Source of the DNA: Streptomyces sp. DvalAA-14
GTDB lineage: Bacteria; Actinomycetota; Actinomycetes; Streptomycetales; Streptomycetaceae
DNA length: 64,000 nucleotides
Assembly: GCF_900091855.1 (NCBI RefSeq)
Contig: NZ_FMCH01000560.1
Coordinates: forward strand, 1 to 64,000
Direction: 5' to 3'
The notes beneath the pieces are model-generated. The model had not been told where the DNA came from, did not search any database, and was given only the letters and a program-made list of their open reading frames with translations. The translations under genes and the position numbers were made by a program. This document shows, in pieces, positions 1 through 64,000 of this stretch; the first letter of the stretch is position 1, and each line of letters starts with the position of its first letter.

Positions 1-821
1 TCCTCCGGGGCCAGGGCGGCGTCCGCGGGGCCCACAGGCTCCTCAGGGGCCTCCTCACGGCCCTCCCCGTCCTCCCCTGGGGCCGCGTCCTGCCGCGGTT
101 GTCCGGCGCCACTCTTCTGGCCGCCCGCCGTCGGTGCGACGGATTCCGCCACCGGGGTTACCGCGACGGGATCCGGGCCGTCTTCGGGAGCGGCGGGAGG
201 CTCGGGAGTCGCGGGGGCTTCGATGCTGGCGGCGGCATCCGCTGGCGTCTCGCCGGCCGCGTCCCCGGCCGCGTCCCCGGCCGCGTCCTGAGTGCCGTCC
301 TCGGTCGCGTCGTCAGGCACCGGCTCCGCCGTCACTCCTCCGGCACCGGCCGCACCATCCGCCCCGGAGGCATCACCGGCCCCAGCCTTCAGGTCACGAT
401 TCGATTCCGGTTTCGCGGATTCCGTCGCTGCGGAGCGAGGCGTGGACGAAATCGGCGGTACCGGCGGTGCCGGCGGCGCCTCGGCACCGCTCGGAGCGTC
501 CACGGCCGCTACGCCATCCGGCGTATCCACGACCGCGGTGGAGGTGGACGCGGGAGCGGGGCTCGGCCGGGTGCCCGTTGGGGGGCCGTCCGTGACGGCG
601 GAGGCGCGTGTGGCGTCGGGGCCGCCGGACGAGCCGGCGCCGGAGTCGCCCGCGGGCTCGGCGGGGACCTCCGACGTTCTCTCCGTCCGCCCCCCACCAG
701 GCGTCTCGTGTGTCTCGGAGGGCAACTCGAACACCGTGAGCCTCGGATCTGCGGCCACCCGATCGGCCACCTCCCCCGACGTACCGTGCCGCTGCTCCCT
801 GCCGGGGGACTCGCCCGTCAC
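1..821 (-). CDS. 5' part of a probable envelope protein with long acidic Pro/Ala-rich N-terminus (runs off left edge)
   Basis: The minus-strand reading frame is open from a GTG at 821 to the window edge, about 273 residues. A good ribosome binding site (GGAGGAGG) lies 5 nt upstream of the GTG. The visible part is low-complexity and acidic (Ala, Pro, Glu, Asp, Gly). An early ordered stretch reads PRLTVFELPSE near residue 23, and a short AAGD repeat follows at about residues 180-195. No catalytic or membrane segment is visible because the C-terminal part is missing. In streptomycetes such N-termini are often found on cytoplasmic extensions of membrane-anchored D-alanyl-D-alanine carboxypeptidases. 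The divergent GPP34/DUF5753/DUF397 neighbourhood fits that, but the identity is inference only. Confidence 0.55.
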   Translation of the reverse strand, partial: MTGESPGREQRHGTSGEVADRVAADPRLTVFELPSETHETPGGGRTERTSEVPAEPAGDSGAGSSGGPDATRASAVTDGPPTGTRPSPAPASTSTAVVDTPDGVAAVDAPSGAEAPPAPPVPPISSTPRSAATESAKPESNRDLKAGAGDASGADGAAGAGGVTAEPVPDDATEDGTQDAAGDAAGDAAGETPADAAASIEAPATPEPPAAPEDGPDPVAVTPVAESVAPTAGGQKSGAGQPRQDAAPGEDGEGREEAPEEPVGPADAALAPE

Positions 822-834
822 GCAGACCTCCTCC

Positions 835-864
835 ACACATCGTCATTGATCGACTACACATCGT
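835..864. promoter_or_regulatory. Direct repeat ACACATCGT x2 in a divergent promoter region
   Basis: Two perfect copies of ACACATCGT start at 835 and 856, so they are 21 bp apart (two helical turns). They lie just upstream of the minus-strand start at 821, in the 250-bp divergent gap before the GPP34 gene. The placement suits a dimeric regulator, but no known motif is recognised. Confidence 0.3.
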
Positions 865-1071
865 GATGGGGCTGGTCGGATGCCGCCACGATCCACCCCT
901 GCTCATCCGGGCAAGTGTCCCGCGACGGGCCCGCAGCCCGCCTCCGACACCCCACCCACCCCGTAGACGAGAACGACATACCACCCGGTTCCCGTCGATA
1001 TGGCAAAGGCGCTCTCGACAGGCTGGTGTGAGAGGCGTCACCCTGTCATTCATCCACGCGGGGAGGCATGG

Positions 1072-1776
1072 ATGGGCAAGAGCCGCAGAAGTATTCCGGA
1101 AGAGCTGTTGCTGCTCGCCCTGGACCCGACGACCGGGACCACGGCGCAGCCGCAATCACTCGACCTCGGCCTCGCCGGAGCGCAGCTCGTCGAGCTGGCC
1201 CTGGCGGGACGGATAGCCCCTGACGGGGATCGTATCGCCGTGGTGCACCCACGGCCGACAGGAGATCCGACCCTGGACTCCGCGCTCGAACTGCTGCGAC
1301 GCCGCGGCAGCCCGGTGCGCGCCGTCCACTGGATCGGCGGGCCCCGGCTGGGGCTGCGCCAGACGTATCTCGCACACCTGGAGCGGTGCGGCATGGTGCA
1401 CGCCGTGCCCGGTCAGATGTGCGGGGTGCTGCCGACCACGCGGTATCAGGCGACCGACAGCGCGGTCAGCCGGGAGATCAGAGCCCGGCTGGACAGTGCG
1501 ATCCGCACCGGCGTACCGCCGGACCCGCGGACCGCCGCGCTCGCCGCGCTCGCCCACGCCGTGGGACTCGGCAAGCACCTGTACCCGGGTAACGAGGGCC
1601 GGTCTTCGCGATCGCGCCTGCGGGACCTGATCCGGTACGACCCGATGGGCGGCCTCGTCGCGCACGCCGTGATGGATGTGCAGAACGGGGTGGCGGCGCA
1701 GCCGAAGCAGCGCCCGCCGGCCCAGGTACAGCGCTCGGCAGGGCACGGCTCCATGGCCCGGGCCGGGGCCCGTTGA
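1072..1776 (+). CDS. GPP34 (GOLPH3/VPS74-like) family protein
   Basis: This is a 234-residue soluble protein. The start at 1072 is preceded by GGGAGGC at a proper distance; an earlier in-frame ATG at 1000 lacks one. The N-terminus has the family signature PEELLLLALD followed by a Gly/Leu/Ala-rich helix (residues 30-46). An alternating charged/hydrophobic helical body follows, with a LRDLIRYDPMGGLVAHAV segment near residue 187. Eukaryotic GPP34 proteins bind phosphatidylinositol-4-phosphate at the Golgi. The numerous actinobacterial homologues have no settled role, and peripheral membrane association is only a guess. The gene precedes the DUF5753 regulator by about 460 bp, so co-transcription is doubtful. 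Confidence 0.85.
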   Translation: MGKSRRSIPEELLLLALDPTTGTTAQPQSLDLGLAGAQLVELALAGRIAPDGDRIAVVHPRPTGDPTLDSALELLRRRGSPVRAVHWIGGPRLGLRQTYLAHLERCGMVHAVPGQMCGVLPTTRYQATDSAVSREIRARLDSAIRTGVPPDPRTAALAALAHAVGLGKHLYPGNEGRSSRSRLRDLIRYDPMGGLVAHAVMDVQNGVAAQPKQRPPAQVQRSAGHGSMARAGAR

Positions 1777-2236
1777 ACGGTGCGGGCTGTTGGTCGGCGA
1801 CATCAGCACGGTTGTAGCAGGCAGGCCGTACGTGGCGGATAAACGATGGACCGCGGCGCACACCGGGCGCACAGGCAGGCCCGGGCCGGGTGGGACCGAA
1901 GCAGTGGCCGCGCACCGCAGCGTGCGCCGGTAGCGCGGCAGAGCAGTACCCCGTACGCACTCCGTACACAGGACGGCAGCGGTGTCCGCCGGCAGGGACC
2001 GGGCACCGCCGAGCCACAGCCGTCCGCAGCGACCCGTTCCGGGAGCCGCTGGGTCGCGCGGGGCGGTGGTCTCCGGAGATTCCGGGGCCGGCGCCCCGCG
2101 CGTCGCGTTTTTCCTCCGAAGAAGTCCTTACGACGCCCGCTGGCAAGCTTGTTCCGTTCATTCGCCAGCGCGGTGATGACCGGTAGTGGCAGGCTGCTGA
2201 CCACCAGTACGGATCAGCGTGGAGGTGCGAGTCCCA
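1777..2236. other. Intergenic region upstream of the DUF5753 regulator
   Basis: No convincing gene was found in these 460 bp. The only notable structure is a GGGGC/GCCCC hairpin at 2084-2097 followed ten bases later by a five-T run (2108-2112), a possible weak terminator for the GPP34 gene. The promoter of the downstream regulator presumably lies in 2110-2220. Confidence 0.4.
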
Positions 2237-3094
2237 GTGGTCGCCAACGTCAATCCCACCGTCAGGCGACGCCGGTTGGGTTCGGAGTTGCGCAAGCTCC
2301 GTGAGCAGAAGGGCATGACGGCCGAGGAGGTCGCGGCCCGGCTCCTCGTCTCGCAGTCGAAGATCAGCCGGCTGGAGAACGGCCGGCGCAGCATCAGCCA
2401 GCGCGATGTCCGTGATCTGTGCGGGGTGTACGGCGTCGAGGACGTCCGGATCGTCGACTCGCTGATGCAGATGGCCAAGGAGTCGCGCCAGCAGGGGTGG
2501 TGGCATGCCTTCGGCGACATCCCGTACAGCGTCTACATCGGCCTGGAGACGGAGGCGGCCAGCCTGCGGGTCTTCGAACCCCAGGTCGTGCCCGGCCTGT
2601 TGCAGACGCACGGCTACGCCAGCGCGGTGATCGCCGGCAATCTGCCGGAGGCCACGCCGGAGCAGGTCGAGAAGCGGGTGAACGTCCGGATGCGCCGCCA
2701 GGAGCGGATCACCGACATGGATCCGCTGCCGCTGCGGATGTGGGCGGTGATCGACGAGGCGGCGCTGTGCCGCAAGGTCGGCGACAACGCCACGATGCGC
2801 GAACAGCTGGAGCACCTGGTGGAGTTGAGTCACCTGCCGCATGTCACCGTCCAGGTCCTGCCGTTCGATGTGGGGGCCCACCCTGGGCTGAGCGGCCAGT
2901 TCGCCGTGCTGGAGTTCACCGACACCACGGATGCGACGGTGGTGTATCTGGAGGGCGTCAACAGCGATCTGTATCTGGAGAAGGACGCCGATGTGCAGGC
3001 GTACAGCGTGATGTACGAGCACTTGCGGGCCCAGGCGCTGAGCGCGGAGCAGACCCGCGGTTTCATCGAGCAGGCGGCCGGGCGCTACGTCTGA
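2237..3094 (+). CDS. XRE-family helix-turn-helix regulator with DUF5753 domain
   Basis: The protein has 285 residues. The GTG at 2237 was chosen because GGAGGTG (2221-2227) sits about 9 nt upstream, whereas the longer GTG at 2219 has no ribosome binding site. Residues 10-70 form an XRE HTH (SKISRLENGRRSISQRDV recognition region). The rest is the DUF5753 ligand-binding-like domain (VVPGLLQT, MRRQER, and the LPFDVGAHPGLSGQFAVLEF strand region). These regulators are very abundant in streptomycetes and are typically paired with a small DUF397 protein, as here (next gene). BldB/WhiJ-type systems show that such pairs can control development. The target of this one is unknown. Confidence 0.93.
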   Translation: MVANVNPTVRRRRLGSELRKLREQKGMTAEEVAARLLVSQSKISRLENGRRSISQRDVRDLCGVYGVEDVRIVDSLMQMAKESRQQGWWHAFGDIPYSVYIGLETEAASLRVFEPQVVPGLLQTHGYASAVIAGNLPEATPEQVEKRVNVRMRRQERITDMDPLPLRMWAVIDEAALCRKVGDNATMREQLEHLVELSHLPHVTVQVLPFDVGAHPGLSGQFAVLEFTDTTDATVVYLEGVNSDLYLEKDADVQAYSVMYEHLRAQALSAEQTRGFIEQAAGRYV

Positions 3095-3119
3095 TTTTGT
3101 CGGGGCGGGAGAATACACC

Positions 3120-3152
3120 TACCCCTGTCTAACTGGGAAGATTTCAGGGGTA
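3120..3152. promoter_or_regulatory. Inverted repeat TACCCCTG...CAGGGGTA between regulator and DUF397 gene
   Basis: Perfect 8-bp arms (3120-3127 and 3145-3152) are separated by 17 nt, 25 bp after the regulator stop and 117 bp before the DUF397 start. There is no T-run, so an operator (perhaps autoregulatory for the HTH protein) is at least as likely as a terminator. Confidence 0.35.
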
Positions 3153-3268
3153 TATGCCATCCGGTTGGGTGAAGAGCTGGTCGGGTGCGGGGGGTCGGCG
3201 AGTAGCGTCGAGCGCGTCAGGTAAGGCGTGCAATTGCGCCACCGTCACCAGTACAGACCGGAGCAAAG

Positions 3269-3478
3269 ATGGCAATCAAGCTGGGCAGCACCCCCGGGTG
3301 GCTGAAGTCCTCCCGTTCCACCGGGAACGGCGCCTGTGTGGAAGTGAAGTCCCCCGCTGCCGAGGCCGTGGTCGTCCGTGACTCCAAGGACCCCCAGGGC
3401 CCCGTCCTCAGCTTCTCTCCCGAGGCGTGGTCGTCGTTCGTCACCGATGTGGACCGCGGTTCTTTCAACCTCCGCTAG
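3269..3478 (+). CDS. DUF397 domain small protein (partner of the DUF5753 regulator)
   Basis: This 69-residue protein consists almost wholly of the DUF397 domain. It has the typical WLKSSRSTGNGACVEV opening, the VVVRDSKDPQGPVLSFSPEAW core and a W..F C-terminal helix. A GGAG precedes the ATG. In the best-studied examples (the WhiJ/BldB neighbourhood of Streptomyces), the DUF397 protein acts with, or antagonises, the adjacent HTH regulator. The pairing and orientation here are the canonical ones. The 174-bp gap suggests its own promoter. Confidence 0.92.
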   Translation: MAIKLGSTPGWLKSSRSTGNGACVEVKSPAAEAVVVRDSKDPQGPVLSFSPEAWSSFVTDVDRGSFNLR

Positions 3479-3499
3479 CCCGCAGCGCCGTACTCACAA

Positions 3500-3539
3500 G
3501 AGCCCTCTCGACTGGCCGCCGTCCTGGCCGAGGGGGCTC
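3500..3539. terminator. Bidirectional hairpin between convergent genes
   Basis: Arms GAGCCCTCTCG (3500-3510) and CGAGGGGGCTC (3529-3539) pair with one G-T wobble around an 18-nt loop. The hairpin lies between the DUF397 stop (3478) and the convergent symporter stop (3557), so it can serve both. Confidence 0.7.
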
Positions 3540-3556
3540 CGTGCGTTCCACGGGTC

Positions 3557-5137
3557 TCAGCGGGCCCGCGGCGCCGGGTCCTGGGATCCGGCCGGCCCGG
3601 GCAGCGGCTCGGGCAGCGGCTCGGCCGCCGGCGCGGGGCCTTCCGGGTCGGTGTCGACCTTGCCGATCAAGGCGTCGCGCTCCGGGGTGGCCTCCGGCTT
3701 GATCCAGCCGATGACGATGTAGAGAAACAGCGAGACCGCGACCGGCGCGGCGACCTGGTACTCGAGATTCACCCCGCCGGAGATCGCGTCGTTGATCGGG
3801 TAGTTGAGCAGATAGAAGGCGAACAGCCCCATGGCCCAGCTGGTGAGGGCCGCGGTGGGTCCGGATCTCCGGAAGGGGCGCATCAAGCCGAGCAGGAACG
3901 GGATCGCGATCGGGCCGACGAGTCCGGCGACCCATTTGATGACGACGGTGATGATGTCCTTGAACGTAGGCGAGTTGACCTGGGTGGCCACGGCCATGGA
4001 CAGGCCGAGGAAGGCCAGGGTGGTGCAGCGGGCGGCGATCAGGCCGGCCCGGAGGCTCCAGGCGCGGGCGGTGCGCGAGAAGGCCGGTGCGATGTCGCGG
4101 GTGACGACGGCGGCGATCGCGTTGGCGTCGGAGGAGCACATGGCCATGGTGTGGGAGAAGAAGCCGACGACGACCAGGCCGAGCAGGCCGTGCGGGAGCA
4201 GCCGCTCGGCCATCAGGGCGTACGAGTCCGACCCGTCGGGCTTCTTGGCGTGCACCAGCAGCGGCGAGACCCACATGGGGAAGAACAGCACGAGCGGCCA
4301 GACGAACCACAGCGCCGAGGACAGCCGGGCCGAACGGGTCGCCTCCCGGGCCGATTTGGTGGCCATGTAGCGCTGTGCCTGGTTCCACATGCCGCCGTTG
4401 TACTCGAAGGTCTTGATGAACAGGTAGGCCAGGAGGAAGACCACCGTGTACGGGCCGGCGGTGGGGTCGCCGTGGTGGCGCAGGGCGGGCTCGTCCCAGA
4501 CGTTCCAGATGCCGCTGACGCCGCCGATCTTGTTCAGCACCGCGACGAGCATGGCCAGGCCCGCCACCAACTGGATGACGAACTGGCCGAGTTCGGTGAG
4601 CGCGTCCGCCCACAGGCCGCCGACCGTGCAGTAGACAGCGGTGATCGCGCCGGTGAGAACGATGCCCTGGGTGATCGACATGCCGGTGAAGACCGACAAC
4701 AGGGTGGCGATGGCAGCCCACTTGGCGCCGACGTCCACGATCTTCAGCAGCACGCCGGACCAGGCGAGTGCCTGCTGGGTGGTGAGGTTGTAGCGGTCCT
4801 TGAGGTACTCCAGCGGTGAGGCGACGTGCAGTTGGGAGCGCATCCGGTTCAGGCGCGGCGCGAACAGCCTGGCGCCGATGGCGACACCGATCGCGATCGG
4901 GAAGGCCCAGGTGACGTAGGACGTGATGCCGTACTGGTAGGCGATGCCGGCGTACCCGGTGAACATCACCGCGCTGTAGCCCGACATGTGATGGGAGATG
5001 CCGGACAGCCACCACGGCATCCGGCCGCCGGCCGTGAAGTAGTCGCCGACGTCGCCGACGCGCTGGTGGGACCAGAAGCCGATCCCCACCATCACGCCGA
5101 AATACGCGATGAGCACAACCCAGTCGAGACTGTTCAT
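3557..5137 (-). CDS. Sodium:solute symporter (SSS) family transporter
   Basis: The 526-residue protein has about 13-14 hydrophobic segments. The start has a strong CTGGAGGGG ribosome binding site. Family features include DWVVLIAYFGVMVGIGFW in the first segment, GDYFTAGGRMPWW after it, and SGYSAVMFTGYAGIAYQYG in the second. KWAAIATLLSVFTG and the FSHTMAMCSSDANAIAAVVTRDI region also belong to the Na+-dependent symporter fold. The C-terminal 45 residues are Pro/Ala-rich and probably disordered. Substrate cannot be read from sequence; sugars, amino or organic acids are all possible. Transcribed alone, facing the DUF397 gene. Confidence 0.9.
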   Translation of the reverse strand: MNSLDWVVLIAYFGVMVGIGFWSHQRVGDVGDYFTAGGRMPWWLSGISHHMSGYSAVMFTGYAGIAYQYGITSYVTWAFPIAIGVAIGARLFAPRLNRMRSQLHVASPLEYLKDRYNLTTQQALAWSGVLLKIVDVGAKWAAIATLLSVFTGMSITQGIVLTGAITAVYCTVGGLWADALTELGQFVIQLVAGLAMLVAVLNKIGGVSGIWNVWDEPALRHHGDPTAGPYTVVFLLAYLFIKTFEYNGGMWNQAQRYMATKSAREATRSARLSSALWFVWPLVLFFPMWVSPLLVHAKKPDGSDSYALMAERLLPHGLLGLVVVGFFSHTMAMCSSDANAIAAVVTRDIAPAFSRTARAWSLRAGLIAARCTTLAFLGLSMAVATQVNSPTFKDIITVVIKWVAGLVGPIAIPFLLGLMRPFRRSGPTAALTSWAMGLFAFYLLNYPINDAISGGVNLEYQVAAPVAVSLFLYIVIGWIKPEATPERDALIGKVDTDPEGPAPAAEPLPEPLPGPAGSQDPAPRAR

Positions 5138-5423
5138 GTCCCCTCCAGGGGGTCCGCCTGGTGAACGTGGGCGCGCTTCGCCGGTACGCGGCGCCGAAAC
5201 GGACGGGGCGGGTGGGTCCCCTGCGGGAGTGAGGACTTCCCGGGATTGAACTCCCGCTCGGCGGGGTGGTCAAGAGCGCGCGCGTTCACGGACTTGAATG
5301 ACAGTCAGGAAGCAGAACGATTTTACGCTCTCTTTGCCTTCCTTGGCATGGTGATGACTCGTCATGTCCGCCGACGATGGGCGAGCACTTCGCCGGTGCG
5401 CGGAACCGACGTACGTCTCAACA
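5138..5423. other. Intergenic region with ATGAC-TC-GTCAT palindrome
   Basis: This is the upstream region of the symporter gene and contains no credible gene. A short palindrome ATGAC..GTCAT lies at 5354-5365 in a locally AT-richer patch (5285-5365), a plausible promoter/operator area for the symporter. Confidence 0.35.
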
Positions 5424-5453
5424 GCCGTCCGGGACACGGGAATCCCGGACGGC
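5424..5453 (-). terminator. Terminator hairpin of the aminotransferase gene
   Basis: A perfect 11-bp stem GCCGTCCGGGA/TCCCGGACGGC (5424-5434, 5443-5453) with an 8-nt loop starts 20 nt after the aminotransferase stop. Confidence 0.75.
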
Positions 5454-5473
5454 CGCCGACGGCGCCCGGAAGC

Positions 5474-6661
5474 TCAGAACACCTTGGCGAGCCGCGCCAG
5501 GCCCTCGGCGATCTCCGCCGGGGTGTGCGTGGTGAACGACATCCGCAGCGTCCTGGCGTCGGGCGCGGCGGCGAAGAAGGGAGCGCCGGGCACGTAGGCC
5601 ACGTCGTACGTGATCGCGGTCCGCAGCAACACGGTCGCGTCCTGCCCGGCGGGCAGGCGGACCCAGAGGAACATCCCGCCCTGCGGGTGGTTCCAGGAAC
5701 TGCCGGACGGGAGTGCGGCGGGCAGTCCGGCCAACAGTGCGTCGCGCCGGTCGCGGTAGGCGGCGCGTATCCGGTTCAGATGGGCGTCCAGGTCGCTGTC
5801 CGCGAGGTAGCGGGCCGCCGCGGCCTGATCGACGGTGGAGGTGTGCAGATCGGCGGCCTGTTTGGCGATCACGCAGGCCCGCGCGAGGCCGGCCGGGGCC
5901 CGCAGCCAGCCGAGCCGCATGCCGGGCGCCATGATCTTGGAGAAGCTGCCGAGCAGGACCGTACGGTCGGCGGCGGCCGCCAGCGAGGCGATCCACGGCT
6001 CGTACCCGCCCTCGAAGCGCAGTTCGCCGTACGGATCGTCCTCCACGATCCAGAACCCGTGCCGCCCGGCCGCCTCGGCGACCGCGCGCCGGCGTGCGCG
6101 CGGGAGCGTCCGTCCGGTCGGGTTCTGGAAGTCGGGGATCAGGTAGAGCAGCTTCGGCCGCTCCCGGAGCACCAGTTCCTCCAGCGCCTCCGGGATCACC
6201 CCGTCGTCGTCGGTGGGCACCGCCACTACCCGGGCGCCGGCCAGGCCGAAGCACTGCAGCGCGGCGAGATAGGTGGGGTTCTCGACCAGCACCACGTCGC
6301 CCGGCTCCAGCAGCGCGGCGGCGACGAGGGTCAGGGCCTGCTGCGAACCACTGGTCACCACAAGGCCGTCGGCGCCCGTCGGGAGGCCGCGAACGGTCAG
6401 CCGGCCGGCCACGGCGGCCCGGAGCGCCGGATCGCCCTCGGTCGTCGAGTATTGCAGCGCCTGGCCGGGCTGCTCGGCCAACACCCGGTCGTAGGCCGCC
6501 CGCAGACCCTCGGCGTCGAACAACTCGGGGGCGGGCAGGCCGCCGGCGAAGGAGATCACCTCGGGCCGCGCGGTCAGCGCCAGGATCTCGCGTACCGGCG
6601 AGGCGCCCACCACGCGGGAACGGGCGGCGAAGGCGGGGAGCGCGGCGCGGGTCGTCGTCAT
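5474..6661 (-). CDS. PLP-dependent aminotransferase, class I/II (2-aminoadipate/aromatic type)
   Basis: The protein has 395 residues from the ATG at 6661. It is a fold-type I PLP enzyme with EVISFAGGLPAPELF near the N-terminus, YSTTEGDPALR, and TSGSQQALTLVAAALLEPGD for cofactor phosphate binding. LIPDFQNPTGRTL carries the substrate/cofactor Asn-Pro. WIVEDDPYGELRF carries the Asp that pairs with the pyridine nitrogen, and LGSFSKIMAPGMRLGW carries the Schiff-base lysine. It most resembles the LysN/ARO8/KAT-II branch, the catalytic half found in MocR regulators, but no wHTH is attached. Exact amino acid specificity is undetermined. No operon partner is evident. Confidence 0.92.
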   Translation of the reverse strand: MTTTRAALPAFAARSRVVGASPVREILALTARPEVISFAGGLPAPELFDAEGLRAAYDRVLAEQPGQALQYSTTEGDPALRAAVAGRLTVRGLPTGADGLVVTSGSQQALTLVAAALLEPGDVVLVENPTYLAALQCFGLAGARVVAVPTDDDGVIPEALEELVLRERPKLLYLIPDFQNPTGRTLPRARRRAVAEAAGRHGFWIVEDDPYGELRFEGGYEPWIASLAAAADRTVLLGSFSKIMAPGMRLGWLRAPAGLARACVIAKQAADLHTSTVDQAAAARYLADSDLDAHLNRIRAAYRDRRDALLAGLPAALPSGSSWNHPQGGMFLWVRLPAGQDATVLLRTAITYDVAYVPGAPFFAAAPDARTLRMSFTTHTPAEIAEGLARLAKVF

Positions 6662-6841
6662 GCGCGGCAGCCTACGAGAAAGTAGTAGGACGTCCAGGTA
6701 CTTTCCAGCATGCGGTCGGGAGCGCTCCGCCGGGACCGGTCCGTCGGGCGACGGCGCCGGCCGCAGCGGCGGGCAAGGCGATACGAAAGCCGGTACGAAA
6801 GCCGCCGCGGCAGCCGGGGTGAAAGCCGTTCCGCACGCCGC

Positions 6842-6878
6842 CCCGGCACCCGGCACCCGGCACCCGGCACCCGGCACC
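6842..6878. repeat. Tandem 7-bp repeat (CCCGGCA)n
   Basis: About five consecutive copies of a CCCGGCA heptamer occupy the gap between the ADP-ribosylglycohydrolase stop and the aminotransferase start. It is a simple repeat with no coding or regulatory sign. Confidence 0.8.
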
Positions 6879-6888
6879 GACAGGGGAG

Positions 6889-7992
6889 TTACGCCGCTGG
6901 ATACCGGTCGAGCCAGGCCGGGCTGGCGCCGGACGGGCCGTGCAGGGCGGGGGCCTGGGTCATCTCCATGGCGAAGTCGTCGGCCAGTTGGAGGATGGTG
7001 CTGCGGCCCTCCAACTCGGCTATCCAGGCGGGCGGCAGCGCCGTCTCACCGTGCTGGACGCCGAGCAGATTGCCGCAGACGGAACCGGTGGAGTCGCTGT
7101 CGCCGGAGTGGTTGACCGCCAGCAGCAGGCCGTGCCGGACGTCCTCGGCGACCAGCGCGCAGTACACGCCGATGGCCAGCGCCTCCTCGGCGGTCCAGCC
7201 CTCGCCGAGTGCCTCGACGCGCTGCGGGGACGGCAGGCCCTGGCGTACCGCGCCCAGGGCGCTCTGCAGGGCGTCGGTGGTCTCCTGGTGGCCGGGGTGG
7301 GCGCCGAGCAGCGCCAGCGCGTGCTGGACCGAGCCGTCCAGGGCCTCGCCGCGGGCCAGGCCGTGCACGATGACCGCGAAGGCGCCGGCCGCGAGCTGGC
7401 CGGTGGGGTGGCCATGGGTCTGCGCGGCGCACTCGACGGCGAGTTGGAAGACCAGTTGCGGCTCCCAGCCGACCAGCAGGCCGAAGGGCGCCGAACGCAT
7501 CACGGTGCCGCAGCCCTTGGAGCCGGGGTTCTTGGGGTCCTCCAAGGTGCCCATCCGATCGTCGGACAATCCGGACAGGCAAGCGCCGCCCGGGGCCCGC
7601 TGGGCGTACAGCCACTCCTCGCGGGCCAGCCAGCCGGCGTCCTTGCGGCGCTCGTCGGGGCCCCACTCGCTCTGGGTGGCGGCCCAGCGGCGGTAGGCGC
7701 GGTGGATGTCGGTCGGCGGGTGCCAGGCGCCGGTGTCGCGCCGTACCTGGGCCCGTATCAGCCCCTCGACGGTGAACAGCGTCATTTGCGTGTCGTCGGT
7801 GACCGCGCCGCGTCTGCCGTACGCGGGCACGTAGTCGGTGACCCCGTCCGGGCCGTGGCCCTGATGGATCGCGTCGAGCGACTCGAACTCGACCCCGGCG
7901 CCGAGGGCGTCGCCGATCGCGCCGCCCAGCAGGCAGCCCCGTACGCGGCTGCGGAAGTCCTGCTGCTGTGCGCGTCCCCAGACAGCGGTCAA
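6889..7992 (-). CDS. ADP-ribosylglycohydrolase (DraG family)
   Basis: The 367-residue protein starts at a TTG at 7992, with AAAGGGA about 6 nt upstream. Family motifs for the dinuclear metal site are intact: RGCLLGGAIGDALG near residue 18, RRGAVTDDTQM near residue 60 (Asp-Asp ligands) and NHSGDSDSTGSVCGNLLG near residue 295. The enzyme class removes ADP-ribose from proteins (arginine-linked in DraG), nucleic acids or small molecules. No ADP-ribosyltransferase is adjacent, so the substrate is open. A macrodomain gene that also acts on ADP-ribose lies 22 kb away. Confidence 0.93.
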   Translation of the reverse strand: MTAVWGRAQQQDFRSRVRGCLLGGAIGDALGAGVEFESLDAIHQGHGPDGVTDYVPAYGRRGAVTDDTQMTLFTVEGLIRAQVRRDTGAWHPPTDIHRAYRRWAATQSEWGPDERRKDAGWLAREEWLYAQRAPGGACLSGLSDDRMGTLEDPKNPGSKGCGTVMRSAPFGLLVGWEPQLVFQLAVECAAQTHGHPTGQLAAGAFAVIVHGLARGEALDGSVQHALALLGAHPGHQETTDALQSALGAVRQGLPSPQRVEALGEGWTAEEALAIGVYCALVAEDVRHGLLLAVNHSGDSDSTGSVCGNLLGVQHGETALPPAWIAELEGRSTILQLADDFAMEMTQAPALHGPSGASPAWLDRYPAA

Positions 7993-8307
7993 GGCGGTCC
8001 CTTTCGATCAGCCCCCGGTCAGACCCGTTCTGCGCCAGCACACTAGCCGACCCGACCAGGAGGGGAAGGGCGGCGGCGGGTAGGTCGGGGTTGTCCGTGA
8101 AGGAGCGGTAACGGGCCCGAACGCGCGGATGGCGATGGATTCTCCCGGCGCGCGGGAGGCGGAAAGGGCGTACGGGCAGCGCACGTATGCACATGCGGTG
8201 CGCCCCCTGTGAGCCGTGCGGGGCCGGGTACGGAGCCCGGTGGCGCGGTCCCTGGCCCGGTCACTGCGCGGTCACTGACTCGGTCCCTGGCCCGGTCACT
8301 GACTCGG
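7993..8307. repeat. Intergenic region with CGGTCCCTGGCCCGGTCACTG repeats
   Basis: This is the gap upstream of the ADP-ribosylglycohydrolase. At about 8245-8311 a two-part repeat of GGTCCCTGG and CCGGTCACTG units recurs in alternation right up to the stop of the neighbouring glycosidase gene. No gene is visible. Confidence 0.6.
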
Positions 8308-9597
8308 TCAGCGGCCCGTGAGGATGCCGATCGCGTTGGCGACGGGGCGTTCGGCGCCGCCCGACGGGTGGTTGCGTACGACAACCACCCGCTGGTTGCG
8401 CCCGCGGGTGACCAGCGTGCTGGAGCCGCCGCCGTCCAGATTGACCGCGGCGTCGGCGCCGATCCGCCGCATCACGCGGGCGAGTTCGGCGACCGTCAGG
8501 CCCGCGCGGGACTCGGCGCTGCCGTCCAGGGCCAGCAGGTACAGCGTGGCGCCCCGGTCGCCGAAGCCCGCCGCGGTCCTGGTGGCCGCTGTCCCGGCGT
8601 CCAGCCCGGCCGCCGGCCGCCCGCCGCGCAGCACGGGGAAGCCGCCGACCGCGAAGGTGTACGCCGTACGGCTCACGGTGGGGGCCAGCCGCTCGTCCAC
8701 CCGGACCTGGTCGCCGACGTGCAGGACACTCCGCAGCGTGTCGGCGCCCGCGTCCCGGCCGAGCAGCACCGTGGTCCCCGCGGGGATCGCGCCCGCGCCG
8801 GGCTTGGCCGCGACCGAGACCACACGGCCGCTTCGTACGGCCGCCTCGTAGGTGTCGGCGCTGCACCCGGCGCCGCGCGAGGTGTCGCTGCCGCAGACGG
8901 CGCGGCGGCGGGAGACGGTGCCCCAGTCGTGGGTGTAGGCGCCGATGCTGTTGTCGGGCAGCGCGTACTGGTTGTAGCCGCCGAGGCCGTAGCTGCCGTG
9001 CGCGGTGCCGACCGTGCCCCGGAGCGTGAGCCGGTCCAGCCGCGCCTTGTGGTCGACTCCGACCCCGAGCACGTCCTGGGCGGTGTCCCCGGGCGGCAGT
9101 CCCGGCCCGAAACGCTGGGCTCTCGGCACGGCGGCCTTCAGCGCCCGGCCGGCGGCGATTTCCGGCCCGTCGGCGGAACCGGTCGGTGCCACGCCGGGGT
9201 GCTGGCCCTCGGTGATGTCGAAGAAGTCGCCGTTGACGGCGCCGAGCGCGTGCCGCGCGTTGGCGAGCCGCGACACCGACGCCCGGGCCGCGACAGCCCT
9301 CGGCGTGAGCAGGTCCACCCGTACGCCCGGTGCGCGCAGATCCACCGTCAGGACGTGGCCGTGCACGGTTCCGTGCGACGCGGTGGTGGTGAAGGCGCTG
9401 TACGTGACGCCGCGCGCGAGGTGCTCCACCTTCGTGTAAGGCATGCCGCCGGCCGCCGCTGCCGCCCCGGTCGCACCCGCCAGCGTCCCGGCGACGACGG
9501 CGAGGGCGGCGACCACGGCGGCCGTCGCGCCCGTCGCGTCCCTCCGGCCGATCCCCCCGGCCCCGCCGGTCCCGCCAGCCCCGCTGATCCGCGTCAC
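8308..9597 (-). CDS. Secreted phosphodiester glycosidase family protein (NAGPA/DUF2233)
   Basis: The protein has 429 residues from the GTG at 9597, preceded by GGGGGAAAC. A signal peptide of about 50 residues (hydrophobic stretch around residues 27-48, Ala-rich end) predicts export. The mature part begins with a strand-rich lead and an AVNGDFFD motif (residues ~118-125). It ends with the catalytic-domain hallmark VNLDGGGSSTLV near residue 400. The domain is named for mammalian N-acetylglucosamine-1-phosphodiester alpha-N-acetylglucosaminidase. Bacterial members are thought to act on cell-wall or exopolysaccharide phosphodiesters. Two cysteines near residue 240 could form a disulfide. Confidence 0.88.
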   Translation of the reverse strand: MTRISGAGGTGGAGGIGRRDATGATAAVVAALAVVAGTLAGATGAAAAAGGMPYTKVEHLARGVTYSAFTTTASHGTVHGHVLTVDLRAPGVRVDLLTPRAVAARASVSRLANARHALGAVNGDFFDITEGQHPGVAPTGSADGPEIAAGRALKAAVPRAQRFGPGLPPGDTAQDVLGVGVDHKARLDRLTLRGTVGTAHGSYGLGGYNQYALPDNSIGAYTHDWGTVSRRRAVCGSDTSRGAGCSADTYEAAVRSGRVVSVAAKPGAGAIPAGTTVLLGRDAGADTLRSVLHVGDQVRVDERLAPTVSRTAYTFAVGGFPVLRGGRPAAGLDAGTAATRTAAGFGDRGATLYLLALDGSAESRAGLTVAELARVMRRIGADAAVNLDGGGSSTLVTRGRNQRVVVVRNHPSGGAERPVANAIGILTGR

Positions 9598-9779
9598 GTT
9601 TCCCCCGTCAGCTGCAGCAACCCGCCCCCGCCACCCCGGACTTCATCACCGGTTCGGGCGCGGGCCAAGGAACGGCGGGCAGACGCGGCCGGGACGGAGC
9701 GCGGAATTCACCGGACCGGGTCCTTGCGGGGGTCCGGGCGAATGAGGAGCCCCCGGCGGGGGTAGCGCGGGCAAGGAGC

Positions 9780-9807
9780 GGCCCCGGGACGCGGACGTCC
9801 CGGGGCC
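9780..9807 (-). terminator. Hairpin downstream of fbiC
   Basis: A perfect 12-bp inverted repeat GGCCCCGGGACG/CGTCCCGGGGCC with a 4-nt loop lies about 95 nt beyond the fbiC stop and upstream of the glycosidase gene. It has no T-run, as is usual for streptomycete hairpin terminators. Confidence 0.6.
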
Positions 9808-9822
9808 TCCCGGAGTCGGGGC

Positions 9823-9894
9823 CGGCCCTCCGGCCGGGTCGGACCCTCCGGCCGGGTCGGACCCTCCGGCCGGGTCGGACCCTCCGGCTGGGGC
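9823..9894. repeat. 18-bp tandem repeat, about four copies
   Basis: Units of GGACCCTCCGGCCGGGTC run head to tail. Two perfect copies (9841-9876) are flanked by two diverged ones, ending 9 nt before the fbiC stop codon. This is intergenic and would lie in the fbiC 3' untranslated region. Confidence 0.85.
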
Positions 9895-9902
9895 GGGCCG
9901 CC

Positions 9903-12509
9903 TCAGTCGCCGAGCAGCGGCAGCAGTTCGGGAAGGTGTCCGTCGGAGGCGCGGCCGGCGGCCAGGCGTTCGGCGGGGACGTCACCGTAGAGGGTGGAGC
10001 GCTGGCGGGAGGGGCGGCCGGCCGCGTCCGCGATGGCGACCAGATCGCGGATGGACCGGTAGGAGCCGTAGCTGGAGCCGGCCATCCGGGAGATGGTCTC
10101 CTCCATCAGCGTGCCGCCCAGGTCGTTGGCCCCGGAGCGGAGCATCTCGGCGGCGCCCTCGGTGCCGAGTTTGACCCAGCTGGTCTGGATGTTCGGGATG
10201 TACGGGTGCAGCAGCAGCCGGGCCATCGCGGTCACCGCGCGGTTGTCGCGGGTGGTCGGTCCCGGGCGGGCGATGCCGGCCAGGTAGACCGGCGCGTTGG
10301 TGTGGATGAACGGCAGCGTGACGAACTCGGTGAAGCCCGCGACCCCCCGTTCCAGATTGCGCTGCTGGAGGCCGGCCAGCAGGCGCAGGTGGCCGAGCCA
10401 GTGGTGGGGCTGGTCGACATGGCCGTACATCATCGTGGACGACGAGCGCAGGCCCAGTTCGTGGGCGGTGGTGACGACCTCGATCCAGGTGGCGGTGGGC
10501 AGTTTGCCCTTGGTCAGGATCCAGCGGACCTCGTCGTCGAGGATCTCGGCGGCGGTGCCGGGGATCGAGTCCAGGCCCGCCTCCTTGGCGGCGATCAGCC
10601 ACTCGCGGATCGACAGGCCGGTGCGGGTGGCGCCGTTGACGACCTCCATCGGCGAGAAGGCGTGCAGGTGCATCCCCGGTACGCGTTCCTTGACCGCCCT
10701 GGCGATGTCGAAATACGCCGTGCCGGGCAGGTCCGGGTGGATGCCGCCCTGCATGCACACCTCGGTCGCGCCCAGTTGCCAGGCCTGTTCGGCGCGGTCG
10801 GCGACCTGGGAGACGGACAGGGTGTAGGCGTCGGCGTCGGTACGGCGCTGGGCGAAGGCGCAGAACCGGCAGCCGGTGTAGCAGACGTTGGTGAAGTTGA
10901 TGTTGCGGGTGACGATGTACGTCACCTCGTCGCCGACCACCGCGCGCCGCAGGTCGTCCGCGATCCGGCACAGCGCGTCCAGGGCGGGGCCGTCGGCGTG
11001 CAGCAGCGCCAGCGCCTCGGCGTCGGTGAGCCGGGTCGGGTCGTCGGCGGCCACCGTCAGCGCCTTCTTCACGTCGCCGTCCACCCGGTCCGGGACCAGG
11101 CCGGGGGCGGCCCGCTCGCGCAGCGCCTCCCAGTCGCCGTAGACCTCCTCGAAGTCCTCGCGGCGGTCGCCGGTACGGCCCACGGTGTCGATGGTGCGGT
11201 GCAGGTCGGTGCGCCCCAGCCCGGCGTCGGGGAAGGCGTCCTCCGGCTCCTGCCAGGGCCGGCCCTCGACCACCGCGTCCTCGCGCGCCAGACCGGTGTC
11301 GGGGTCGGCCAGCGCCCGCACATGGGGCAGCAGCCGCGGGTCCAGCCAGGGCTCGCCGCGCAGCACGAACTCCGGGTAGATGGTGAGGCGCTCCTTGAGG
11401 GCGAAACCGGTGGCCGCGGTGCGGGCGGCCAGTTCCTCGATTTCCGGCCAGGGGCGCTCGGGATTGACGTGGTCGGGGGTCAGCGGGGAAACGCCGCCCC
11501 AATCGTCGATACCGGCCGCGATGAAGCGGGCGTACTCGCCGTCCACCAGATTCGGCGGCGCCTGGATACGGGCGGCCGGGCCCAATACGACGCGTGCCAC
11601 CGCGATGGCCGCGGCCAGTTCCTCCAATTCCGCGTCCGGCATTCCGCGCATCGCGGTGTCGGGCTTGGCGCGGAAATTCTGGATGATCACTTCCTGGATA
11701 CCGTGATAGGCGCGGGCGGTGCGGCGGATCGCGAACAGCGACTCGGCGCGTTCCTCGTGGGTCTCGCCGATTCCGATCAGAATCCCGGTGGTGAACGGGA
11801 CGCTGGACCGGCCGGCGTCCTCCAGCACCCGCAGCCGTACGGCCGGCTCCTTGTCCGGGGAGCCGTAGTGCGGACCGCCGGGTTCGGACCACAGGCGGGT
11901 CGCGGTCGTCTCCAGCATCATCCCCATCGACGGGGCGACCGGCTTGAGCCGCTGCAGGTCGGTCCAGCTGAGGACACCCGGGTTGAGGTGCGGGAGCAGG
12001 CCCGTCTCCTCCAGGACGCGGATCGACATCGCGCGGACGTAGGCGAGGGTGTCGTCGTAGCCGTGCGCGTCCAGCCACTCGCGCGCTTCCGGCCAGCGGT
12101 CCTCGGGGCGGTCGCCGAGGGTGAACAGCGCCTCTTTGCAACCCATGGCGGCGCCGCGACGCGCGATGTCCAGCACTTCATCAGGTGAAAGGAACATCCC
12201 ATGACCGGCCCGGCGCAGTTTTCCGGGCACGGTGACGAAGGTGCAGTAATGGCACGTGTCACGGCACAGCCGGGTCAGCGGGATGAAAACCTTACGGGAA
12301 TAGGTGATGACTCCGGGGCGGCCGGCCGTTTCCAGTCCGGCGTCACGCAATCGGGCGGCGGTTGCCGCCAGTGCGGTCAGATCATCGCCCCGCGCCTGCA
12401 ACAGCACGGCGGCTTCGGCCACATCGAGGGTGACACCATGATCCGCGCGATGCAGGGCACGACGCATGGCATTGGCGGTGGGTGCGGCGTCGGACGGCGG
12501 CAGACTCAT
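9903..12509 (-). CDS. fbiC: Bifunctional FO synthase FbiC (CofG/CofH)
   Basis: The 868-residue protein contains two radical-SAM domains in one chain, as in actinobacterial FbiC. The N-terminal CofG-like domain has [10 protein letters not shown] near residue 80. The C-terminal CofH-like domain has [10 protein letters not shown] near residue 545. Both carry the CxxxCxxC 4Fe-4S cluster motif. It makes 7,8-didemethyl-8-hydroxy-5-deazariboflavin (FO), the chromophore of coenzyme F420, from tyrosine and a ribityl-diaminouracil. ATG 12509 gives the family-like N-terminus (ANAMRRAL shortly after), but no clear ribosome binding site precedes it. The longer upstream extension looks non-coding. The other F420 genes are not in the window. 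The next minus-strand gene upstream encodes a PPOX-fold oxidoreductase of a class that includes F420 users. Confidence 0.97.
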
Positions 12510-13038
12510 CCTTCGAGGATAAGATGCCCGGCGGACGCTCAGCGGGTGGACGGACCAGCAGTCAGTCCGCTCACCTGTTGGAAGAATCACCTGCCGATCG
12601 GACCGGAGCAGGAATATCCGGGCAGATGGTCCACTGTGCGATCGACGGATCGGACGACAAGCGGCCCGGGACAACGGCAGATACGGGTGGTACGCGAGGT
12701 GACAACGGTTCACTGACGGCTGTCTGCCGCACAGGACACCGCCACGCTCCCGTCACCCGCACGAGTGACCGTGGGTGCGCTCAACGAAAAACCGCCACCC
12801 GTCGCGTGCGCCCGCGAGGGTCCCGTGCGATCCGTGCGATCCGTGCGACCCGCGAGATCCCCTCGATCGCCGGGGGCCCGGCAACCGCCTCCCGGTCCGG
12901 GCCCCCGGCTCACCGTCACCGGCCGACGCAGCGGACCCGGCGGACACGGCAGACGCGGCGGACGCGATCTCGTGTCGGCGTCAGCACCGGCAGCAGCGCC
13001 GGCGATGGCGCAGGCAGCGGCAGCGGCAGCGGCGCCGC
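12510..13038. other. 529-bp intergenic region upstream of fbiC
   Basis: No supported gene. It holds GC-rich short repeats (GCGATCC/GTGCGATCC around 12825-12850 and GGCAGCGGCAGC-type repeats around 13005-13035). The fbiC promoter is expected near 12510-12650, where the base composition is slightly more AT-rich, but no convincing -10/-35 pair could be fixed. Confidence 0.4.
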
Positions 13039-13572
13039 TCAGCGCTCGAAGCGCCAGCGAGTCGCCCCCTCCGGCTCCTTGACGCCGACCCCGACCGCGG
13101 TGTGGAAGCTGAAGCGGTACAGGTACCAGGGCGGCGGGCCGGCGCTGGGCGCGCTGAATGGCGCGGTGAAGGCGTCGTCGGCCACCTCGGCGGGCCAGCC
13201 GTGGGTGCGGTAGCGGGCCGCGAGGCGCTCCAGGGTCGCCACCTCGGTGGTCCTGACCGCCGCGCCGTCCAGGACGACATCCAGGTCGGGCAGCCGGGCG
13301 GCGATCGTACAGGCGTGGTTCGCCGCCAGGTCGCGGGACTTGCGGCTGCCGGGGCCGCTGGTGAAGTACATGTCTCCGTCGTCCCAGATCGCGCCGATGC
13401 CCGCGGTGTGCGGCGCGCCGCTCGGGCCGACCGTACTGAGGAAGTAGGGCACGCCGATGACGGTCCCCTGGTCCGCGGCGAGTTGGTCGCGGGCGCGGCT
13501 CCACGGGAAGGTCACGGTGCCGTAGCCGACGCGGTCGAGGCTGATCGTTTCGTACGGGGTCTTGTCGGTCAT
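13039..13572 (-). CDS. PPOX-class (pyridoxamine 5'-phosphate oxidase-like) oxidoreductase, possibly F420-dependent
   Basis: The 177-residue protein is a split beta-barrel. It shows YFLSTVGPSGAPHTAGIGAIWDDGDMYF for the first strands and TSGPGSRKSRDLAANHACTI for the cofactor-phosphate loop. A C-terminal W.L.R..F segment closes the barrel. The single-domain size and RDLAANHACT pattern are typical of the actinobacterial F420/FMN/heme-binding PPOX superfamily. Cofactor choice cannot be settled from sequence, but proximity to fbiC makes F420 plausible. No clear ribosome binding site precedes the ATG. It may be leaderless or start slightly elsewhere. Confidence 0.85.
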   Translation of the reverse strand: MTDKTPYETISLDRVGYGTVTFPWSRARDQLAADQGTVIGVPYFLSTVGPSGAPHTAGIGAIWDDGDMYFTSGPGSRKSRDLAANHACTIAARLPDLDVVLDGAAVRTTEVATLERLAARYRTHGWPAEVADDAFTAPFSAPSAGPPPWYLYRFSFHTAVGVGVKEPEGATRWRFER

Positions 13573-13771
13573 GCCAGGGGAGACCGTCGGGGCGCACGGA
13601 ACTCATCGGTACGGACGGATCCCCCCGGCCACACCGCCCGCGGCCCGTACGCCCCCGGAAACCCCGGGGCCCCGCCACCCGGTGGCCGCGCCGCCCGAGG
13701 CCCCGGAACCTGAGGCCCCCGCGACCTGAGGACGCCAGGACCCGAGCACCCGGCCCCGGGCAGCCGCGGCC

Positions 13772-14584
13772 TCAGACCGTCACCCGTACCGGCAGCAGGA
13801 TCCGCCACACCGCGTCCTCCACCCCGTGCACCGCCGCGATCCACCCCACGTTCTCCTCGTCCGTGCCGAGCCGCACCGCCTGGGCGAGTTCGCCCATCAC
13901 GTCGGCGAGATCGGCGTGGGCCATCGCCGGTTCCATCCGGCCGCCGATCCCGCCGTCGTCGTGGTAGCGGTGGTAGGCGGGGGCGGTGCGCAGGACGCCG
14001 ACCGGGCGCCAGTTCTGCGCGAGCCGCCACACGGGGTCGCCGGACACCCGTTGGCCGTCGGCCTCCAGCACCTGGGTGCGGCTGCGGTCCACCGCCAGGG
14101 GCGTCCAGGTGTCCGCGCCGGTCAGCACCAGGTCGGGCTTGCAGCGGTCGACCGCCCGGGCGACCGGTCCGGTGGCCCCCGGGGCGGAGAGCACCAGCGG
14201 AACGGCGGCCATTCCGGCATACAGGCAGCCGTAGAACGCGCCGGCCAGGTCGGGGCCCTGCGGGTAGGCGAGCATGACGCGGCTGCCGGGCTGGAGCAGG
14301 GTGCCCAGCCGGGCCGCGACCGCGCGGGCCCGCCGGTCGAGTTCGGCGAAGCTGCAACCGGCGGTGCCGGTGAGCCCGGCGCTCGGGTACGGCAGCGCGG
14401 GGACCGTCTGCGGGCGGCGCTGGGCGCGGTGGCGCAGCAGGGGACCGGGCAGCCGGCCGATGTCACCGCTGCGGGAGCGCGTACCGCCGGTGCCGCCGCC
14501 AGTTCCGCCGCCCGATCCACCACCGGAGCCGCCGCGTCCGCCGGTGGTCGTCTCGTCCGGGCGGTCGGGTCCGTCGCCGGTCAT
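13772..14584 (-). CDS. Truncated, degenerate AMP-binding (fatty-acyl-AMP ligase-like) protein
   Basis: The protein has 270 residues from ATG 14584 (GAGGG upstream). After a Gly-rich linker (residues 15-34), residues 78-132 match the N-terminal part of FAAL-type adenylate-forming enzymes: CSFAELDRRARAVAARL, then VMLAYPQGPDLAGAFYGCLYAGMAAVPL. The expected TSGSTG nucleotide-binding loop is absent. What follows (YHDDGGIGGRMEP at 207-219; VGWIAAVHGVEDAVWRILLPV at 246-266) only faintly echoes the HDMGLIGG region, and the whole C-terminal half is missing. It is unlikely to activate fatty acids. It could be a relic or a non-catalytic binding domain. A longer frame reaching 15040 is Arg/Pro-rich and not believed. 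Confidence 0.75.
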   Translation of the reverse strand: MTGDGPDRPDETTTGGRGGSGGGSGGGTGGGTGGTRSRSGDIGRLPGPLLRHRAQRRPQTVPALPYPSAGLTGTAGCSFAELDRRARAVAARLGTLLQPGSRVMLAYPQGPDLAGAFYGCLYAGMAAVPLVLSAPGATGPVARAVDRCKPDLVLTGADTWTPLAVDRSRTQVLEADGQRVSGDPVWRLAQNWRPVGVLRTAPAYHRYHDDGGIGGRMEPAMAHADLADVMGELAQAVRLGTDEENVGWIAAVHGVEDAVWRILLPVRVTV

Positions 14585-15255
14585 CCCGGCCGCCCTCGGC
14601 GGCGCGGGCGCACAGGCAGCGTCGGACGGCTCGGGCCGCCGGGCCGGAAAAGCCGAGACGGCCGGAAAGGCCGGGAAGACCCGGACGGCCGGGAACGCCG
14701 CGACGCCGGGGCGGGGCACGGCGCCGGGGCGGGGCGCGACTGCCGGGAGGGCGTCGACGACCGGTACGGAGCGCACCGCGGCGATCGAGGGCACCTCCCC
14801 CGGCGTCCGGATTCGGCCGAGGGCTCGCTCCCCGGCCGGTAGCCCGGCCCGGTCCCGGTCCGGCTCCCGGTCCGGCTCCCGGTCCGGCTCCGCATATCGC
14901 CGGCCGCCGGCCGGCTTCCGCGTTCGCCGCCGCCGGTTCCGGCCGGAAGGGGCCCCATCGAAGGATTCTCCTGACACACTGCCCCAAGCCGGGGAATCGA
15001 ACGGAGAATCGGGCGAACGGTCCACACACCAGGCACACATGACGCCTCAGTCACCAGCCCAGTCGCAGAACAAACACCGGTACGAACGAATCCCACACAG
15101 CACAACCTCCGCGCACGCACAGACAGAACCTCGAATCCAGCCCAACTTTTGCCGCGAGGCCGGATCGGGACCCGGACCGGGGTGACCTCAGCGGCCCGAC
15201 ACGGCAAACTGGCACGGGCGAGCCGAACTCCCGGCTCCACGTGCCATGCGGACAA
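14585..15255. repeat. Non-coding stretch upstream of afsR with 12-bp repeats
   Basis: No reliable gene is seen. Three or more copies of a 12-bp unit (GGCTCCCGGTCC) run tandemly at 14851-14891, and ACGGCCGGGAA-type repeats occur at 14650-14700. The right end (15190-15255) becomes less GC-rich toward the afsR promoter. Confidence 0.5.
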
Positions 15256-15284
15256 CTGTTCCGTCCAGCGATGAACGATAGATA
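15256..15284 (+). promoter_or_regulatory. Candidate afsR promoter (-10 TAGATA)
   Basis: TAGATA at 15279-15284, with CTGTTC at 15256-15261 and a 17-bp spacer, lies 60 bp before the afsR ATG in the only AT-rich patch of the region. The -10 matches the streptomycete vegetative consensus well; the -35 is weak. Confidence 0.35.
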
Positions 15285-15343
15285 TACGCGCGGAGAGTCG
15301 GGCCTCGGGGAAATCCGGCTCGCGAGCGGTTCAGGGGGCTGAA

Positions 15344-18289
15344 ATGGAAACCAGGACGGAGCCGGGCGGCAGCCTGCGGTTCGCGGTCCTCGGCCCGGTT
15401 CGTGCCTGGCGCGGTGACGAACCGATCGGTACCGGCGCGCCCCAGCAGCGGGCGCTGCTCGCCGCGTTGCTGCTGCGCGGCGGACGCACCGCCACCGCGT
15501 CGGAGCTCCTCGACGCCGTGTGGGGTGAGAATCCGCCCAACACCGCACTGGCGGCGCTGCGTTCGTACGCGTTCCGGTTGCGCAAGGCGCTCGGCCCGAA
15601 GGCGCTGATCACCGATTCCGGTGGCTACGCGCTGCATGTGGCGACCGACGCGCTGGACAGCGCCGTGGTCGAGCGGCTGGCCGCCGAGGCGGACCGGCAG
15701 CGCGCCGCGGGTGATCCGGCACAGGCCCGCGAGTTGCTGGGCGCCGCGCTGGAGCAGTGGCACGGTGAGCCGCTGGCCGGACTGCCCGGCCCGTACGCGG
15801 AAACGCAGCGTTCCCGGCTGGCCGAGTGGCACATCGGGCTGATCGAGGCCCGCCTCGAACTGGACCTGGAGTTGGGCGCGCACGCCGAGGCGGTCTCCGA
15901 ACTCACCGCGCTGTCCGCCGACCACCCGCTGCGGGAGCGGCTGCGGGCGCTGCTGATGCTGGCCCTTTACCGCAGCGGCCGGCAGGCGGAGGCCCTCGGC
16001 GTCTACGCCGACACCCGGCGGCTGCTCGCCGACGAGTTGGGCATCGACCCGTCCGCCGAACTCGCCGAGCTCCACCAGCGCATCCTGGAGGCCGACCCGG
16101 GCCTGGCCGCCCCCGCCGGTACGGGCGCCGGCGCGCCGGAGGTGGTACGTCCGGCGCAACTGCCCGCCACTGTGGCCGACTTCACCGGCCGCGCTGCCTT
16201 CGTCGCGGAACTCGGCCAGCAGCTCGCCGAAGCGTCCGAGGGCAGAGGCGTGATGGCGGTCTCGGCGGTTGCGGGGATCGGCGGCGTCGGGAAGACCACC
16301 CTCGCGGTGCATGTCGCGCACGAGGCCCGGGATGCCTTCCCCGACGGCCAGTTGTACGTCGACCTGCAAGGCACCGACCCGCGCCCGGCCGAACCGGAGA
16401 CGGTGCTCGGCGGATTCCTGCGGGCGCTGGGCATCCCCAACCCCAGCATCCCCGACACGCTCGCCGAACGCGCGGCGCTCTACCGCTCCACCCTCGACAG
16501 CCGCCGGGTCCTGGTGCTGCTCGACAATGCCTACGACGCAGCGCAGGTGCGCAGCCTGCTGCCGGGCACGCCGGGGTGCGCCGCGCTGATCACCAGCCGG
16601 GTGCGGATGGTGGATCTGGCCGGCGCGCATCTGGTGGACCTCGATGTGATGTCGCCCGAGGAGGCGCTGAAACTCTTCACCAGGATCGTCGGCGAGGAGC
16701 GGGCCGGCAGCGAACGGCAGGCCGCACTCGATGTGGTGGGCGCCTGCGGCTTCCTGCCGCTGGCCATCCGGATCGCCGCGTCCCGGCTGGCGGCCCGCCG
16801 GACCTGGACCGTGTCCGTACTGGCCAACAAACTTGCCGACCAGCGGCGCCGGTTGGACGAGCTGCGGGCCGGCGACCTCGGGGTGAAGGCCACCTTCGCC
16901 CTCGGCTACGGCCACTTGTCCCCCGCCCAGGCCCGCGCCTTCCGGCTGCTGTCCCTGGCCGACGGCCCCGACATCTCGCTGGCCGCGGCGTCCGCCGTGC
17001 TGGACCTGGACCCGTACGCGACCGAGGAGTTGCTGGAGGCGTTGGTCGACATCAGCCTCATCGAATCGGCGGCTCCGGCCCGTTACCGCTTCCATGACCT
17101 GTTGCGGCTCTACGCGCGTGAATGTGCCGAACGCGACGAGACGGCCGATGCGCGCTGCCAGGCCCTGTCCCGGCAACTCGACTTCTACCTCGCCTCGGCC
17201 GCCGGGGCCTACGCGTTGGAGAATCCGGGCGACCGGATGCTGGAGCACCTGGCCGCGACCGCCCGGCCCGGGCTCGCCTTCGCCTCGCGCGAGGAGTCCC
17301 TGGAATGGCTGTTCTCGGAGGCCCAGGGACTGCTGGCCGCCGTACAGCAGGCGGCGGACGGCGGTTGCGAGGGTCCGATGCGGCGCGCGGTCGATCTGCT
17401 GCTGGCCGCCCAGGACTTGATGGAGTCCGGGGTCTACGCCCGCCAGTACGAGCAGGCCGCCCGAGCCCTGGTCGGCACCGCGCACGACTGCGGCGACCCG
17501 CTGGCCGAGGGCCGCGCCCGGGTGCTGGTGGCTCAACGGCTGCGCATGATGGGCCGCTTCGCCGACGCCGACGACGAGGCGCGCCGCGCGATGGTCGTCG
17601 GCCTGTCCGTCCAGGATCCGGTCACCTGCAGCTACGCCCCGAACCTGCGCGGCAGCATCGCCCACCACGCCCGGCGCTACGAGGACTGCGCCGAATACCA
17701 CCGGGCCGCGCTGGCCGCCTTCCGCGCCGACGGCAACCGGCACGGCGAGGCCTCGGCGCTCAGCAACCTGTCCCGGGCGCAGCTGAGCCTCGGCGACTCC
17801 GACGCCGCCGTGACCACCAGCGGGGAGGCGCTCGCCATCTACCGGGATCTCGGCGCCGGATTCCGGCTCGGCAACGGGCTGTACACCATGAGCATCCCCC
17901 TGACCGCGATCGGCCGGCTGGACGACGCGCACGCCTGTCTGACCGAGGCCCTGCAGATCTTCCGCGACTCCCGCCAGCAGTTCTGGGAGGGTGTCACCCT
18001 CTTCCGGCTCGCCGAGGCCCACTTGGCCTCGGGCCGGCAGCGCCAGTCGGCGTCGCACGCGGAGCAGGCCCTGGTCATTCTCCGTGAGGTGGGCGGCGAG
18101 TGGCGGACGGCCAACGCCCTGACCGTGCTGGGCCGGGCCCTTGCCGGGATGGGCCAGCTGGTGCGCGCGCACGCCTGCTGGCACGACGCGCTGGGCATCT
18201 ACTCGGCGCTCGATTCACCGGAGCGGCAAGCGGTGCAGCGGCTGCTCGGCGGCGGGGCCGCGCCGTCCGCCAGCTCACTGGCCGTCTGA
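15344..18289 (+). CDS. afsR: AfsR: SARP-type global transcriptional activator with ATPase and TPR domains
   Basis: The protein has 981 residues; ATG 15344 follows AGGGGGC. Domains in order: an OmpR-type winged helix (about 10-98, SELLDAVWG and YAFRLRKALG), the bacterial transcriptional activation domain (about 105-250), an NB-ARC/AP-ATPase with P-loop GIGGVGKTT (about 310-318) and VLVLLDNA, and C-terminal TPR repeats (about 600-960). Length and order match AfsR of Streptomyces coelicolor (993 residues). In that species AfsK phosphorylates AfsR on Ser/Thr, which enhances its binding to the afsS promoter and stimulates antibiotic production. The afsS and afsK genes follow here in the same order. 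Confidence 0.95.
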   Translation: METRTEPGGSLRFAVLGPVRAWRGDEPIGTGAPQQRALLAALLLRGGRTATASELLDAVWGENPPNTALAALRSYAFRLRKALGPKALITDSGGYALHVATDALDSAVVERLAAEADRQRAAGDPAQARELLGAALEQWHGEPLAGLPGPYAETQRSRLAEWHIGLIEARLELDLELGAHAEAVSELTALSADHPLRERLRALLMLALYRSGRQAEALGVYADTRRLLADELGIDPSAELAELHQRILEADPGLAAPAGTGAGAPEVVRPAQLPATVADFTGRAAFVAELGQQLAEASEGRGVMAVSAVAGIGGVGKTTLAVHVAHEARDAFPDGQLYVDLQGTDPRPAEPETVLGGFLRALGIPNPSIPDTLAERAALYRSTLDSRRVLVLLDNAYDAAQVRSLLPGTPGCAALITSRVRMVDLAGAHLVDLDVMSPEEALKLFTRIVGEERAGSERQAALDVVGACGFLPLAIRIAASRLAARRTWTVSVLANKLADQRRRLDELRAGDLGVKATFALGYGHLSPAQARAFRLLSLADGPDISLAAASAVLDLDPYATEELLEALVDISLIESAAPARYRFHDLLRLYARECAERDETADARCQALSRQLDFYLASAAGAYALENPGDRMLEHLAATARPGLAFASREESLEWLFSEAQGLLAAVQQAADGGCEGPMRRAVDLLLAAQDLMESGVYARQYEQAARALVGTAHDCGDPLAEGRARVLVAQRLRMMGRFADADDEARRAMVVGLSVQDPVTCSYAPNLRGSIAHHARRYEDCAEYHRAALAAFRADGNRHGEASALSNLSRAQLSLGDSDAAVTTSGEALAIYRDLGAGFRLGNGLYTMSIPLTAIGRLDDAHACLTEALQIFRDSRQQFWEGVTLFRLAEAHLASGRQRQSASHAEQALVILREVGGEWRTANALTVLGRALAGMGQLVRAHACWHDALGIYSALDSPERQAVQRLLGGGAAPSASSLAV

Positions 18290-18334
18290 CCTGGACCGAC
18301 CGGGCCCTGTGCGCAGCGCCGACCGGGCCGTCGG

Positions 18335-18375
18335 CGAACTCATCGCCGGCGTTTATCGGTTGATTATCGACGGCT
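18335..18375 (+). promoter_or_regulatory. Candidate AfsR operator/promoter region of afsS
   Basis: A run of three ATCG-containing half-sites (CTCATCG at 18339, TTTATCG at 18352, ATTATCG at 18363) lies in the 186-bp gap before afsS. The last two are exactly 11 bp apart, the spacing of SARP/OmpR-type direct repeats. This is the most AT-rich spot between afsR and afsS. AfsR is known to bind direct repeats overlapping the afsS -35 region in S. coelicolor; assignment here is by analogy. Confidence 0.45.
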
Positions 18376-18475
18376 GCCACGATTCCATCACAGCAAGCCG
18401 CCCGCTCGGTGAGGTACGGGGGACTTCACCGGGCGGGCCCCGCACAGCACGTCCCCAAGGCAACAGGAGAACGAG

Positions 18476-18679
18476 ATGAGCACCGAGATCCCGCCGACCG
18501 ACCCGACTGCTCCGGTCCCGCCCGTCACGCCGGCTCCTCCGAAGGAGGGCCCGGACAACTGGCACACCGACGGTACCGCCGAGGCCCCGGCCGACGGTCT
18601 GCTGACCGGCCAGCCGACGAAGAAGCCCGCGCAGGTCAAGCCGGACAACTGGCACACCGACTCCAAGCCCGCGGTCTGA
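18476..18679 (+). CDS. afsS: AfsS: small sigma-like regulatory protein
   Basis: The protein has 67 residues, with AGGAGA before the ATG. It is Pro/Thr-rich, without predicted globular or membrane segments. Its hallmark is the heptapeptide PDNWHTD, present twice (residues ~26-32 and ~55-61), each preceded by a basic/Pro stretch (PPKEG, AQVK). AfsS (63 residues in S. coelicolor) is the transcriptional target of AfsR and stimulates antibiotic biosynthesis by an unsettled mechanism. The position directly downstream of afsR, with its own regulatory gap and a strong terminator, supports the call. Confidence 0.93.
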   Translation: MSTEIPPTDPTAPVPPVTPAPPKEGPDNWHTDGTAEAPADGLLTGQPTKKPAQVKPDNWHTDSKPAV

Positions 18680-18740
18680 TCGACCGTCCGCGGCACGACC
18701 ACTCCAGGGCGGCGGGGTGCGCCTGGAGAGCACGACCCAC

Positions 18741-18796
18741 GGGGGGAACCGGGGGGCACGGGGGAAGCACGGGGGGAACGGGGGACCAGAGGGGGG
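18741..18796 (+). repeat. Decameric G-run array (potential G-quadruplex) in the afsS 3' region
   Basis: Six runs of five or six consecutive G lie at roughly 10-bp intervals (starting at 18741, 18751, 18760, 18771, 18780 and 18791), separated by AACC, CAC, AAGCAC, AAC and ACCAGA. This is a strong intramolecular G4 pattern on the coding strand, 60 bp after the afsS stop. Confidence 0.75.
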
Positions 18797-18809
18797 CGCC
18801 CGAGGGGAA

Positions 18810-18845
18810 CCGGTGGTCCTGTTCTTGGGGGAACAGGAGCACCGG
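18810..18845 (+). other. 15-bp stem-loop in the afsS 3' region
   Basis: CCGGTGGTCCTGTTC (18810-18824) and GAACAGGAGCACCGG (18831-18845) pair with one mismatch around a 6-nt loop. It lies between the G-run array and the terminator, so the afsS transcript would carry several strong structures. Confidence 0.6.
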
Positions 18846-18854
18846 TCGGGCCGG

Positions 18855-18907
18855 GAGGTGGTCGGCCGCAGCGCGGAGGGGGCGCTGCGGCCGACCACTT
18901 CCCTTTT
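18855..18907 (+). terminator. Strong rho-independent-type terminator of afsS
   Basis: The arms 18855-18874 and 18882-18901 form a 20-bp stem with only one G-T wobble and a 7-nt loop. The stem is followed by a five-T run (18903-18907). This is the clearest intrinsic terminator in the window. Confidence 0.9.
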
Positions 18908-19064
18908 TCCCTTGTGCCGCCGCTTTGAGCCCACTGCTTTGAGCCGCTGCTTTGAGCCGCTCCCTGCCTGCGCTTCGGGACTCGCCCCTCACTCCGCCGG
19001 AGGCGCCCACCTGGCAGCGGCAGCCGCCCGGACATAGCGTCGGCATGCGGGGGCCGGGCACGAT

Positions 19065-19862
19065 ATGAGGCGGTGGCAGCCCATGATCCGCAACATCCTG
19101 GCGACCCTCCTCGCGCTGATCGGAGCGGAAGCCGCCGTCTGGAGCCCCTTCCTCCCCTGGTACGGCGGCCGCAGCGGTTCCGACATCCGGGCGGACGACC
19201 TCGTCACGGGCGTCGGTGTCACATCGCACGACGCGGCGCTGCTCGGCTCCCTCTTCCTGCCGATGGGCTTCGCGGGGCTGCTCGCACTGCTGGGGATACT
19301 GATGCGCTCGCGGCTGGTGACCGCCGCGGCCGGGGTGCTGGTGCTCGGGACGACCGTGCTGTGGATGGTGCGGCAGGCGCTGTATTCGCACGCGCTCACC
19401 GCGGGCGGCAACGGGCTGGACACCGGGGTGGCCACCGCGGTGGCCGGCGGTCTGCTGCTCCTGGCGGCCACCTCCCTGCTGCCGGGCCGCCGCCCGCGCC
19501 CGTACACCGAACCCGCCGTGCTCCACGACTCCGTGACGCCGTACGACCCGGATGTCGCCGGCAGCCCGGCGGTCTCGTACGAGCCGGAGTTCTCGTACGA
19601 CCAGACGGCTCCGTACAACCCGGCGATCTCCTACAGCCCGGCGCTTGCGCCCGGCGACCCGCCGCTCGGGTACGACTCCGCGCCACCGTACGACTCCGCG
19701 CCGCCCTACGGCGCCGCGGGCTCCTACGACGCCGCGAGCCCGTACGACACCGCGGTCCCCTACGATCCCGCGGGGCCGGACGGCGAGCCGACGATCCGGG
19801 GGGCCACGGTGGCTCCGCCCCCGTCGTACGGCCCGGACCCGACGCCGCCGCCGGGGAGCTGA
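19065..19862 (+). CDS. Membrane protein with hexapeptide Tyr-Asp-rich tail, between afsS and afsK
   Basis: The protein has up to 265 residues. ATG 19065 is the longest choice; ATG 19083 (six residues later) has a better purine-rich leader and may be the true start. Residues 8-28, 64-85, 88-106 and 124-144 are hydrophobic, suggesting four membrane helices. The last ~110 residues are a disordered tail with repeated PYD/SYD motifs, of which the final third forms hexads such as YDSAPP, YGAAGS, YDAASP, YDTAVP and YDPAGP. A membrane protein gene also lies between afsS and afsK in S. coelicolor. Its function is unknown. Confidence 0.8.
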   Translation: MRRWQPMIRNILATLLALIGAEAAVWSPFLPWYGGRSGSDIRADDLVTGVGVTSHDAALLGSLFLPMGFAGLLALLGILMRSRLVTAAAGVLVLGTTVLWMVRQALYSHALTAGGNGLDTGVATAVAGGLLLLAATSLLPGRRPRPYTEPAVLHDSVTPYDPDVAGSPAVSYEPEFSYDQTAPYNPAISYSPALAPGDPPLGYDSAPPYDSAPPYGAAGSYDAASPYDTAVPYDPAGPDGEPTIRGATVAPPPSYGPDPTPPPGS

Positions 19863-19889
19863 GCCGCTATCGGTCGGCGCGCCGCCGGA

Positions 19890-22316
19890 TCAGGCGCGAC
19901 GCGAGGTCGCGCCGGTGCCCTTGGCGGCGTCCAGCGCGTAGACGCAGCGGTCCTTGGAGCAGGCGTAGACCACACCCTCGGCGGCCACCGGTGATCCGGT
20001 GATCTCGCCGCCGGTCTCCAGCCGCCAGCGCAGCTGACCGCCTTGGGCGTCCACCGTGTAGAGGCAGTGGTCCTTGGAGCCGAAGTGCACCCGGCCCTCG
20101 GCGACCGCGGGTGAACCGACGACCTCGCCCTGCGCCGCGAACCGCCAGCGCGGGGTGCCGCTCACCGCGTCCAGCGTGTACAGGGCGCTGCCGGCTCCCA
20201 GGTGCACCGCCCCGGCCGCCACTACCACCGGCTCGACCGATTGGCGCGGCTCGGTGGCGACCCGCCAGCGGTCCCGGCCGTCGGACGGGTCCAGGGCGTA
20301 GACCGTGCCGAGATGGTCGGCGACGTAGATGCCACCGCCGGACGCCACGGGCCCGGGCACGTGCACGGGTGGCGCGAACATCACCGCCGGCGCGTCGAAG
20401 TGCCAGCGCTCGGCGCCGCTGCGGGCGTCGAGCGCCAGCACCCGGGTGCCGGCGGTCAGATAGGCGATCCCGTCGGCGACGACCGGGCGGGTCGGCACCG
20501 AACCGGCGGCGCCGGGCTCGCCCACCGGGTGGGACCACTGCTCGGAACCGGTCAGCGCGTCCACCGCGTAGAGGCGGCCGCCGCCCTGGTAGTAGACGGT
20601 GCGGTCGATGACGGTCGGCCCGGAGTCGGGTGACTCGAAGCCGGTCTGGGCTCCGCCGCGCTCCCAGCGCAGATTGCCGCGGTGCGCGTCCCACGCCTGG
20701 ACGCCGCCGCCACGGGTGCCGCTGACGACCGTGCCGGCGTCGGCCCGGACCGCGTAGACCCATCCGTCGATCGGGTTGCGCCAGCGCTCGCTGCCGTCGG
20801 CGGAGTCCAGCGCGAACAGGCTGGGCCCGTCGGAGGCGTGGATCCGGCCGTCGCGGACCGCCATCGTCCAGGCGACGTCGCGGGTCTTGAACTGGCGGCG
20901 GCCGCTGGCCACATCGAGCGCGTGCACCTCGAAGGAGGTGACGTAGAGCAGGCCGTCGGAGACGACCGGGGTGCCCCATACGTCGTTGGACATGCGGAAA
21001 CGCCAGGGGCGCCACTCGCCGGGGGGAGCGATGGGCGGCGCCGGGGCCGGAGCGGGCACCGACTCTCCCGCGCGGTGGGCGCCTGCCCGGTGGCGGACCC
21101 ACTCGGTGCCGGGAGCGGCGCCGGCCGCCGCGCGGTGCCGAGTGGCCGCGGCGACCCGCAGCCCCGGGCCGATCGGGGCCGAACCGGCCAGTTGGACGGG
21201 CACGGCTTCGGACTCCTGGCGCTGGCTGTCCCTGCCGTGCGCGGGGCCGCTGCGAGGCGCCTGTACCGGCCGGGGCGGCGACTGCGGTGGCGGCGGTACG
21301 TTGATCGGCACCTGCGGGCCCGGGAGCTGGGGGGCCGGGAGTTGAGGACCCGGCGGCTGCGGGCCGGGGGGCTGCGGGCCGGCCGCGTGGGCCCCGCGTC
21401 CGGCGGCCGGTACCGCGGGGCGGCCGCTGCGGCGCTGCTCTATCAGCGCCACCGCGGCGGGCGGCAGCCAGGCGGAGGCGGTGCCGGTGTCGTCGCCACC
21501 GGAGGAGAACAGGTGCGGGGCGAGCTGCGCCTGCAGATCGGCCGGGGTGGGCCGGCGCTCGGCCTCCATCCGCATGCAGGACTCGATGAGCGGCCGCAGC
21601 TCGTCGGGCAGCCCGGCCAGATCGGGGCCTTCCCGCAGCAGCATGAACACGGTCTCGACCGGGTTGGCGCCGTGGAAGGGGGCGTGGCCGGTGGCGGCGA
21701 AGACCAGGGTGGAGCCGAGCGAGAAGATGTCGCTGGCGCCGCGCACGCTCCGGGAGTCGCGCGCCTGCTCGGGGGACATGTAGGCGGGGGTGCCGACCGC
21801 GACATTGGTCATCGTCAGCCGGGTGTTGGAGACACCGGAGGCGATGCCGAAGTCGATGACCCGGGGGCCGTCCTCGACCACCAGCACATTGGACGGCTTC
21901 ATGTCGCGGTGCACCAGGCCGGCGGCGTGGATGGACTGCAGCGCCTCGGCGATGCCCGCGGCGAGCCACCGTACGGCCTGGGCGGGCATCGGCCCCGACT
22001 CGTTGACGATCTCTTCCAGGGACGGGGCGGGAACGTAGGCGGTGGCGAGCCACGGCACGGCCGCGCGCGGGTCGGCGTCGACGACGGCGGCGGTGTAGAA
22101 ACCGGAGACCGCGCGGGCCGCTTCGACTTCACGCGTGAACCGGACCCGGAAGAGCTGGTCCTCGGCCAGTTCGGCGCGTACGGTCTTGATCGCCACCCGG
22201 CGGCCGGAGGCCGAGCGGGCGAGATAGACCAGCCCCATGCCGCCGGCGCCGAGCCGTCCCAGCACCTCGAAAGGGCCGATCCGCCTCGGGTCGTGCTGCG
22301 TCAGCTGCTCCATCAT
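19890..22316 (-). CDS. afsK: AfsK: Ser/Thr protein kinase with PQQ-type beta-propeller
   Basis: The protein has 808 residues. The N-terminal kinase domain (about 14-270) has the glycine loop GAGGMGLVY (23-31), catalytic-pair Lys44 (VAIK), HRDMKPSN (136-143), DFG (155-157) and GTPAYMSPE (175-183). A Pro-rich linker (about 290-400) precedes seven or so W-containing strands typical of PQQ/pyrrolo-quinoline propellers (for example RWRFAAQGEVVGSPAVAEG) up to the C-terminus. No transmembrane helix is evident; AfsK associates with the membrane inner face in S. coelicolor. There it autophosphorylates, is inhibited by KbpA and phosphorylates AfsR; it also acts on polar-growth protein DivIVA. Convergent with the preceding membrane-protein gene. 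Confidence 0.95.
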   Translation of the reverse strand: MMEQLTQHDPRRIGPFEVLGRLGAGGMGLVYLARSASGRRVAIKTVRAELAEDQLFRVRFTREVEAARAVSGFYTAAVVDADPRAAVPWLATAYVPAPSLEEIVNESGPMPAQAVRWLAAGIAEALQSIHAAGLVHRDMKPSNVLVVEDGPRVIDFGIASGVSNTRLTMTNVAVGTPAYMSPEQARDSRSVRGASDIFSLGSTLVFAATGHAPFHGANPVETVFMLLREGPDLAGLPDELRPLIESCMRMEAERRPTPADLQAQLAPHLFSSGGDDTGTASAWLPPAAVALIEQRRSGRPAVPAAGRGAHAAGPQPPGPQPPGPQLPAPQLPGPQVPINVPPPPQSPPRPVQAPRSGPAHGRDSQRQESEAVPVQLAGSAPIGPGLRVAAATRHRAAAGAAPGTEWVRHRAGAHRAGESVPAPAPAPPIAPPGEWRPWRFRMSNDVWGTPVVSDGLLYVTSFEVHALDVASGRRQFKTRDVAWTMAVRDGRIHASDGPSLFALDSADGSERWRNPIDGWVYAVRADAGTVVSGTRGGGVQAWDAHRGNLRWERGGAQTGFESPDSGPTVIDRTVYYQGGGRLYAVDALTGSEQWSHPVGEPGAAGSVPTRPVVADGIAYLTAGTRVLALDARSGAERWHFDAPAVMFAPPVHVPGPVASGGGIYVADHLGTVYALDPSDGRDRWRVATEPRQSVEPVVVAAGAVHLGAGSALYTLDAVSGTPRWRFAAQGEVVGSPAVAEGRVHFGSKDHCLYTVDAQGGQLRWRLETGGEITGSPVAAEGVVYACSKDRCVYALDAAKGTGATSRRA

Positions 22317-22568
22317 CGCCCTGCCACCTCCCCGTGACCCCGCGTTGTTGCGGCCGTTCCCCGTGTTGTCCGGCCGTGCGTGGCCGGTCGCCGGCCACCG
22401 CGCCGGGGTACGGGCCTGATTCTTCCTGGGATGGGCCCCGGTTGCGAACCCGGGGCCACCGCGACACGCCCGGAGAGCGAACTCGTTATCATCCGCCCCC
22501 GGGCGTTCGGCGGGGTGGCGGCGCGCCGCGGGGACCGCCGGTTTCCTGGTGGCGGCGGCGCGCCGGGG

Positions 22569-23363
22569 CTACTGGCCGGGCTGCTCGCCGGAGGTGCGGC
22601 TGAGGTCGATGACCGCGAAGCTTGCGCCCTGGTCGTCGGCCACGACGGCCACCCGGCCGAAGGGCGAGTCCTTCGGCTCCTGGCGCACCTGGCCGCCGAG
22701 CCGGCGGACGGTGGCCGCCGCGGCGTCGCAGTCGTCGGTGGCGAAGTAGACCAGGTAGGAGGAGGGGGTGTCGGCCGGCTCGTCCGCGGACCGCCGCATC
22801 CGGCCGCCGATCGGGGCGTCGGGGGCGCCGGGCAGCGACAGGACCTTGTAGTCGAAGGCCGTACCGTCACCGATCTGCCGGCTCTCGTAGCCGAAGACGG
22901 ACTGGTAGAAGCGGTCGACGTCTTCGGGGTCCCGGGTGTGGTTCTCACTCCAGCAGAAGGCGCCGGGCTCGTTGACGACGCCGAAGCCGGTGTGGCTGCC
23001 GGGCTGCCAGACGCCGACGAAGGAGCCGCCGGGGTCGATCACGCCCGCCATGACGCCGGAGTCCCCCACCGTGTCGGGACCGAAGACGACCTGGCCGCCG
23101 GCCTCCCGGGCCCGCTCCGCGGTCTTGGCGGCGTCGGCCGAGGCCAGATAGACGCTCCAGGCGGTCGGCATGGACGGATCCATCTTGCCCATCAGCGCGG
23201 CGGCGTCCTTGCCGTCCCGCAGCGCCATCGTGTAGTGGCCGTACTTCTCGCCCTGATCCTGGAACGTCCAGCCGAACAGTTCGCCGTAGAACCGCTGTCC
23301 CGCCGCCAGATCGGGCAGCGAGACGTCGGCCCAGCAGGGGGCTCCCTCGCTGAATCCAGACAT
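22569..23363 (-). CDS. VOC family protein (two glyoxalase/bleomycin-resistance-like domains)
   Basis: The protein has 264 residues. ATG 23363 follows AGAGGA, whereas the longer frame to 23501 has no support. Two tandem VOC modules are visible: residues 7-120 (CWADVSLPDLAAGQRFYGELFGW, ending DPGGSFVGVWQ) and 130-262 (FCWSENHTRDPEDVDRFYQSVFGYE, ending DDQGASFAVIDL). This is the common actinobacterial 27-kDa hydroxylase/antibiotic-resistance type. The substrate is unknown. It is divergent from the TetR gene, which may regulate it. Confidence 0.88.
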   Translation of the reverse strand: MSGFSEGAPCWADVSLPDLAAGQRFYGELFGWTFQDQGEKYGHYTMALRDGKDAAALMGKMDPSMPTAWSVYLASADAAKTAERAREAGGQVVFGPDTVGDSGVMAGVIDPGGSFVGVWQPGSHTGFGVVNEPGAFCWSENHTRDPEDVDRFYQSVFGYESRQIGDGTAFDYKVLSLPGAPDAPIGGRMRRSADEPADTPSSYLVYFATDDCDAAAATVRRLGGQVRQEPKDSPFGRVAVVADDQGASFAVIDLSRTSGEQPGQ

Positions 23364-23455
23364 GATCGGGTCCTCTCCCGTCGCGTGCGCGTTGTCGTTC
23401 CTCGCCACCGTAATCAGTGATCTTCCCCACGACACGGACCTGGAATCGAACATAT

Positions 23456-23471
23456 GGTCAATTCTTTGACC
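23456..23471. promoter_or_regulatory. Candidate TetR operator GGTCAA-N4-TTGACC
   Basis: A perfect 6-bp-arm palindrome with a 4-nt centre lies in the VOC/TetR divergent region, 93 bp upstream of the VOC start and in an AT-rich patch. It is a natural candidate site for the adjacent TetR protein. Confidence 0.4.
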
Positions 23472-23634
23472 GCGGTCGACGGGTGGCCACAAATCACCCA
23501 TTCAGCGCATTGCGACAGGGCGGCAAGACGTCCGAGCAGGGGTCACAAAAGGGGCACTGACCTGCTGATTCATCAACCGGAAGCGGGCCCTCCCCGTTTG
23601 CACGCGGCCAAATCGCGCGCTGATCACCCGCCGG

Positions 23635-23647
23635 TAAACTGACGGCA
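23635..23647 (+). promoter_or_regulatory. Candidate leaderless promoter of the tetR-like gene
   Basis: TAAACT (23635-23640) ends six bases before the ATG at 23647, and no ribosome binding site is present. The arrangement fits leaderless transcription starting at the A of ATG, common for TetR genes in streptomycetes. Confidence 0.45.
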
Positions 23648-24294
23648 TGACAGGACAAGTTCGCACCGTCGACGGCCGCGTGGCGGGCCGCCGCGGGCAG
23701 GCCACTCGGCAGAAGCTGCTGGACTGCCTCGGCGAGATGCTCAGCACGTCGCCCTACCGGGACGTCAAGGTGATCGACGTGGCCCGGATGGCGGGCACTT
23801 CCCCCGCCACGTTCTACCAGTACTTCCCCGACGTCGAAGGCGCCGTCCTGGAACTCGCCGACGAGATGGCCAAGGAGGGGGCGAACCTGACCGATCTGGT
23901 CGCCGGCCGCTCCTGGGCCGGCAAGGCCGGCGCGCAGACCGCCGCCGAACTCGTGGACGGCTTCCTTTCCTTCTGGCGCAAGAACGACGCCATCCTGCGC
24001 GTCGTGGACCTGGGCGCCGCCGAGGGCGACAAGCGGTTCAACCGGATCCGGCTGCGGGTCCTCAACCCGGTGACGGGCTCCCTGACAGAGTCCATCAAGG
24101 AACTCCAGACCAAGGGCCGGGTCGACAAGGACGTCAGCGCGCCGGCGGTGGCCAACTCCCTGGTCGCCATGCTGGCCGAGGTCGCCTCGCACCAGAAAGG
24201 TTTCACCAGCGCCGGCGTCAAGCAGGCCGAACTGAAGCCGAACCTCGCACTACTGGTGCACCTCGGGGTGACGGGGCGCAAGCCCGCCAAGTAG
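23647..24294 (+). CDS. TetR family transcriptional regulator
   Basis: The protein has 215 residues. The N-terminal HTH is clear: RQKLLDCLGEMLSTSPYRDVKVIDVARMAGTSPATFYQYF, residues ~20-60. The C-terminal ligand domain (about 70-210) has a repeated helical pattern including LVDGFLSFWRKNDAILRVVDLGAAEGD. It resembles the KstR/FadR-like TetR group in this stretch, but the ligand is unknown. Probably leaderless. Divergent from the VOC gene. A small membrane protein gene follows 120 bp downstream. Confidence 0.93.
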   Translation: MTGQVRTVDGRVAGRRGQATRQKLLDCLGEMLSTSPYRDVKVIDVARMAGTSPATFYQYFPDVEGAVLELADEMAKEGANLTDLVAGRSWAGKAGAQTAAELVDGFLSFWRKNDAILRVVDLGAAEGDKRFNRIRLRVLNPVTGSLTESIKELQTKGRVDKDVSAPAVANSLVAMLAEVASHQKGFTSAGVKQAELKPNLALLVHLGVTGRKPAK

Positions 24295-24414
24295 CGGTCC
24301 CGCTCCCGCGCGTCCGCGACACCGTTGTCCGGCCGGCCGTCCGCCGCCGGCCCGCGCGCCAACGCCCGGGCCCGGCAGGCGACGTACCCGGCCCGGCCCG
24401 GCATCATGTCCGCC

Positions 24415-24672
24415 ATGACCAGCAGCAGGAATCCGGGCCGGCCGCAGCGCGCCGCCCTGTCCCGATTCATGTCCCCCGGCCCTGATTCGTCGACGGCGCA
24501 ACTGCGCGCCTACGCCGCCGTCTGGGCATTGCTGCTTCCGGTATGGGTAAGCGGGCAGTGGTGGTCGCACCCGGACGCCCTGCGCCGGGCGCTGTACATC
24601 CTGCTGTCGATCGTCTCCGTCACCCAGTGCCTGAGCGCTGTCGCGCTGCTGCGCAAGCGCGGGCGCGGCTGA
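24415..24672 (+). CDS. Small membrane protein of unknown function
   Basis: The protein has 85 residues from ATG 24415 (ATG 24406 is three residues longer and equally possible). There are two hydrophobic helices: about 33-48 (AAVWALLLPVWVSG) and 57-78 (ALYILLSIVSVTQCLSAVALL). A short basic tail RKRGRG points to a cytoplasmic C-terminus. No ribosome binding site is obvious. Codon usage is typical of the region, so it is probably real, but no family is recognised. Confidence 0.5.
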   Translation: MTSSRNPGRPQRAALSRFMSPGPDSSTAQLRAYAAVWALLLPVWVSGQWWSHPDALRRALYILLSIVSVTQCLSAVALLRKRGRG

Positions 24673-24845
24673 CCGGCGGCAGGGCTACTGCTCGGCGCCA
24701 CCGTGGGGTTACCTTCCGATACACCACCTTGTCCTTTCCTCGTCTCCTCGTCCGTTCCCATCCGTTCTCGTCCGTTCTCGTCCTTGGCTACGACCCGCAG
24801 CGCGCGCCCGACCCGTCCGACACCCATAGGTCCCAGGAGTTCCGC

Positions 24846-26015
24846 ATGCCCGAGCCCACTTCCGCCGCACCGGGTGCCCCGGTGAGCACCGCGGCCCCCG
24901 ACGCCATCGTCATCGGCGCCGGACCCGGCGGCCTGGCCGCGGCGGCGGCACTACGGCAGCGGGGCCTGCGGCCGCTCGTCCTGGAACGGGGCGAACGGCT
25001 CGGCACCTCCTGGCGCAACCACTACGACCGCCTGCGCCTGCACACCACCCGCCGGATGTCCGCACTGCCGGGGCTGTCCATACCCCGGTCCTACGGACGG
25101 TGGGTCCGCCGCGACGACGTGGTGCGCTACCTGGAGCGCTACGCCGAGCACCACGATCTCGACGTGGCCACCGGCATCGAGGTGACGCGCGTGGAGAGGA
25201 CCGACTCGGGCTGGGAACTGCCCGCGACCGGCGGCCGGGTGCTCAACTCCCCCGTGGTCGTGGTGGCGACCGGCCACAACCACACTCCGTACATACCCGA
25301 CTGGCCGGGACGAAACACCTTCTCCGGTGATCTTCTGCACGCTTCGGCCTACCGCAACGCCGGCCCCTACGCCGGCCGGGACGTGCTGGTGGTCGGCGTC
25401 GGCAACACCGGCGCGGAACTCGCGGTCGACCTGGTCGAGGGCGGGGCGGCCCGGGTGCGACTGGCGGTACGTACCCCGCCGCACGTGATGCGCCGGTCGA
25501 CCGCGGGATGGCCGGCCCAGGCCAGCGGCATCCTGGTCCGCCGGCTGCCGACAGCGGTGGTGGACCGGGTGGCGCCGTACATCGAGAAGGTCAGCGTCCC
25601 CGACCTGTCCGCGTACGGCCTGCCCCGGCCCAGGACCGGTCTGTACGCGCGTGTGCTGGACGGGGCGATCCCGGTGCAGGACGTCGGTCTGATCGCCGCC
25701 GTGCGGTCGCGCCGGGTCGAACCGGTCGCCGCGGTCGAGCGGCTGGACGGCGACCGGGTCCATCTCGCCGACGGCTCCGTCGTCGAGCCCGAGGTGATCA
25801 TCGCGGCGACCGGCTACCGGCGCGGACTCGAACCGCTGGTCGGCCACCTCGGCGTGCTCGACGGCCGCGGGCGCCCGCTGGTGCACGGCGCCCGGACGCC
25901 GCCGGGTGCGCCCGGCCTGTACTTCACCGGCTTCACCAACCCGATCAGCGGGATGTTCCGTGAAATGGCCATCGACGCGCGGAAGATCGCCCGGGCCGCG
26001 GGCCGCCGCAGGTGA
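24846..26015 (+). CDS. Flavin-containing monooxygenase-type NAD(P)/FAD oxidoreductase
   Basis: The protein has 389 residues, with AGGAG 6 nt before the ATG. The N-terminal FAD Rossmann motif IVIGAGPGGLAAAAAL lies at residues ~21-36. The VVVVATGHNHTPYIPDWPG segment near 135 matches the ATG motif region of FMOs. A second Rossmann motif for NADPH, VLVVGVGNTGAELAVDL, lies near 180. A C-terminal EVIIAATGYRRGLEP motif and GLYFTGFTNPISGMFREMAIDA complete the fold. This is the short prokaryotic FMO/CzcO-like type; the substrate is unknown. It is transcribed convergently with the MFS gene. Confidence 0.9.
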   Translation: MPEPTSAAPGAPVSTAAPDAIVIGAGPGGLAAAAALRQRGLRPLVLERGERLGTSWRNHYDRLRLHTTRRMSALPGLSIPRSYGRWVRRDDVVRYLERYAEHHDLDVATGIEVTRVERTDSGWELPATGGRVLNSPVVVVATGHNHTPYIPDWPGRNTFSGDLLHASAYRNAGPYAGRDVLVVGVGNTGAELAVDLVEGGAARVRLAVRTPPHVMRRSTAGWPAQASGILVRRLPTAVVDRVAPYIEKVSVPDLSAYGLPRPRTGLYARVLDGAIPVQDVGLIAAVRSRRVEPVAAVERLDGDRVHLADGSVVEPEVIIAATGYRRGLEPLVGHLGVLDGRGRPLVHGARTPPGAPGLYFTGFTNPISGMFREMAIDARKIARAAGRRR

Positions 26016-26048
26016 GCGGGGCCGCGGCTCACTCCACCGAGTGAATCC

Positions 26049-26075
26049 GGCCGGCGTCCGGAACAGCCGCCGGCC
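26049..26075. terminator. Hairpin between convergent FMO and MFS genes
   Basis: Perfect 8-bp arms GGCCGGCG/CGCCGGCC (26049-26056, 26068-26075) with an 11-nt loop lie centrally in the 70-bp convergent gap, a likely shared terminator. Confidence 0.55.
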
Positions 26076-26085
26076 GCCACGGCGT

Positions 26086-27468
26086 TCACCCCATGACAGC
26101 CACCGCGGGCCCGGCGACCGGTCGGCGGCGGATGACCAGGGACATCAGCGCGGCGATCGCGCACAGCGCACCGGAGGAGTACCAGACGACGTCGTACGAA
26201 CCGAAGGCGTCCCGCGCGACACCGCCGAGGTAGGCGACGAGGGCGGCGCCGATCTGATGGGCCGCCAGCACCCAGCCGAAGACGATCGCGCTGTTCTCGC
26301 CGTAGTGCGCACGGCACAGGGCGATGGTCGGCGGCACCGTGGCCACCCAGTCCAGACCGTAGAAGACGATGAACAGCACCATCGGCGGGTGGATGCTGTC
26401 GGCGAGCAGCATGGGGAGGAACATCAGCGACAGCCCGCGCAACCCGTAGTAGATCGCGAGCAGCCGGCGCGGCGAGATCCGGTCGGTGAACCAGCCCGAG
26501 GCGACAGTGCCCACGATGTCGAACACCCCGATCACGGCGAGCAGCGAGGCCGCGGTGGTGACCGGCAGCCCGTGGTCGTGGGCCGCCGGGACGAAGTGGG
26601 TCTTCACCAGGCCGTTGGTGGATGCCCCGCAGATCGCGAACGTGCCGGCCAGCAGCCAGAAGGTGCTGGTGCGTGACGCGTCCCGCAGCGCCCGCAGGGT
26701 CCTTCCGGCGGCGCCGCTCACCGGCGGCGGCTTGGGCACGAACTCCGCTGCCCCGTAGGGCGCCAGGCCGACGTCCGCCGGGTGGTCGCGCAGCAGGAAC
26801 CAGACGAACGGCACCACCGCGACCGCCGCGACCGCCACCGTGACGGCGGCCGGGCGCCAGCCGTGGTGCTCGGTGATCCACGACAGCAGCGGCAGGAAGA
26901 CGAGTTGTCCCGCCGCCCCGCCGGCGGTGAGGATGCCGGTGACCAGGCCCCGCCGGGCGACGAACCAGCGGTTGGTGACGGTCGCGGCGAAGGCGAGCGC
27001 CATCGAGCCGCTGCCGAGGCCGACGAGGACACCCCAGCAGAGCACGAGTTGCCAGCTCTGGGTCATGTGCACGGTCAGCGCGGAGCCGAGCGCGATGGTG
27101 AGCAGGGCGCAGGCCACCACACGCCGGATGCCGAAACGATCCATCATGGCGGCGGCGAACGGGGCGGTCAGCCCGTACAGCGCGAGGTTGATGGACACCG
27201 CGAAGCCGATCATCGCGCGGGACCAGCCGAATTCGGTGTGCAGCGGATCGATCAGCAGTCCGGGCAGCGAGGCGAAGGCCGCCGCGCCGACGATCGTCAC
27301 GAAGGTGACGCCCGCGACGACCCAGGCCCGGTGGACAGGCGGGCGCCGACGCAGGCGAAGGCCGTTCGGGATGCGGTACGGAAGGCGGTACGGGCGGCGG
27401 CGCGGAAGGCGGGTGGCGACCGGGGTGTCGCCGGTGGTGGGCCCGGGAGATTGAGATGTCTGCGTCAC
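26086..27468 (-). CDS. MFS transporter (oxalate/formate or monocarboxylate type)
   Basis: The protein has 460 residues from GTG 27468; the longer frame overlaps the divergent regulator and is rejected. An Arg-rich N-terminal tail (about 50 residues) is followed by 12 membrane segments. ASLPGLLIDPLHTEFGWSRAMIGFAVSINLALYGLTAPF and the MDRFGIRRVV loop between helices 2 and 3 are typical of the OFA/monocarboxylate MFS branch. So is the repeat-half loop WFTDRISPRRLLAIYYGLRG. The substrate is unknown. It is divergently paired with a GlxA-type AraC regulator over a 70-bp gap, suggesting ligand-responsive control. Confidence 0.9.
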   Translation of the reverse strand: MTQTSQSPGPTTGDTPVATRLPRRRPYRLPYRIPNGLRLRRRPPVHRAWVVAGVTFVTIVGAAAFASLPGLLIDPLHTEFGWSRAMIGFAVSINLALYGLTAPFAAAMMDRFGIRRVVACALLTIALGSALTVHMTQSWQLVLCWGVLVGLGSGSMALAFAATVTNRWFVARRGLVTGILTAGGAAGQLVFLPLLSWITEHHGWRPAAVTVAVAAVAVVPFVWFLLRDHPADVGLAPYGAAEFVPKPPPVSGAAGRTLRALRDASRTSTFWLLAGTFAICGASTNGLVKTHFVPAAHDHGLPVTTAASLLAVIGVFDIVGTVASGWFTDRISPRRLLAIYYGLRGLSLMFLPMLLADSIHPPMVLFIVFYGLDWVATVPPTIALCRAHYGENSAIVFGWVLAAHQIGAALVAYLGGVARDAFGSYDVVWYSSGALCAIAALMSLVIRRRPVAGPAVAVMG

Positions 27469-27538
27469 ATGATGAGTGTCCGAGCGTGCCTTCTCGCCGA
27501 CGAGTGGCCCGAAGGCCATGGTGTGCAAGAATCGGGCC

Positions 27539-28561
27539 ATGCCCCCGTCCCGCCCTCGGCCGCCCGGCTCCGTCTTCCGGTACCCGGGCCGGCACCGGGT
27601 CGCCGTTTTCGCGCTGGACGGCGTGATCCCCTTCGAACTGGGCATCCCGCTGCGGATCTTCGGCTCCGCCGCGAGCCCGGCGGGCGGCGGCGAGCTGTAC
27701 GAGGTGGTGACGTGCAGCCTGCGGCCCGGCGCGGTGCGCACCGACGCCGACTTCTCGATCACCGTCGACCACGGTCCCGAAGCGCTCGCCGAAGCCGACA
27801 CCGTGGTGGTGCCCGCCTCGCACGAACTCGGACCGGTCTACAACGAGGGGCGGTTGCCGGCGCCGCTGGCCGCCGCGGTCGCCGCGATCCGCCCCGGCGC
27901 CCGTGTGGTGTCGATCTGCACCGGCTCCTTCCTGCTGGCCGCCGCGGGACTGCTCGACGGGCGGCCCGCCACCACCCACTGGAGCAGCGCCGAACACTTC
28001 CAGCGGCTCTTCCCCCAGGTCCGGGTCGATCCGGACGTGCTGTACGTGGACGACGGCGACGTGCTGACCTCGGCGGGTGTCGCGGCCGGCATCGACTTGT
28101 GCCTGCACATCGTGCGCCGCGACTTCGGCAGCGCGGTGGCCAACGCGGTGGCCCGCCGGACGGTGGTGCCGCCGCACCGCGAGGGCGGTCAGGCCCAGTA
28201 CGTCCGCCGGCCGCTGCCCGAGCCGCGGCTGGCCGGCACCGAACGCGCCCGCGCCTGGGCGCTGGACCGGCTCGACCAGCCGCTGACCCTGCGGCAGTTG
28301 GCGGAACGCGAATCGATGAGCGTGCGGACCTTCACCCGCCGCTTCCGGGAAGAGGTCGGGCTGAGCCCGGGCCAGTGGCTGACCCAGCAGCGCGTCGAGC
28401 ACGCCCGCCAGTTGCTGGAGTCCACCGATCTCAGCATCGACCGGATCGCGCGCCGGGCCGGCTTCGGCACCGGCGCCTCGATGCGGCAGCATCTTCAGGT
28501 GGCGCTGGGCGTCTCCCCGACGGCCTACCGCCGCACGTTTCACACCGCGGCCGGCGCGTAG
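27539..28561 (+). CDS. GlxA family AraC-type regulator (DJ-1/PfpI + HTH)
   Basis: The protein has 340 residues. The DJ-1/PfpI-like amidotransferase domain (about 20-195) contains VFALDGVIPFELGIPLRIFG and VVSICTGSFLLAAAGLLDGRPATTHW, where the cysteine elbow is present. The AraC HTH pair (about 235-335) contains LTLRQLAERESMSVRTFTRRFREEVG and IDRIARRAGFGTGASMRQHLQVALGVSPTAYR. These regulators usually sense a small metabolite through the DJ-1 domain and control an adjacent gene. Here that would be the divergent MFS transporter. Confidence 0.92.
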   Translation: MPPSRPRPPGSVFRYPGRHRVAVFALDGVIPFELGIPLRIFGSAASPAGGGELYEVVTCSLRPGAVRTDADFSITVDHGPEALAEADTVVVPASHELGPVYNEGRLPAPLAAAVAAIRPGARVVSICTGSFLLAAAGLLDGRPATTHWSSAEHFQRLFPQVRVDPDVLYVDDGDVLTSAGVAAGIDLCLHIVRRDFGSAVANAVARRTVVPPHREGGQAQYVRRPLPEPRLAGTERARAWALDRLDQPLTLRQLAERESMSVRTFTRRFREEVGLSPGQWLTQQRVEHARQLLESTDLSIDRIARRAGFGTGASMRQHLQVALGVSPTAYRRTFHTAAGA

Positions 28562-28657
28562 CAGTTTCGCCGAGCCGCAGTGCCGGGACCGGGCCGGGGT
28601 CGGGGCGGACCGGGACCGGGCCGGGGCCGGCCACCTGGGATCAGGTTCGGGTCAGGT

Positions 28658-29068
28658 TCAGGTCAGGTGCGCGGCGGCGCGGTCGACCTCGCACCAGATC
28701 TGCTTGCCCGCGCCTTCCGGGTGCCAGCCCCAGCGGTCGGCGAGCCCGTCGACCAGTTCCAGGCCGCGACCGCCGGTCTCGTCACGCCGGGCGTGGCGGG
28801 GGGCCGGCGGGAGTCCGCTGGTGTCGGCGACCTCCACCCGGACCGGCGCCGCGGGCGTCGCCGGGAACAGCATGCGCAGGACGGCCGGACAACCGGTGTG
28901 CACCACCGCGTTGGTGACCAGCTCCGAGATGAGCAGGATCAGCGTCTCGGCCACCGGCTCGTCGGCTCCTATCCCGGAACCCACCAGTCGCGACCTCGCC
29001 CACCGGCGGGCCCGCCCCACTTCGGCGGGATCGACGCCGACTTCCAGCTGCACCTGAAGCACCTGCAC
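28658..29068 (-). CDS. RsbW/SpoIIAB-like anti-sigma HATPase domain protein
   Basis: The protein has 136 residues from a GTG; other GTG codons close by could serve. The GHKL ATPase fold shows the N-box LILLISELVTNAVVHTG (residues ~44-60), a G1 box VEVADTSGLPP and the G2 loop ETGGRGLELVDGLADRWGW (~97-115). This is the short stand-alone kinase type abundant in Streptomyces that may bind sigma factors or phosphorylate STAS proteins. A STAS gene and a sigma factor lie within 2 kb, so a partner-switching role is plausible but unproven. Confidence 0.9.
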   Translation of the reverse strand: MQVLQVQLEVGVDPAEVGRARRWARSRLVGSGIGADEPVAETLILLISELVTNAVVHTGCPAVLRMLFPATPAAPVRVEVADTSGLPPAPRHARRDETGGRGLELVDGLADRWGWHPEGAGKQIWCEVDRAAAHLT

Positions 29069-29448
29069 TGCTCACACCATCCGAACCGGCGGATACGACG
29101 CCTCACGCCCACCCGAAGTCACCAAGCGTGACCTTCGTTGCACACAGCATGATCGACCTACAGTCACCCCGGCAAGCGCCTCGGACCCGGTCCGGCGCTT
29201 GGGAGCAGGCGTGCCGCACCCGGTGCGGCGCATCCCCTCAGGAGTGGCGCGCCCAGCGAGAACGCCTGCCCGGCCCGGCCGAGCGGCGTCATGAGAATCC
29301 GCTGAAAACACACGCACCCGATGGAGCGTACCCGAGGTGAACCCCGACTCCACCGCGTGACAAGTCACGCCTCGGACACAACACGGTGCGAACACTCCGT
29401 AACCGGTGTCTCACCCGCGGCCGACGACCCACGCCGAGCGTCCACCGG
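29069..29448. promoter_or_regulatory. Intergenic region with GCGTGAC-AA-GTCACGC palindrome
   Basis: There is no gene in these 380 bp. A perfect 16-bp palindrome (29355-29370, 7-bp arms, 2-nt centre) stands out. It lies about 290 bp upstream of the HATPase start and 79 bp beyond the macrodomain stop, so either a distant operator or a small hairpin is possible. Confidence 0.4.
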
Positions 29449-29973
29449 CTACTGATAAGCGACAAACGCCGCCAAAGCAGCCTCGTCGTAGAGCACGAAT
29501 CGAACCTCGGCCACGGAGGTGACGGTCTCCCGCACCGTCTTGACGGCGATGCGTGCGCCGTCGTCCATCGGCCAGCCGTAGATGCCGGTGGAGATCGCCG
29601 GGAAGGCGACGCCGGCGGCGCCCAGTTCGTCGGCGACGCGCAGGGACTCGCGGTAGCAGGAGGCGAGCAGTTCGGAACGGTCCTCGCCCGGTTGCCAGAC
29701 CGGGCCGACGGTGTGGATCACCGCCCGGGCCGGCAGCCGGCCGGCGGTGGTCGCCACGGCCTGGCCGACGGCCAGCCCCGAGCCGTAGTGCCCGGCGCGC
29801 AGCTTCCGGCAGGCGGCGAGGATCTCGGGGCCGCCCTTGCGGTGGATGGCACCGTCGACTCCGCCGCCACCCAGGAGTGAGGAGTTCGCCGCGTTGACGA
29901 CGGCGTCCACTTGCTGCTCGGTGATGTCGCCCTTGACAAAGGTGAGATGAGGCATGCGGTCATACTGCGTCAT
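29449..29973 (-). CDS. Macrodomain protein (O-acetyl-ADP-ribose deacetylase type)
   Basis: The protein has 174 residues and is a single macrodomain. It has [36 protein letters not shown] (residues ~14-48, with the catalytic Asn and Asp of the MacroD class), VIHTVGPVW near 86 and the phosphate loop [12 protein letters not shown] near 122. MacroD-type enzymes hydrolyse O-acetyl-ADP-ribose or remove mono-ADP-ribose from acidic residues. It lies within a group of stress-signalling genes, all separately spaced. A start at the second Met (MPHLTF, 29955) is also possible. Confidence 0.95.
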
Positions 29974-30051
29974 TCCAGGACGCCCGCGAAAGGATCCCGT
30001 CGGCGGGGTCGGACGGCGCGTCGGCCGCGAGCGGGCCCGGTCGGAACCCGA

Positions 30052-30084
30052 TCAGGTCCCGGTCAGGTCCCGGTCAGGTCCGGG
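30052..30084. repeat. 11-bp tandem repeat TCAGGTCCCGG at the 3' end of the STAS gene
   Basis: Three units (30052-30084) run directly into the stop codon of the STAS gene. A closely similar 11-bp repeat (TCAGGTTCGGG) spans the stop of the HATPase gene at 28641-28662. Confidence 0.8.
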
Positions 30085-30486
30085 TCAGGCCGACATCGGC
30101 CGGGCGGTGTCGTCCGTGGCCGCCGCCAGGTCCGGGAAGACCTCGAACAGCCTGCGCACGCCGAGAGCGGCCAGCACCCGGTTGACGTGCGCCCCGTCGC
30201 CGTGATCACGCTCGGGAAGGACGATCCGCAGCCGGCCGGCGCACGAGCGCATCAGACGGCGCGCGCCGATGAGCACACCCACCCCGCTGGAGTCGCAGAA
30301 ACGTACCTCGGCGAGATCGAGAACGAGGCTGCGGCGTCCGTCGGCGACCGCCTCGTGCACCTTCTGCCGGACCGCCGGTGACGAGATCAGGTCCATCTCG
30401 CCCGCGACCGTCACCACCGCCCAGCCGCCCAGCTCGGCCTGGGTCACCAGCACAGGTTCCCACCTCGCCTCGGCGTCGACCGCCAT
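30085..30486 (-). CDS. STAS-domain anti-anti-sigma factor (SpoIIAA/RsbV-like)
   Basis: The protein has 133 residues. STAS core: AVVTVAGEMDLISSPAVRQKVHEAV (residues ~24-48), then SLVLDLAEVRFCDSSGVGVLIGARRLM (~53-79). The phosphorylatable serine context DSSG is intact. Such proteins bind an RsbW-like kinase to release a sigma factor and are switched off by Ser phosphorylation. The likely local partners are the HATPase protein 1.1 kb downstream and the divergently transcribed sigma factor. The C-terminus is short and acidic. Confidence 0.92.
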   Translation of the reverse strand: MAVDAEARWEPVLVTQAELGGWAVVTVAGEMDLISSPAVRQKVHEAVADGRRSLVLDLAEVRFCDSSGVGVLIGARRLMRSCAGRLRIVLPERDHGDGAHVNRVLAALGVRRLFEVFPDLAAATDDTARPMSA

Positions 30487-30558
30487 AAGTTCATCACGAA
30501 GACCCTATGCCCGTTCTCAGTCGTAACTCTGCAATCTTCCGGTCACACCCGGATAACA

Positions 30559-30575
30559 GACCGCCAAAAGCGGTC
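30559..30575. promoter_or_regulatory. GACCGC-N5-GCGGTC inverted repeat in divergent STAS/sigma region
   Basis: A 6-bp perfect inverted repeat with a CAAAA centre lies 73 bp upstream of the STAS start and 142 bp upstream of the sigma gene. A small operator is possible. Confidence 0.3.
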
Positions 30576-30716
30576 GCGCCCGGTGCCAGGTTGCCGCAAA
30601 GCGGCGTACGCGGTCGCGCGCGCCCGGTACCGTCGATAGTGAGCGCAGTCGGACGAGCCGAACACACACCGCGATCCCCGGTGTTCAGCGGTGGGACGAG
30701 CCAAAGGGGCCGGGAG

Positions 30717-31292
30717 ATGGCGACACCCGCACCACCGCGCTGGGACCGCAAGATGCAGCAGCGGCTGGCGCGGGGCGAGGAAGCCGCGCTCGGCGAGTTG
30801 TACGACCGGTACGCCTCCCTGGTGCACGGCCTGGCCCACCGGGTGATGGCCGATGACGACGCCGCGGACCAGATCACCCGCGAGGTCTTCGGCTACGTCT
30901 GGGAGAACCCGGACGCGTACGAGCCAAAGCACGGCCCACTGCGGACGTGGATCGCGTCCCTCACCCAGCGGCACGCGGTGCACCGGCTGCGGCAGTCGGA
31001 GAACCGCGGGCGCTCCACCACCGCCGAGGTCGAGACGCGGGTACGCGAGGCCAGGGCGGCGGCGCGGGCCGACTTCATCGTGACCTCCATGCCGACCCCG
31101 CTGCGCGACGCCCTCGAACTCGCCTACCGCGAACGGCGGGACTACCACGCCGCGGCGGCCGACCTGGGCGTCAGTGAGGACGAGACCCGGCGACGGCTGC
31201 GCCTCGGGCTCCAGTTGCTGTCCACCGCGATGGAGCCGGGCGAGCAGCACGAAGAATCCGCCGACCTGCGTCCCCCGCGGGGCGGGCGGTGA
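30717..31292 (+). CDS. ECF-like RNA polymerase sigma factor
   Basis: The protein has 191 residues. Region 2: EEAALGELYDRYASLVHGLAHRVMADDDAADQITREVFGYVWENP (~20-64). Region 4: PTPLRDALELAYRERRDYHAAAADLGVSEDETRRRLRLGLQLL (~128-172), with the HTH conserved. The ATG at 30717 has AAAGGGG 8 nt upstream. Its stop overlaps the GTG of the next gene (GTGA), so the two are translationally coupled, the usual sigma/anti-sigma arrangement. Confidence 0.92.
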   Translation: MATPAPPRWDRKMQQRLARGEEAALGELYDRYASLVHGLAHRVMADDDAADQITREVFGYVWENPDAYEPKHGPLRTWIASLTQRHAVHRLRQSENRGRSTTAEVETRVREARAAARADFIVTSMPTPLRDALELAYRERRDYHAAAADLGVSEDETRRRLRLGLQLLSTAMEPGEQHEESADLRPPRGGR

Positions 31293-32638
31293 GCGGCCCC
31301 GTATTCCCCGATGGAGGCGACGGCCGGGCCGGGAACGAGGACAGCCGGCCCCAGGTGCCCCGGCAGCGGGACCGGACCGGCACCCCGGACGGGCCCGGCT
31401 ACGGTCCGGGGCCGTCGGATGCGGGTCCGTCCGCGTCGTCCACGTCGTCCGCGTCGTCGTCCGGGTCCGCGAAGCCACCGCGACCGCCACAGTCGTCACA
31501 GCCGTCACAGCCGCCCCCGTACGACCACGGGACCCTGAAGTCACTGCTCGGCGCCTGGGCACTGTCCGTCTGCACCCGGGACGAGGCAGTGGCCGTGGAG
31601 ACGCATCTGACGGACTGCGCCGGCTGCGCGGACGAGGCGGTGCGGCTGCGTGACGCGGTGGGCCTGCTGCATCAGGAGGAGTCCCTCGACCTCGATCCCT
31701 TGCTGCGGGTCCGGGTGCTGGAGGGCTGCCTGGGCCGCCGCCCGGCGCGGATCCCGGTGCCCGAATGGGCCGGGCCGTACGACGCGGAGACCGCCCGGCT
31801 GGACGCGCTGCTGCGCGACCTCGGCGGGAGCTACTGGAAGGCCCCGGTCGAGCTGCGGTGGTTCGACGGCGCCCCGGTGCGGCGGCAGCTCACCGTCGGC
31901 GAGGTCATCGCCCATCTGACCGCGGTGGACAGCCTGGTGAGCCGCGCGCTCGACCTGCCCGCGCCCGGCGCCGAGGTGGCCCCGCGGTCCGGACGGCCGG
32001 ACCTGCTGCCGCTCGACCCGTGGGAGCGCACCGCCGCGCACTGGACGGCCCACCGCGATCTCAGCGGCGCCGCCCTGCGCACGCAGTGGCGCGAGCAGAG
32101 CCACAACCTGGTGCGGACCGTGTCCTTCGCGGGCCGCGGGGCCGCCGGACTCGACGTGGACTACGGCGCGTTCGCGCTGCCGCTGCGGGACGCGTTCCTC
32201 GACCGGGCCTTCGAGTGCTGGATGCACGCCTGGGACATCGCCGAGGCGGTGGACTATCCGTACGAGCCGCCCGCGCCGCGCGATCTCAACCGGATGGTCG
32301 ACCTGGCCGCCCGCATGCTGCCCGGGGCGCTCGCCGACCGGCGCAGGGCGGGGCTTGCCATCTCGCCCGCCAAGCTGGTGGCCGCCGGTTCGCCGGGGCG
32401 CTCGCTGCGGCTGGAGATCGAGGGCGACGGCGGCGGTATCTGGTACCTGCCGCTGGACTCGCCCGGCGCGGCGGCCTCCGAGAAGGAGATGGTCGCGCAG
32501 GTGGCGATGGACAGCGTGGAGTTCTGCCAGCTCGCGGCGGGCCATATCGAACCGGAGCGGATCGCGCTGGGTCAGATGGGCGACCGGGCGGTGATCAGGG
32601 ACGTGGTCTTCGCGACCGCCTCGCTGTCCCGGATCTGA
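31289..32638 (+). CDS. Anti-sigma factor: zf-HC2 zinc finger fused to mycothiol-dependent isomerase-like domain
   Basis: The protein has 449 residues, with GTG 31289 overlapping the sigma stop by 4 nt. Residues 1-75 are disordered (Ser/Pro). A zinc-binding anti-sigma domain (about 78-125) carries the HLTDCAGC (Hx3Cx2C) motif. The C-terminal ~290 residues match the DinB-like/MDMPI fold of mycothiol-dependent maleylpyruvate isomerases. That fold's metal ligands appear kept: His in EVIAHLTAVDSL and Glu/His in FECWMHAWDIAEAV. No transmembrane segment is visible, so this is probably a cytoplasmic, redox- or mycothiol-responsive anti-sigma factor. That function is inference. Confidence 0.9.
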   Translation: MSGPVFPDGGDGRAGNEDSRPQVPRQRDRTGTPDGPGYGPGPSDAGPSASSTSSASSSGSAKPPRPPQSSQPSQPPPYDHGTLKSLLGAWALSVCTRDEAVAVETHLTDCAGCADEAVRLRDAVGLLHQEESLDLDPLLRVRVLEGCLGRRPARIPVPEWAGPYDAETARLDALLRDLGGSYWKAPVELRWFDGAPVRRQLTVGEVIAHLTAVDSLVSRALDLPAPGAEVAPRSGRPDLLPLDPWERTAAHWTAHRDLSGAALRTQWREQSHNLVRTVSFAGRGAAGLDVDYGAFALPLRDAFLDRAFECWMHAWDIAEAVDYPYEPPAPRDLNRMVDLAARMLPGALADRRRAGLAISPAKLVAAGSPGRSLRLEIEGDGGGIWYLPLDSPGAAASEKEMVAQVAMDSVEFCQLAAGHIEPERIALGQMGDRAVIRDVVFATASLSRI

Positions 32639-32687
32639 TCCCGGCCCGGTCCGACCCCCGCCCCGCCCCCGCCTCAGGCGTCAGGCG

Positions 32688-33572
32688 TCAGGCGAAGACC
32701 ACCGTCCGGCGCCCGTTGAGCAGCACCCGGTGCTCGCTGTGCCACTTGACCGCCCGCGCCAGCGCCTGGCACTCCACGTCACGCCCGACGGCGACCAGCT
32801 GCTCGGGCGTGACCTCGTGCCCGACCCGCTCGACCTCCTGCTCGATGATCGGCCCCTCGTCGAGGTCCGCCGTCACATAGTGCGCGGTCGCGCCGATCAC
32901 CTTCACGCCCCGGTCGTGCGCCTGGTGGTACGGCTTGGCGCCCTTGAAGCTCGGCAGGAAGGAGTGGTGGATGTTGATGATCCGACCGGACAGCGCGCGG
33001 CACAGGTCGTCGGAGAGCACCTGCATGTAGCGGGCCAGCACGACGAGCTCCACGCCCTCCTTCTCCACCACGTCCAGCAGGCGCGCCTCCGCGTCCGCCT
33101 TGCCGTCACGGGTCACGGGGATGTGGTGGAAGGGGACACCGTAGGAGCCGACCAGCTCGCGGAAGTCGGTGTGATTGGAGACGACCGCGGCGATCTCCAC
33201 CGGCAGGGCGCCGATGCTGGTCCGGAACAGCAGGTCGTTGAGGCAGTGGCCGAACTTGCTGACCATGAGGACGACGCGCATGCGCTCCTCACTCGGGTGG
33301 ATCCGCCAGTCCATGTGGTACGCGCTGCCGACCGCGGCGAAGCTCGCCCGCAGCCGGTCCGCGGTCACGGCGGGCTCGGCCGAGAAGTGCACCCGCATGA
33401 AGAACAGGCCGGTGTCCTGGTCGCCGAACTGCTGGCTGTCGACGATGTTGCAGCCGGTCATGAAGAGATAGCTGGAGACCGCGTGCACGATGCCCTGTTT
33501 GTCCGGACACGACAACGTGAGGACGTACTGCGACGGCGGTTGCGCGGGCTGCGGCAGCGGCTGATCGTTCAC
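32688..33572 (-). CDS. purU: Formyltetrahydrofolate deformylase PurU
   Basis: The protein has 294 residues from GTG 33572. The N-terminal ACT domain (about 14-95) contains LTLSCPDKQGIVHAVSSYLF. The C-terminal formyltransferase-fold domain contains VVLMVSKFGHCLNDLLFR, ARYMQVLSD, then IINIHHSFLPSFKGAKPYHQA and GATAHYVTADLDEGPIIEQE, where the Asn/His/Asp active-site triad is visible. It hydrolyses 10-formyl-THF to formate and THF, balancing one-carbon pools. Monocistronic, convergent with the anti-sigma gene. The next minus-strand gene lies 116 bp upstream. Confidence 0.97.
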   Translation of the reverse strand: MNDQPLPQPAQPPSQYVLTLSCPDKQGIVHAVSSYLFMTGCNIVDSQQFGDQDTGLFFMRVHFSAEPAVTADRLRASFAAVGSAYHMDWRIHPSEERMRVVLMVSKFGHCLNDLLFRTSIGALPVEIAAVVSNHTDFRELVGSYGVPFHHIPVTRDGKADAEARLLDVVEKEGVELVVLARYMQVLSDDLCRALSGRIINIHHSFLPSFKGAKPYHQAHDRGVKVIGATAHYVTADLDEGPIIEQEVERVGHEVTPEQLVAVGRDVECQALARAVKWHSEHRVLLNGRRTVVFA

Positions 33573-33688
33573 AGCGCCAGCCTGGCACACCGCCGCATCG
33601 CGCGGCACGCCTGTCCGCCACACGGAACGCCTGTCCGCAGCGCAAAGCGCCTGTCCGCAACACGAGACGACGCCCGGACCGCCCTACC

Positions 33689-34141
33689 TCACGACACCGG
33701 CGTCCGGTTGTAGATCGCCAGCAGCTCCAGCGACCGCGGCGGCGTGTCCGGGTCGTCGCCGTCGGCGGTGGCCATCCGTATGTGGGCCTCGCGGGCCGCC
33801 CGCACCGCTTCCGGCCAGGCGTGGTGCTCGACATAGGCGGTGGCGTGCGCGTCGGCCCCCACCTGGTGCAGGATCTTCAACACCCGGAGCACCGCGACAT
33901 CGACGAGCGCGGCCTCCTGCGAGTCGCGGAAGACCGTGCCGACGTACTTCTCGGCGGACCAGTTGTCGAGCCAGGTGTCTTCGACAAGGCGGTAGACGGC
34001 ATCGGTGACGTCCCCGTACCCGTCCCGGCCGGCCTGCCAGACGTCACGCTGGAAGACCGGGTCGCTGATCATGTGCAACGCGGAGCGCACATTGCTGCGC
34101 CAGCGCCACCACGGCATGTCGTTGAGTGGCATACCCCCCAT
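33689..34141 (-). CDS. SCO4402-family protein (unknown function)
   Basis: The protein has 150 residues. Its sequence MPLNDMPWWRWRSNVRSALHM and later GYGDVTDAVYRLVEDTWLDNWSAEKYVGTVFRDSQEAALVD recalls the streptomycete SCO4402 family, a Trp-rich all-helical protein with no assigned role. The start at 34141 or the Met three codons later (34132) are both possible; a G6 run lies between them and there is no standard ribosome binding site. It is divergent from the lipoprotein gene. Confidence 0.8.
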   Translation of the reverse strand: MGGMPLNDMPWWRWRSNVRSALHMISDPVFQRDVWQAGRDGYGDVTDAVYRLVEDTWLDNWSAEKYVGTVFRDSQEAALVDVAVLRVLKILHQVGADAHATAYVEHHAWPEAVRAAREAHIRMATADGDDPDTPPRSLELLAIYNRTPVS

Positions 34142-34283
34142 CGTGGACGAGTGGCGGGCGCGACGGGAAGACTTCTCCGAACCTTGCACAGTCCCGAATC
34201 GTACGCATACGAACACCGGCACCTGTAATTCACCTGAAAGTGGCCCTTCCTTACCCCGCGGGCATCCTGACGTTGGCACCGAG

Positions 34284-34297
34284 CCGGAATCTTCCGG
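34284..34297. promoter_or_regulatory. CCGGAA-TC-TTCCGG palindrome just before a start codon
   Basis: A perfect 6-bp-arm palindrome ends 4 nt before the ATG of the solute-binding lipoprotein gene, where a ribosome binding site would be expected. It may be an operator, or an RNA hairpin that sets translation. Confidence 0.4.
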
Positions 34298-34301
34298 TTA
34301 C

Positions 34302-35558
34302 ATGACTGAACGGCGTGTGCGCAGGGCCGCAATGGCCGCAGTCGCGACTCTGGCCGCATCCGCGCTGCTCAGTAGCTGCGGCGTGCTGCCCGGAACCGCG
34401 GGAAGCTCACGGGGCCCGGTGGTCGTGATGACCTGGGCGCCGGTCGACACCAAGGCCACCAACATGCCGGGCATGCTCGCCATGGCGCAGGTGGTGGAGA
34501 AGTACGTCAACGACCAGGGCGGCATCGACGGACGCAAGCTCAAGGTCCTGACCTGCAACGAGCACGACGATCCGGTCTCCGTCACCAGTTGCGCCCAGCA
34601 GGCCGCCGACGCGGGCGCGGTCGCCGTGGTCGGTTCGTACAGCGAGCAGGGCTCGGCCTTCACCAGCGCGCTGGAGTCCAGCGGCATCCCGTACATCGGC
34701 GGCTACGGCATCACCGAGGACGAGTTCCAGAGCCTGATGTCGTACCCGATCAACGGCGGCCTGCCGGCGCTGCTGGCCGGCAGCGGACGGCAGCTGGCGG
34801 ACCTGTGCAAGAAGGTGACGCTGGTACGGCCGGACTCGATCACCGGCGACCAGTTCCCGCTCTTCCTCAACACCGGACTGAAGGCCGGCGGCCTGTCGCC
34901 GGTCCGCGACATACCGACCGCCGACGACTCCTCGGACTACACCGCGGTCGCCGCGCAGGCGGTCGGCGACGACAAGCACTCCTCCTGCGTCTCGGCGGTC
35001 CTCGGCGACCACACCAGCACCTTCTTCGACGCGTTGCGCCGGACCGGCGACTCGCAGCCGAAGGTGCAGCTGTCATCGGTGATCGGCAGCGTCCAGCAAT
35101 CGGTGATCGACTCCACCGGCGGCCCGGACAGCCCGCTGGAGCACACCTACATCACCAGTTGGTACCCGCCGGCCTCCGACCCCAAGTGGGACGAGATGAA
35201 GGCGGCCATCAACAAGTACGCCTTCGGCGACGACCGGATCGACATCGGCGACCCCGGGGTGCAGACCACGTGGATCGCCTACGACGTCTTCACCAAGGTC
35301 GTCCGCGCGATGGACCCCAAGACCCAGCTGAACGCCACGAATGTGCAGCGGGCGATGGACCGCACCACGAAGCTGTCGACCGGGGGCCTGACCCCGGACC
35401 TGGGCTGGACCGATGACGACGCGAAGTCCGTCCCGCAGCACGCCCGGATGGTCAACACCCAGGTCACCTACCAGCAGATCGTCAACGGCCGGCTGGTGGC
35501 GGCCCGGCCCGGCTTCGTCGACCTGACCTCGACGCTGCGGCTGGAGTCGGACTACTGA
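34302..35558 (+). CDS. Lipoprotein, periplasmic-binding-protein-like (branched-chain amino acid/Leu-Ile-Val type)
   Basis: The protein has 418 residues. An Arg-rich lipoprotein signal is followed by the lipobox LSSC with Cys26. The mature protein has the type-1 periplasmic-binding fold: VVVMTWAPVDTKATNMPGM, EKYVNDQGGIDGRKLKVLTCNEHDDPVSVTSCAQQAADAGAVAVVGSYSEQGS and IPYIGGYGI. This is the Leu/Ile/Val-binding (Peripla_BP_6) group. No permease or ATPase genes accompany it, so it may be an orphan receptor or share a distant transporter. No clear ribosome binding site. Confidence 0.88.
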   Translation: MTERRVRRAAMAAVATLAASALLSSCGVLPGTAGSSRGPVVVMTWAPVDTKATNMPGMLAMAQVVEKYVNDQGGIDGRKLKVLTCNEHDDPVSVTSCAQQAADAGAVAVVGSYSEQGSAFTSALESSGIPYIGGYGITEDEFQSLMSYPINGGLPALLAGSGRQLADLCKKVTLVRPDSITGDQFPLFLNTGLKAGGLSPVRDIPTADDSSDYTAVAAQAVGDDKHSSCVSAVLGDHTSTFFDALRRTGDSQPKVQLSSVIGSVQQSVIDSTGGPDSPLEHTYITSWYPPASDPKWDEMKAAINKYAFGDDRIDIGDPGVQTTWIAYDVFTKVVRAMDPKTQLNATNVQRAMDRTTKLSTGGLTPDLGWTDDDAKSVPQHARMVNTQVTYQQIVNGRLVAARPGFVDLTSTLRLESDY

Positions 35559-35703
35559 TACCGCCCGGAGCGGGGCTCGGCGGCCGTACGGCGGCTCGCC
35601 CGGGCGGCGCGGGCGCCACGACCACGTCCTGACGGACGCCCCGCAGGGCCCCGCTGACGGCTGCGGGCGCCCCGCCCAGCCACCGCCCGCGATCGGGCCG
35701 GCC

Positions 35704-35739
35704 CCGCGGTCGGACGGACCCCGAACATGCCGACCGCGG
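35704..35739. terminator. Hairpin between convergent genes
   Basis: Perfect 10-bp arms CCGCGGTCGG/CCGACCGCGG (35704-35713, 35730-35739) with a 16-nt loop lie 5 nt from the stop of the minus-strand gene and 146 nt beyond the lipoprotein gene. Confidence 0.6.
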
Positions 35740-35744
35740 CGCGG

Positions 35745-37391
35745 CTACAGCTGCGTGTACGTGCGCTTGGTCAGCCCGTACTTCTCGGCGATGGAGTTCC
35801 ACAGCTTGACCGCGTGCTTCTTCTGCTGGGTGGCGGTGCCGGACTCCCGGTCGCCGTCCGCGGTCTCCGAGGTGTTGTGGGCGTGGCCGCCCTTGCAGAG
35901 CTTGTGCTGCCCGTTGACCTGGTCGGCCCAGTTCGCGTAGTGGGTGTCGGCGGCGCCGGACGCCTGCCACGCCTTGGTGAGGGCCTCGGTGAGCTCGGCG
36001 TGGTTCGGCAGTTTGTCGACGGCCAGGGTGTGGAGCTGGGTCACCAGGCCGGCCCGCTGCGTCGCGGCATTGCGCAGCGCGCCGGCGGACTGCGGCAGGG
36101 CGTCGCACTTGCCGACCGAGGCAACGGCGCTGACGACCGCGCTGCGGCTGTTGCCGCTGGTCTTGAGCAGCGCGTCGAGAGCCTGCGCCTGCTGCTTGAC
36201 GGCCGCGTCCTCGCCGCCGGCAGCGGCCGGTCCCGAGGCGCTGGCGGAGGAAGTGGGGCCCGTCGAGGCGGTGCTGCCGGCGCTGTTCCCCGAGTCGCCG
36301 CCACCGCCGCTGAGCAGCCCGCCGACGACGATGCCGCCGACCACCAGGCCGGCCACCACGATGCCGATCAGCACCTTGGGCGACATCCGGCTGCCACCGC
36401 TCCGGGCGCCGCTGCCGTCGTCGTAGCCGTAGGCGGGCTCGTACGGGCCGGGCTGCTGCCCGTACGGGGGTTGCTGGGCGCCGCCGGGGCCGTACGGCGG
36501 CTGGCCCGGCTGGCCGCCCTGCTGCTGGGCGGGCGGCCCCACGATGCGCTGGCGCATCGGCGGCGGGCTCGGCACGTCCGTGCGGAAGAGGTGGTCGTAG
36601 TCACTGTCGTGCTGCGGATCGGTGGCCGAGCCGGACTGCGATTCGTCGTAGCCGCCGCCGTACTCCTGCCCGCCGTACTCCTGGCCCCCGTACTCCTGGC
36701 CACCGTATTCCTGGCCGCCGCCGTACTGGGGCTGGCCCTGCTGTCCCGGCTGGCCGTACTGCTGCTGCTCGTAGCCTCCGTCGTACGGCTGCTGCTGGTC
36801 GTACGACGCCTGCTCGTAGCCCTGCTGGGGGACCTGCTGGCCGTACTGCTGCTGGTCGTAGGACTGGCCGTCCTGGAACAGCGGCGGCATGGCCTGGGTG
36901 GCCTCGGCCGGCGCCACGGGCGGCTGACCCTCGTGCTGGGCCTGCGCGAGGTGCGGTGCCTGCGGGGGAACGGGCGGCATCGGCGGTACGGATCCGCCGC
37001 CGTGGCGCGCCGAGGACGGCTCGTCACCGGGGTACGGCGGCAGCATCTGGGTGGCGTCGGCGACCGGGACCGGGGTGCCCGATCCGTGACCGTGACCACC
37101 GCCGTGACCGTTGCCGTGACCACTGCCCTGGCCGTTGCCGTGGGCGTTCGCCTGGGCCGAGCCGGGGCCGCCGTCGGGCGCGGGCAGGCCGGCCGGGTAG
37201 GGCGGCAGCATCTGGGTGGCGTCGGCGGGCTCGGGTATGCCTCCGCCCCCGGCCCCCGGGCTGCCCCAGGGACTGCCGCCGGCCGGCTGGACCTGCTCGC
37301 CATAGGTCAGCGGTTGCTGATTGTGCCCCGGGGGGTGGACGACGCCCCGGTACGCTTCGGGCGATTCCTCGCCGCGTCCGCTGCTGTGCAT
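35745..37391 (-). CDS. Single-pass membrane protein with long Pro/Gln/Tyr-rich cytoplasmic region
   Basis: The protein has 548 residues from ATG 37391. Residues 1-~335 are disordered, with three copies of an ATQ-containing motif (ADATQMLPPYP near 50 and 110; AEATQAMPP near 160), Gln/Tyr-rich stretches and four tandem GGQEY units (~224-245). One transmembrane helix (about 340-362, VLIGIVVAGLVVGGIVVGGLL) precedes a Ser/Thr/Gly linker and a helical extracellular domain (~400-548). That domain has two Cys (GKCDAL and HKLCKGG) likely to pair. No known family is recognised. The layout suggests a scaffold or sensor whose cytoplasmic tail could be phosphorylated. Confidence 0.85.
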   Translation of the reverse strand: MHSSGRGEESPEAYRGVVHPPGHNQQPLTYGEQVQPAGGSPWGSPGAGGGGIPEPADATQMLPPYPAGLPAPDGGPGSAQANAHGNGQGSGHGNGHGGGHGHGSGTPVPVADATQMLPPYPGDEPSSARHGGGSVPPMPPVPPQAPHLAQAQHEGQPPVAPAEATQAMPPLFQDGQSYDQQQYGQQVPQQGYEQASYDQQQPYDGGYEQQQYGQPGQQGQPQYGGGQEYGGQEYGGQEYGGQEYGGGYDESQSGSATDPQHDSDYDHLFRTDVPSPPPMRQRIVGPPAQQQGGQPGQPPYGPGGAQQPPYGQQPGPYEPAYGYDDGSGARSGGSRMSPKVLIGIVVAGLVVGGIVVGGLLSGGGGDSGNSAGSTASTGPTSSASASGPAAAGGEDAAVKQQAQALDALLKTSGNSRSAVVSAVASVGKCDALPQSAGALRNAATQRAGLVTQLHTLAVDKLPNHAELTEALTKAWQASGAADTHYANWADQVNGQHKLCKGGHAHNTSETADGDRESGTATQQKKHAVKLWNSIAEKYGLTKRTYTQL

Positions 37392-37634
37392 CGCCGCCCG
37401 CTCCCGCCTCTTACCCCGCCGTAGCAACCGTCCGCCAACGCTACCGGGTTATCCGGAAGGCCGACCACGCACCCGAACGAGTGAGCGCTTCGACACCCTG
37501 CGCGGGCAGGCCCGTTCCCCGGGTGAGGCCCGGTTTCGCCGGGCCTGCCCAGCACTTTGGCGCTGTTGCAAGCGCACGGTGTCGGTCCGGTAACGATTCG
37601 GTGCGAGGTCGGCTTTGTCGCTTTCCCTTTCCGC

Positions 37635-39014
37635 CTAGGCCGCCTCGCGCTCTTCCAGCCGGGCCCCGAACTCCCGTACCGCGGGCTCCGCTTCGTACGG
37701 CTCCAGCCGGCGGCGGAAGTCGTCCAGGTACTCGACGCCGCGGTTGGACCGCAGCCCGGACAGCAGGGCGACGGCCTCCGTGCCGGTGTGGCAGCCCTGT
37801 TCGACCTCGCCCTGCTGCACCTGGGCGTCGGCGAGCAGCAGCAGATCGATGGCGCGGCGCCGCGCACGGGTCTCGGGGTGTGCGGCGAGGGCCTCCTCCG
37901 CCTGGCGGGCAGCCGGCGCCGCTTGGCCCAGATCGCGGTGGCAGTGCGCGAGCTCGTCGGCGAGGTAGGCGTGGTCGAAGTGCGCTATCCAGGCCGGGTC
38001 CTCCTCCGGGCGGGAGCGCTCCATGGCCTCGGACGCCAGCACGGCGACGGCGGCGGCGGTACGGGCGTCGCCCAGCAGGGCGTGGCCGCGGGCCTCCGCG
38101 GCGTAGAACATCGCCTCGGCGGTGGCCGTGACCTGTCCGCGGGCCCCTTCCTGGGCGGCCCGGGCGAGTTGGGCGATCTCGCGGGGGTTGCCGAGGGACG
38201 CGGCGAGATGGCTCATGCTGGCGGCGAGGATGTACCCGCCGTAGCCCCGGTCGCCGGCCGCCTGGGCGAGCCGGAGCGCCTGAATGTAGTAGCGCTGGGC
38301 CAGGCCGGGCTGGCCGGTGTCGACCGCCATGTACCCGGCGAGTTCGGTCAACCGGGCGACGGCGGAGAAGAGTTCCCGGCCCACCGACTCGCGGTAGCTG
38401 CCGCCGAGCAGCCCGGAGACCACGCTGTTGAGGTAGTGCACGACGACCGGGCGGACGTGGCCGCTGCCGAAGCGATGGTCGAGGTCGGTGAGCGCCTGGG
38501 TGGTGGCCTTGACCGCTTCGACATCCGAACGGCCCACCCGGGAGCCCCCGTTGCGGGCCACGCCCTGGTCGGGGCGGGTGATCAGCCAGTCCCGGCTGGG
38601 CTCGACCAGTGCGGAGGCGGCGACGGTGGAGCCGGTGAGGAAGTCGCGGCGGCCCACGTCGCTGCGCCACAGCTCGCAGACCTGCTCGATGGCGCCGAGC
38701 ACGGTCGGTGAGAAGTGCAGGCCGATGCCGGTGGCCAGGTTCTTGCCGTTGGCCATGCCGATCTCGTCGATCGACACCGCCCGGCCGAGCTTGCGGCCCA
38801 GCGCCTCCGCGATGATCGCCGGCGCTCGGCCGCGCGGCTGCTGTCCGCGCAGCCAGCGGGCCACGGACGTCTTGTCGTATCGCAGGTCGAGGCCGTGTTC
38901 GGCCCCGCACATGTTGACCCTGCGGGCGAGGCCCGCGTTGGAGCAGCCCGCCTCCTGGATCAGTGCCTGGAGTCTTTCGTTCGGCTGCCGCGCCACTAAC
39001 GGTCGTGCCGCCAT
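37635..39014 (-). CDS. NsdA-like regulator (HTH-like N-terminus plus TPR region)
   Basis: The protein has 459 residues. ATG 39014 is preceded by GGGGGGAT. Residues 10-85 resemble an atypical XRE-like DNA-binding head (CSNAGLARRVNMCGAEHGLDLRYDKTSVARWLRGQQPRGRAPAIIAEAL). Residues 170-440 are helical repeats of TPR type (for example LAQRYYIQALRLAQAAGDRGYGGYILAASMSHLAASLGN). This matches the streptomycete family that includes NsdA, a negative regulator of differentiation and antibiotic synthesis. Which paralogue this is cannot be told from sequence alone. Confidence 0.88.
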   Translation of the reverse strand: MAARPLVARQPNERLQALIQEAGCSNAGLARRVNMCGAEHGLDLRYDKTSVARWLRGQQPRGRAPAIIAEALGRKLGRAVSIDEIGMANGKNLATGIGLHFSPTVLGAIEQVCELWRSDVGRRDFLTGSTVAASALVEPSRDWLITRPDQGVARNGGSRVGRSDVEAVKATTQALTDLDHRFGSGHVRPVVVHYLNSVVSGLLGGSYRESVGRELFSAVARLTELAGYMAVDTGQPGLAQRYYIQALRLAQAAGDRGYGGYILAASMSHLAASLGNPREIAQLARAAQEGARGQVTATAEAMFYAAEARGHALLGDARTAAAVAVLASEAMERSRPEEDPAWIAHFDHAYLADELAHCHRDLGQAAPAARQAEEALAAHPETRARRRAIDLLLLADAQVQQGEVEQGCHTGTEAVALLSGLRSNRGVEYLDDFRRRLEPYEAEPAVREFGARLEEREAA

Positions 39015-39237
39015 TGATCCCCCCTTGTCGTCCCTCGTGTTGTCATTTCCCGCCAGCCGGGCGAAATACGCACGTAGTGGCGGCAATTCACCCGTGCCGG
39101 GCGGTTCCCGGCCCTTGTTGACTACCCGTGCCTACCCGAAACGGCAGCCGACTGCTCGTACGCGCCCCCGGACATGCATCGGTGCGCCCGTCATGAGCCA
39201 CCGCTCGGCCCCGTAACCCCCGCTGGTCAAGGAAGTT

Positions 39238-39903
39238 GTGCAATCCGTGGAAGACACCATCGGAGTTCCGCGGCAGTTCACCGGCCAACTTCTCGACACG
39301 GCGGTCCGATATGCGGAGGAACGGTACTGGGATGTCCTCCCTGGTTCATGGCTGCACATCGAGTCGGGGGGCGCACCGCGCTGCTCGTGCTCCGCGCCCG
39401 CCTGCCCGGCCGCCGGCGCCCACCCGACCGGGCCCGACTGGGCCACCGAGGCGAGCGGAAACGCGGCGGCGCTGCGCCGGATGTGGCGGCGGCAGCCGTT
39501 TTCCTCCGTCCTGCTGCCGACCGGCCGCACCTTCGACGCGATCGACGTACCGGAGAGTGCCGGCTTCCTGGCCATGGCCCGGCTGGAGCGGATGCGGCTG
39601 CCGCTCGGCCCGGTGATCTCCACGCCCGCCCGCCGACTGGCCTTCTTCGTGCTGCCCGGCGCCGCGGCCAAGGCGCCGGAGCTGTTGCGCAGGCTCGGCT
39701 GGCCGCCGGGCGCACTCGACATGGTCGTTCGCGGCGAGGGCGACTGGGTGGCCGCGCCCCCGACCCGGATGGGCGCCGGCGGCGCGGTGCAGTGGGCCCG
39801 CGAGCCGACCGAACTCAACCGCTGGCTGCCCGACACGCAGGAATTGATCAGCACGCTGGCCTACGCGTGCGGCCAGGATGTGACGGCGGCCCGCGCACGG
39901 TGA
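39238..39903 (+). CDS. Prim-Pol (bifunctional DNA primase/polymerase N-terminal) domain protein
   Basis: The protein has 221 residues from GTG 39238 (GTG 39247 is an alternative with better ribosome binding site spacing). The domain is recognised by LLDTAVRYAEERYWDVLPG, the Cys/His-containing CSCSAPACPAAGAHPTGPDW loop, VLLPTGRTFDAIDVP and RGEGDWVAAPPTRMGAGGAVQW. Homologues of this single-domain form are widespread in Streptomyces next to regulators and lack a helicase module. Whether it has polymerase activity is unknown. It is divergent from the NsdA-like gene (223-bp gap). Confidence 0.85.
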   Translation: MQSVEDTIGVPRQFTGQLLDTAVRYAEERYWDVLPGSWLHIESGGAPRCSCSAPACPAAGAHPTGPDWATEASGNAAALRRMWRRQPFSSVLLPTGRTFDAIDVPESAGFLAMARLERMRLPLGPVISTPARRLAFFVLPGAAAKAPELLRRLGWPPGALDMVVRGEGDWVAAPPTRMGAGGAVQWAREPTELNRWLPDTQELISTLAYACGQDVTAARAR

Positions 39904-40237
39904 CATCCGTGCTCCCCCAGCCGGTCGATCGCCCGAATCACCCCCTTTTGTCGCCCATCCACTTGCCGGCTCGATCTCGTGCCCCACGCGGGCGGATCGG
40001 CGCAACCACTGTCGCTGGCGTGGTCGCTGGCGTCGTCGCTGGCACCGTTGCTCTCGCCGCCACCTCCGGCACCGCCCGGCCGTCGCTGTCAGCGCTGTCA
40101 CCACCGTCACCGCTGTCACCGCTGGCGTCGTCACTGTCAGTGGTCCCCTCTAGGGTTGCAGTACGGACGAGAAGCGCACGCCGCTCGGACCGGTGGCGGG
40201 TATGGCCTGAGGGCGCAGCGGGGAGAGGTGCCGCGAG
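39904..40237. other. 334-bp region upstream of ABC transporter genes with GCTGGCGTCGTC / CTGTCACC repeats
   Basis: Short imperfect repeats (GTCGCTGGC at 40011-40045, GCTGTCACC/CCGTCACC at 40093-40130) fill this gap and no gene is supported. The ABC operon promoter should lie in the right half (40130-40215). Confidence 0.45.
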
Positions 40238-41128
40238 ATGGGACAGTCCAAGGAAACTACGCAGGGTGAGGCCGGCGAGCCCCAGCCGTACCGGGAACTG
40301 CCCGTCTACGGGAGGGCGCCGACCGGCGGGGGTCCGGGTGTGCCGGGCGAGGACGGCGGGCCGGGCCCCGCGGTGCTGGTGCGCGGGCTGTGGAAGCGGT
40401 TCGGCGAGCACGCCGCCGTCGCCGGCATCGACCTGGAGCTACCCGCGGGCCGCTTCATCGGCCTGGTGGGGCCGAACGGCGCGGGAAAGACGACAACGCT
40501 CTCGATGGTGACAGGCCTGCTGCGGCCCGACGAGGGCACCGTGCGGATCGTCGGCTGCGACGTCTGGTCGGACCCGGTCGCGGTGAAGGCCCGGATCGGG
40601 GTGCTGCCGGAGGGGCTGCGGCTCTTCGAGCGGCTCTCGGGGCGCGAACTGCTGGGCTACACCGGTCGATTGCGCGGCCTGCCCGGCCAGCAGGTCGACG
40701 AGCGGGCCGCCCAGCTGATGGACGTGCTCGACCTGTCCGACGCGCGGCACAAGCTCGTCGTCGACTACTCCACCGGTATGCGCAAGAAGATCGGCCTGGC
40801 CGCCGCGCTGCTGCACAACCCCGAAGTCCTCTTTCTCGACGAGCCGTTCGAAGGGGTCGACCCGGTGTCCGCCCAGGTGATCCGCGGCGTGCTGGAGCGC
40901 TATACGGGCGCGGGCGGCACCGTGGTGTTCTCCTCCCATGTGATGGAGCTGGTGGAGAGCCTGTGCGACTGGGTGGCGGTGATGGCGGCCGGCCGGATCG
41001 TGGCGCGCGGGCCGCTCGCCGAGGTGCGCGGCGCGGCACCCACCTTGCAGGACGCCTTCTTGTCGCTCGTCGGCGCGGACCGGCACGGCGGCCAGGATCT
41101 GGACTGGCTCGGCGGAGGCACCCGATGA
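40238..41128 (+). CDS. ABC transporter ATP-binding protein
   Basis: The protein has 296 residues. A 45-residue non-conserved N-terminal tail precedes the ATPase. Walker A GPNGAGKTTT lies near residue 77, the Q-loop region near LPEGLRLFE, the ABC signature YSTGMRKKIGLAAAL near 173 (a variant of LSGGQ), Walker B EVLFLDEPFEGVDP and the H-loop FSSHVMELVESL. The variant signature (YSTGM) is that of ABC-2-type drug/lipid exporters. A good ribosome binding site is present, and the stop overlaps the permease ATG by 4 nt. Confidence 0.95.
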   Translation: MGQSKETTQGEAGEPQPYRELPVYGRAPTGGGPGVPGEDGGPGPAVLVRGLWKRFGEHAAVAGIDLELPAGRFIGLVGPNGAGKTTTLSMVTGLLRPDEGTVRIVGCDVWSDPVAVKARIGVLPEGLRLFERLSGRELLGYTGRLRGLPGQQVDERAAQLMDVLDLSDARHKLVVDYSTGMRKKIGLAAALLHNPEVLFLDEPFEGVDPVSAQVIRGVLERYTGAGGTVVFSSHVMELVESLCDWVAVMAAGRIVARGPLAEVRGAAPTLQDAFLSLVGADRHGGQDLDWLGGGTR

Positions 41129-42816
41129 CCGCCTCCGACTGGCCGGCGTTTCCCGGGGCGCCCTCGGCTCCGGCCGCTCCGGCGGGCGCGCCCGCTCCTC
41201 GCGGCGCCTCGGTCACCCCGGTGTTCGTGCGGCTGAAGCTGGCGGTGATCCGCAACGGGCTGCGTCAGTCCCGGGGCCGCACCGTCGGCTGGGCGGCCGG
41301 TGTCGGCTTCACACTGCTCTACGCCCTCGCGCTCGGCGCCGGCCTGATCGCGCTGCGGGGAGATCACTACGCACCGGCCGCCGCGGTCACCCTCGCCGTG
41401 GTGCTGGGCCTGGGCTGGGCGGTGATGCCGCTGTTCTTCTTCGGTGGCGACGACACCCTCGACCCGACGCGCCTGTCCATGCTGCCGCTGCGGCCCCGCC
41501 CGCTGATGACCGCGCTGCTGGTCTCCTCGGTCATCGGGGTCGGCCCGCTGTTCACGGTGATGGTGTCCACCGGCGCGGTGATCGCGCTGGCGGACGGTGG
41601 AGCGGCAGTGGCCGTCGCGGTGCCGGCGGTCGCCCTGGTCCTGCTGACCTGTGTGGCGTTGTCCCGAGCGGTGGCGGCGGCCAACACCCGTTTGCTGACC
41701 AGCCGCAGGGGCCGTGATCTGGCCCTGCTCAGCGGGCTGTTCGTGGCGGTGGGCGCCCAGCTGGTCAATCTCGGCGTCAGTTCGCTGTCCTCCAACGGCG
41801 GCCTGCACCGGGTCACTTCGGTCGCGTCGGTGCTGCGCTGGATACCGCCCGCACCGGCGGTGGACGCGGTGCGTTCCACCGGCCGGGGTGCGTACGGCCT
41901 GGCGGCGCTGCAGCTGGTCTACGCGGTCGCGGTCCTCGCCGTCATCCTGCGCTGGTGGTACAGCAGCCTGCTGCGGTTGATGGTCTCCCCGGACGCGTCG
42001 ACCGTCCAGGGGGTGGCGGAGGCCTCCACGGGCACCGCGGCGCGCACCGGCTGGGCCAAGCGGGTTGCCGGACTGCTGCCGGCGCGGCTGGTCGGAGGCC
42101 GGACGGGCACGGTGATGGAGCGGCAGTTCCTCTACCTGTGGCGGGACCCGCGCTCCCGGGCGGCGCTTTCGACGGGCCTGGCGGTCGGCCTACTGCTGCC
42201 GCTGGTCGCGGTGGTGCAGCACGGCACGGTCTACCAGTGCCTGTGGGCGGCGGGACTGCTCGGCATGCAGATGTACAACCAGTTCGGCATCGACGGATCG
42301 GCGTTCTGGACGGTGGCGGCGACCATATCCACCCGTCGGGACGCCGCCCTCGAACTGCGTGGCCGGGCCCTCACGCTGGTCGGCATCGCGGTGCCGTACG
42401 TCACCCTGGTCACGGTCGGCGCGGCCCTGCTGCTCGGCCGAGTCGACGCGCTGGCCGAGACGCTGGGCCTGGCCTTCGCGTTCCTGGGCGCGCTGACCGC
42501 CACCGGCACCTACGCCAGCGTCCGCTTCCCGTACGCCGTCCCGCAGCACAACCCGTTCGGCAACGCCGCGCCCGGCCAGGGCAGCCTGGTCGCCCTGAAC
42601 GTGTTCGGCGGCACGCTCAGCGGCGCGGTGGCCTGCCTGCCGGTGCTGGGGCTGTCCCTGTTCCTCCACCTCAGCGGCCACCAGGAGCTGTTGTGGACAG
42701 TGCTGCCGATCGGCATGGTCTACGGGGCGTTGGTGGGGGCGGTGGCGCTGCGGCTCACCGCGCCGCTGCTGCTGCGGCGGCTGCCGGAGATCCTGGCGGT
42801 CGTGGGCAAGGTGTGA
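41125..42816 (+). CDS. ABC transporter permease (ABC-2-like, about 12 TM)
   Basis: The protein has 563 residues. ATG 41125 overlaps the ATPase stop (ATGA), so the two form a coupled operon. About 12 hydrophobic segments occur in two clusters: residues ~50-280 and, after a cytoplasmic loop containing GTVMERQFLYLWRDPRSRAALSTG, ~345-555. The MERQFLYLWRDPR element resembles the coupling helix region of large ABC-2 permeases. The substrate is unknown; export is likely from the architecture. Confidence 0.88.
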   Translation: MTASDWPAFPGAPSAPAAPAGAPAPRGASVTPVFVRLKLAVIRNGLRQSRGRTVGWAAGVGFTLLYALALGAGLIALRGDHYAPAAAVTLAVVLGLGWAVMPLFFFGGDDTLDPTRLSMLPLRPRPLMTALLVSSVIGVGPLFTVMVSTGAVIALADGGAAVAVAVPAVALVLLTCVALSRAVAAANTRLLTSRRGRDLALLSGLFVAVGAQLVNLGVSSLSSNGGLHRVTSVASVLRWIPPAPAVDAVRSTGRGAYGLAALQLVYAVAVLAVILRWWYSSLLRLMVSPDASTVQGVAEASTGTAARTGWAKRVAGLLPARLVGGRTGTVMERQFLYLWRDPRSRAALSTGLAVGLLLPLVAVVQHGTVYQCLWAAGLLGMQMYNQFGIDGSAFWTVAATISTRRDAALELRGRALTLVGIAVPYVTLVTVGAALLLGRVDALAETLGLAFAFLGALTATGTYASVRFPYAVPQHNPFGNAAPGQGSLVALNVFGGTLSGAVACLPVLGLSLFLHLSGHQELLWTVLPIGMVYGALVGAVALRLTAPLLLRRLPEILAVVGKV

Positions 42817-42862
42817 GGAGGTAGTCCTGGGGTGCCCCGGGGTGCCCGAGGTGTGGGGCGGG

Positions 42863-44122
42863 TCACCCTTCCCGCTGGTAGGCGGCCTTGGGACGACGCA
42901 GTTCGGTCGTCCAGCCCAGAAAGGCGACGACGGGCAGGGCGGCGCCGAGGACGGTCGCGGCGCCCCAGCCACCGGCGTGGTAGGCGTACGAGCCGGCCTG
43001 GGAGCCGATCGCGCCGCCCACGAAGAAGGTCGCCATGAACGCGCTGTTGAGCCGGGCCCGTGCTTCGCCGTCCAGTTGGTAGACCACCTGCTGGCCGAGG
43101 ACGAGAGTCGTCTGGGTGCCCATGTCCAGGACAACGGCCGCCGCACCGAGCGCGATGACGTTGTGCCGGCCGAATCCGGCCACCGCGAAGGCGACCGCCG
43201 CCGCGACGAACGACGCGCCCGTCATGGGCCGAACCAGCCCGCGGTCCGCCCACCGTCCGGCGAAGGGCGCCACCAACGCCCCGCCGGCCCCGACGAGGGC
43301 GAACAGGCCGACCTGCCACTGCTTGTAGTCGAAGGGCGGGCTGGTCAGCACGTAGGAGATGGTCGTCCAGAAGACGGAGAACGCGCCGAACATCGCTGCC
43401 TGGTAGAGCGCCCTGCGGCGCAGCGCCGGATGCACCTTCAGCAGGCGGGCCGTGGAGCGGAGCAAGGCGCCGTAGGTCAGGCCGACCGCGGCGCCGGAAG
43501 GGGCGCGGCGCGGCAGACGGGCGCGCAACACCAGGGTCAGTACGGTCATCAGACCGGCCGAGGTCAGATAGACGACGCGCCAGTTGGTCGCGCCCGCCAG
43601 CAGACTGCCGAACGTCCGGGACAGCAGGATGCCGGTGAGCAGCCCGCTCATCACCTGTCCGACGACGCGGCCCCGGGACGCGTCCGGCGCGAGGTCCGCG
43701 GCGAAGGGCACCAGGATCTGCGTGACCACCAGCGTCGTCCCAGCGATCAGCGAGGCGATCAGCAGGACCGGGAAGTCCGGCGCCAGACCGGCCAGCACGA
43801 GGGCGCCGATGGTGAGGGTGAGCAGCACGGTGGCGAGGCGGCGCTTCTCGACGACGTCGCCGAGCGGGACGAGCAGCAGCAGGCCGGCCGCGTAGCCCAG
43901 TTGGGTGGCGGTGACGAGACCGCCGGCGGTCACCTCGGATATGCCGAAGGTGTGGCGCAGTTCGCTGAGCAGCGGCTGGGCGTAGTAGAGGTTGGCGACG
44001 GTGAGACCGCAGGAGACGGCGAGCAGCACGATCAGGCTGCGCGGCGGCCCCTCGGACGCCGGACCGGAGGCCTCGCCGTCCGGGGTATGCCCGGAGGGTG
44101 CGAGGTCGGCGGGGTGGGACAT
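42863..44122 (-). CDS. MFS transporter (drug/sugar efflux type)
   Basis: The protein has 419 residues with 12 TM segments. Diagnostic stretches are ANLYYAQPLLSELRHTFGISEVTAGGLVTATQLGYAAGLLLLVPLGDVVEKRRLAT, with its helix 2-3 loop, and GSLLAGATNWRVVYLTSAGLM. It closely follows the YgaY/AraJ-like efflux pattern. It is divergent from the ABATE/CGNR gene over 210 bp containing two matched palindromes, so that protein probably represses it. Confidence 0.9.
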   Translation of the reverse strand: MSHPADLAPSGHTPDGEASGPASEGPPRSLIVLLAVSCGLTVANLYYAQPLLSELRHTFGISEVTAGGLVTATQLGYAAGLLLLVPLGDVVEKRRLATVLLTLTIGALVLAGLAPDFPVLLIASLIAGTTLVVTQILVPFAADLAPDASRGRVVGQVMSGLLTGILLSRTFGSLLAGATNWRVVYLTSAGLMTVLTLVLRARLPRRAPSGAAVGLTYGALLRSTARLLKVHPALRRRALYQAAMFGAFSVFWTTISYVLTSPPFDYKQWQVGLFALVGAGGALVAPFAGRWADRGLVRPMTGASFVAAAVAFAVAGFGRHNVIALGAAAVVLDMGTQTTLVLGQQVVYQLDGEARARLNSAFMATFFVGGAIGSQAGSYAYHAGGWGAATVLGAALPVVAFLGWTTELRRPKAAYQREG

Positions 44123-44259
44123 CGGGGCCTCACAGGGGGTCGCGGTGGCCGGGTGCGGCTCGGATCGTGTTGCCGCAGGTAGCCGCGGCTGGGTGCGGGT
44201 GGCGGCGGCTGGGTGCGGGTCGGGTCCGAAGGGGGCGGGCGGGCATGTCGTGACGCGGC

Positions 44260-44274
44260 ACCGGTCATACCGGT
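44260..44274. promoter_or_regulatory. Palindromic operator copy 1 (ACCGGT-CAT-ACCGGT)
   Basis: A 15-bp palindrome with perfect 6-bp arms lies in the divergent MFS/CGNR promoter region. A second copy lies 38 bp away, centre to centre. Confidence 0.65.
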
Positions 44275-44297
44275 TCCGCGCGGGAGAGATCGACGGT

Positions 44298-44312
44298 ACC
44301 AGTTAAACCGGT
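44298..44312. promoter_or_regulatory. Palindromic operator copy 2 (ACCAGTTAAACCGGT)
   Basis: This is a 15-bp near-palindrome with one mismatched base pair in each-arm comparison to copy 1 (ACCrGT..ACCGGT). It lies 20 bp upstream of the CGNR-protein start, so binding here would block that gene's own promoter. Confidence 0.6.
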
Positions 44313-44332
44313 GCCGCCCTTAGGCTGGCCCC

Positions 44333-44929
44333 ATGACCGACAGCGCCGCCGTCCGTGTCCTCGCGCCCGTTCGCTTCCGCCAGGGCTCGGGGCGGCTGTG
44401 CCTGGATTACCTGCGCACCCTGCGCTACCGGGGCACCCCGCAGGCCACCGAGGAGTTGGCCGACCCGCAGGCGCTGGCCGCCTGGGTGAAACAATGCGGG
44501 CCCTGCGGGGATGGACCGGTGGCCCGTCCCGCCCCGGGGCAACTGGTGCGGGCACGGGCTTTGCGCGAGGCGGTGCACGCGCTGATCCTCGCGGCTCTCG
44601 GCCCGGACGGCCCGGCCGCGCTTCCCGCCGGCGCCCGCGCCCGGCTCAACTCCGCCGCGGCGGACCCCCTCCCGACCCCGCAGCTCACCCCGTCCGGCGC
44701 ACTCGGCTGGCACGCCGAGGACCCGGTCACCGCCACCCTGGCCCTCATCGCCCGCGACGCGCTCGACCTGGCGACGTCCCCGACGCTGCTCCCCCGGCTG
44801 CGCCCCTGCGCGTCCCCGGTGTGCGGTGCGTTCTTCCTGGACCACTCCCGTCCCGGCGCCCGCCGCTGGTGCTCGATGGACACCTGCGGCAACCGCGCGA
44901 AGAAGGCCGGCGCGCGAGCACGCGCCTGA
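44333..44929 (+). CDS. ABATE/CGNR zinc-finger domain regulator
   Basis: The protein has 198 residues. The ABATE N-terminal domain (about 17-140) contains SGRLCLDYLRTLRYRG and RARALREAVHALI. The C-terminal CGNR zinc finger (about 155-198) contains RPCASPVCGAFFLDHSRPGARRWCSMDTCGNRAKK, with four Cys ligands. Such proteins are stress-responsive DNA-binding regulators, often near transporters. TAGGCT seven bases before the ATG and lack of a ribosome binding site suggest leaderless transcription. The adjacent twin palindromes are its probable operators. Confidence 0.9.
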   Translation: MTDSAAVRVLAPVRFRQGSGRLCLDYLRTLRYRGTPQATEELADPQALAAWVKQCGPCGDGPVARPAPGQLVRARALREAVHALILAALGPDGPAALPAGARARLNSAAADPLPTPQLTPSGALGWHAEDPVTATLALIARDALDLATSPTLLPRLRPCASPVCGAFFLDHSRPGARRWCSMDTCGNRAKKAGARARA

Positions 44930-44932
44930 ACC

Positions 44933-45580
44933 TCACGGCGTACGGCGGCTCGAGTGGCCCCAACGGAAAGTGGTCATCATGGCGTCGAAGAGTTCGGCGA
45001 CGGCCCGGGTGAAAGGGCTCGCCGGGTCCCCGTCCCCCGCGGTCGAGAAGCTCACCGTCAGCCAGCGGCCACCGTCCCCCGGGACGGGCACCACGTAATC
45101 GACATGCCGCGTCGGCACACCGGCTTCCGCCTCCTCCTCCGCGGCCGCCCGTACGTACTCCCGGCGCACCCCGACCGTCTCCGCGACCCCGCGTACCTCC
45201 CCCGCCTCCCCGGCCAGCCGCCCCAACACGGCTTCCGGCTGCGCCGCCTCCCCCTCAACCCCCTCAACCCCTTCAACTTCTGCCACCTCTGCCACCACGA
45301 ACGAAGCGGCCAACATCCCACCCCCGGGCCGCGCCCCCACCGGCACGTACAGATCCAGCCCGCCCGCCTTCCGCGCCTCCGCCACCAGCCCCTCCACCCG
45401 CCGCCTCACGTACAGCCGGTACGCCATCCCCTTGTCCCGCGGCACCCCAGCGGGAATCCGCTCGATCCCCCGAAAGATCCTCGCGTCCAGCACCGCGCGG
45501 GTGCCATTGCGAAGGGGCACGCGAACCCAGCCGGGCGGCAGCAGCAGGCTGTACGCGGTGGGCGGGGTGATCGTGCTCAC
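44933..45580 (-). CDS. Conserved-looking companion of the T7SS-secreted-type protein; unknown function
   Basis: The protein has 215 residues from GTG 45580, which overlaps the upstream gene's stop by 4 nt. It is soluble. It begins TAYSLLLPPGWVRVPLRNG, followed by a helical charged region (MAYRLYVRRRVEGLVAEARKAGGLDLYVPVG). The C-terminal part reads RHVDYVVPVPGDGGRWLTVSFSTAGDGDP then VAELFDAMMTTFRW. I recall similar proteins (PPGW..IP start, FRW end) repeatedly next to T7SS-secreted-type genes in Streptomyces. An immunity, chaperone or secretion-helper role is possible but not shown. Its middle holds a VEGVEGVEGE repeat. Confidence 0.75.
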   Translation of the reverse strand: MSTITPPTAYSLLLPPGWVRVPLRNGTRAVLDARIFRGIERIPAGVPRDKGMAYRLYVRRRVEGLVAEARKAGGLDLYVPVGARPGGGMLAASFVVAEVAEVEGVEGVEGEAAQPEAVLGRLAGEAGEVRGVAETVGVRREYVRAAAEEEAEAGVPTRHVDYVVPVPGDGGRWLTVSFSTAGDGDPASPFTRAVAELFDAMMTTFRWGHSSRRTP

Positions 45581-45972
45581 CGCGGCACGCCTGCACTGCG
45601 CGCGGTGCGGTGCAGGCGCCAGCGCGCCAGGGTCGCGACGAGCGGGGCAACGAGGGGAATCGGCGTCAGCACCCACCCCCCGGCGGATGTGAGGGCCATA
45701 CCGCCCAAGAACCCGCCGAGCCAGACATAGAGGAGCACCCCTGAATCCCAGCCATTGCTACGCCATACGCCATGCATGCCTGCCCAGGTGAGCAATTGGC
45801 CAATGGCTGAGAGGCCAGCCATCTCCAGAGCGAAGGTCAACCGGCTCGGGTCGAGCAGCCTCGCCGTCAGCGCGATAACGCACAAGCCAAGCATCGGAGT
45901 TGCTGCCCCATAGCGGATGAGTCTGTCGCCTCGAGCCAGCAATGGATCGTTAGTCAGCTCGCTCGGGAACAC
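45577..45972 (-). CDS. Small membrane protein of lower GC, possible immunity protein
   Basis: The protein has 131 residues from GTG 45972 (GGAGAG upstream). Hydrophobic stretches near residues 22-40, 47-66, 77-98 and 100-118 suggest four membrane helices. The C-terminal tail is basic. Codon third positions are visibly less G/C-biased than in all neighbours (for example 45720-46010), a sign of recent acquisition or weak selection. It is linked by a 19-nt gap and a 4-nt overlap to genes on both sides. The position next to a T7SS-secreted-type protein suggests an immunity role. No family is recognised. Confidence 0.7.
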   Translation of the reverse strand: MFPSELTNDPLLARGDRLIRYGAATPMLGLCVIALTARLLDPSRLTFALEMAGLSAIGQLLTWAGMHGVWRSNGWDSGVLLYVWLGGFLGGMALTSAGGWVLTPIPLVAPLVATLARWRLHRTARSAGVPR

Positions 45973-45991
45973 AGTCTCTCCGTCTCAAGGG

Positions 45992-47353
45992 TCACCATGA
46001 CGACCCAACTTCGTTGGTGTAGCGGTTCTTCAGCCGTCCGTAGGGACCGTATTGCCACTTCTGCGGGAAGAGGTCGCTGCTCCCGACTCCCTTGTCCCAA
46101 CCGTCCACCAGCGTGGCGACCGCCCACATGCCCTGAAAAGCCCGCTTGTGGGCCTCCGCCCCCAAGCTCGCCCCTTGCACCTCCGGGCTGTCCGGATATG
46201 CCTCCCGTAGCCGCTGCACGTCCTTGTGCAAGTTGGCCGTCTCCTTGTCCCCGCCCACCACCGCCGCCTCCCAGCGGGAGGCCACCGCCAGCGGGACGGC
46301 GGCCTCCTCCGCCGAAGCGGCGTGGCCGGCCCGGAGTGAGGCCGCGCGGGCGATATTGCGGGTGTGGCGGGCCCTGGCCCGCTCCGCGCGGGTGGAGGCT
46401 CGGCGGTTGACGACCGCTGAGGAGCGGTCGCGGAGGGATCGGGTCTCACGGGCGGCTGTCTCGGCCGCTCGCTCCTCCGCGGCCAGTTCCGCCGCGACCT
46501 TGGTGGCGTCCCGCACCTTGCGCAGGTTGGTCAGGGCGACCGCGCCCACCTGCATGGTGAGCAGGCCGAAGATGTCCATGCCGACGTCCGCCCACGAGCC
46601 GTCGGCTGCGGACGCGAGCAGCAGGTGGCCGGCGAGGACGCCGAAGGTGAGCCAGAGGGCGAGGCCCGCGACCCAGCCGGCCGGGGTCATCGTGATCGCG
46701 GCGATCGCGATACCGCTGGCGACCCAGCCCATCAGGTCCACGACGAACGAGATCAGACTCTGGCAGGTGTCCACCTCGTTCTTGCGTCGCTCCCACCAGC
46801 TGTCCCTGATCTTGTCGTCGATTTCGTGGCGGATGCGGGTGGCGTAGTGGTCGGCCCGCCCGTCCCGTTGGTCGGTCACCCGGGCAAGCGCCTTGCGGTG
46901 ACGGCCAGCCGGATCGCCGTCGTCCGGTGCTCCCGATGCCGATCCCGATCCCGATCCGTATCCCGATCCCGATCCCGATCCAGCGGCGGCCTTCTCCTCC
47001 GCCTGGGCGGTGTGCAGGATGCGGTCCGCCGCTGCCTGGAAACCCGCCAACTCGGCCGCCCAGCCGCTCAGTCCGCCGTGGACGCGTTCGTAGCGCTCGG
47101 CGGTCTCCCGCAGCCGGACCTCCAACTCCCGTGCGCCGTCGCGCAAGGCATCGGCGTAGCGGCCCTTGAGCCCATGGCCGTCCGCGATCAGTCTGAGGTC
47201 ACCGGCCTCGGTTCTGAGCTGAGCGGCGACCCGCTTCATGTGCGCGACTTCTTCGAGAATCGCGCTTGGGTCGCCCGGGACCGGATCGGCGTCGGTGAGG
47301 GGATGCCAGTCGCGCGGCCGGGGGCGGCCGGCCACCGTACGCACGCCGCTCAA
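45992..47353 (-). CDS. Putative T7SS-secreted (WXG/LXG-like) protein with membrane-inserting middle
   Basis: The protein has 453 residues. It starts at TTG 47353, overlapping the upstream stop; GTG 47344 is an alternative. Residues ~13-120 form the helical hairpin domain of streptomycete putative T7SS-secreted proteins (RDWHPLTDADPVPGDPSAI, a long amphipathic pair, and SGWAAELAGF at 96-105). A Gly/Ser linker (125-140) follows. A hydrophobic double segment lies at about 199-250 (ISFVVDLMGWVASGIAIAAI, WVAGLALWLTFGVLAGHLLL), then an Arg/Ala-rich coiled region (~275-345). An unfamiliar C-terminal domain ends in QKWQYGPYGRLKNRYTNEVG. No known toxin motif is visible, but the layout is that of an effector. 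Confidence 0.82.
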   Translation of the reverse strand: MSGVRTVAGRPRPRDWHPLTDADPVPGDPSAILEEVAHMKRVAAQLRTEAGDLRLIADGHGLKGRYADALRDGARELEVRLRETAERYERVHGGLSGWAAELAGFQAAADRILHTAQAEEKAAAGSGSGSGYGSGSGSASGAPDDGDPAGRHRKALARVTDQRDGRADHYATRIRHEIDDKIRDSWWERRKNEVDTCQSLISFVVDLMGWVASGIAIAAITMTPAGWVAGLALWLTFGVLAGHLLLASAADGSWADVGMDIFGLLTMQVGAVALTNLRKVRDATKVAAELAAEERAAETAARETRSLRDRSSAVVNRRASTRAERARARHTRNIARAASLRAGHAASAEEAAVPLAVASRWEAAVVGGDKETANLHKDVQRLREAYPDSPEVQGASLGAEAHKRAFQGMWAVATLVDGWDKGVGSSDLFPQKWQYGPYGRLKNRYTNEVGSSW

Positions 47354-47625
47354 CCCGTCTGCGCCAGACGGTGATCCGTTTGCCGGAAGGTCTCCCGGGC
47401 CGATCCGACGAGGCCGCCCACCGACTCGATGTGGGTGAGCAGCTTCTTGCGGTACCAGGACCAGTTGTCCACGAAGGCGTCCATGGCGTCCGCGACGGCG
47501 CCCGCACCCCAGATGTCGTGCAGCTCGTCTCGGTGCGCTGAGATCGTACGGAATTCGGCGTGCAACTTGCCCAGCAGCCGTTCCGCGTCGCCCAGCACCT
47601 CATCGGTGACCTGGAGGTCGCTCAT
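47350..47625 (-). CDS. Small WXG100-like protein
   Basis: The protein has 91 residues from ATG 47625 (GGGAG upstream). It is all-helical, with a first helix (VTDEVLGDAERLLGKLHAEFRTISAHRDELHDIW), a turn at W39-G40-A41-G42 in place of a strict W-x-G, and a second helix (AVADAMDAFVDNWSWYRKKLLTHIESVGGLVGSAR). The size, helix-turn-helix layout and position before the secreted-type gene (4-nt TTGA overlap) point to an ESX-type partner or chaperone. It may co-fold with the next protein. Confidence 0.8.
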   Translation of the reverse strand: MSDLQVTDEVLGDAERLLGKLHAEFRTISAHRDELHDIWGAGAVADAMDAFVDNWSWYRKKLLTHIESVGGLVGSARETFRQTDHRLAQTG

Positions 47626-47805
47626 TCGCGCACTCCCGGGCACCGCCGTTTTCTCCTGTCAGCAACCACAACCGCACAACGGTCCGTATCCCGCCGAAGG
47701 TTACGGCCCCATCGGCATATGCCAGCCGAACGGGTGGCGGCACCCGGCGGCGGCACACGCGGCACCGGCGACCGCGCCGTGGCGACTCGGCGGTTCCGCG
47801 GCGGA

Positions 47806-50800
47806 TCAGTTGGCGATGTCGCCGCGCCAGGCCGGGAGGAGCTCGTCCAGGAGCGCTTCGACTCGGGGTGGGAGCCCGCGGCTGGGGCCGCTGACCGCAT
47901 CGCTGCGGGCGATCAGCGAGCGCGCCGCGGCTTCGAGCCGGGCCGGGTCGCCGATCGCGTGCGTCGCGCGCAGGAGTTCGAGCCAGAGGCGTTCGTCGTC
48001 GGGGGAGACGGTGAGACCGGTGTCCACCGCGGCCACCGCTGCCTTCGGCTTGCCCGCGTCGAGGTGCAGTTCGGACAGGGCGAGGGCGATCTCCGCCACC
48101 AGAACGGGGTGTTGGGCATCCACGATCTCGTGGCCGAGCCAGCCGTAGCGACCCGGTGAGCGGTCGGCCAGCAGCGGTCCGCGGGCCAGGGAGAGGGCAT
48201 CGGTGAGCAGTCGGCGGCGGGCGGCGGCGTCGCCGGCGGCCTGTCCCTCGGTGGCCTCGTGGTGCAGGGTCTGGAGGACGTCCCAGTCGGATACGACCGA
48301 TGTGGCGAGCACGATCCGGCCGGTGTCGTCGAAGGTGAGCCGGGCCCGGCCGCCCGGGTCGGTGCCGAGCCAGTCGCGGAGCCGCTCGATCAGGGCGTCG
48401 CGGACATCCTCGGTGACGCCGCGCGGCCACAGCGCGGAGGCCAGCACTCGCGGGTGCACGCCTTCTCGGTGGAGCAGCAGCAAGGCCAGTGCTTCGTGCA
48501 GGAGTTGGCTGCGGTCAGCGGCGGGGCTGTCGATGCCGATGATCTCGAACGGGCCGAGCAGGCGGGCGTAGACACCGGGGCGCCCCTGGTCGGAGAGGTC
48601 GACAAGGAAGGGCGGCGCGTCCGGCTCGGGCCCGTCGTCCCCCCCGGCCTCGGCGAACAACCGAAGTACCGCCTGGTATTGGGCGGCCGGCAACAGTTGT
48701 GCCTGCAGGTCCAGCCCGAGCAACGGGGCCAGCAGCCGCCCGGCGGGGGTGACTTCGAGATCCCAGGCCGCACCGGGAAGTTCGGCGTGGCTGGAGGCGA
48801 CCAGGTAGCCGATCCCCAGCCGGCCGGCGTCGGCGGCAAGTTCGGCGAGGCGCTCGGCCTCCTCGTCGGTGGGCTCGGTGGCGAGCAGGACGAGGTGGGG
48901 GGCCCACTGGGTGTGCTGGGCGCGTCCGGTACGGCCGGTGAGGACGCTGTCCTGTCCGGCCGTACGCAGCGCTCCTGCCCGCTGGTTGGTTTCGGCGGTC
49001 ATGGTCTCGATCACCTCGGGGACATCGGCGAGGTGCCGTACCCGGGCGGGTGCGAGCGCGGTGAGGTCCTCGGCGAAGCCGACGAGGGTGACGGTCATCC
49101 GGTCCGACCAGCCGTTGGTGGCCAGTTCGCAGGCGACCGAGGCCAGCACGGCCTCGCGGTCGGCGCGGGCGCCCGCCAACGAGACGATGCCCGGGACCGC
49201 TTCGAGGTTGAGCAGCAGCCGGGCACCGTCCAGCGTGCCGAGCGCGACCAGCCCGGGGTACGGGGCCGCGGCCGCCACGTCCGCGTCCTCCGGCAGATCA
49301 GGGCGGTCGAGTTGCCAGAACGTCTGGTCCTGGCCGAGATGCCAGGGCGTCGGCGGTTGCCCTTCGGGCCAGGCGAGTTGCAGGTGAAGAGCGTCACTCG
49401 TGAGCCAAGCCGCGTACACGGTGGGGAGCTTGCGCCCTTCGGCGGCGAGTCGCGCGGACAGCGCGCGCAAACCCCGGTCGAGGAAGGCGACCGTGTCGGG
49501 GTCGGCGCCGATCCGCAGCGCGTCGGCGACGTCGGCCTGTGGGCCGCTGGGGGTGCGGGGAGTACGTAGGACGCCCCCGGTGACCGACTGCCACAGCGCG
49601 GTACGGCGCCGGCGGCCGAGTGCGGCGAGCAGGCCGGCGGCGAGCAGCGGGGAGCCGATCAGCGCTTCGGACAGCCCGAAGGCGAGAGAAGGTGAGGTCA
49701 CGGCGGTGAAGGCAGCGCCGACCGGGGAGTGCGCGGACTCGGCACCTGCGTCGAGGGTGCTGGCGGCGGCCCCGGTGCTCTCCCCACGCTCGGGGTTCGC
49801 GGTACTGCCCCCGCTTTTGGCGCTGTCGGGGACCTCGGCGCGTCCGCCGGCAACCCCCTGCCCGCTGCCGCTGCCCGCGGTTCCGTCCGCCCCGGCGCCG
49901 CCGCGCTCGGCGGCCGCGGCCCGGTCGGCCGGGTGCGCGCCTTCCGCGGTGGTGTCCTTGGCACCTCCGTGCTGGGCGTAGCGCTGCACGTCGGGCGCGG
50001 TGTGCGGGGACGCGACCGGCATCTGCACGAGGTCGCCGCCGTGCGCGTCGGCCGGCATCTCCATCACCCAGCCCGGCCGGATCAGGCTCGCCTGCGACAA
50101 CCGCGAGCCGTCCGGCTGCACCCGGTCCTTGTTGAGTTCGTAGATCTCCTTGTAGCGGCGGCCGTCGCCCAGGTGGCGCTGGGCGATCTCCCACAGCGAG
50201 TCGTGGTGGCGGCCCTCAGGCGGGCTTATCCGGTAGAACTTGGTGGCCTGCTGAGTGGACTGCGCTGTGTCCCGGCCGACTGCGGCGTGCTGAGCCGCCT
50301 GCTGCTGCGGTACGGCGGCGGCCGTCCGGTGGAATTGCTGCTGTCCCGGAGTCTGCTGGGCCGTGACGGCGACGCCGGGTCGGGCCTGGCCCTCCATCGG
50401 CTGGTGCCGGCCGATCTGGGCCAGGCCGGGGACCAGACCGGCGGTGCTCACCCCCACCAGCAGCAGCGCGGCGATCAACTGCCGGGCCAGCAGCTGGCTC
50501 GGCCCGGAGGCGGGCACCCGGTGCGGCAGGCCGACGCCGGACACGGCCGCTTTGGCCTCGACCAGCACGCACGCGGTGAACTGCGCCCAGGCCAGCCACA
50601 CCACGACAGCCAGCGTGTTGACGAACGTCTCCGCGGTGATCGGCTGCTGCACCAGGTCGGAGTCAAAATGGTGCGGCAGCGGCGAACCGATGAAGTACAG
50701 CAGCGCTCCCGGCACCCCGATCAGCAGCACGGCCAGCGCGAGGAACGCGGCAAGGGCCCGCACGAAGTCGCCGACGGAACGGCGCCTGCGCGGTGGGCGG

Positions 50801-50856
50801 GCCGGTGCTTCGCCCTGCGGCGCGTGGTGACGTCCCGTGGCGGCGGTGCGTGCCAT
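47806..50856 (-). CDS. Large membrane protein with LysM and BTAD domains
   Basis: The protein has 1016 residues; ATG follows GAGGAAGC. Three TM helices lie near 28-52, 75-100 and 125-147. They are followed by a LysM-like segment (~207-270: DSLWEIAQRHLGDGRRYKEIYELNKDRVQ, ending LIRPGWVMEMP). A long Ala/Gly/Ser region (~280-395) and a further hydrophobic segment (LIGSPLLAAGLLAALGRRRR, ~405-425) come next. The C-terminal BTAD-like helical domain (~755-1010) contains LHEALALLLLHREGVHPRVLASALWPRGVTEDVRDALIERLRDWLG. This hybrid is found upstream of Tad pilus genes in streptomycetes. It may couple wall sensing to regulation; no output DNA-binding role is demonstrated. Confidence 0.85.
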   Translation of the reverse strand: MARTAATGRHHAPQGEAPARPPRRRRSVGDFVRALAAFLALAVLLIGVPGALLYFIGSPLPHHFDSDLVQQPITAETFVNTLAVVVWLAWAQFTACVLVEAKAAVSGVGLPHRVPASGPSQLLARQLIAALLLVGVSTAGLVPGLAQIGRHQPMEGQARPGVAVTAQQTPGQQQFHRTAAAVPQQQAAQHAAVGRDTAQSTQQATKFYRISPPEGRHHDSLWEIAQRHLGDGRRYKEIYELNKDRVQPDGSRLSQASLIRPGWVMEMPADAHGGDLVQMPVASPHTAPDVQRYAQHGGAKDTTAEGAHPADRAAAAERGGAGADGTAGSGSGQGVAGGRAEVPDSAKSGGSTANPERGESTGAAASTLDAGAESAHSPVGAAFTAVTSPSLAFGLSEALIGSPLLAAGLLAALGRRRRTALWQSVTGGVLRTPRTPSGPQADVADALRIGADPDTVAFLDRGLRALSARLAAEGRKLPTVYAAWLTSDALHLQLAWPEGQPPTPWHLGQDQTFWQLDRPDLPEDADVAAAAPYPGLVALGTLDGARLLLNLEAVPGIVSLAGARADREAVLASVACELATNGWSDRMTVTLVGFAEDLTALAPARVRHLADVPEVIETMTAETNQRAGALRTAGQDSVLTGRTGRAQHTQWAPHLVLLATEPTDEEAERLAELAADAGRLGIGYLVASSHAELPGAAWDLEVTPAGRLLAPLLGLDLQAQLLPAAQYQAVLRLFAEAGGDDGPEPDAPPFLVDLSDQGRPGVYARLLGPFEIIGIDSPAADRSQLLHEALALLLLHREGVHPRVLASALWPRGVTEDVRDALIERLRDWLGTDPGGRARLTFDDTGRIVLATSVVSDWDVLQTLHHEATEGQAAGDAAARRRLLTDALSLARGPLLADRSPGRYGWLGHEIVDAQHPVLVAEIALALSELHLDAGKPKAAVAAVDTGLTVSPDDERLWLELLRATHAIGDPARLEAAARSLIARSDAVSGPSRGLPPRVEALLDELLPAWRGDIAN

Positions 50857-51034
50857 GGCTGCTTCCTCTTCTGCCTTCTGGGCCGGCGTGTGCTGGGCGG
50901 ATGCGGATCGGTCGTGACTGGTCGTGACTGCTCTTGATCGGTCGTGATCGGTGCGGGCGGGCGTGGCCGGTGCGGGCGGGCGGTCGTGGCCGGTCCGGTC
51001 GGTCGGTCCCGGGCTGGATCGGCTTGCGGCGGCG

Positions 51035-51529
51035 TCAGTTCGCCGGGCCGGTCACGGACTCGGCGGCGGCCGTTCCGTGGACGACGATCGGCTTGTCGTA
51101 GAAGAAGCCGGTCAGCATCGGCCGGTAGGTCAGTTGTATGGACACCTCCACCCGGTCGGGCTCGGTGAGGGTGCAGCCGGAATTGCCCGCGTCCACGTCG
51201 TCCAGACCGGACTTCTTCGCGAAGTCGACCACGTCCGCTGTGCACTTGTCGGTGTTGATCACCGGGGGCGTCCCGGCGGGCGCGGTGCGCAGTGCCTCGA
51301 CGTCGATGTCCTCGGCCGCGTAGCGGGCTGCCTGTTCGGCGATGTCGGCGGCGCGTTCGCGTTTGGAGATGGACAGTCCGCCGTCGACGACAAAGGCCGC
51401 CAGCGACATGAAGAGCAACGCGAAGATGAGCACGGCTGCGGCGCCGGAGCCGCGGTCCGCTCGGCCGCGGACTCTCAGCCGGCCGACGACACGGTCACGG
51501 ACGCTCGCGAGGACTCGGGAGTTCGCCAT
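51035..51529 (-). CDS. TadG/Rv3654c-like pilus assembly protein
   Basis: The protein has 164 residues. An N-terminal basic region ends with DRGSGAAAVLIFALLFMSLAAFVVDGG, a pseudopilin-like hydrophobic helix. It lacks Glu at +5 after the Gly, which distinguishes it from true Tad pseudopilins. The C-terminal domain is extracellular, with a Cys pair (DKCTADV and NSGCTL). Its ATG overlaps the stop of the upstream TadE gene (TGATG), so the two are coupled. It probably acts in Flp pilus assembly at the membrane. Confidence 0.85.
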   Translation of the reverse strand: MANSRVLASVRDRVVGRLRVRGRADRGSGAAAVLIFALLFMSLAAFVVDGGLSISKRERAADIAEQAARYAAEDIDVEALRTAPAGTPPVINTDKCTADVVDFAKKSGLDDVDAGNSGCTLTEPDRVEVSIQLTYRPMLTGFFYDKPIVVHGTAAAESVTGPAN

Positions 51530-52032
51530 CAGTCGGCCACCGCCCTGCGGTACGGGTCCAGCGGGGAGGCGGCCGTGGCGGTGAGGGTCTTGTCGATGTC
51601 GAGCCCGAGCGAGCCGAGACCGCGGATGGTGCAGCTCACCTGGACCTGGAAGAGCGAACGCGGTGCGAAACCTCCCTCGCCGACCTGCTCTACGTGCAGG
51701 GTGCCGCCGACGCAGGTGCCGGCGAGGTCGTTCCTGGCCGCGTTCTCGGCCTGGGTCATGGCGCTGCTCTGGCTGCGCTGGAGGGAGCCGGCCCGTGCGG
51801 CGTCGCGCGCCGCACCGTCCAGCGCGCCTCGGCCGTTGACGAGTTGACCGAAGGCGACCAGCACCAGGATGAAGAGGATCATGACCGGGGCCAGGATCAC
51901 CACCTCGATGGTGGACAGCCCGCGATCGGCGACTGCCCGGCGCCGTGGACCGCCGGCGGGGCAGAGGGTCCGCCGATCGAGCCGATCGAGCCGGTCGGCC
52001 CGACGGCCGAGTGGTCGGAGTGTGCTGCGCAT
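51529..52032 (-). CDS. TadE-like pseudopilin (second)
   Basis: The protein has 167 residues. The prepilin-type motif DRG/LSTIEVVILAPVMILFILVLVAFGQL contains Gly before the cleavage site and Glu at mature +5. The mature domain contains one Cys pair (GTCVGGTL and VSCTIRG). It is translated 4 nt after the first TadE-like gene stop. Minor pilins of this class prime or decorate Flp pili. Confidence 0.9.
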   Translation of the reverse strand: MRSTLRPLGRRADRLDRLDRRTLCPAGGPRRRAVADRGLSTIEVVILAPVMILFILVLVAFGQLVNGRGALDGAARDAARAGSLQRSQSSAMTQAENAARNDLAGTCVGGTLHVEQVGEGGFAPRSLFQVQVSCTIRGLGSLGLDIDKTLTATAASPLDPYRRAVAD

Positions 52033-52036
52033 CGGA

Positions 52037-52558
52037 TCAGCCCCCCGGGTTGTCCGGGACGAAGCGCTCCACCGGACCCTGCGACAGTTCGCGGACATGG
52101 AAGTGCAGGCCGGGAAAGATCGTCGGCACATTGCCGGTCACCCGGATCCCGACCGTGGCCGCGTCGGGCTGGACCGGCTCGATCGCGCCGTCGGTCAGCA
52201 GCTTCGGGCCGAGTTGCCTGATGTACGTCCGGGCGGTGTCGGTGGCGCTGTCCGACCACCCGCCCGGGTCGGCGTCGGCCTCGGCGCGGGCTTTGCGTGC
52301 CCCGGCCTGGGCCGCGGCCAGAGCGACGTGGTCGGCGAAGAAGTAGAGCCCGAACTGCACCGTCGCGAAGATCATGAAGAACAGCACCGGGGTGAGGAAC
52401 ACGAACTCGATCGCGGTCATGCCCCGGTCGCCGCCGGCGCGCGCGCTCGCGCCTCCGGCAGCCCCCGGGCCCGTACGGCTGCCCACGCCGCTGTCGCCGT
52501 GCACGGCGTCCAGTCTTCGGCCAACGGCGCGGCGCAGCGTGTCGGTTGTCCGCTTCAT
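52037..52558 (-). CDS. TadE-like pseudopilin (first)
   Basis: The protein has 173 residues. A Gly-rich leader is followed by DRG/MTAIEFVFLTPVLFFMIFATVQFGLYFFADHVALAAAQAGAR, the standard TadE signature with Glu at +5. The C-terminal extracytoplasmic domain lacks cysteines. It precedes the second TadE gene by 4 nt and follows the Flp pilin gene by 22 nt, in one operon. Confidence 0.92.
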   Translation of the reverse strand: MKRTTDTLRRAVGRRLDAVHGDSGVGSRTGPGAAGGASARAGGDRGMTAIEFVFLTPVLFFMIFATVQFGLYFFADHVALAAAQAGARKARAEADADPGGWSDSATDTARTYIRQLGPKLLTDGAIEPVQPDAATVGIRVTGNVPTIFPGLHFHVRELSQGPVERFVPDNPGG

Positions 52559-52580
52559 CCCTCGGTCCCCCGGCTCCGGG

Positions 52581-52829
52581 TCAGCAATTGCTGGAGCTGC
52601 CGTCGGCGTTGTCGATGCAGTTCTTCACATCGTCCGCCTTGCCGTTGAGCGCGCCCTTGATGGTGAAACCGATGGCGACCACGATCCCGACGACGATGGC
52701 GGAGATGACGACCCATTCGACGGCGGAGGCACCCCGGGACAGCTCCTCCCGGCGGACGCGGTCGATGCGGCCGCGGACGAAGGCGATCATGAAATCAAGT
52801 GCGGGGTGGGAGACGGGTAGACGGTTCAT
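52581..52829 (-). CDS. Flp-type major pilin
   Basis: The protein has 82 residues. A 33-residue basic leader ends SRG. Mature ASAVEWVVISAIVVGIVVAIGFTIKGAL has Glu at +5, the Flp/Tad prepilin motif. The short polar tail carries two Cys (KNCIDN...SSNC). It is flanked by TadC and TadE genes. A TadV/CpaA prepilin peptidase is not in the window and must be encoded elsewhere. Confidence 0.93.
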   Translation of the reverse strand: MNRLPVSHPALDFMIAFVRGRIDRVRREELSRGASAVEWVVISAIVVGIVVAIGFTIKGALNGKADDVKNCIDNADGSSSNC

Positions 52830-52881
52830 GGTGGAAGTCCTCTCGACTCGACGACGCTCGGGTTTCGGTGACGCTTGGTGA

Positions 52882-53793
52882 TCAGACCTGGAACACGCGC
52901 ATCGCGGCGGGGAAGATCAGGAAGACCAGGAACCCCGCGCACAACAGGAGTTGGGCGACGAGCATGGACTGCGACTTCTCGCCGGCCTCGCCCTCGATCT
53001 CGGAGAGTTCACGGTGCCGCATCGTCTCGGCGCGGGCGCCGAGCGACTGGCGGATCTTGGCTCCGTCGTCGGCGACCAGACCGAGGGTGATGGACAGGTC
53101 CTGCAACTCCTCGATGCCGAGCTCCTCGCCGAGCCGTCCCAGCGCGACCCACTGGCTGGTGCCGGTGATGCGGGCGTCGGTGAGGCAGTTGCGGATCCGC
53201 ATCAGGGCCCAGCCGTCGCTGATCTCGGCGGCGGTCATCAGCGCTTCGGGAAGGCCGCGGCCGCCGGCCAGGTTCATCGAGACCAGGTCCAGATAGGCGC
53301 CGATCACCCGCCGCAGGTCCTTGCGCTTGTTGGCGGCGTCCCGGCGCACTTCGACGTCCGGGAGCAGGAAGAACAACCCGCCGAAGATCAGTGCCATCCA
53401 GACCGGGATGATCGGGCTCAGCCCGAAGCCCAGTTCCCACAGGCCGGCGAAGACGAACGGCCCGAAGAGCACGCCGATGGCGGACAGCATGATCTTGGTG
53501 GCGAGGAAGCCCTCCCAGCTGCGGCCGAGTACCGCCAAGTCGGCGCGCAGCGAGCGCAGTTCCCAGCCCTGCTGGAGGTAGAAGGCGGCGACCCGCTCCC
53601 CGAGCCGTCCCTTGAGGCTGCCGTCGCCTTCGGCGGCAGCGGCCGGATTGACCGGGCCCGCGGCGCGCAGCGCGTCGATCTGCGCCACCGTGGAGACGGC
53701 GCTGCGCCGGCTCGGTGTCAGGGCCCGGATCAGGGCGAATACGCCGAGGCCCACGAAGCCGCCGACCAGGCAGGTGAAGAGGATGGTGTTCAT
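52882..53793 (-). CDS. tadC: TadC-like inner-membrane pilus assembly protein
   Basis: The protein has 303 residues. It is a GspF/T2SSF-fold protein with TM segments near residues 4-20, 98-140 and 275-300, and the cytoplasmic helical bundle LRRVIGAYLDLVSMNLAGGRGLPEALMTAAEISDGWALMRI. The ATG overlaps the TadB stop by 4 nt. With TadB it should form the platform on which the TadA ATPase acts. Confidence 0.93.
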   Translation of the reverse strand: MNTILFTCLVGGFVGLGVFALIRALTPSRRSAVSTVAQIDALRAAGPVNPAAAAEGDGSLKGRLGERVAAFYLQQGWELRSLRADLAVLGRSWEGFLATKIMLSAIGVLFGPFVFAGLWELGFGLSPIIPVWMALIFGGLFFLLPDVEVRRDAANKRKDLRRVIGAYLDLVSMNLAGGRGLPEALMTAAEISDGWALMRIRNCLTDARITGTSQWVALGRLGEELGIEELQDLSITLGLVADDGAKIRQSLGARAETMRHRELSEIEGEAGEKSQSMLVAQLLLCAGFLVFLIFPAAMRVFQV

Positions 53794-54833
53794 CGGGTGC
53801 TCGCCCCCTGCCCCGGCAGAGCCGACGGGCCCGGCGCCGGACGGCCCGGCGCCGCGTGGTCGGGGAGTTGCTGACCGGGAAGCTGCCGGCCAGGCAGCGG
53901 GTGCGCGGGCAGTGGGTGTCCGGGCCCGAACTGCCCCGGCGGACCGGTGCGTTGACCGAGCCGCTCGGGCGCGTGGACGAGGAACCGCTCCGGCTTGTCG
54001 ATCTTCGCCAGGCTGCGCAGCCACCAGAATCCGGCGGCGAACAGCCCGCACACGACGGCGAGCACGAGTTGGCCGATCGCGGTCCCGTACGGCTCGACGA
54101 AGCTGCGGTTGAAGATCGCCAGGCCGAGGACGAAGCCCACCGAGACGATCACCACGATCTGCACGCTGCGCCGGGTGCTGGCCCGCTGGGCCATGACGCG
54201 CTGGCGCATGTCCACTTCCTCCCGGGCGGACTTGGCGAGCGCGCCGAGCACTTCGCGCAGGCCGGGGCCGCGCAGCCGGGAGTTGAGAATGAGGGCGGCC
54301 ACGATGACGTCCGCGGAGGCGTCGTTGATCTCGTCGGCGAGGTGCTGGAGGGCGTCCGGCAGCGGGGTGCGGGACCGCAGGCGGTTCACCAGCGCGGCGA
54401 GGTGCGGGCGCAGCGCGGGGGCGGCGGCCCGGGCGGAGGCCGGGATGGCCTGCTCCAGGCCGACCGCGCCGGCGATGGTGTCGCGCAGCGATTCGGTCCA
54501 GCCGGCCAGGGCCTCGACGCGCTTCATCGCGGCGCGTTCCTCGGCCGCGCCGCCGAAGAGCTTGTTCCAGGAGAAGACGAGAACCGCGGTGGCGATGCCG
54601 AGCACGATCCAGCGGGTGAGGCCGAGCACGACCAGACCCGCGACGACGGCCAGCGAGCCGCGCTGCGACAGGAAGCGGGCCAGCTCCGAAGCTTTGTCGG
54701 CGCTGCCCTGGCCCGGCTTGCCGGGTTTGGGTGCCCAGCCGCGGATCGCGACGATCAGCAGCGCGAAACCGCCGCCGGCCACCGACCCGGCGAGCAGGCC
54801 GTAGAGCACTTCGACGGAGAAGATCCCGGACAT
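53790..54833 (-). CDS. tadB: TadB-like inner-membrane pilus assembly protein
   Basis: The protein has 347 residues from ATG 54833 (TAATG overlap with the TadA stop; GTG 54842 is three residues longer). T2SSF fold: four TM segments (about 8-30, 60-95, 224-246 and 254-276) and the bundle TLLPDALQHLADEINDASADVIVAAL-like region with RGPGLREVLGALAKSAREEVDMRQRV. An unusual 60-residue Pro/Gly-rich C-terminal tail (HPLPGRQLPGQQLP) is attached. Confidence 0.93.
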   Translation of the reverse strand: MSGIFSVEVLYGLLAGSVAGGGFALLIVAIRGWAPKPGKPGQGSADKASELARFLSQRGSLAVVAGLVVLGLTRWIVLGIATAVLVFSWNKLFGGAAEERAAMKRVEALAGWTESLRDTIAGAVGLEQAIPASARAAAPALRPHLAALVNRLRSRTPLPDALQHLADEINDASADVIVAALILNSRLRGPGLREVLGALAKSAREEVDMRQRVMAQRASTRRSVQIVVIVSVGFVLGLAIFNRSFVEPYGTAIGQLVLAVVCGLFAAGFWWLRSLAKIDKPERFLVHAPERLGQRTGPPGQFGPGHPLPAHPLPGRQLPGQQLPDHAAPGRPAPGPSALPGQGASTR

Positions 54834-56140
54834 TACCGCCACACCCCCGTGGGCTGGTAGCCGTGGGCGAGGAGTTCGTCGAGGCAGGAGATGGGAGCGT
54901 GCGGCAGCGCCACACCTTCCCGCGCCTCGGCGAAGACCTCGCTGGACAGAACGCGGCCGTCCACGCCGTTCACCTCACGGATGGAGGTGACGACACGGCG
55001 CAGCGTACCGCCGCGCTGGAAGTCGTTGCGGCGCTGGAGGAAGACCACGAAGTCGATGGCGCCGGCCACCAGCATCTGGGATGCCTCCACCGGCAGCCGC
55101 TCCCGTGCCTGCAGGGCGTAGGTGGAGATGCGGTTGAAGACTTCGGCGGAGCTGTTGGCGTGGATGGTGGACAGTGAGCCGTCGTTGCCCTGGGACATCG
55201 CGTTGAGCATGGTGACGATCTCGTCGCCGAGCACCTCGCCGACGATCACCCGGGAGGGATTCATCCGCAGCGAGCGGCGGACGAGCTCGGCCATGGAGAT
55301 GGCGCCCTGGCCCTCGGAGTTGGGCAGCCTTTCCTCGAACGCCACCACATTGGGGTGGAGTTCGGGAAATTGGTCCAGGCCGAGTTCCAGGGCGCGCTCG
55401 ACGGTGATCAGTCGCTCGTGCGGCGGGATGACATTGGCCAGGGCGCGCAGCAGGGTGGTCTTTCCGGCGTTGGTCGCGCCGGCGATCATCAGATTCTTCC
55501 GGGCGAGGACCGCCGCGGACAGGAAGGAACCCAGCTCCGGGGTGACGGTGTAGTTGCCCACCAGGTCGGCGAGGAAGACTTTGCCCAGGCGGGCCCGGCG
55601 GATGGACAGCGCGGGGCGGCGGGTGACGTCCATGACGGCGGACAGCCGGGAGCCGTCCGGGAGGCGCAGGTCGAGCTGCGGGTTGGCGGTGTCGAAAGGC
55701 CGTGAGGACAGACCGGAGTAGGCACCGAGCACCTGGATCAGCTCGATGAGCTCCTCGTCGGTCTCGGCCACGGGATCGGCGGGGACTTCCCGGCCGTCGG
55801 CGTATCCGACGAAGACCTGGTCGCAGCCGTTGATGTCGATGTTCTCGACTTCGGGGTCGTCCAGCAGCGGCTGGAGCCGACCGACGCCGAAGAGCGCGGC
55901 GTGCACGGCGGCGGCGTACGCCTCCTCGGCCTGGGCGTCGGGCGGGGTACGGCCGACGGTGATCTCGGCGCGGGCGTAGTCCTCCAGGATCTGGGCGATG
56001 ATCGCCCGGGCGAACTGCCGTTCGTCCTCGCCGGACATGGGCGCGGTGTTCGACAGCTGGTCGAGCCTGCGCTGCTCGGAGATGCGGTCACCCGCCTCCT
56101 GGCGGAAGCGCTTGACGAGCTGGTGGTCCACCTCGCTCAT
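54833..56140 (-). CDS. tadA: TadA/CpaF secretion ATPase
   Basis: The protein has 435 residues. The N-terminal domain contains DINGCDQVFVGYADGRE. The ATPase domain has Walker A GATNAGKTTLL (~219-229), Asp box IPPHERLITVERALELG, Walker B SRVIVGEVLGDEIVTML and the His box GNDGSLSTIHANSS. It powers Flp pilin assembly. ATG 56140 overlaps the TadZ-like stop by 4 nt. The single Walker lysine is retained, so activity is expected. Confidence 0.96.
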   Translation of the reverse strand: MSEVDHQLVKRFRQEAGDRISEQRRLDQLSNTAPMSGEDERQFARAIIAQILEDYARAEITVGRTPPDAQAEEAYAAAVHAALFGVGRLQPLLDDPEVENIDINGCDQVFVGYADGREVPADPVAETDEELIELIQVLGAYSGLSSRPFDTANPQLDLRLPDGSRLSAVMDVTRRPALSIRRARLGKVFLADLVGNYTVTPELGSFLSAAVLARKNLMIAGATNAGKTTLLRALANVIPPHERLITVERALELGLDQFPELHPNVVAFEERLPNSEGQGAISMAELVRRSLRMNPSRVIVGEVLGDEIVTMLNAMSQGNDGSLSTIHANSSAEVFNRISTYALQARERLPVEASQMLVAGAIDFVVFLQRRNDFQRGGTLRRVVTSIREVNGVDGRVLSSEVFAEAREGVALPHAPISCLDELLAHGYQPTGVWR

Positions 56141-56940
56141 CGGAAGACCCCGTACCGCTGGGGCACGTCGGCGGTGATCTGGCGGGCGGACCGGATCAGC
56201 AGCGACTTGTCGAGCCGGCCGCGGCGCCGGCCGCTGAGCATCTCGGCGCCGGCCGGGTCGTGGGCGAGGGTGCCGACGACCCGGGCGGAGATCTGCGAGG
56301 CCACCAGCATGTCGTTGACCTGTCCGGCGATGCGCGCGCTGTGGCCGGGGTCGGTGATGAGCAGGATGCCGATCGGGGGATGCCCGAGCGCCGCGGCGGC
56401 GCCGCGCTGCGAGCCGTGCAGTTTGGCGGACAGGGCGCCGGCCCGGTCCCGCACCCGGGCCAGATGCTCCGGCTCGGTGCGCGAGACCAGCAGCACCAGG
56501 GCGGAGTGCGCGAACAGTTCGAAGGTGGGGGAATCGACACCGATCCGGCCGCAGTCGGCGATGACGTCCGCGGCGCCGTTGGGCGATTCGTCCAGGGTGG
56601 CGAACGCCTGGCCGAGCATCGGCCACAATCCGGCCAGTCCGGCTGCCTGTTCGGCGCTGCCGAGGCCCACCAGTACGTCCAGTCCCCCGGTGAGCGGCTG
56701 GGCGTGGTCCCACAACTGCTCGGCGGCCAAGCCGCGCCGGGCGGTGGCCGCGAGCGACAGCATCCCGGTGTTGGGGTCGAGCGCCCCGCCGTGCGCGGCG
56801 AGCGAACGGTAGACGAGGTCGCCGCCGGCCGGGTCGGTCTCGGCGAGCAGGACGCGGCGCGGCCAGACAGCGGCCAGCGCGACGGCGGTCGTGGTGACGC
56901 CCGGCGAGCCCTTGTCGGCGGCGACAGCGATCAGTGCCAT
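56137..56940 (-). CDS. TadZ/CpaE-like MinD-type localisation protein with altered Walker A
   Basis: The protein has 267 residues. MinD/ParA-like fold: N-terminal DKGSPGVTTTAVALA (residues 9-23), where the P-loop has Val in place of the expected second lysine (KGGxGKT in active members). LLAETDPAGGDLV follows. The remaining strands are conserved. It sits between the SAF-domain and TadA genes, where CpaE/TadZ proteins normally are, and probably positions the pilus machine. Nucleotide binding may be lost. Confidence 0.85.
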   Translation of the reverse strand: MALIAVAADKGSPGVTTTAVALAAVWPRRVLLAETDPAGGDLVYRSLAAHGGALDPNTGMLSLAATARRGLAAEQLWDHAQPLTGGLDVLVGLGSAEQAAGLAGLWPMLGQAFATLDESPNGAADVIADCGRIGVDSPTFELFAHSALVLLVSRTEPEHLARVRDRAGALSAKLHGSQRGAAAALGHPPIGILLITDPGHSARIAGQVNDMLVASQISARVVGTLAHDPAGAEMLSGRRRGRLDKSLLIRSARQITADVPQRYGVFR

Positions 56941-56960
56941 GACGTCTTCGCCCGCTCGCT

Positions 56961-57695
56961 TCAGTTCTTACCGGTGACGAGTACCAGGGCGACATCGTTC
57001 GCCGAGGCGGCGGTGGTCAGCTTCCCGGCGTCCGCGGAGTCGACCTGCACGGTGACCGAGGTGTCGCCGGACGAGAAGTCACCCGATGCCGACTTCACGT
57101 CTTTGACGATCACGTTGTCGCTGATGAGGTTTCCGTCGCCGCTGATGGAGCCGCTGTCCTGAGTGGCGGTGGCGGCATTCGTGCTCACGTTGTACGCGGC
57201 CACGGTTTGACCGGCCCTGAGGCCGCGTGGGAACTGATCGTCCTTCAAGGAGAGGCCGACGAAGGACTTCCCGTCCGTGACGACCTTGTCCTTTGACATG
57301 ATCATCGTGTCCGTCAGCACCGAAAAGGCGACAATATTCGTGCTGGCCCGGTAGTTGTCCGCCAGGATTCCGCGCTGCTCCCATCGCACGAAATGCACAC
57401 CGGAGTCGTCGGAGAGCATCACTTCGCGAATGGCCGTTTGCGGGATCGCGTCACCGGCTGCGACCGGCGCGATGACCTCCACGACGGAGACCTTGTTCCC
57501 GGCGCGGAGCACCATGACGGTCGCGCCGAGCGCGCCCACCAGGATGAGCAGCACCGCGAGTGCGGCGAGTGCGGGCTTGCGCTCGCGCGGCGCCATCGGC
57601 AGCCGCTCACCGCCCAGCGGCGCGCCGAGCGCCGGAGCGGGAACGGACTGGCGGCCGCCGCCGTCGCCCGAACCGGATCGTTCCCTGATCTTCAC
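56961..57695 (-). CDS. SAF-domain (CpaB/RcpC-like) membrane protein
   Basis: The protein has 244 residues from GTG 57695 (GGGGGCAG upstream). One N-terminal TM segment (about 45-65, ALAALAVLLILVGALGATVMVL). The SAF/CpaB-like extracytoplasmic part starts VEVIAPVAAGDAIPQTAI and includes FPRGLRAGQTVAAYNVSTNAAT. It is the first gene of the Tad operon. CpaB is a pilus-outer component; in Gram-positive bacteria this protein may anchor the apparatus to the wall. Confidence 0.85.
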   Translation of the reverse strand: MKIRERSGSGDGGGRQSVPAPALGAPLGGERLPMAPRERKPALAALAVLLILVGALGATVMVLRAGNKVSVVEVIAPVAAGDAIPQTAIREVMLSDDSGVHFVRWEQRGILADNYRASTNIVAFSVLTDTMIMSKDKVVTDGKSFVGLSLKDDQFPRGLRAGQTVAAYNVSTNAATATQDSGSISGDGNLISDNVIVKDVKSASGDFSSGDTSVTVQVDSADAGKLTTAASANDVALVLVTGKN

Positions 57696-57995
57696 GTCAC
57701 TGCCCCCGTCGAGCCGGCGTGCATCGAAATCGGTCGCATGGGGAGAGACTGCCGCGCTCCGGTCCGGCGACAGCCCGCAGGCCGATGTCAAGTCACCGCA
57801 CGTTATCAGCGCCTCACAAACACCCTCAAGGCGCATCCCGCGACAACAGACTCACAACCTTGCAACGGAACGAACGATCGGCCTGACGCGCCCTCACTCG
57901 GGCAGCACGCCGCAACGCCCGCTCAATCCACCCCTCTTCGGTCCGGCTTGTGACCACTCTGCCATCCCGCACCCGACCCGTGTCCACCCCGGATT

Positions 57996-58036
57996 CCGGC
58001 CTGTGGATAAGCCGTCAGATGTTATCCACAGGCCGG
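57996..58036. promoter_or_regulatory. Perfect 15-bp inverted repeat containing two DnaA-box-like 9-mers
   Basis: CCGGCCTGTGGATAA (57996-58010) is mirrored by TTATCCACAGGCCGG (58022-58036) with an 11-nt spacer. Each arm includes TTATCCACA, the consensus DnaA box, in inverted orientation. It lies in the 420-bp divergent gap between the Tad operon and the EccC-type gene. A DnaA-binding operator or another regulator's site are the main options; it lacks terminator features. Confidence 0.6.
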
Positions 58037-58049
58037 TGCACGAGCCATG

Positions 58050-58063
58050 CGGCGACGTCGCCG
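58050..58063. promoter_or_regulatory. 14-bp palindrome CGGCGACGTCGCCG
   Basis: A perfect palindrome lies 52 bp upstream of the EccC-type start and 13 bp beyond the DnaA-like repeat. A regulatory site is plausible; short GC palindromes can also arise by chance at this base composition. Confidence 0.35.
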
Positions 58064-58115
58064 AAACCGTTATCGTCCTTGACAACCAAGTCGAATCCGG
58101 GGGAACGAGGAAGCC

Positions 58116-61100
58116 GTGCGTCTGTCGTTGACCGTGGTCGATCCGCTCGGCGGGGACCGCGCCGATGTAGTGGTCGACGCCGATCCCGCGTCGACCGTGG
58201 CGGAAGTCGCCAGAGAGCTGGGCCGGAAGGTCGGCGGGGGCGGGGCGGACATCATCTCGATCTCCGGCGGCGGTTCCCGCTCCCCCGGCGCTCCGGCGGT
58301 GTACGTGGACGGTTACGCGGTCGATCCCGGGTGGTCGATGGCCCAGTCACCCCTGCGCGAAGGAGCGGTGGTCAGTCTGTACGATCCGGCCGGCTGCGTG
58401 CCGGGCGAGCCGGCCGGCGTGGTCGAACTGCGGGTGGCGGGGGGTCCCGACGCGGGAGCGGTGCACCGGCTCGGCATCGGCCGGGTGGAGATCGGGCGCG
58501 GCCCGGCGGCCCGGATCCGGATCGACGACTCCGAACTGGCCGACCGGGCCGCGGTGCTGACGGTCGGCATGGGCGGCACCTGCCAGGTCACGGTCGGCGC
58601 CGAGACGAAGGAATGGCCGCTGGGCGGTCAGCTCACCCTCGGCAACACCCTGCTGGAACTGGGCCCCTATGTCCCGCCGAACGCGGCGCTGCGCCCCGGG
58701 GAGGACGGGGCGACCTACGAGTACAACCGGCCGCCGCGGCTGTCACCGCCGGAGCGGGTCACCCTCTTCCGGCTGCCGGCCCCGCCGAGCGAGCCCGCCG
58801 CCCGGCCGCTGCCGTGGCTGATGGCGCTCACGCCGCTGGTCATGGCGGTGAGCATGGCTTTCGTCCTGCACCGCATGATCTACCTGCTGATGGCCGTGGT
58901 CAGCCCGGTGGTCATGGTCGGCAACTACTTCATGGACAAGAAGACCGGCCGCAAGTCCTACGCCAGGACCGTCACCGAGTACCGCGAGCGCAGGGCACGC
59001 ATCGAGCAGGACGCGCGCGACGCCCTCGACGCGGAGCGCAAGGACCGGGCGGCGGCGTCGCCCGACCCGGCCACCGTCCTCAACACCGCGACCGGGCCGC
59101 GCACCAGGCTCTGGGAGCGGCGGCGCGGCGACGCGGACCATCTGCTGATCCGGGTGGGCACCGCCAAGGTCCCGTCCGAAGTGGTCCTCGACGACCCGCA
59201 GCAGGAGGAGCACCGGCGCAAGGTCACCTGGCAGATCGATGACGCGCCGGTCGCCCTGGAGCTGCGCCGGCTCGGCGTGATCGGCTTCGCGGCGCCGGGC
59301 GAGGCGTCCCGGGCCCTGGGCCGGTGGGCGGTCGCGCAGGCAGCGGCGCTGAGCAGTCCGATGGACGTGCAGTTCTATGTGCTCACCGAGCAGTCGGGCC
59401 GGGAGAGCTGGGACTGGGTGCGCTGGTTGCCGCATGCCCGGCCGACCGACGGCCAGGACGCATCGGCCTTGATGGGCACCGACGCGGAGACGGTCGCGGC
59501 GCGCATCGCCGAGCTGGGGTCGATCCTCGACGGGCGGCGGAAAGCCCGGCAGTCGGCGGGCAGCGCCGCTCACCATCCGGCCTTCTTCAAGGACCCGGAC
59601 ATCGTGGTGATCCTGGACGGCTCCCGGCGGCTGCGAGCCATGCCCGGCGTGGTCCAACTGCTCCGCGAGGGACCGGACGTTGGGATGTTCCTGATCTGCC
59701 TGGACACCGAGGAGCGCTTCCTGCCCGGCGAGTGCCAGGGCGTGGTGGTCGCCGAGTTCGAGGCGCCCGCCAGTTCAGCGCAGGTCGCCTCGGTGCCGGA
59801 GGAGACCGTCGGGGGTGGCTTCCCAGCCGGCGGCTTCCCGTCGCACAACGCCTGGTACTCCAACACCCGCCAGACGCAGGCAACCGAGGCACAGCCCGCC
59901 GCCGGTTCCTTCCGGCTGCGAGTCGAGCAGGCGGGTGCGGCCCGCATCCGCAAGGTCCGGCCGGATCTGGTGTCCCCCGCCTGGTGCGCCCGGCTGGCCC
60001 GCTGCCTGTCGCCGATCCGTGACATCAGCGGCGACGCCGAGGACTCCTCGATCCCCTCGGCGAGTCGGCTGCTCGACGTGCTGGATCTGGAGCCGCCCAC
60101 CGCCGAGGCCATCACCGCCCGCTGGCGGCTGAGCCCCATCTCGACCCAGGCGGTGGTCGGCGAGTCCTATGACGGCCCGTTCGCCATCGACATCCGCAAG
60201 GACGGTCCGCACGGACTGATCGCCGGCACCACCGGTTCGGGAAAGTCCGAACTGCTGCAGACGATCGTGGCCTCGCTCGCGGTGGCCAACACCCCGGAGG
60301 CGATGACGTTCGTCCTCGTCGACTACAAGGGCGGTTCGGCCTTCAAGGACTGCGTCCAACTGCCCCACACCGTCGGGATGGTCACCGACCTGGACGCCCA
60401 CCTGGTGGAGCGGGCCCTGGAGTCCCTCGGCGCCGAGCTGAAGCGGCGCGAGCACATCCTGGCCGGGGTCGGCGCCAAGGACATCGAGGACTACACGACG
60501 CTGCTCAAGCGGCAGCCGCAGCTCGTGCCGATGCCCCGACTGCTCATCGTGATCGACGAGTTCGCCTCAATGGTCCGTGACCTGCCGGACTTCGTGACCG
60601 GTCTGGTGAACATCGCCCAGCGAGGTCGCTCGCTGGGCATCCACCTGATACTGGCCACCCAGCGGCCGAGCGGAGTCGTCTCCCCGGAGATCCGCGCCAA
60701 CACCAACCTGCGGATAGCGCTGCGGGTCACCGACGGCAGCGAGTCCTCGGACGTCATCGACGCACCGGACGCGGGCACCATCTCCAAGTCCACGCCGGGT
60801 CGCGCCTATGTGCGACTGGGCGCGACCTCGCTGGTCCCCTTCCAGTCCGGCCGGGTCGGAGGACGGCGGCCCGGCGCGGTGGAGAACGTGTCGGTGACGC
60901 CCTGGGTGGATGTCGTGGACTGGTCGCAGCTCGGCCGCAGCGCCCCTCAGCGCCCGGCGGGTGCGAAAGGGGAGGAGGACGAGATCACCGACCTCAAGGT
61001 CCTGGTGGAGGCAATTCGCGGAGCCAACGAGCGGTTGGCGATCCCCGCCCAGCACAGCCCCTGGCTGCCGGCCCTCCCCGACGCGCTGCTGCTCGAAGAG

Positions 61101-62654
61101 TTGCCGGCGCCGACACCGGCCGGCGCGCTGGCGCCCGCGCCCTATGGAGTGGAGGACCTGCCCGCGCTCCAGGCCCGCCAGGCGGTGGCCGTCGACTTCC
61201 ACACCTTCGGGCATCTGCTGGCCGCCGGGGCGCCGCGCTCCGGGCGCTCCCAACTGCTGCGCACCATCGCCGGTTCGCTGGCCCGCACCCACTCCACCGC
61301 GGATCTGCACCTCTACGGCATCGACTGCGGCAACGGCGCGCTGAACGCGCTGACGAAACTGCCGCACTGCGGGGCGGTGGTGGGCCGTTCGCAGTCCGAG
61401 CGGGCGATCCGGCTGATCGGCCGGCTCAAGGCGGAACTGACTCGGCGTCAGGACTTGCTGGCGGCGGACGGCTTCGCGGACATCGGGGAGCAGCGGGGGG
61501 CCGTGGCGACCGAGGAGGAGCGGCTGCCGCACATCGTCGTGCTGCTGGACCGCTGGGAGGGGTGGACGCCCTCGCTGGGCGAGTTGGATCACGGGGCGCT
61601 CACCGACGAGCTGTTCACCTTCCTGCGCGAGGGCGCCTCGGTGGGCATCCATCTGGTCATCACCGGGGACCGCACGCTGATGGCCGGGCGGATCTCCACC
61701 CTCACCGAGGACAAGATCGCGTTCCGGCTGGCGGACCGCTCCGACTTCGCGCTCATCTCGGTCAACCCCCGCAAGGTGCCGGACGCCATCTCGCCGGGCC
61801 GGGCCTACCGTTCCGAGTCCGGGGTCGAGCTGCAGGTGGCGCTGCTCGACGGCGAGGCCACCGGTCAGGGGCAGGCCGCGGCGCTGACCGCGATCGGCGC
61901 GGCGGCCACGGAGCGGGATGCCGCAGTTCCGCGGTCGCGGCGGCCCTTCCGGGTCGATGTGCTTCCGTCCCGGCTGTCCTTCGCGGACGCCTGGCAGATG
62001 CGCGACACCGACGCGGCCCGCAATCCGCTCTGGTCGCTGGTGGGCGTTGGCGGGGACGAACTCACCGGGCACGGCCCGGACCTGTCCGACGGCCTGCCCG
62101 CCTTCGTCATCGGCGGCCCCGGCAAGTCCGGCCGCTCCACCCTGCTGCTCACCCTCGCCCGTGGCTACCAGCAGCAGGGCGTCAAGCTGGTGGTGGCCGC
62201 GCCGCGCCCGTCGCCGATCCGGGAACTGGCCGGCGGCGAGGGGGTGCTGCGGGTCTTCACCGGCAGCGACATACCCGGGGACGAGCTGGCCGAGGCGCTG
62301 GAGAAGGCCGAGGGCTCGCCGGTGGTGGTGGTGATCGACGACGCGGAGCTGCTGCGCGACTGCGACGCCAGGGATGTGCTCAAGGAGATCGTCTCCCGCG
62401 GCACCGACCAGCGCCGGGCGGTGGTGCTGGCCGGCGCCGAGGAGGACATCTGCTCCGGCTTCTCCGGCTGGCAGGTGGACGCCAAGAAGGCCCGGCGCGG
62501 TGTGCTGCTCTCCCCGCAGCAGACCATGAGCGGTGAGCTGATCGGCACCCGGCTCAGCCGCAGCAGCGTCGGCGGTCCGGTGACGCCCGGCCGGGCCCTG
62601 CTGCACCTCGGGGACGGGGAGCCGAAGACGGTGACCGTGCCGCTGACGGTCTGA
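58116..62654 (+). CDS. EccC-type FtsK/SpoIIIE ATPase (type VII secretion core ATPase), orphan
   Basis: The protein has 1512 residues from GTG 58116 (GAGG 5 nt upstream). An N-terminal ubiquitin/FHA-like region (~1-180) is followed by two TM segments (~232-275) and three FtsK-type ATPase modules. Module 1 has Walker A GTTGSGKSELLQ (~703-714) and Walker B LLIVIDEFASM (~810). Module 2 has a degenerate P-loop GAPRSGRSQLL (~1035). Module 3 has GGPGKSGRSTLLL (~1332). This is the three-module EccC/EssC layout, with only module 1 apparently canonical. No EccB, EccD, EccE or mycosin gene is in the window. A WXG100-like/secreted-type gene pair lies 10 kb away. Confidence 0.93.
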   Translation: MRLSLTVVDPLGGDRADVVVDADPASTVAEVARELGRKVGGGGADIISISGGGSRSPGAPAVYVDGYAVDPGWSMAQSPLREGAVVSLYDPAGCVPGEPAGVVELRVAGGPDAGAVHRLGIGRVEIGRGPAARIRIDDSELADRAAVLTVGMGGTCQVTVGAETKEWPLGGQLTLGNTLLELGPYVPPNAALRPGEDGATYEYNRPPRLSPPERVTLFRLPAPPSEPAARPLPWLMALTPLVMAVSMAFVLHRMIYLLMAVVSPVVMVGNYFMDKKTGRKSYARTVTEYRERRARIEQDARDALDAERKDRAAASPDPATVLNTATGPRTRLWERRRGDADHLLIRVGTAKVPSEVVLDDPQQEEHRRKVTWQIDDAPVALELRRLGVIGFAAPGEASRALGRWAVAQAAALSSPMDVQFYVLTEQSGRESWDWVRWLPHARPTDGQDASALMGTDAETVAARIAELGSILDGRRKARQSAGSAAHHPAFFKDPDIVVILDGSRRLRAMPGVVQLLREGPDVGMFLICLDTEERFLPGECQGVVVAEFEAPASSAQVASVPEETVGGGFPAGGFPSHNAWYSNTRQTQATEAQPAAGSFRLRVEQAGAARIRKVRPDLVSPAWCARLARCLSPIRDISGDAEDSSIPSASRLLDVLDLEPPTAEAITARWRLSPISTQAVVGESYDGPFAIDIRKDGPHGLIAGTTGSGKSELLQTIVASLAVANTPEAMTFVLVDYKGGSAFKDCVQLPHTVGMVTDLDAHLVERALESLGAELKRREHILAGVGAKDIEDYTTLLKRQPQLVPMPRLLIVIDEFASMVRDLPDFVTGLVNIAQRGRSLGIHLILATQRPSGVVSPEIRANTNLRIALRVTDGSESSDVIDAPDAGTISKSTPGRAYVRLGATSLVPFQSGRVGGRRPGAVENVSVTPWVDVVDWSQLGRSAPQRPAGAKGEEDEITDLKVLVEAIRGANERLAIPAQHSPWLPALPDALLLEELPAPTPAGALAPAPYGVEDLPALQARQAVAVDFHTFGHLLAAGAPRSGRSQLLRTIAGSLARTHSTADLHLYGIDCGNGALNALTKLPHCGAVVGRSQSERAIRLIGRLKAELTRRQDLLAADGFADIGEQRGAVATEEERLPHIVVLLDRWEGWTPSLGELDHGALTDELFTFLREGASVGIHLVITGDRTLMAGRISTLTEDKIAFRLADRSDFALISVNPRKVPDAISPGRAYRSESGVELQVALLDGEATGQGQAAALTAIGAAATERDAAVPRSRRPFRVDVLPSRLSFADAWQMRDTDAARNPLWSLVGVGGDELTGHGPDLSDGLPAFVIGGPGKSGRSTLLLTLARGYQQQGVKLVVAAPRPSPIRELAGGEGVLRVFTGSDIPGDELAEALEKAEGSPVVVVIDDAELLRDCDARDVLKEIVSRGTDQRRAVVLAGAEEDICSGFSGWQVDAKKARRGVLLSPQQTMSGELIGTRLSRSSVGGPVTPGRALLHLGDGEPKTVTVPLTV

Positions 62655-62672
62655 CCGTCTGACCGTCTGACA
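62649..62672. repeat. 8-bp tandem repeat across the stop codon (GTCTGACC x3)
   Basis: Three units of GTCTGACC/A begin within the last codons of the EccC-type gene and continue past its TGA, giving repeated in-frame or near-frame TGA triplets. Confidence 0.7.
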
Positions 62673-62918
62673 GCCCGACACTCCGATGCCCCGACCCACG
62701 GCCGGGCACTCCGACCGGCGGGGACGGGGCGTCGGGCGGCCCGATCGGTGGCGCTGGGCAGTCCGGCAGGTGGCGGGCGCTTCAGCCGGCGGCCGGGCTC
62801 CCGGACTGCTGGGGGCGCGGTGGGCGATCGGGCCAGCGGTGGGCGGGGCCCGCCGCCCTGGCGAGGAAGCCCGCGCCGACCCACCGGGAGGCGACCCCGG
62901 CGGGCGGTCCGGAGCCCC

Positions 62919-63896
62919 CTACGCCGCTCCCGCCGACCCCAGGACCGAGCTGGCCGGTCCCACGGCCTCGGCCAGGAAGCCCTCAACCGTGGCGTACCAG
63001 GCTTCCGGCTGGTCCCAGGGGACGAGGTGGCCGGCGTCGGCGATCTCGGCGTAGCGGCCGCGCGGGAGGACGCGGACCATCTCCTGCGCCTCGGCGCGAC
63101 CCAGCAGCCCGTCGAGGCCGCGGACGACCAGCGCCGGGCAGCCGACCTGGGCCAACTCGTCCCAGTGGGCATCTCCTATCCACGGATCGCGGGCGCGGAC
63201 CAGTTGCTCGGGAGCGCACAGCGGCCGCCAGCCGTCCTGGTGCTCTTCCATCACCTCGGCGAAGTAATCGCCCCTGACCGGGTTCGGCCGGTCGGCACAA
63301 GCGGCCTCGGTGAACCAGCGCCGCACGTCGCCCAGGGTGGCGAAGGGCAGCGGCCAGCTCTCCAGCCAGTCCAGCCATTTGCGCTGGGCGGCCTCACCGA
63401 AGGGAGACGCGCGCATGTCGCAGATGACCACGGCGGCGACCAGATCGGGCCGGCGGGCGGCGCACTGCCAGGCGGTGAGCGCGCCCACCGAGTGGCCGAT
63501 GAGGGTGACCGGAGCCAGGTCGAGCTGCTCGATGGCGGCGATGGCGTCGGCGGTGTACGCGTCCGGTGTGTACGGCCCGTCGGGCTTGTCGCTGCGCCCG
63601 TGGCCGCGCTGGTCGAGAGCGAGCGCCCGGTAGCGCGGGGCGAGCCGGCGGGCGGTCGCCGCCCAGTGCGAGGCGCGGCCCAGCAGCCCGTGCAGCATCA
63701 GCACGTTGGGCCGCCCGTCGGCCGACCCGTTCGATGACGGCCCCGGGCTGTCGGCCGCCGACGATGCCGCGGCCACGGACCCGGACCCGGACCCGGACGC
63801 GGACGCCTGAGCCGGATGCGCGGTCGGCTGCATCGCGAAATCCCAGGCCGCGAGCCGTGCGCCGCCCGCTCCCCTCACCTCGTACCGCTGGATCAT
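62919..63896 (-). CDS. Alpha/beta hydrolase
   Basis: The protein has 325 residues from ATG 63896, preceded by AAAGGAGG at 9-nt spacing (the GTG nine bases earlier abuts that site and is rejected). Oxyanion region VLMLHGLLGRASHW, DQRGHGRSDKPDG, nucleophile elbow LIGHSVGAL and the late DAGHLVPWDQPEAW histidine are all present. A Ser/Gly-rich insert lies near residues 30-55. It may be a haloalkane dehalogenase, esterase or epoxide hydrolase relative; the substrate is unknown. A LexA-like box overlaps its promoter area. Confidence 0.9.
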   Translation of the reverse strand: MIQRYEVRGAGGARLAAWDFAMQPTAHPAQASASGSGSGSVAAASSAADSPGPSSNGSADGRPNVLMLHGLLGRASHWAATARRLAPRYRALALDQRGHGRSDKPDGPYTPDAYTADAIAAIEQLDLAPVTLIGHSVGALTAWQCAARRPDLVAAVVICDMRASPFGEAAQRKWLDWLESWPLPFATLGDVRRWFTEAACADRPNPVRGDYFAEVMEEHQDGWRPLCAPEQLVRARDPWIGDAHWDELAQVGCPALVVRGLDGLLGRAEAQEMVRVLPRGRYAEIADAGHLVPWDQPEAWYATVEGFLAEAVGPASSVLGSAGAA

Positions 63897-63926
63897 CTGC
63901 CGCACCTCCTTTCCCGACCCACGCTA

Positions 63927-63942
63927 TCGAACTTTTATTCGA
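63927..63942. promoter_or_regulatory. LexA/SOS-box-like sequence TCGAAC-N4-ATTCGA
   Basis: This matches the actinobacterial LexA motif TCGAAC-N4-GTTCGA at 11 of 12 defined bases, 31 bp upstream of the hydrolase start. It is AT-rich for the region and so probably lies in the promoter. The sequence beyond (to 64000) holds no gene within the window. Confidence 0.5.
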
Positions 63943-64000
63943 ACAAGCGGTCAGCGCGCCCAACACCCCTCGTTCGAGTGACAAGACTCAAGGATTGACC

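Follow-up and report, generated by a model that had tools for sequence, protein, structure and literature searches.

G-run sites on the afsS and sigQ transcripts of Streptomycetaceae as candidate docking sites for a C-rich-loop small RNA

The AfsR-AfsS pair acts as a central switch for antibiotic production, and the small afsS gene is followed by a dense succession of G-runs and stem-loops. Do these structures serve only the 3' end of the mRNA, or do they act on a partner elsewhere? We examined this question by computational analysis of a 64,000-nt stretch of the genome of Streptomyces sp. DvalAA-14 (the window) and of related genomes. The gene afsR (15344-18289, plus strand) encodes a SARP/NB-ARC/TPR regulator, recognized by a match to NCBIfam equivalog NF053617 above its cut-off and by the Pfam domains BTAD, NB-ARC, and TPR. 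The gene afsS (18476-18679, plus strand) encodes a 67-aa product with two PDNWHTD repeats, which matched no Pfam or NCBIfam family and was assigned by its position 3' of afsR and by its homologues; as a query for related loci AfsS retrieved zero relatives, and AfsR served as the query instead. A probable afs box of two 11-bp repeats with a -10 element (CACGAT) can be read at 18351-18383 on the plus strand, and comparison with the layout of the afsS promoter described in PMC10936776 suggests that transcription of afsS probably starts near 18390. A Ser/Thr kinase gene with PQQ beta-propeller repeats (19890-22316) lies nearby.

The region 3' of afsS is densely structured. The six G5-6 runs expected from the original prediction are present at 18741-18746, 18751-18756, 18760-18764, 18771-18776, 18780-18784, and 18791-18796, and together with a G4 run at 18804-18807 they form a conserved array (18741-18808, plus strand), beyond which G5 runs recur at 18827-18831 and 18878-18882. 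Their steps of 10, 9, 11, 9, and 11 nt agree with the "decameric" spacing proposed for this copy, but the description does not extend to the family, where steps vary widely around a mode of 8-12 nt. The array is followed on the same strand by a hairpin at 18809-18846, whose arms (18809-18824 and 18831-18846) span 16 nt at 94% complementarity where 15 bp had been noted and which carries G5 (18827-18831) at its loop. The terminator (18853-18909, plus strand) is likewise real and slightly longer than the 20-bp stem first described: the arms of its stem-loop (18853-18903), at 18853-18874 and 18882-18903, are 22 nt long and 95% complementary, the loop is CGGAGGGGG with G5 at 18878-18882, and the predicted T-run follows as CC and T5, within 2 nt 3' of the stem. 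It is the only terminator-like site in 18290-19100. A further small hairpin, missed at first, is predicted 5' of the array at about 18702-18729 on the plus strand. Dinucleotide shuffles of 18690-18920 fold at -114.8 kcal/mol, whereas the native sequence reaches -144.6 (z -6.9, 0/200 as good). The window maximum of G>=5 runs, seven per 120 nt, is found at the afsS 3' region; in 100 Markov-1 versions of the window, the maximum averaged 3.3 and never exceeded 5. An Rfam scan of 18200-19200 gave no match over the gathering score, only weak chance matches to miRNA hairpins, all far below it. On inspection, the array is unlikely to be coding sequence, because its runs do not recur in multiples of three and vary in number. 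Directly 3' of the terminator, at 18912-18961, lies a tandem repeat of 3.8 copies with a 13-14-nt unit (CCGCTGCTTTGAGC-like).

To what extent is the array kept in relatives? The genus set comprised 35 genomes (records named Actinacidiphila), all 35 with AfsR, and 60 more loci represented eight further genera of the family, with one genus, taken as Streptomyces, supplying 50; a second afsR-like locus in one genome (L053 in G028, no array) was omitted from all counts. All 35 genus genomes carry G>=4 runs after afsS, 3 to 12 of them starting within 120 nt and usually 5-12, so the array is not absent from close relatives and the expected conservation holds. Runs were then counted over the 200 nt before the terminator at the 80 loci where one was recognized, leaving out 2/35 genus, 11/50 Streptomyces, and 2/10 other loci without a recognized terminator. 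Genus loci have on average 7.2 G>=5 runs, with at least three at 30/33, and loci of the other genera range from none to 14, with no G5 run at 21/39 Streptomyces loci. Strand bias is complete across the 80 loci, with 354 sense G>=5 runs versus 0 C>=5 runs. Four G5 tracts are not kept across relatives: 37 of the 80 loci have three G5 runs or fewer, shorter G-runs being uncounted. Beyond afsS, a threefold GGGGGA pattern occurred 285 times in the 35 genus genomes versus 87 times reversed, and the pair pattern ACGGGGGA..ACGGGGGA occurred 121 times (8 reversed) in the same genomes and 406 times (37 reversed) in 61 Streptomyces genomes. Among the first pattern matches per genome, 22/52 lay in predicted coding sequences by a simple ORF rule (10 sense, 12 antisense), so the motif is not solely a 3' element; 22 of the 30 non-coding first matches sit 3' of a sense gene. 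Other intergenic ACGGGGGA arrays were seen at L224, L232 (3' of a CBM_4_9/fn3 protein gene), L231/L233, L235, and L237, mostly 3' of genes that are secreted-enzyme-like or of unknown type, and may be further members of the set.

The G-runs are not confined to the 3' end of afsS. A leader hairpin at 18400-18438 on the plus strand, about 10 nt past the probable transcription start, presents G5 (18418-18422) in an ACGGGGG loop and covaries among homologues. Across Streptomycetaceae the afsS mRNA bears two G5-loop hairpins, one near the 5' end and one that is the terminator; an automated rule found the 5' hairpin at 90/95 loci (a few rows misassigned, e.g., L118) and a GAGGGG-type terminator loop at 80/95 (some rows misassigned). 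For covariation of the 5' stem we used two hand-anchored sets of 42 and 45 loci, in which one row (L124) probably represents a terminator. The loop run is exactly G5 in 86/87, and paired cells amount to 98.2% (42 loci) and 88.0% (45 loci), far better than in slid registers. Double changes occur in 8/14 and 12/13 pairs, more than in all 500 shuffles, which leave relatedness in. Among strong hairpins, 153/242 in the 95 afsS segments carry G5 at the loop, versus 0/105 in control DNA taken at 30 other loci with 6C RNA masked; the unmasked control gave 30/165, from the antisense of 6C. In the window, only the two hairpins flanking afsS, among 51 on both strands, have a G5 loop. Some Streptomyces leaders have, past the afs box and before the main 5' hairpin, an extra hairpin whose loop is GCGTCGGGGGGCA (L113 at about 300-330, and others). 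In S. coelicolor, an unexplained transcript between afsR and afsR2 (that is, afsS) is mentioned as possible riboswitching in PMC4681348, and a separate leader RNA with the 5' hairpin would fit it. This RNA feature of afsS is real, conserved, and confined to one strand, and it extends beyond what the original prediction saw.

The same motif marks a second regulator gene. Eleven of 20 hand-picked ACGGGGGA clusters lay at one gene, which encodes an ECF sigma factor of the SigE family and is divergent from a gene for an OmpR-type response regulator. We take the sigma factor gene to be sigQ, beside afsQ1; the neighboring response regulator reached no equivalog cut-off. Our sigQ counts cover 33 loci (25 genus, 8 Streptomyces), with L294-L298 unparsed and five further genus matches lacking a locus. 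At all 32 loci with a recognized start, a G4-6 run lies no more than 20 nt before it, at the ribosome-binding site, and a 3' array of 2-10 runs is present at 31/33 loci (none at two), often with a G-loop terminator. In the window's own genome, GACGGGGGCGGGAAAATG lies at the sigQ start, and past the stop come three G5-6 runs and a G5-loop hairpin. In many Streptomyces, G-runs also lie inside an unconserved linker of the sigQ coding region; at L220-L227, G5A runs recur in variable N-terminal linker codons, as though conservation acted on the RNA rather than on the protein. A literature search combining SCO4425 with "small RNA" found no match.

Could the whole feature be an ordinary strong 3' end, a terminator with drifting G-rich repeats and no partner in trans? 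Repeat numbers do vary, tandem slippage is plausible, and at L226 a 29-G run stands 3' of sigQ, perhaps from slippage inside the array or as an assembly feature. However, the complete strand bias, the A that tends to follow the runs (see below), the covarying G5-loop hairpins, and the recurrence at sigQ make this explanation very improbable. The constant feature is GGGGG(G) in a loop or single strand, mostly with A as the next base, and because it occurs at both ends of the afsS mRNA and on the sigQ mRNA, it points to RNA pairing in trans rather than to a local 3'-end property. The afsS structures themselves point to RNA.

Which partner might read these sites? The 6C RNA is a candidate on account of its loops. 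The window's own genome encodes a 6C RNA (G000:C481:85675-85751; 54.1 bits against a 47-bit cut-off), and among 101 family genomes 99 had a match at E<=0.001 and 71 exceeded the cut-off. In all 30 loci inspected, both 6C loops consist of U followed by C6-8 (5'-UCCCCCC(C)), which predicts a G-run followed by A and an unconstrained base before it. The flanking bases match this prediction: A directly follows the run in 238/330 cases in afsS arrays and 133/180 in sigQ 3' arrays versus 36/134 in the rest of the window (p values of 5e-19 and 1e-16, both too small because the rows are related), whereas C directly before the run is not enriched (232/330 in afsS arrays versus 92/134 in the window, p 0.74). 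The own 3' region contains five G5A sites against a shuffle mean of 1.6 and maximum of 5, the 33 genus loci average 4.9 against 1.8, and the afsS 3' region is complementary to the C-rich 6C loop over at least 6 nt. G-runs have a predicted unpaired probability of 0.54 versus 0.44 with permuted spacers, the value being higher at 26/30. Either loop of B11/6C from M. abscessus pairs with a G6 tract at a ribosome-binding site, as compensatory mutations showed (PMC10470900). For Streptomyces, our literature searches found no target of 6C, nor any match linking afsS with 6C. We tentatively propose that the afsS mRNA offers its array and its loop G-runs as multiple docking or decoy sites for an sRNA with C-rich loops, most likely 6C, and give this reading close to an even chance.

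Several results count against 6C. The 6C loops gave no better predicted duplex with the own 3' region than with dinucleotide shuffles, which preserve GG steps (-26.2 versus -28.5 and -24.8 versus -27.7), and the mean unpaired probability of the sites is only the above 0.54. The base after G5 in the genus 5' loops is mostly T, not A, and 21/39 Streptomyces loci, as noted, have no G5 run. A personal communication quoted in PMC8539372 reports that mutating scr3558 (6C) left the physiology of S. coelicolor unaffected. That report would suit the same RNA-RNA mechanism with another C-rich-loop sRNA as partner, such as scr5583 or scr1434, both highly expressed in Streptomyces and predicted to have C-rich loops according to PMC3765725; as the 6C loops already predict the flank, we consider such a substitute partner improbable.

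The fold energy also counts against 6C and raises the prospect that the array acts as an RNA G-quadruplex that stabilizes the 3' end or modulates termination. The array is indeed G4-capable, as had been proposed: with quadruplexes allowed, ViennaRNA gave -169.8 versus -134.8 kcal/mol for the own 3' region, 35 kcal/mol deeper, and the own copy has the requisite four or more close G5-6 tracts with short A/C-rich spacers. Nevertheless, the single G5 loops, the G-run at the sigQ ribosome-binding site, and the array-less Streptomyces loci cannot be intramolecular quadruplexes, and a quadruplex needs no A after each run, which leaves this explanation unlikely in our judgment. A platform for some RNA-binding protein that recognizes a GGGGGA-type motif, in the manner of CsrB and CsrA, seems similarly unlikely: the motif repeats in loops and single strands and a G-run sits at the sigQ ribosome-binding site, as in the Csr layout, but no candidate protein was identified, the base before the run is unconstrained, and CsrA was found in 0/35 genus genomes versus 3/14 control genomes. 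The absence of CsrA from the genus set takes a literal Csr system at afsS out of consideration, though not an unknown Csr-like protein.

Docking of 6C on afsS and sigQ can be put as a mechanism. Sites of GGGGG or GGGGGG, usually followed by A, would pair with the C-rich 6C loops, and we infer that 6C may pair with the G-run sites of both transcripts in the cell. Pairing at the sigQ ribosome-binding site may repress translation, as has been shown for 6C/B11 in one mycobacterium, and the 3' arrays might titrate 6C, such that induced afsS and sigQ transcripts would relieve themselves and other targets. Extended to the family, the proposal becomes a circuit in which afsS and sigQ G-runs kiss both 6C loops and their induction sponges 6C and reprograms the 6C regulon, a version that is conceivable but that we regard as doubtful.

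How do these sites compare with known systems? As in 6C (Rfam RF01066; B11 in mycobacteria), the C-rich loops are complementary to G5-6, and the G-run at the sigQ ribosome-binding site resembles eccB4 of M. abscessus (PMC10470900). Unlike known 6C targets, the antibiotic-regulator mRNAs of afsS and sigQ offer many putative sites, which are placed in 3' arrays or at the apex of dedicated hairpins. The CsrB/RsmZ decoy RNAs expose numerous short G-rich sites, looped or single-stranded, with the motif at the ribosome-binding site of the target; afsS has such sites in the same contexts and sigQ has the motif at its ribosome-binding site, but CsrA is absent, the sites lie on protein-coding mRNAs, and the motif is G5-6A rather than ANGGA. 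In mRNA-borne sRNA sponges of enterobacteria, such as the chbBC-ChiX pair, a transcript titrates an sRNA by base pairing. The afsS array likewise has multiple conserved sites outside the ribosome-binding site, and its transcript could titrate an sRNA in this way; it differs as a multi-site array at two regulator genes with putative titration. A 3' UTR-derived sRNA has been described near sodF (PMC3765725); the afsS 3' end shares the strong structure and could in principle yield such an sRNA or serve mRNA stability or processing, as the original prediction suggested. The afsS array would work like known sRNA-target and sponge systems, of which it is a candidate member.

If the proposal is correct, a conserved, loop-matched link would give the afsS and sigQ regulators and 6C a directly testable partner, and overexpression of afsS together with its untranslated regions might exert part of its effect through RNA. 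The G-runs that fit the 6C loops suggest a possible layer of RNA-RNA control in antibiotic-producing bacteria.
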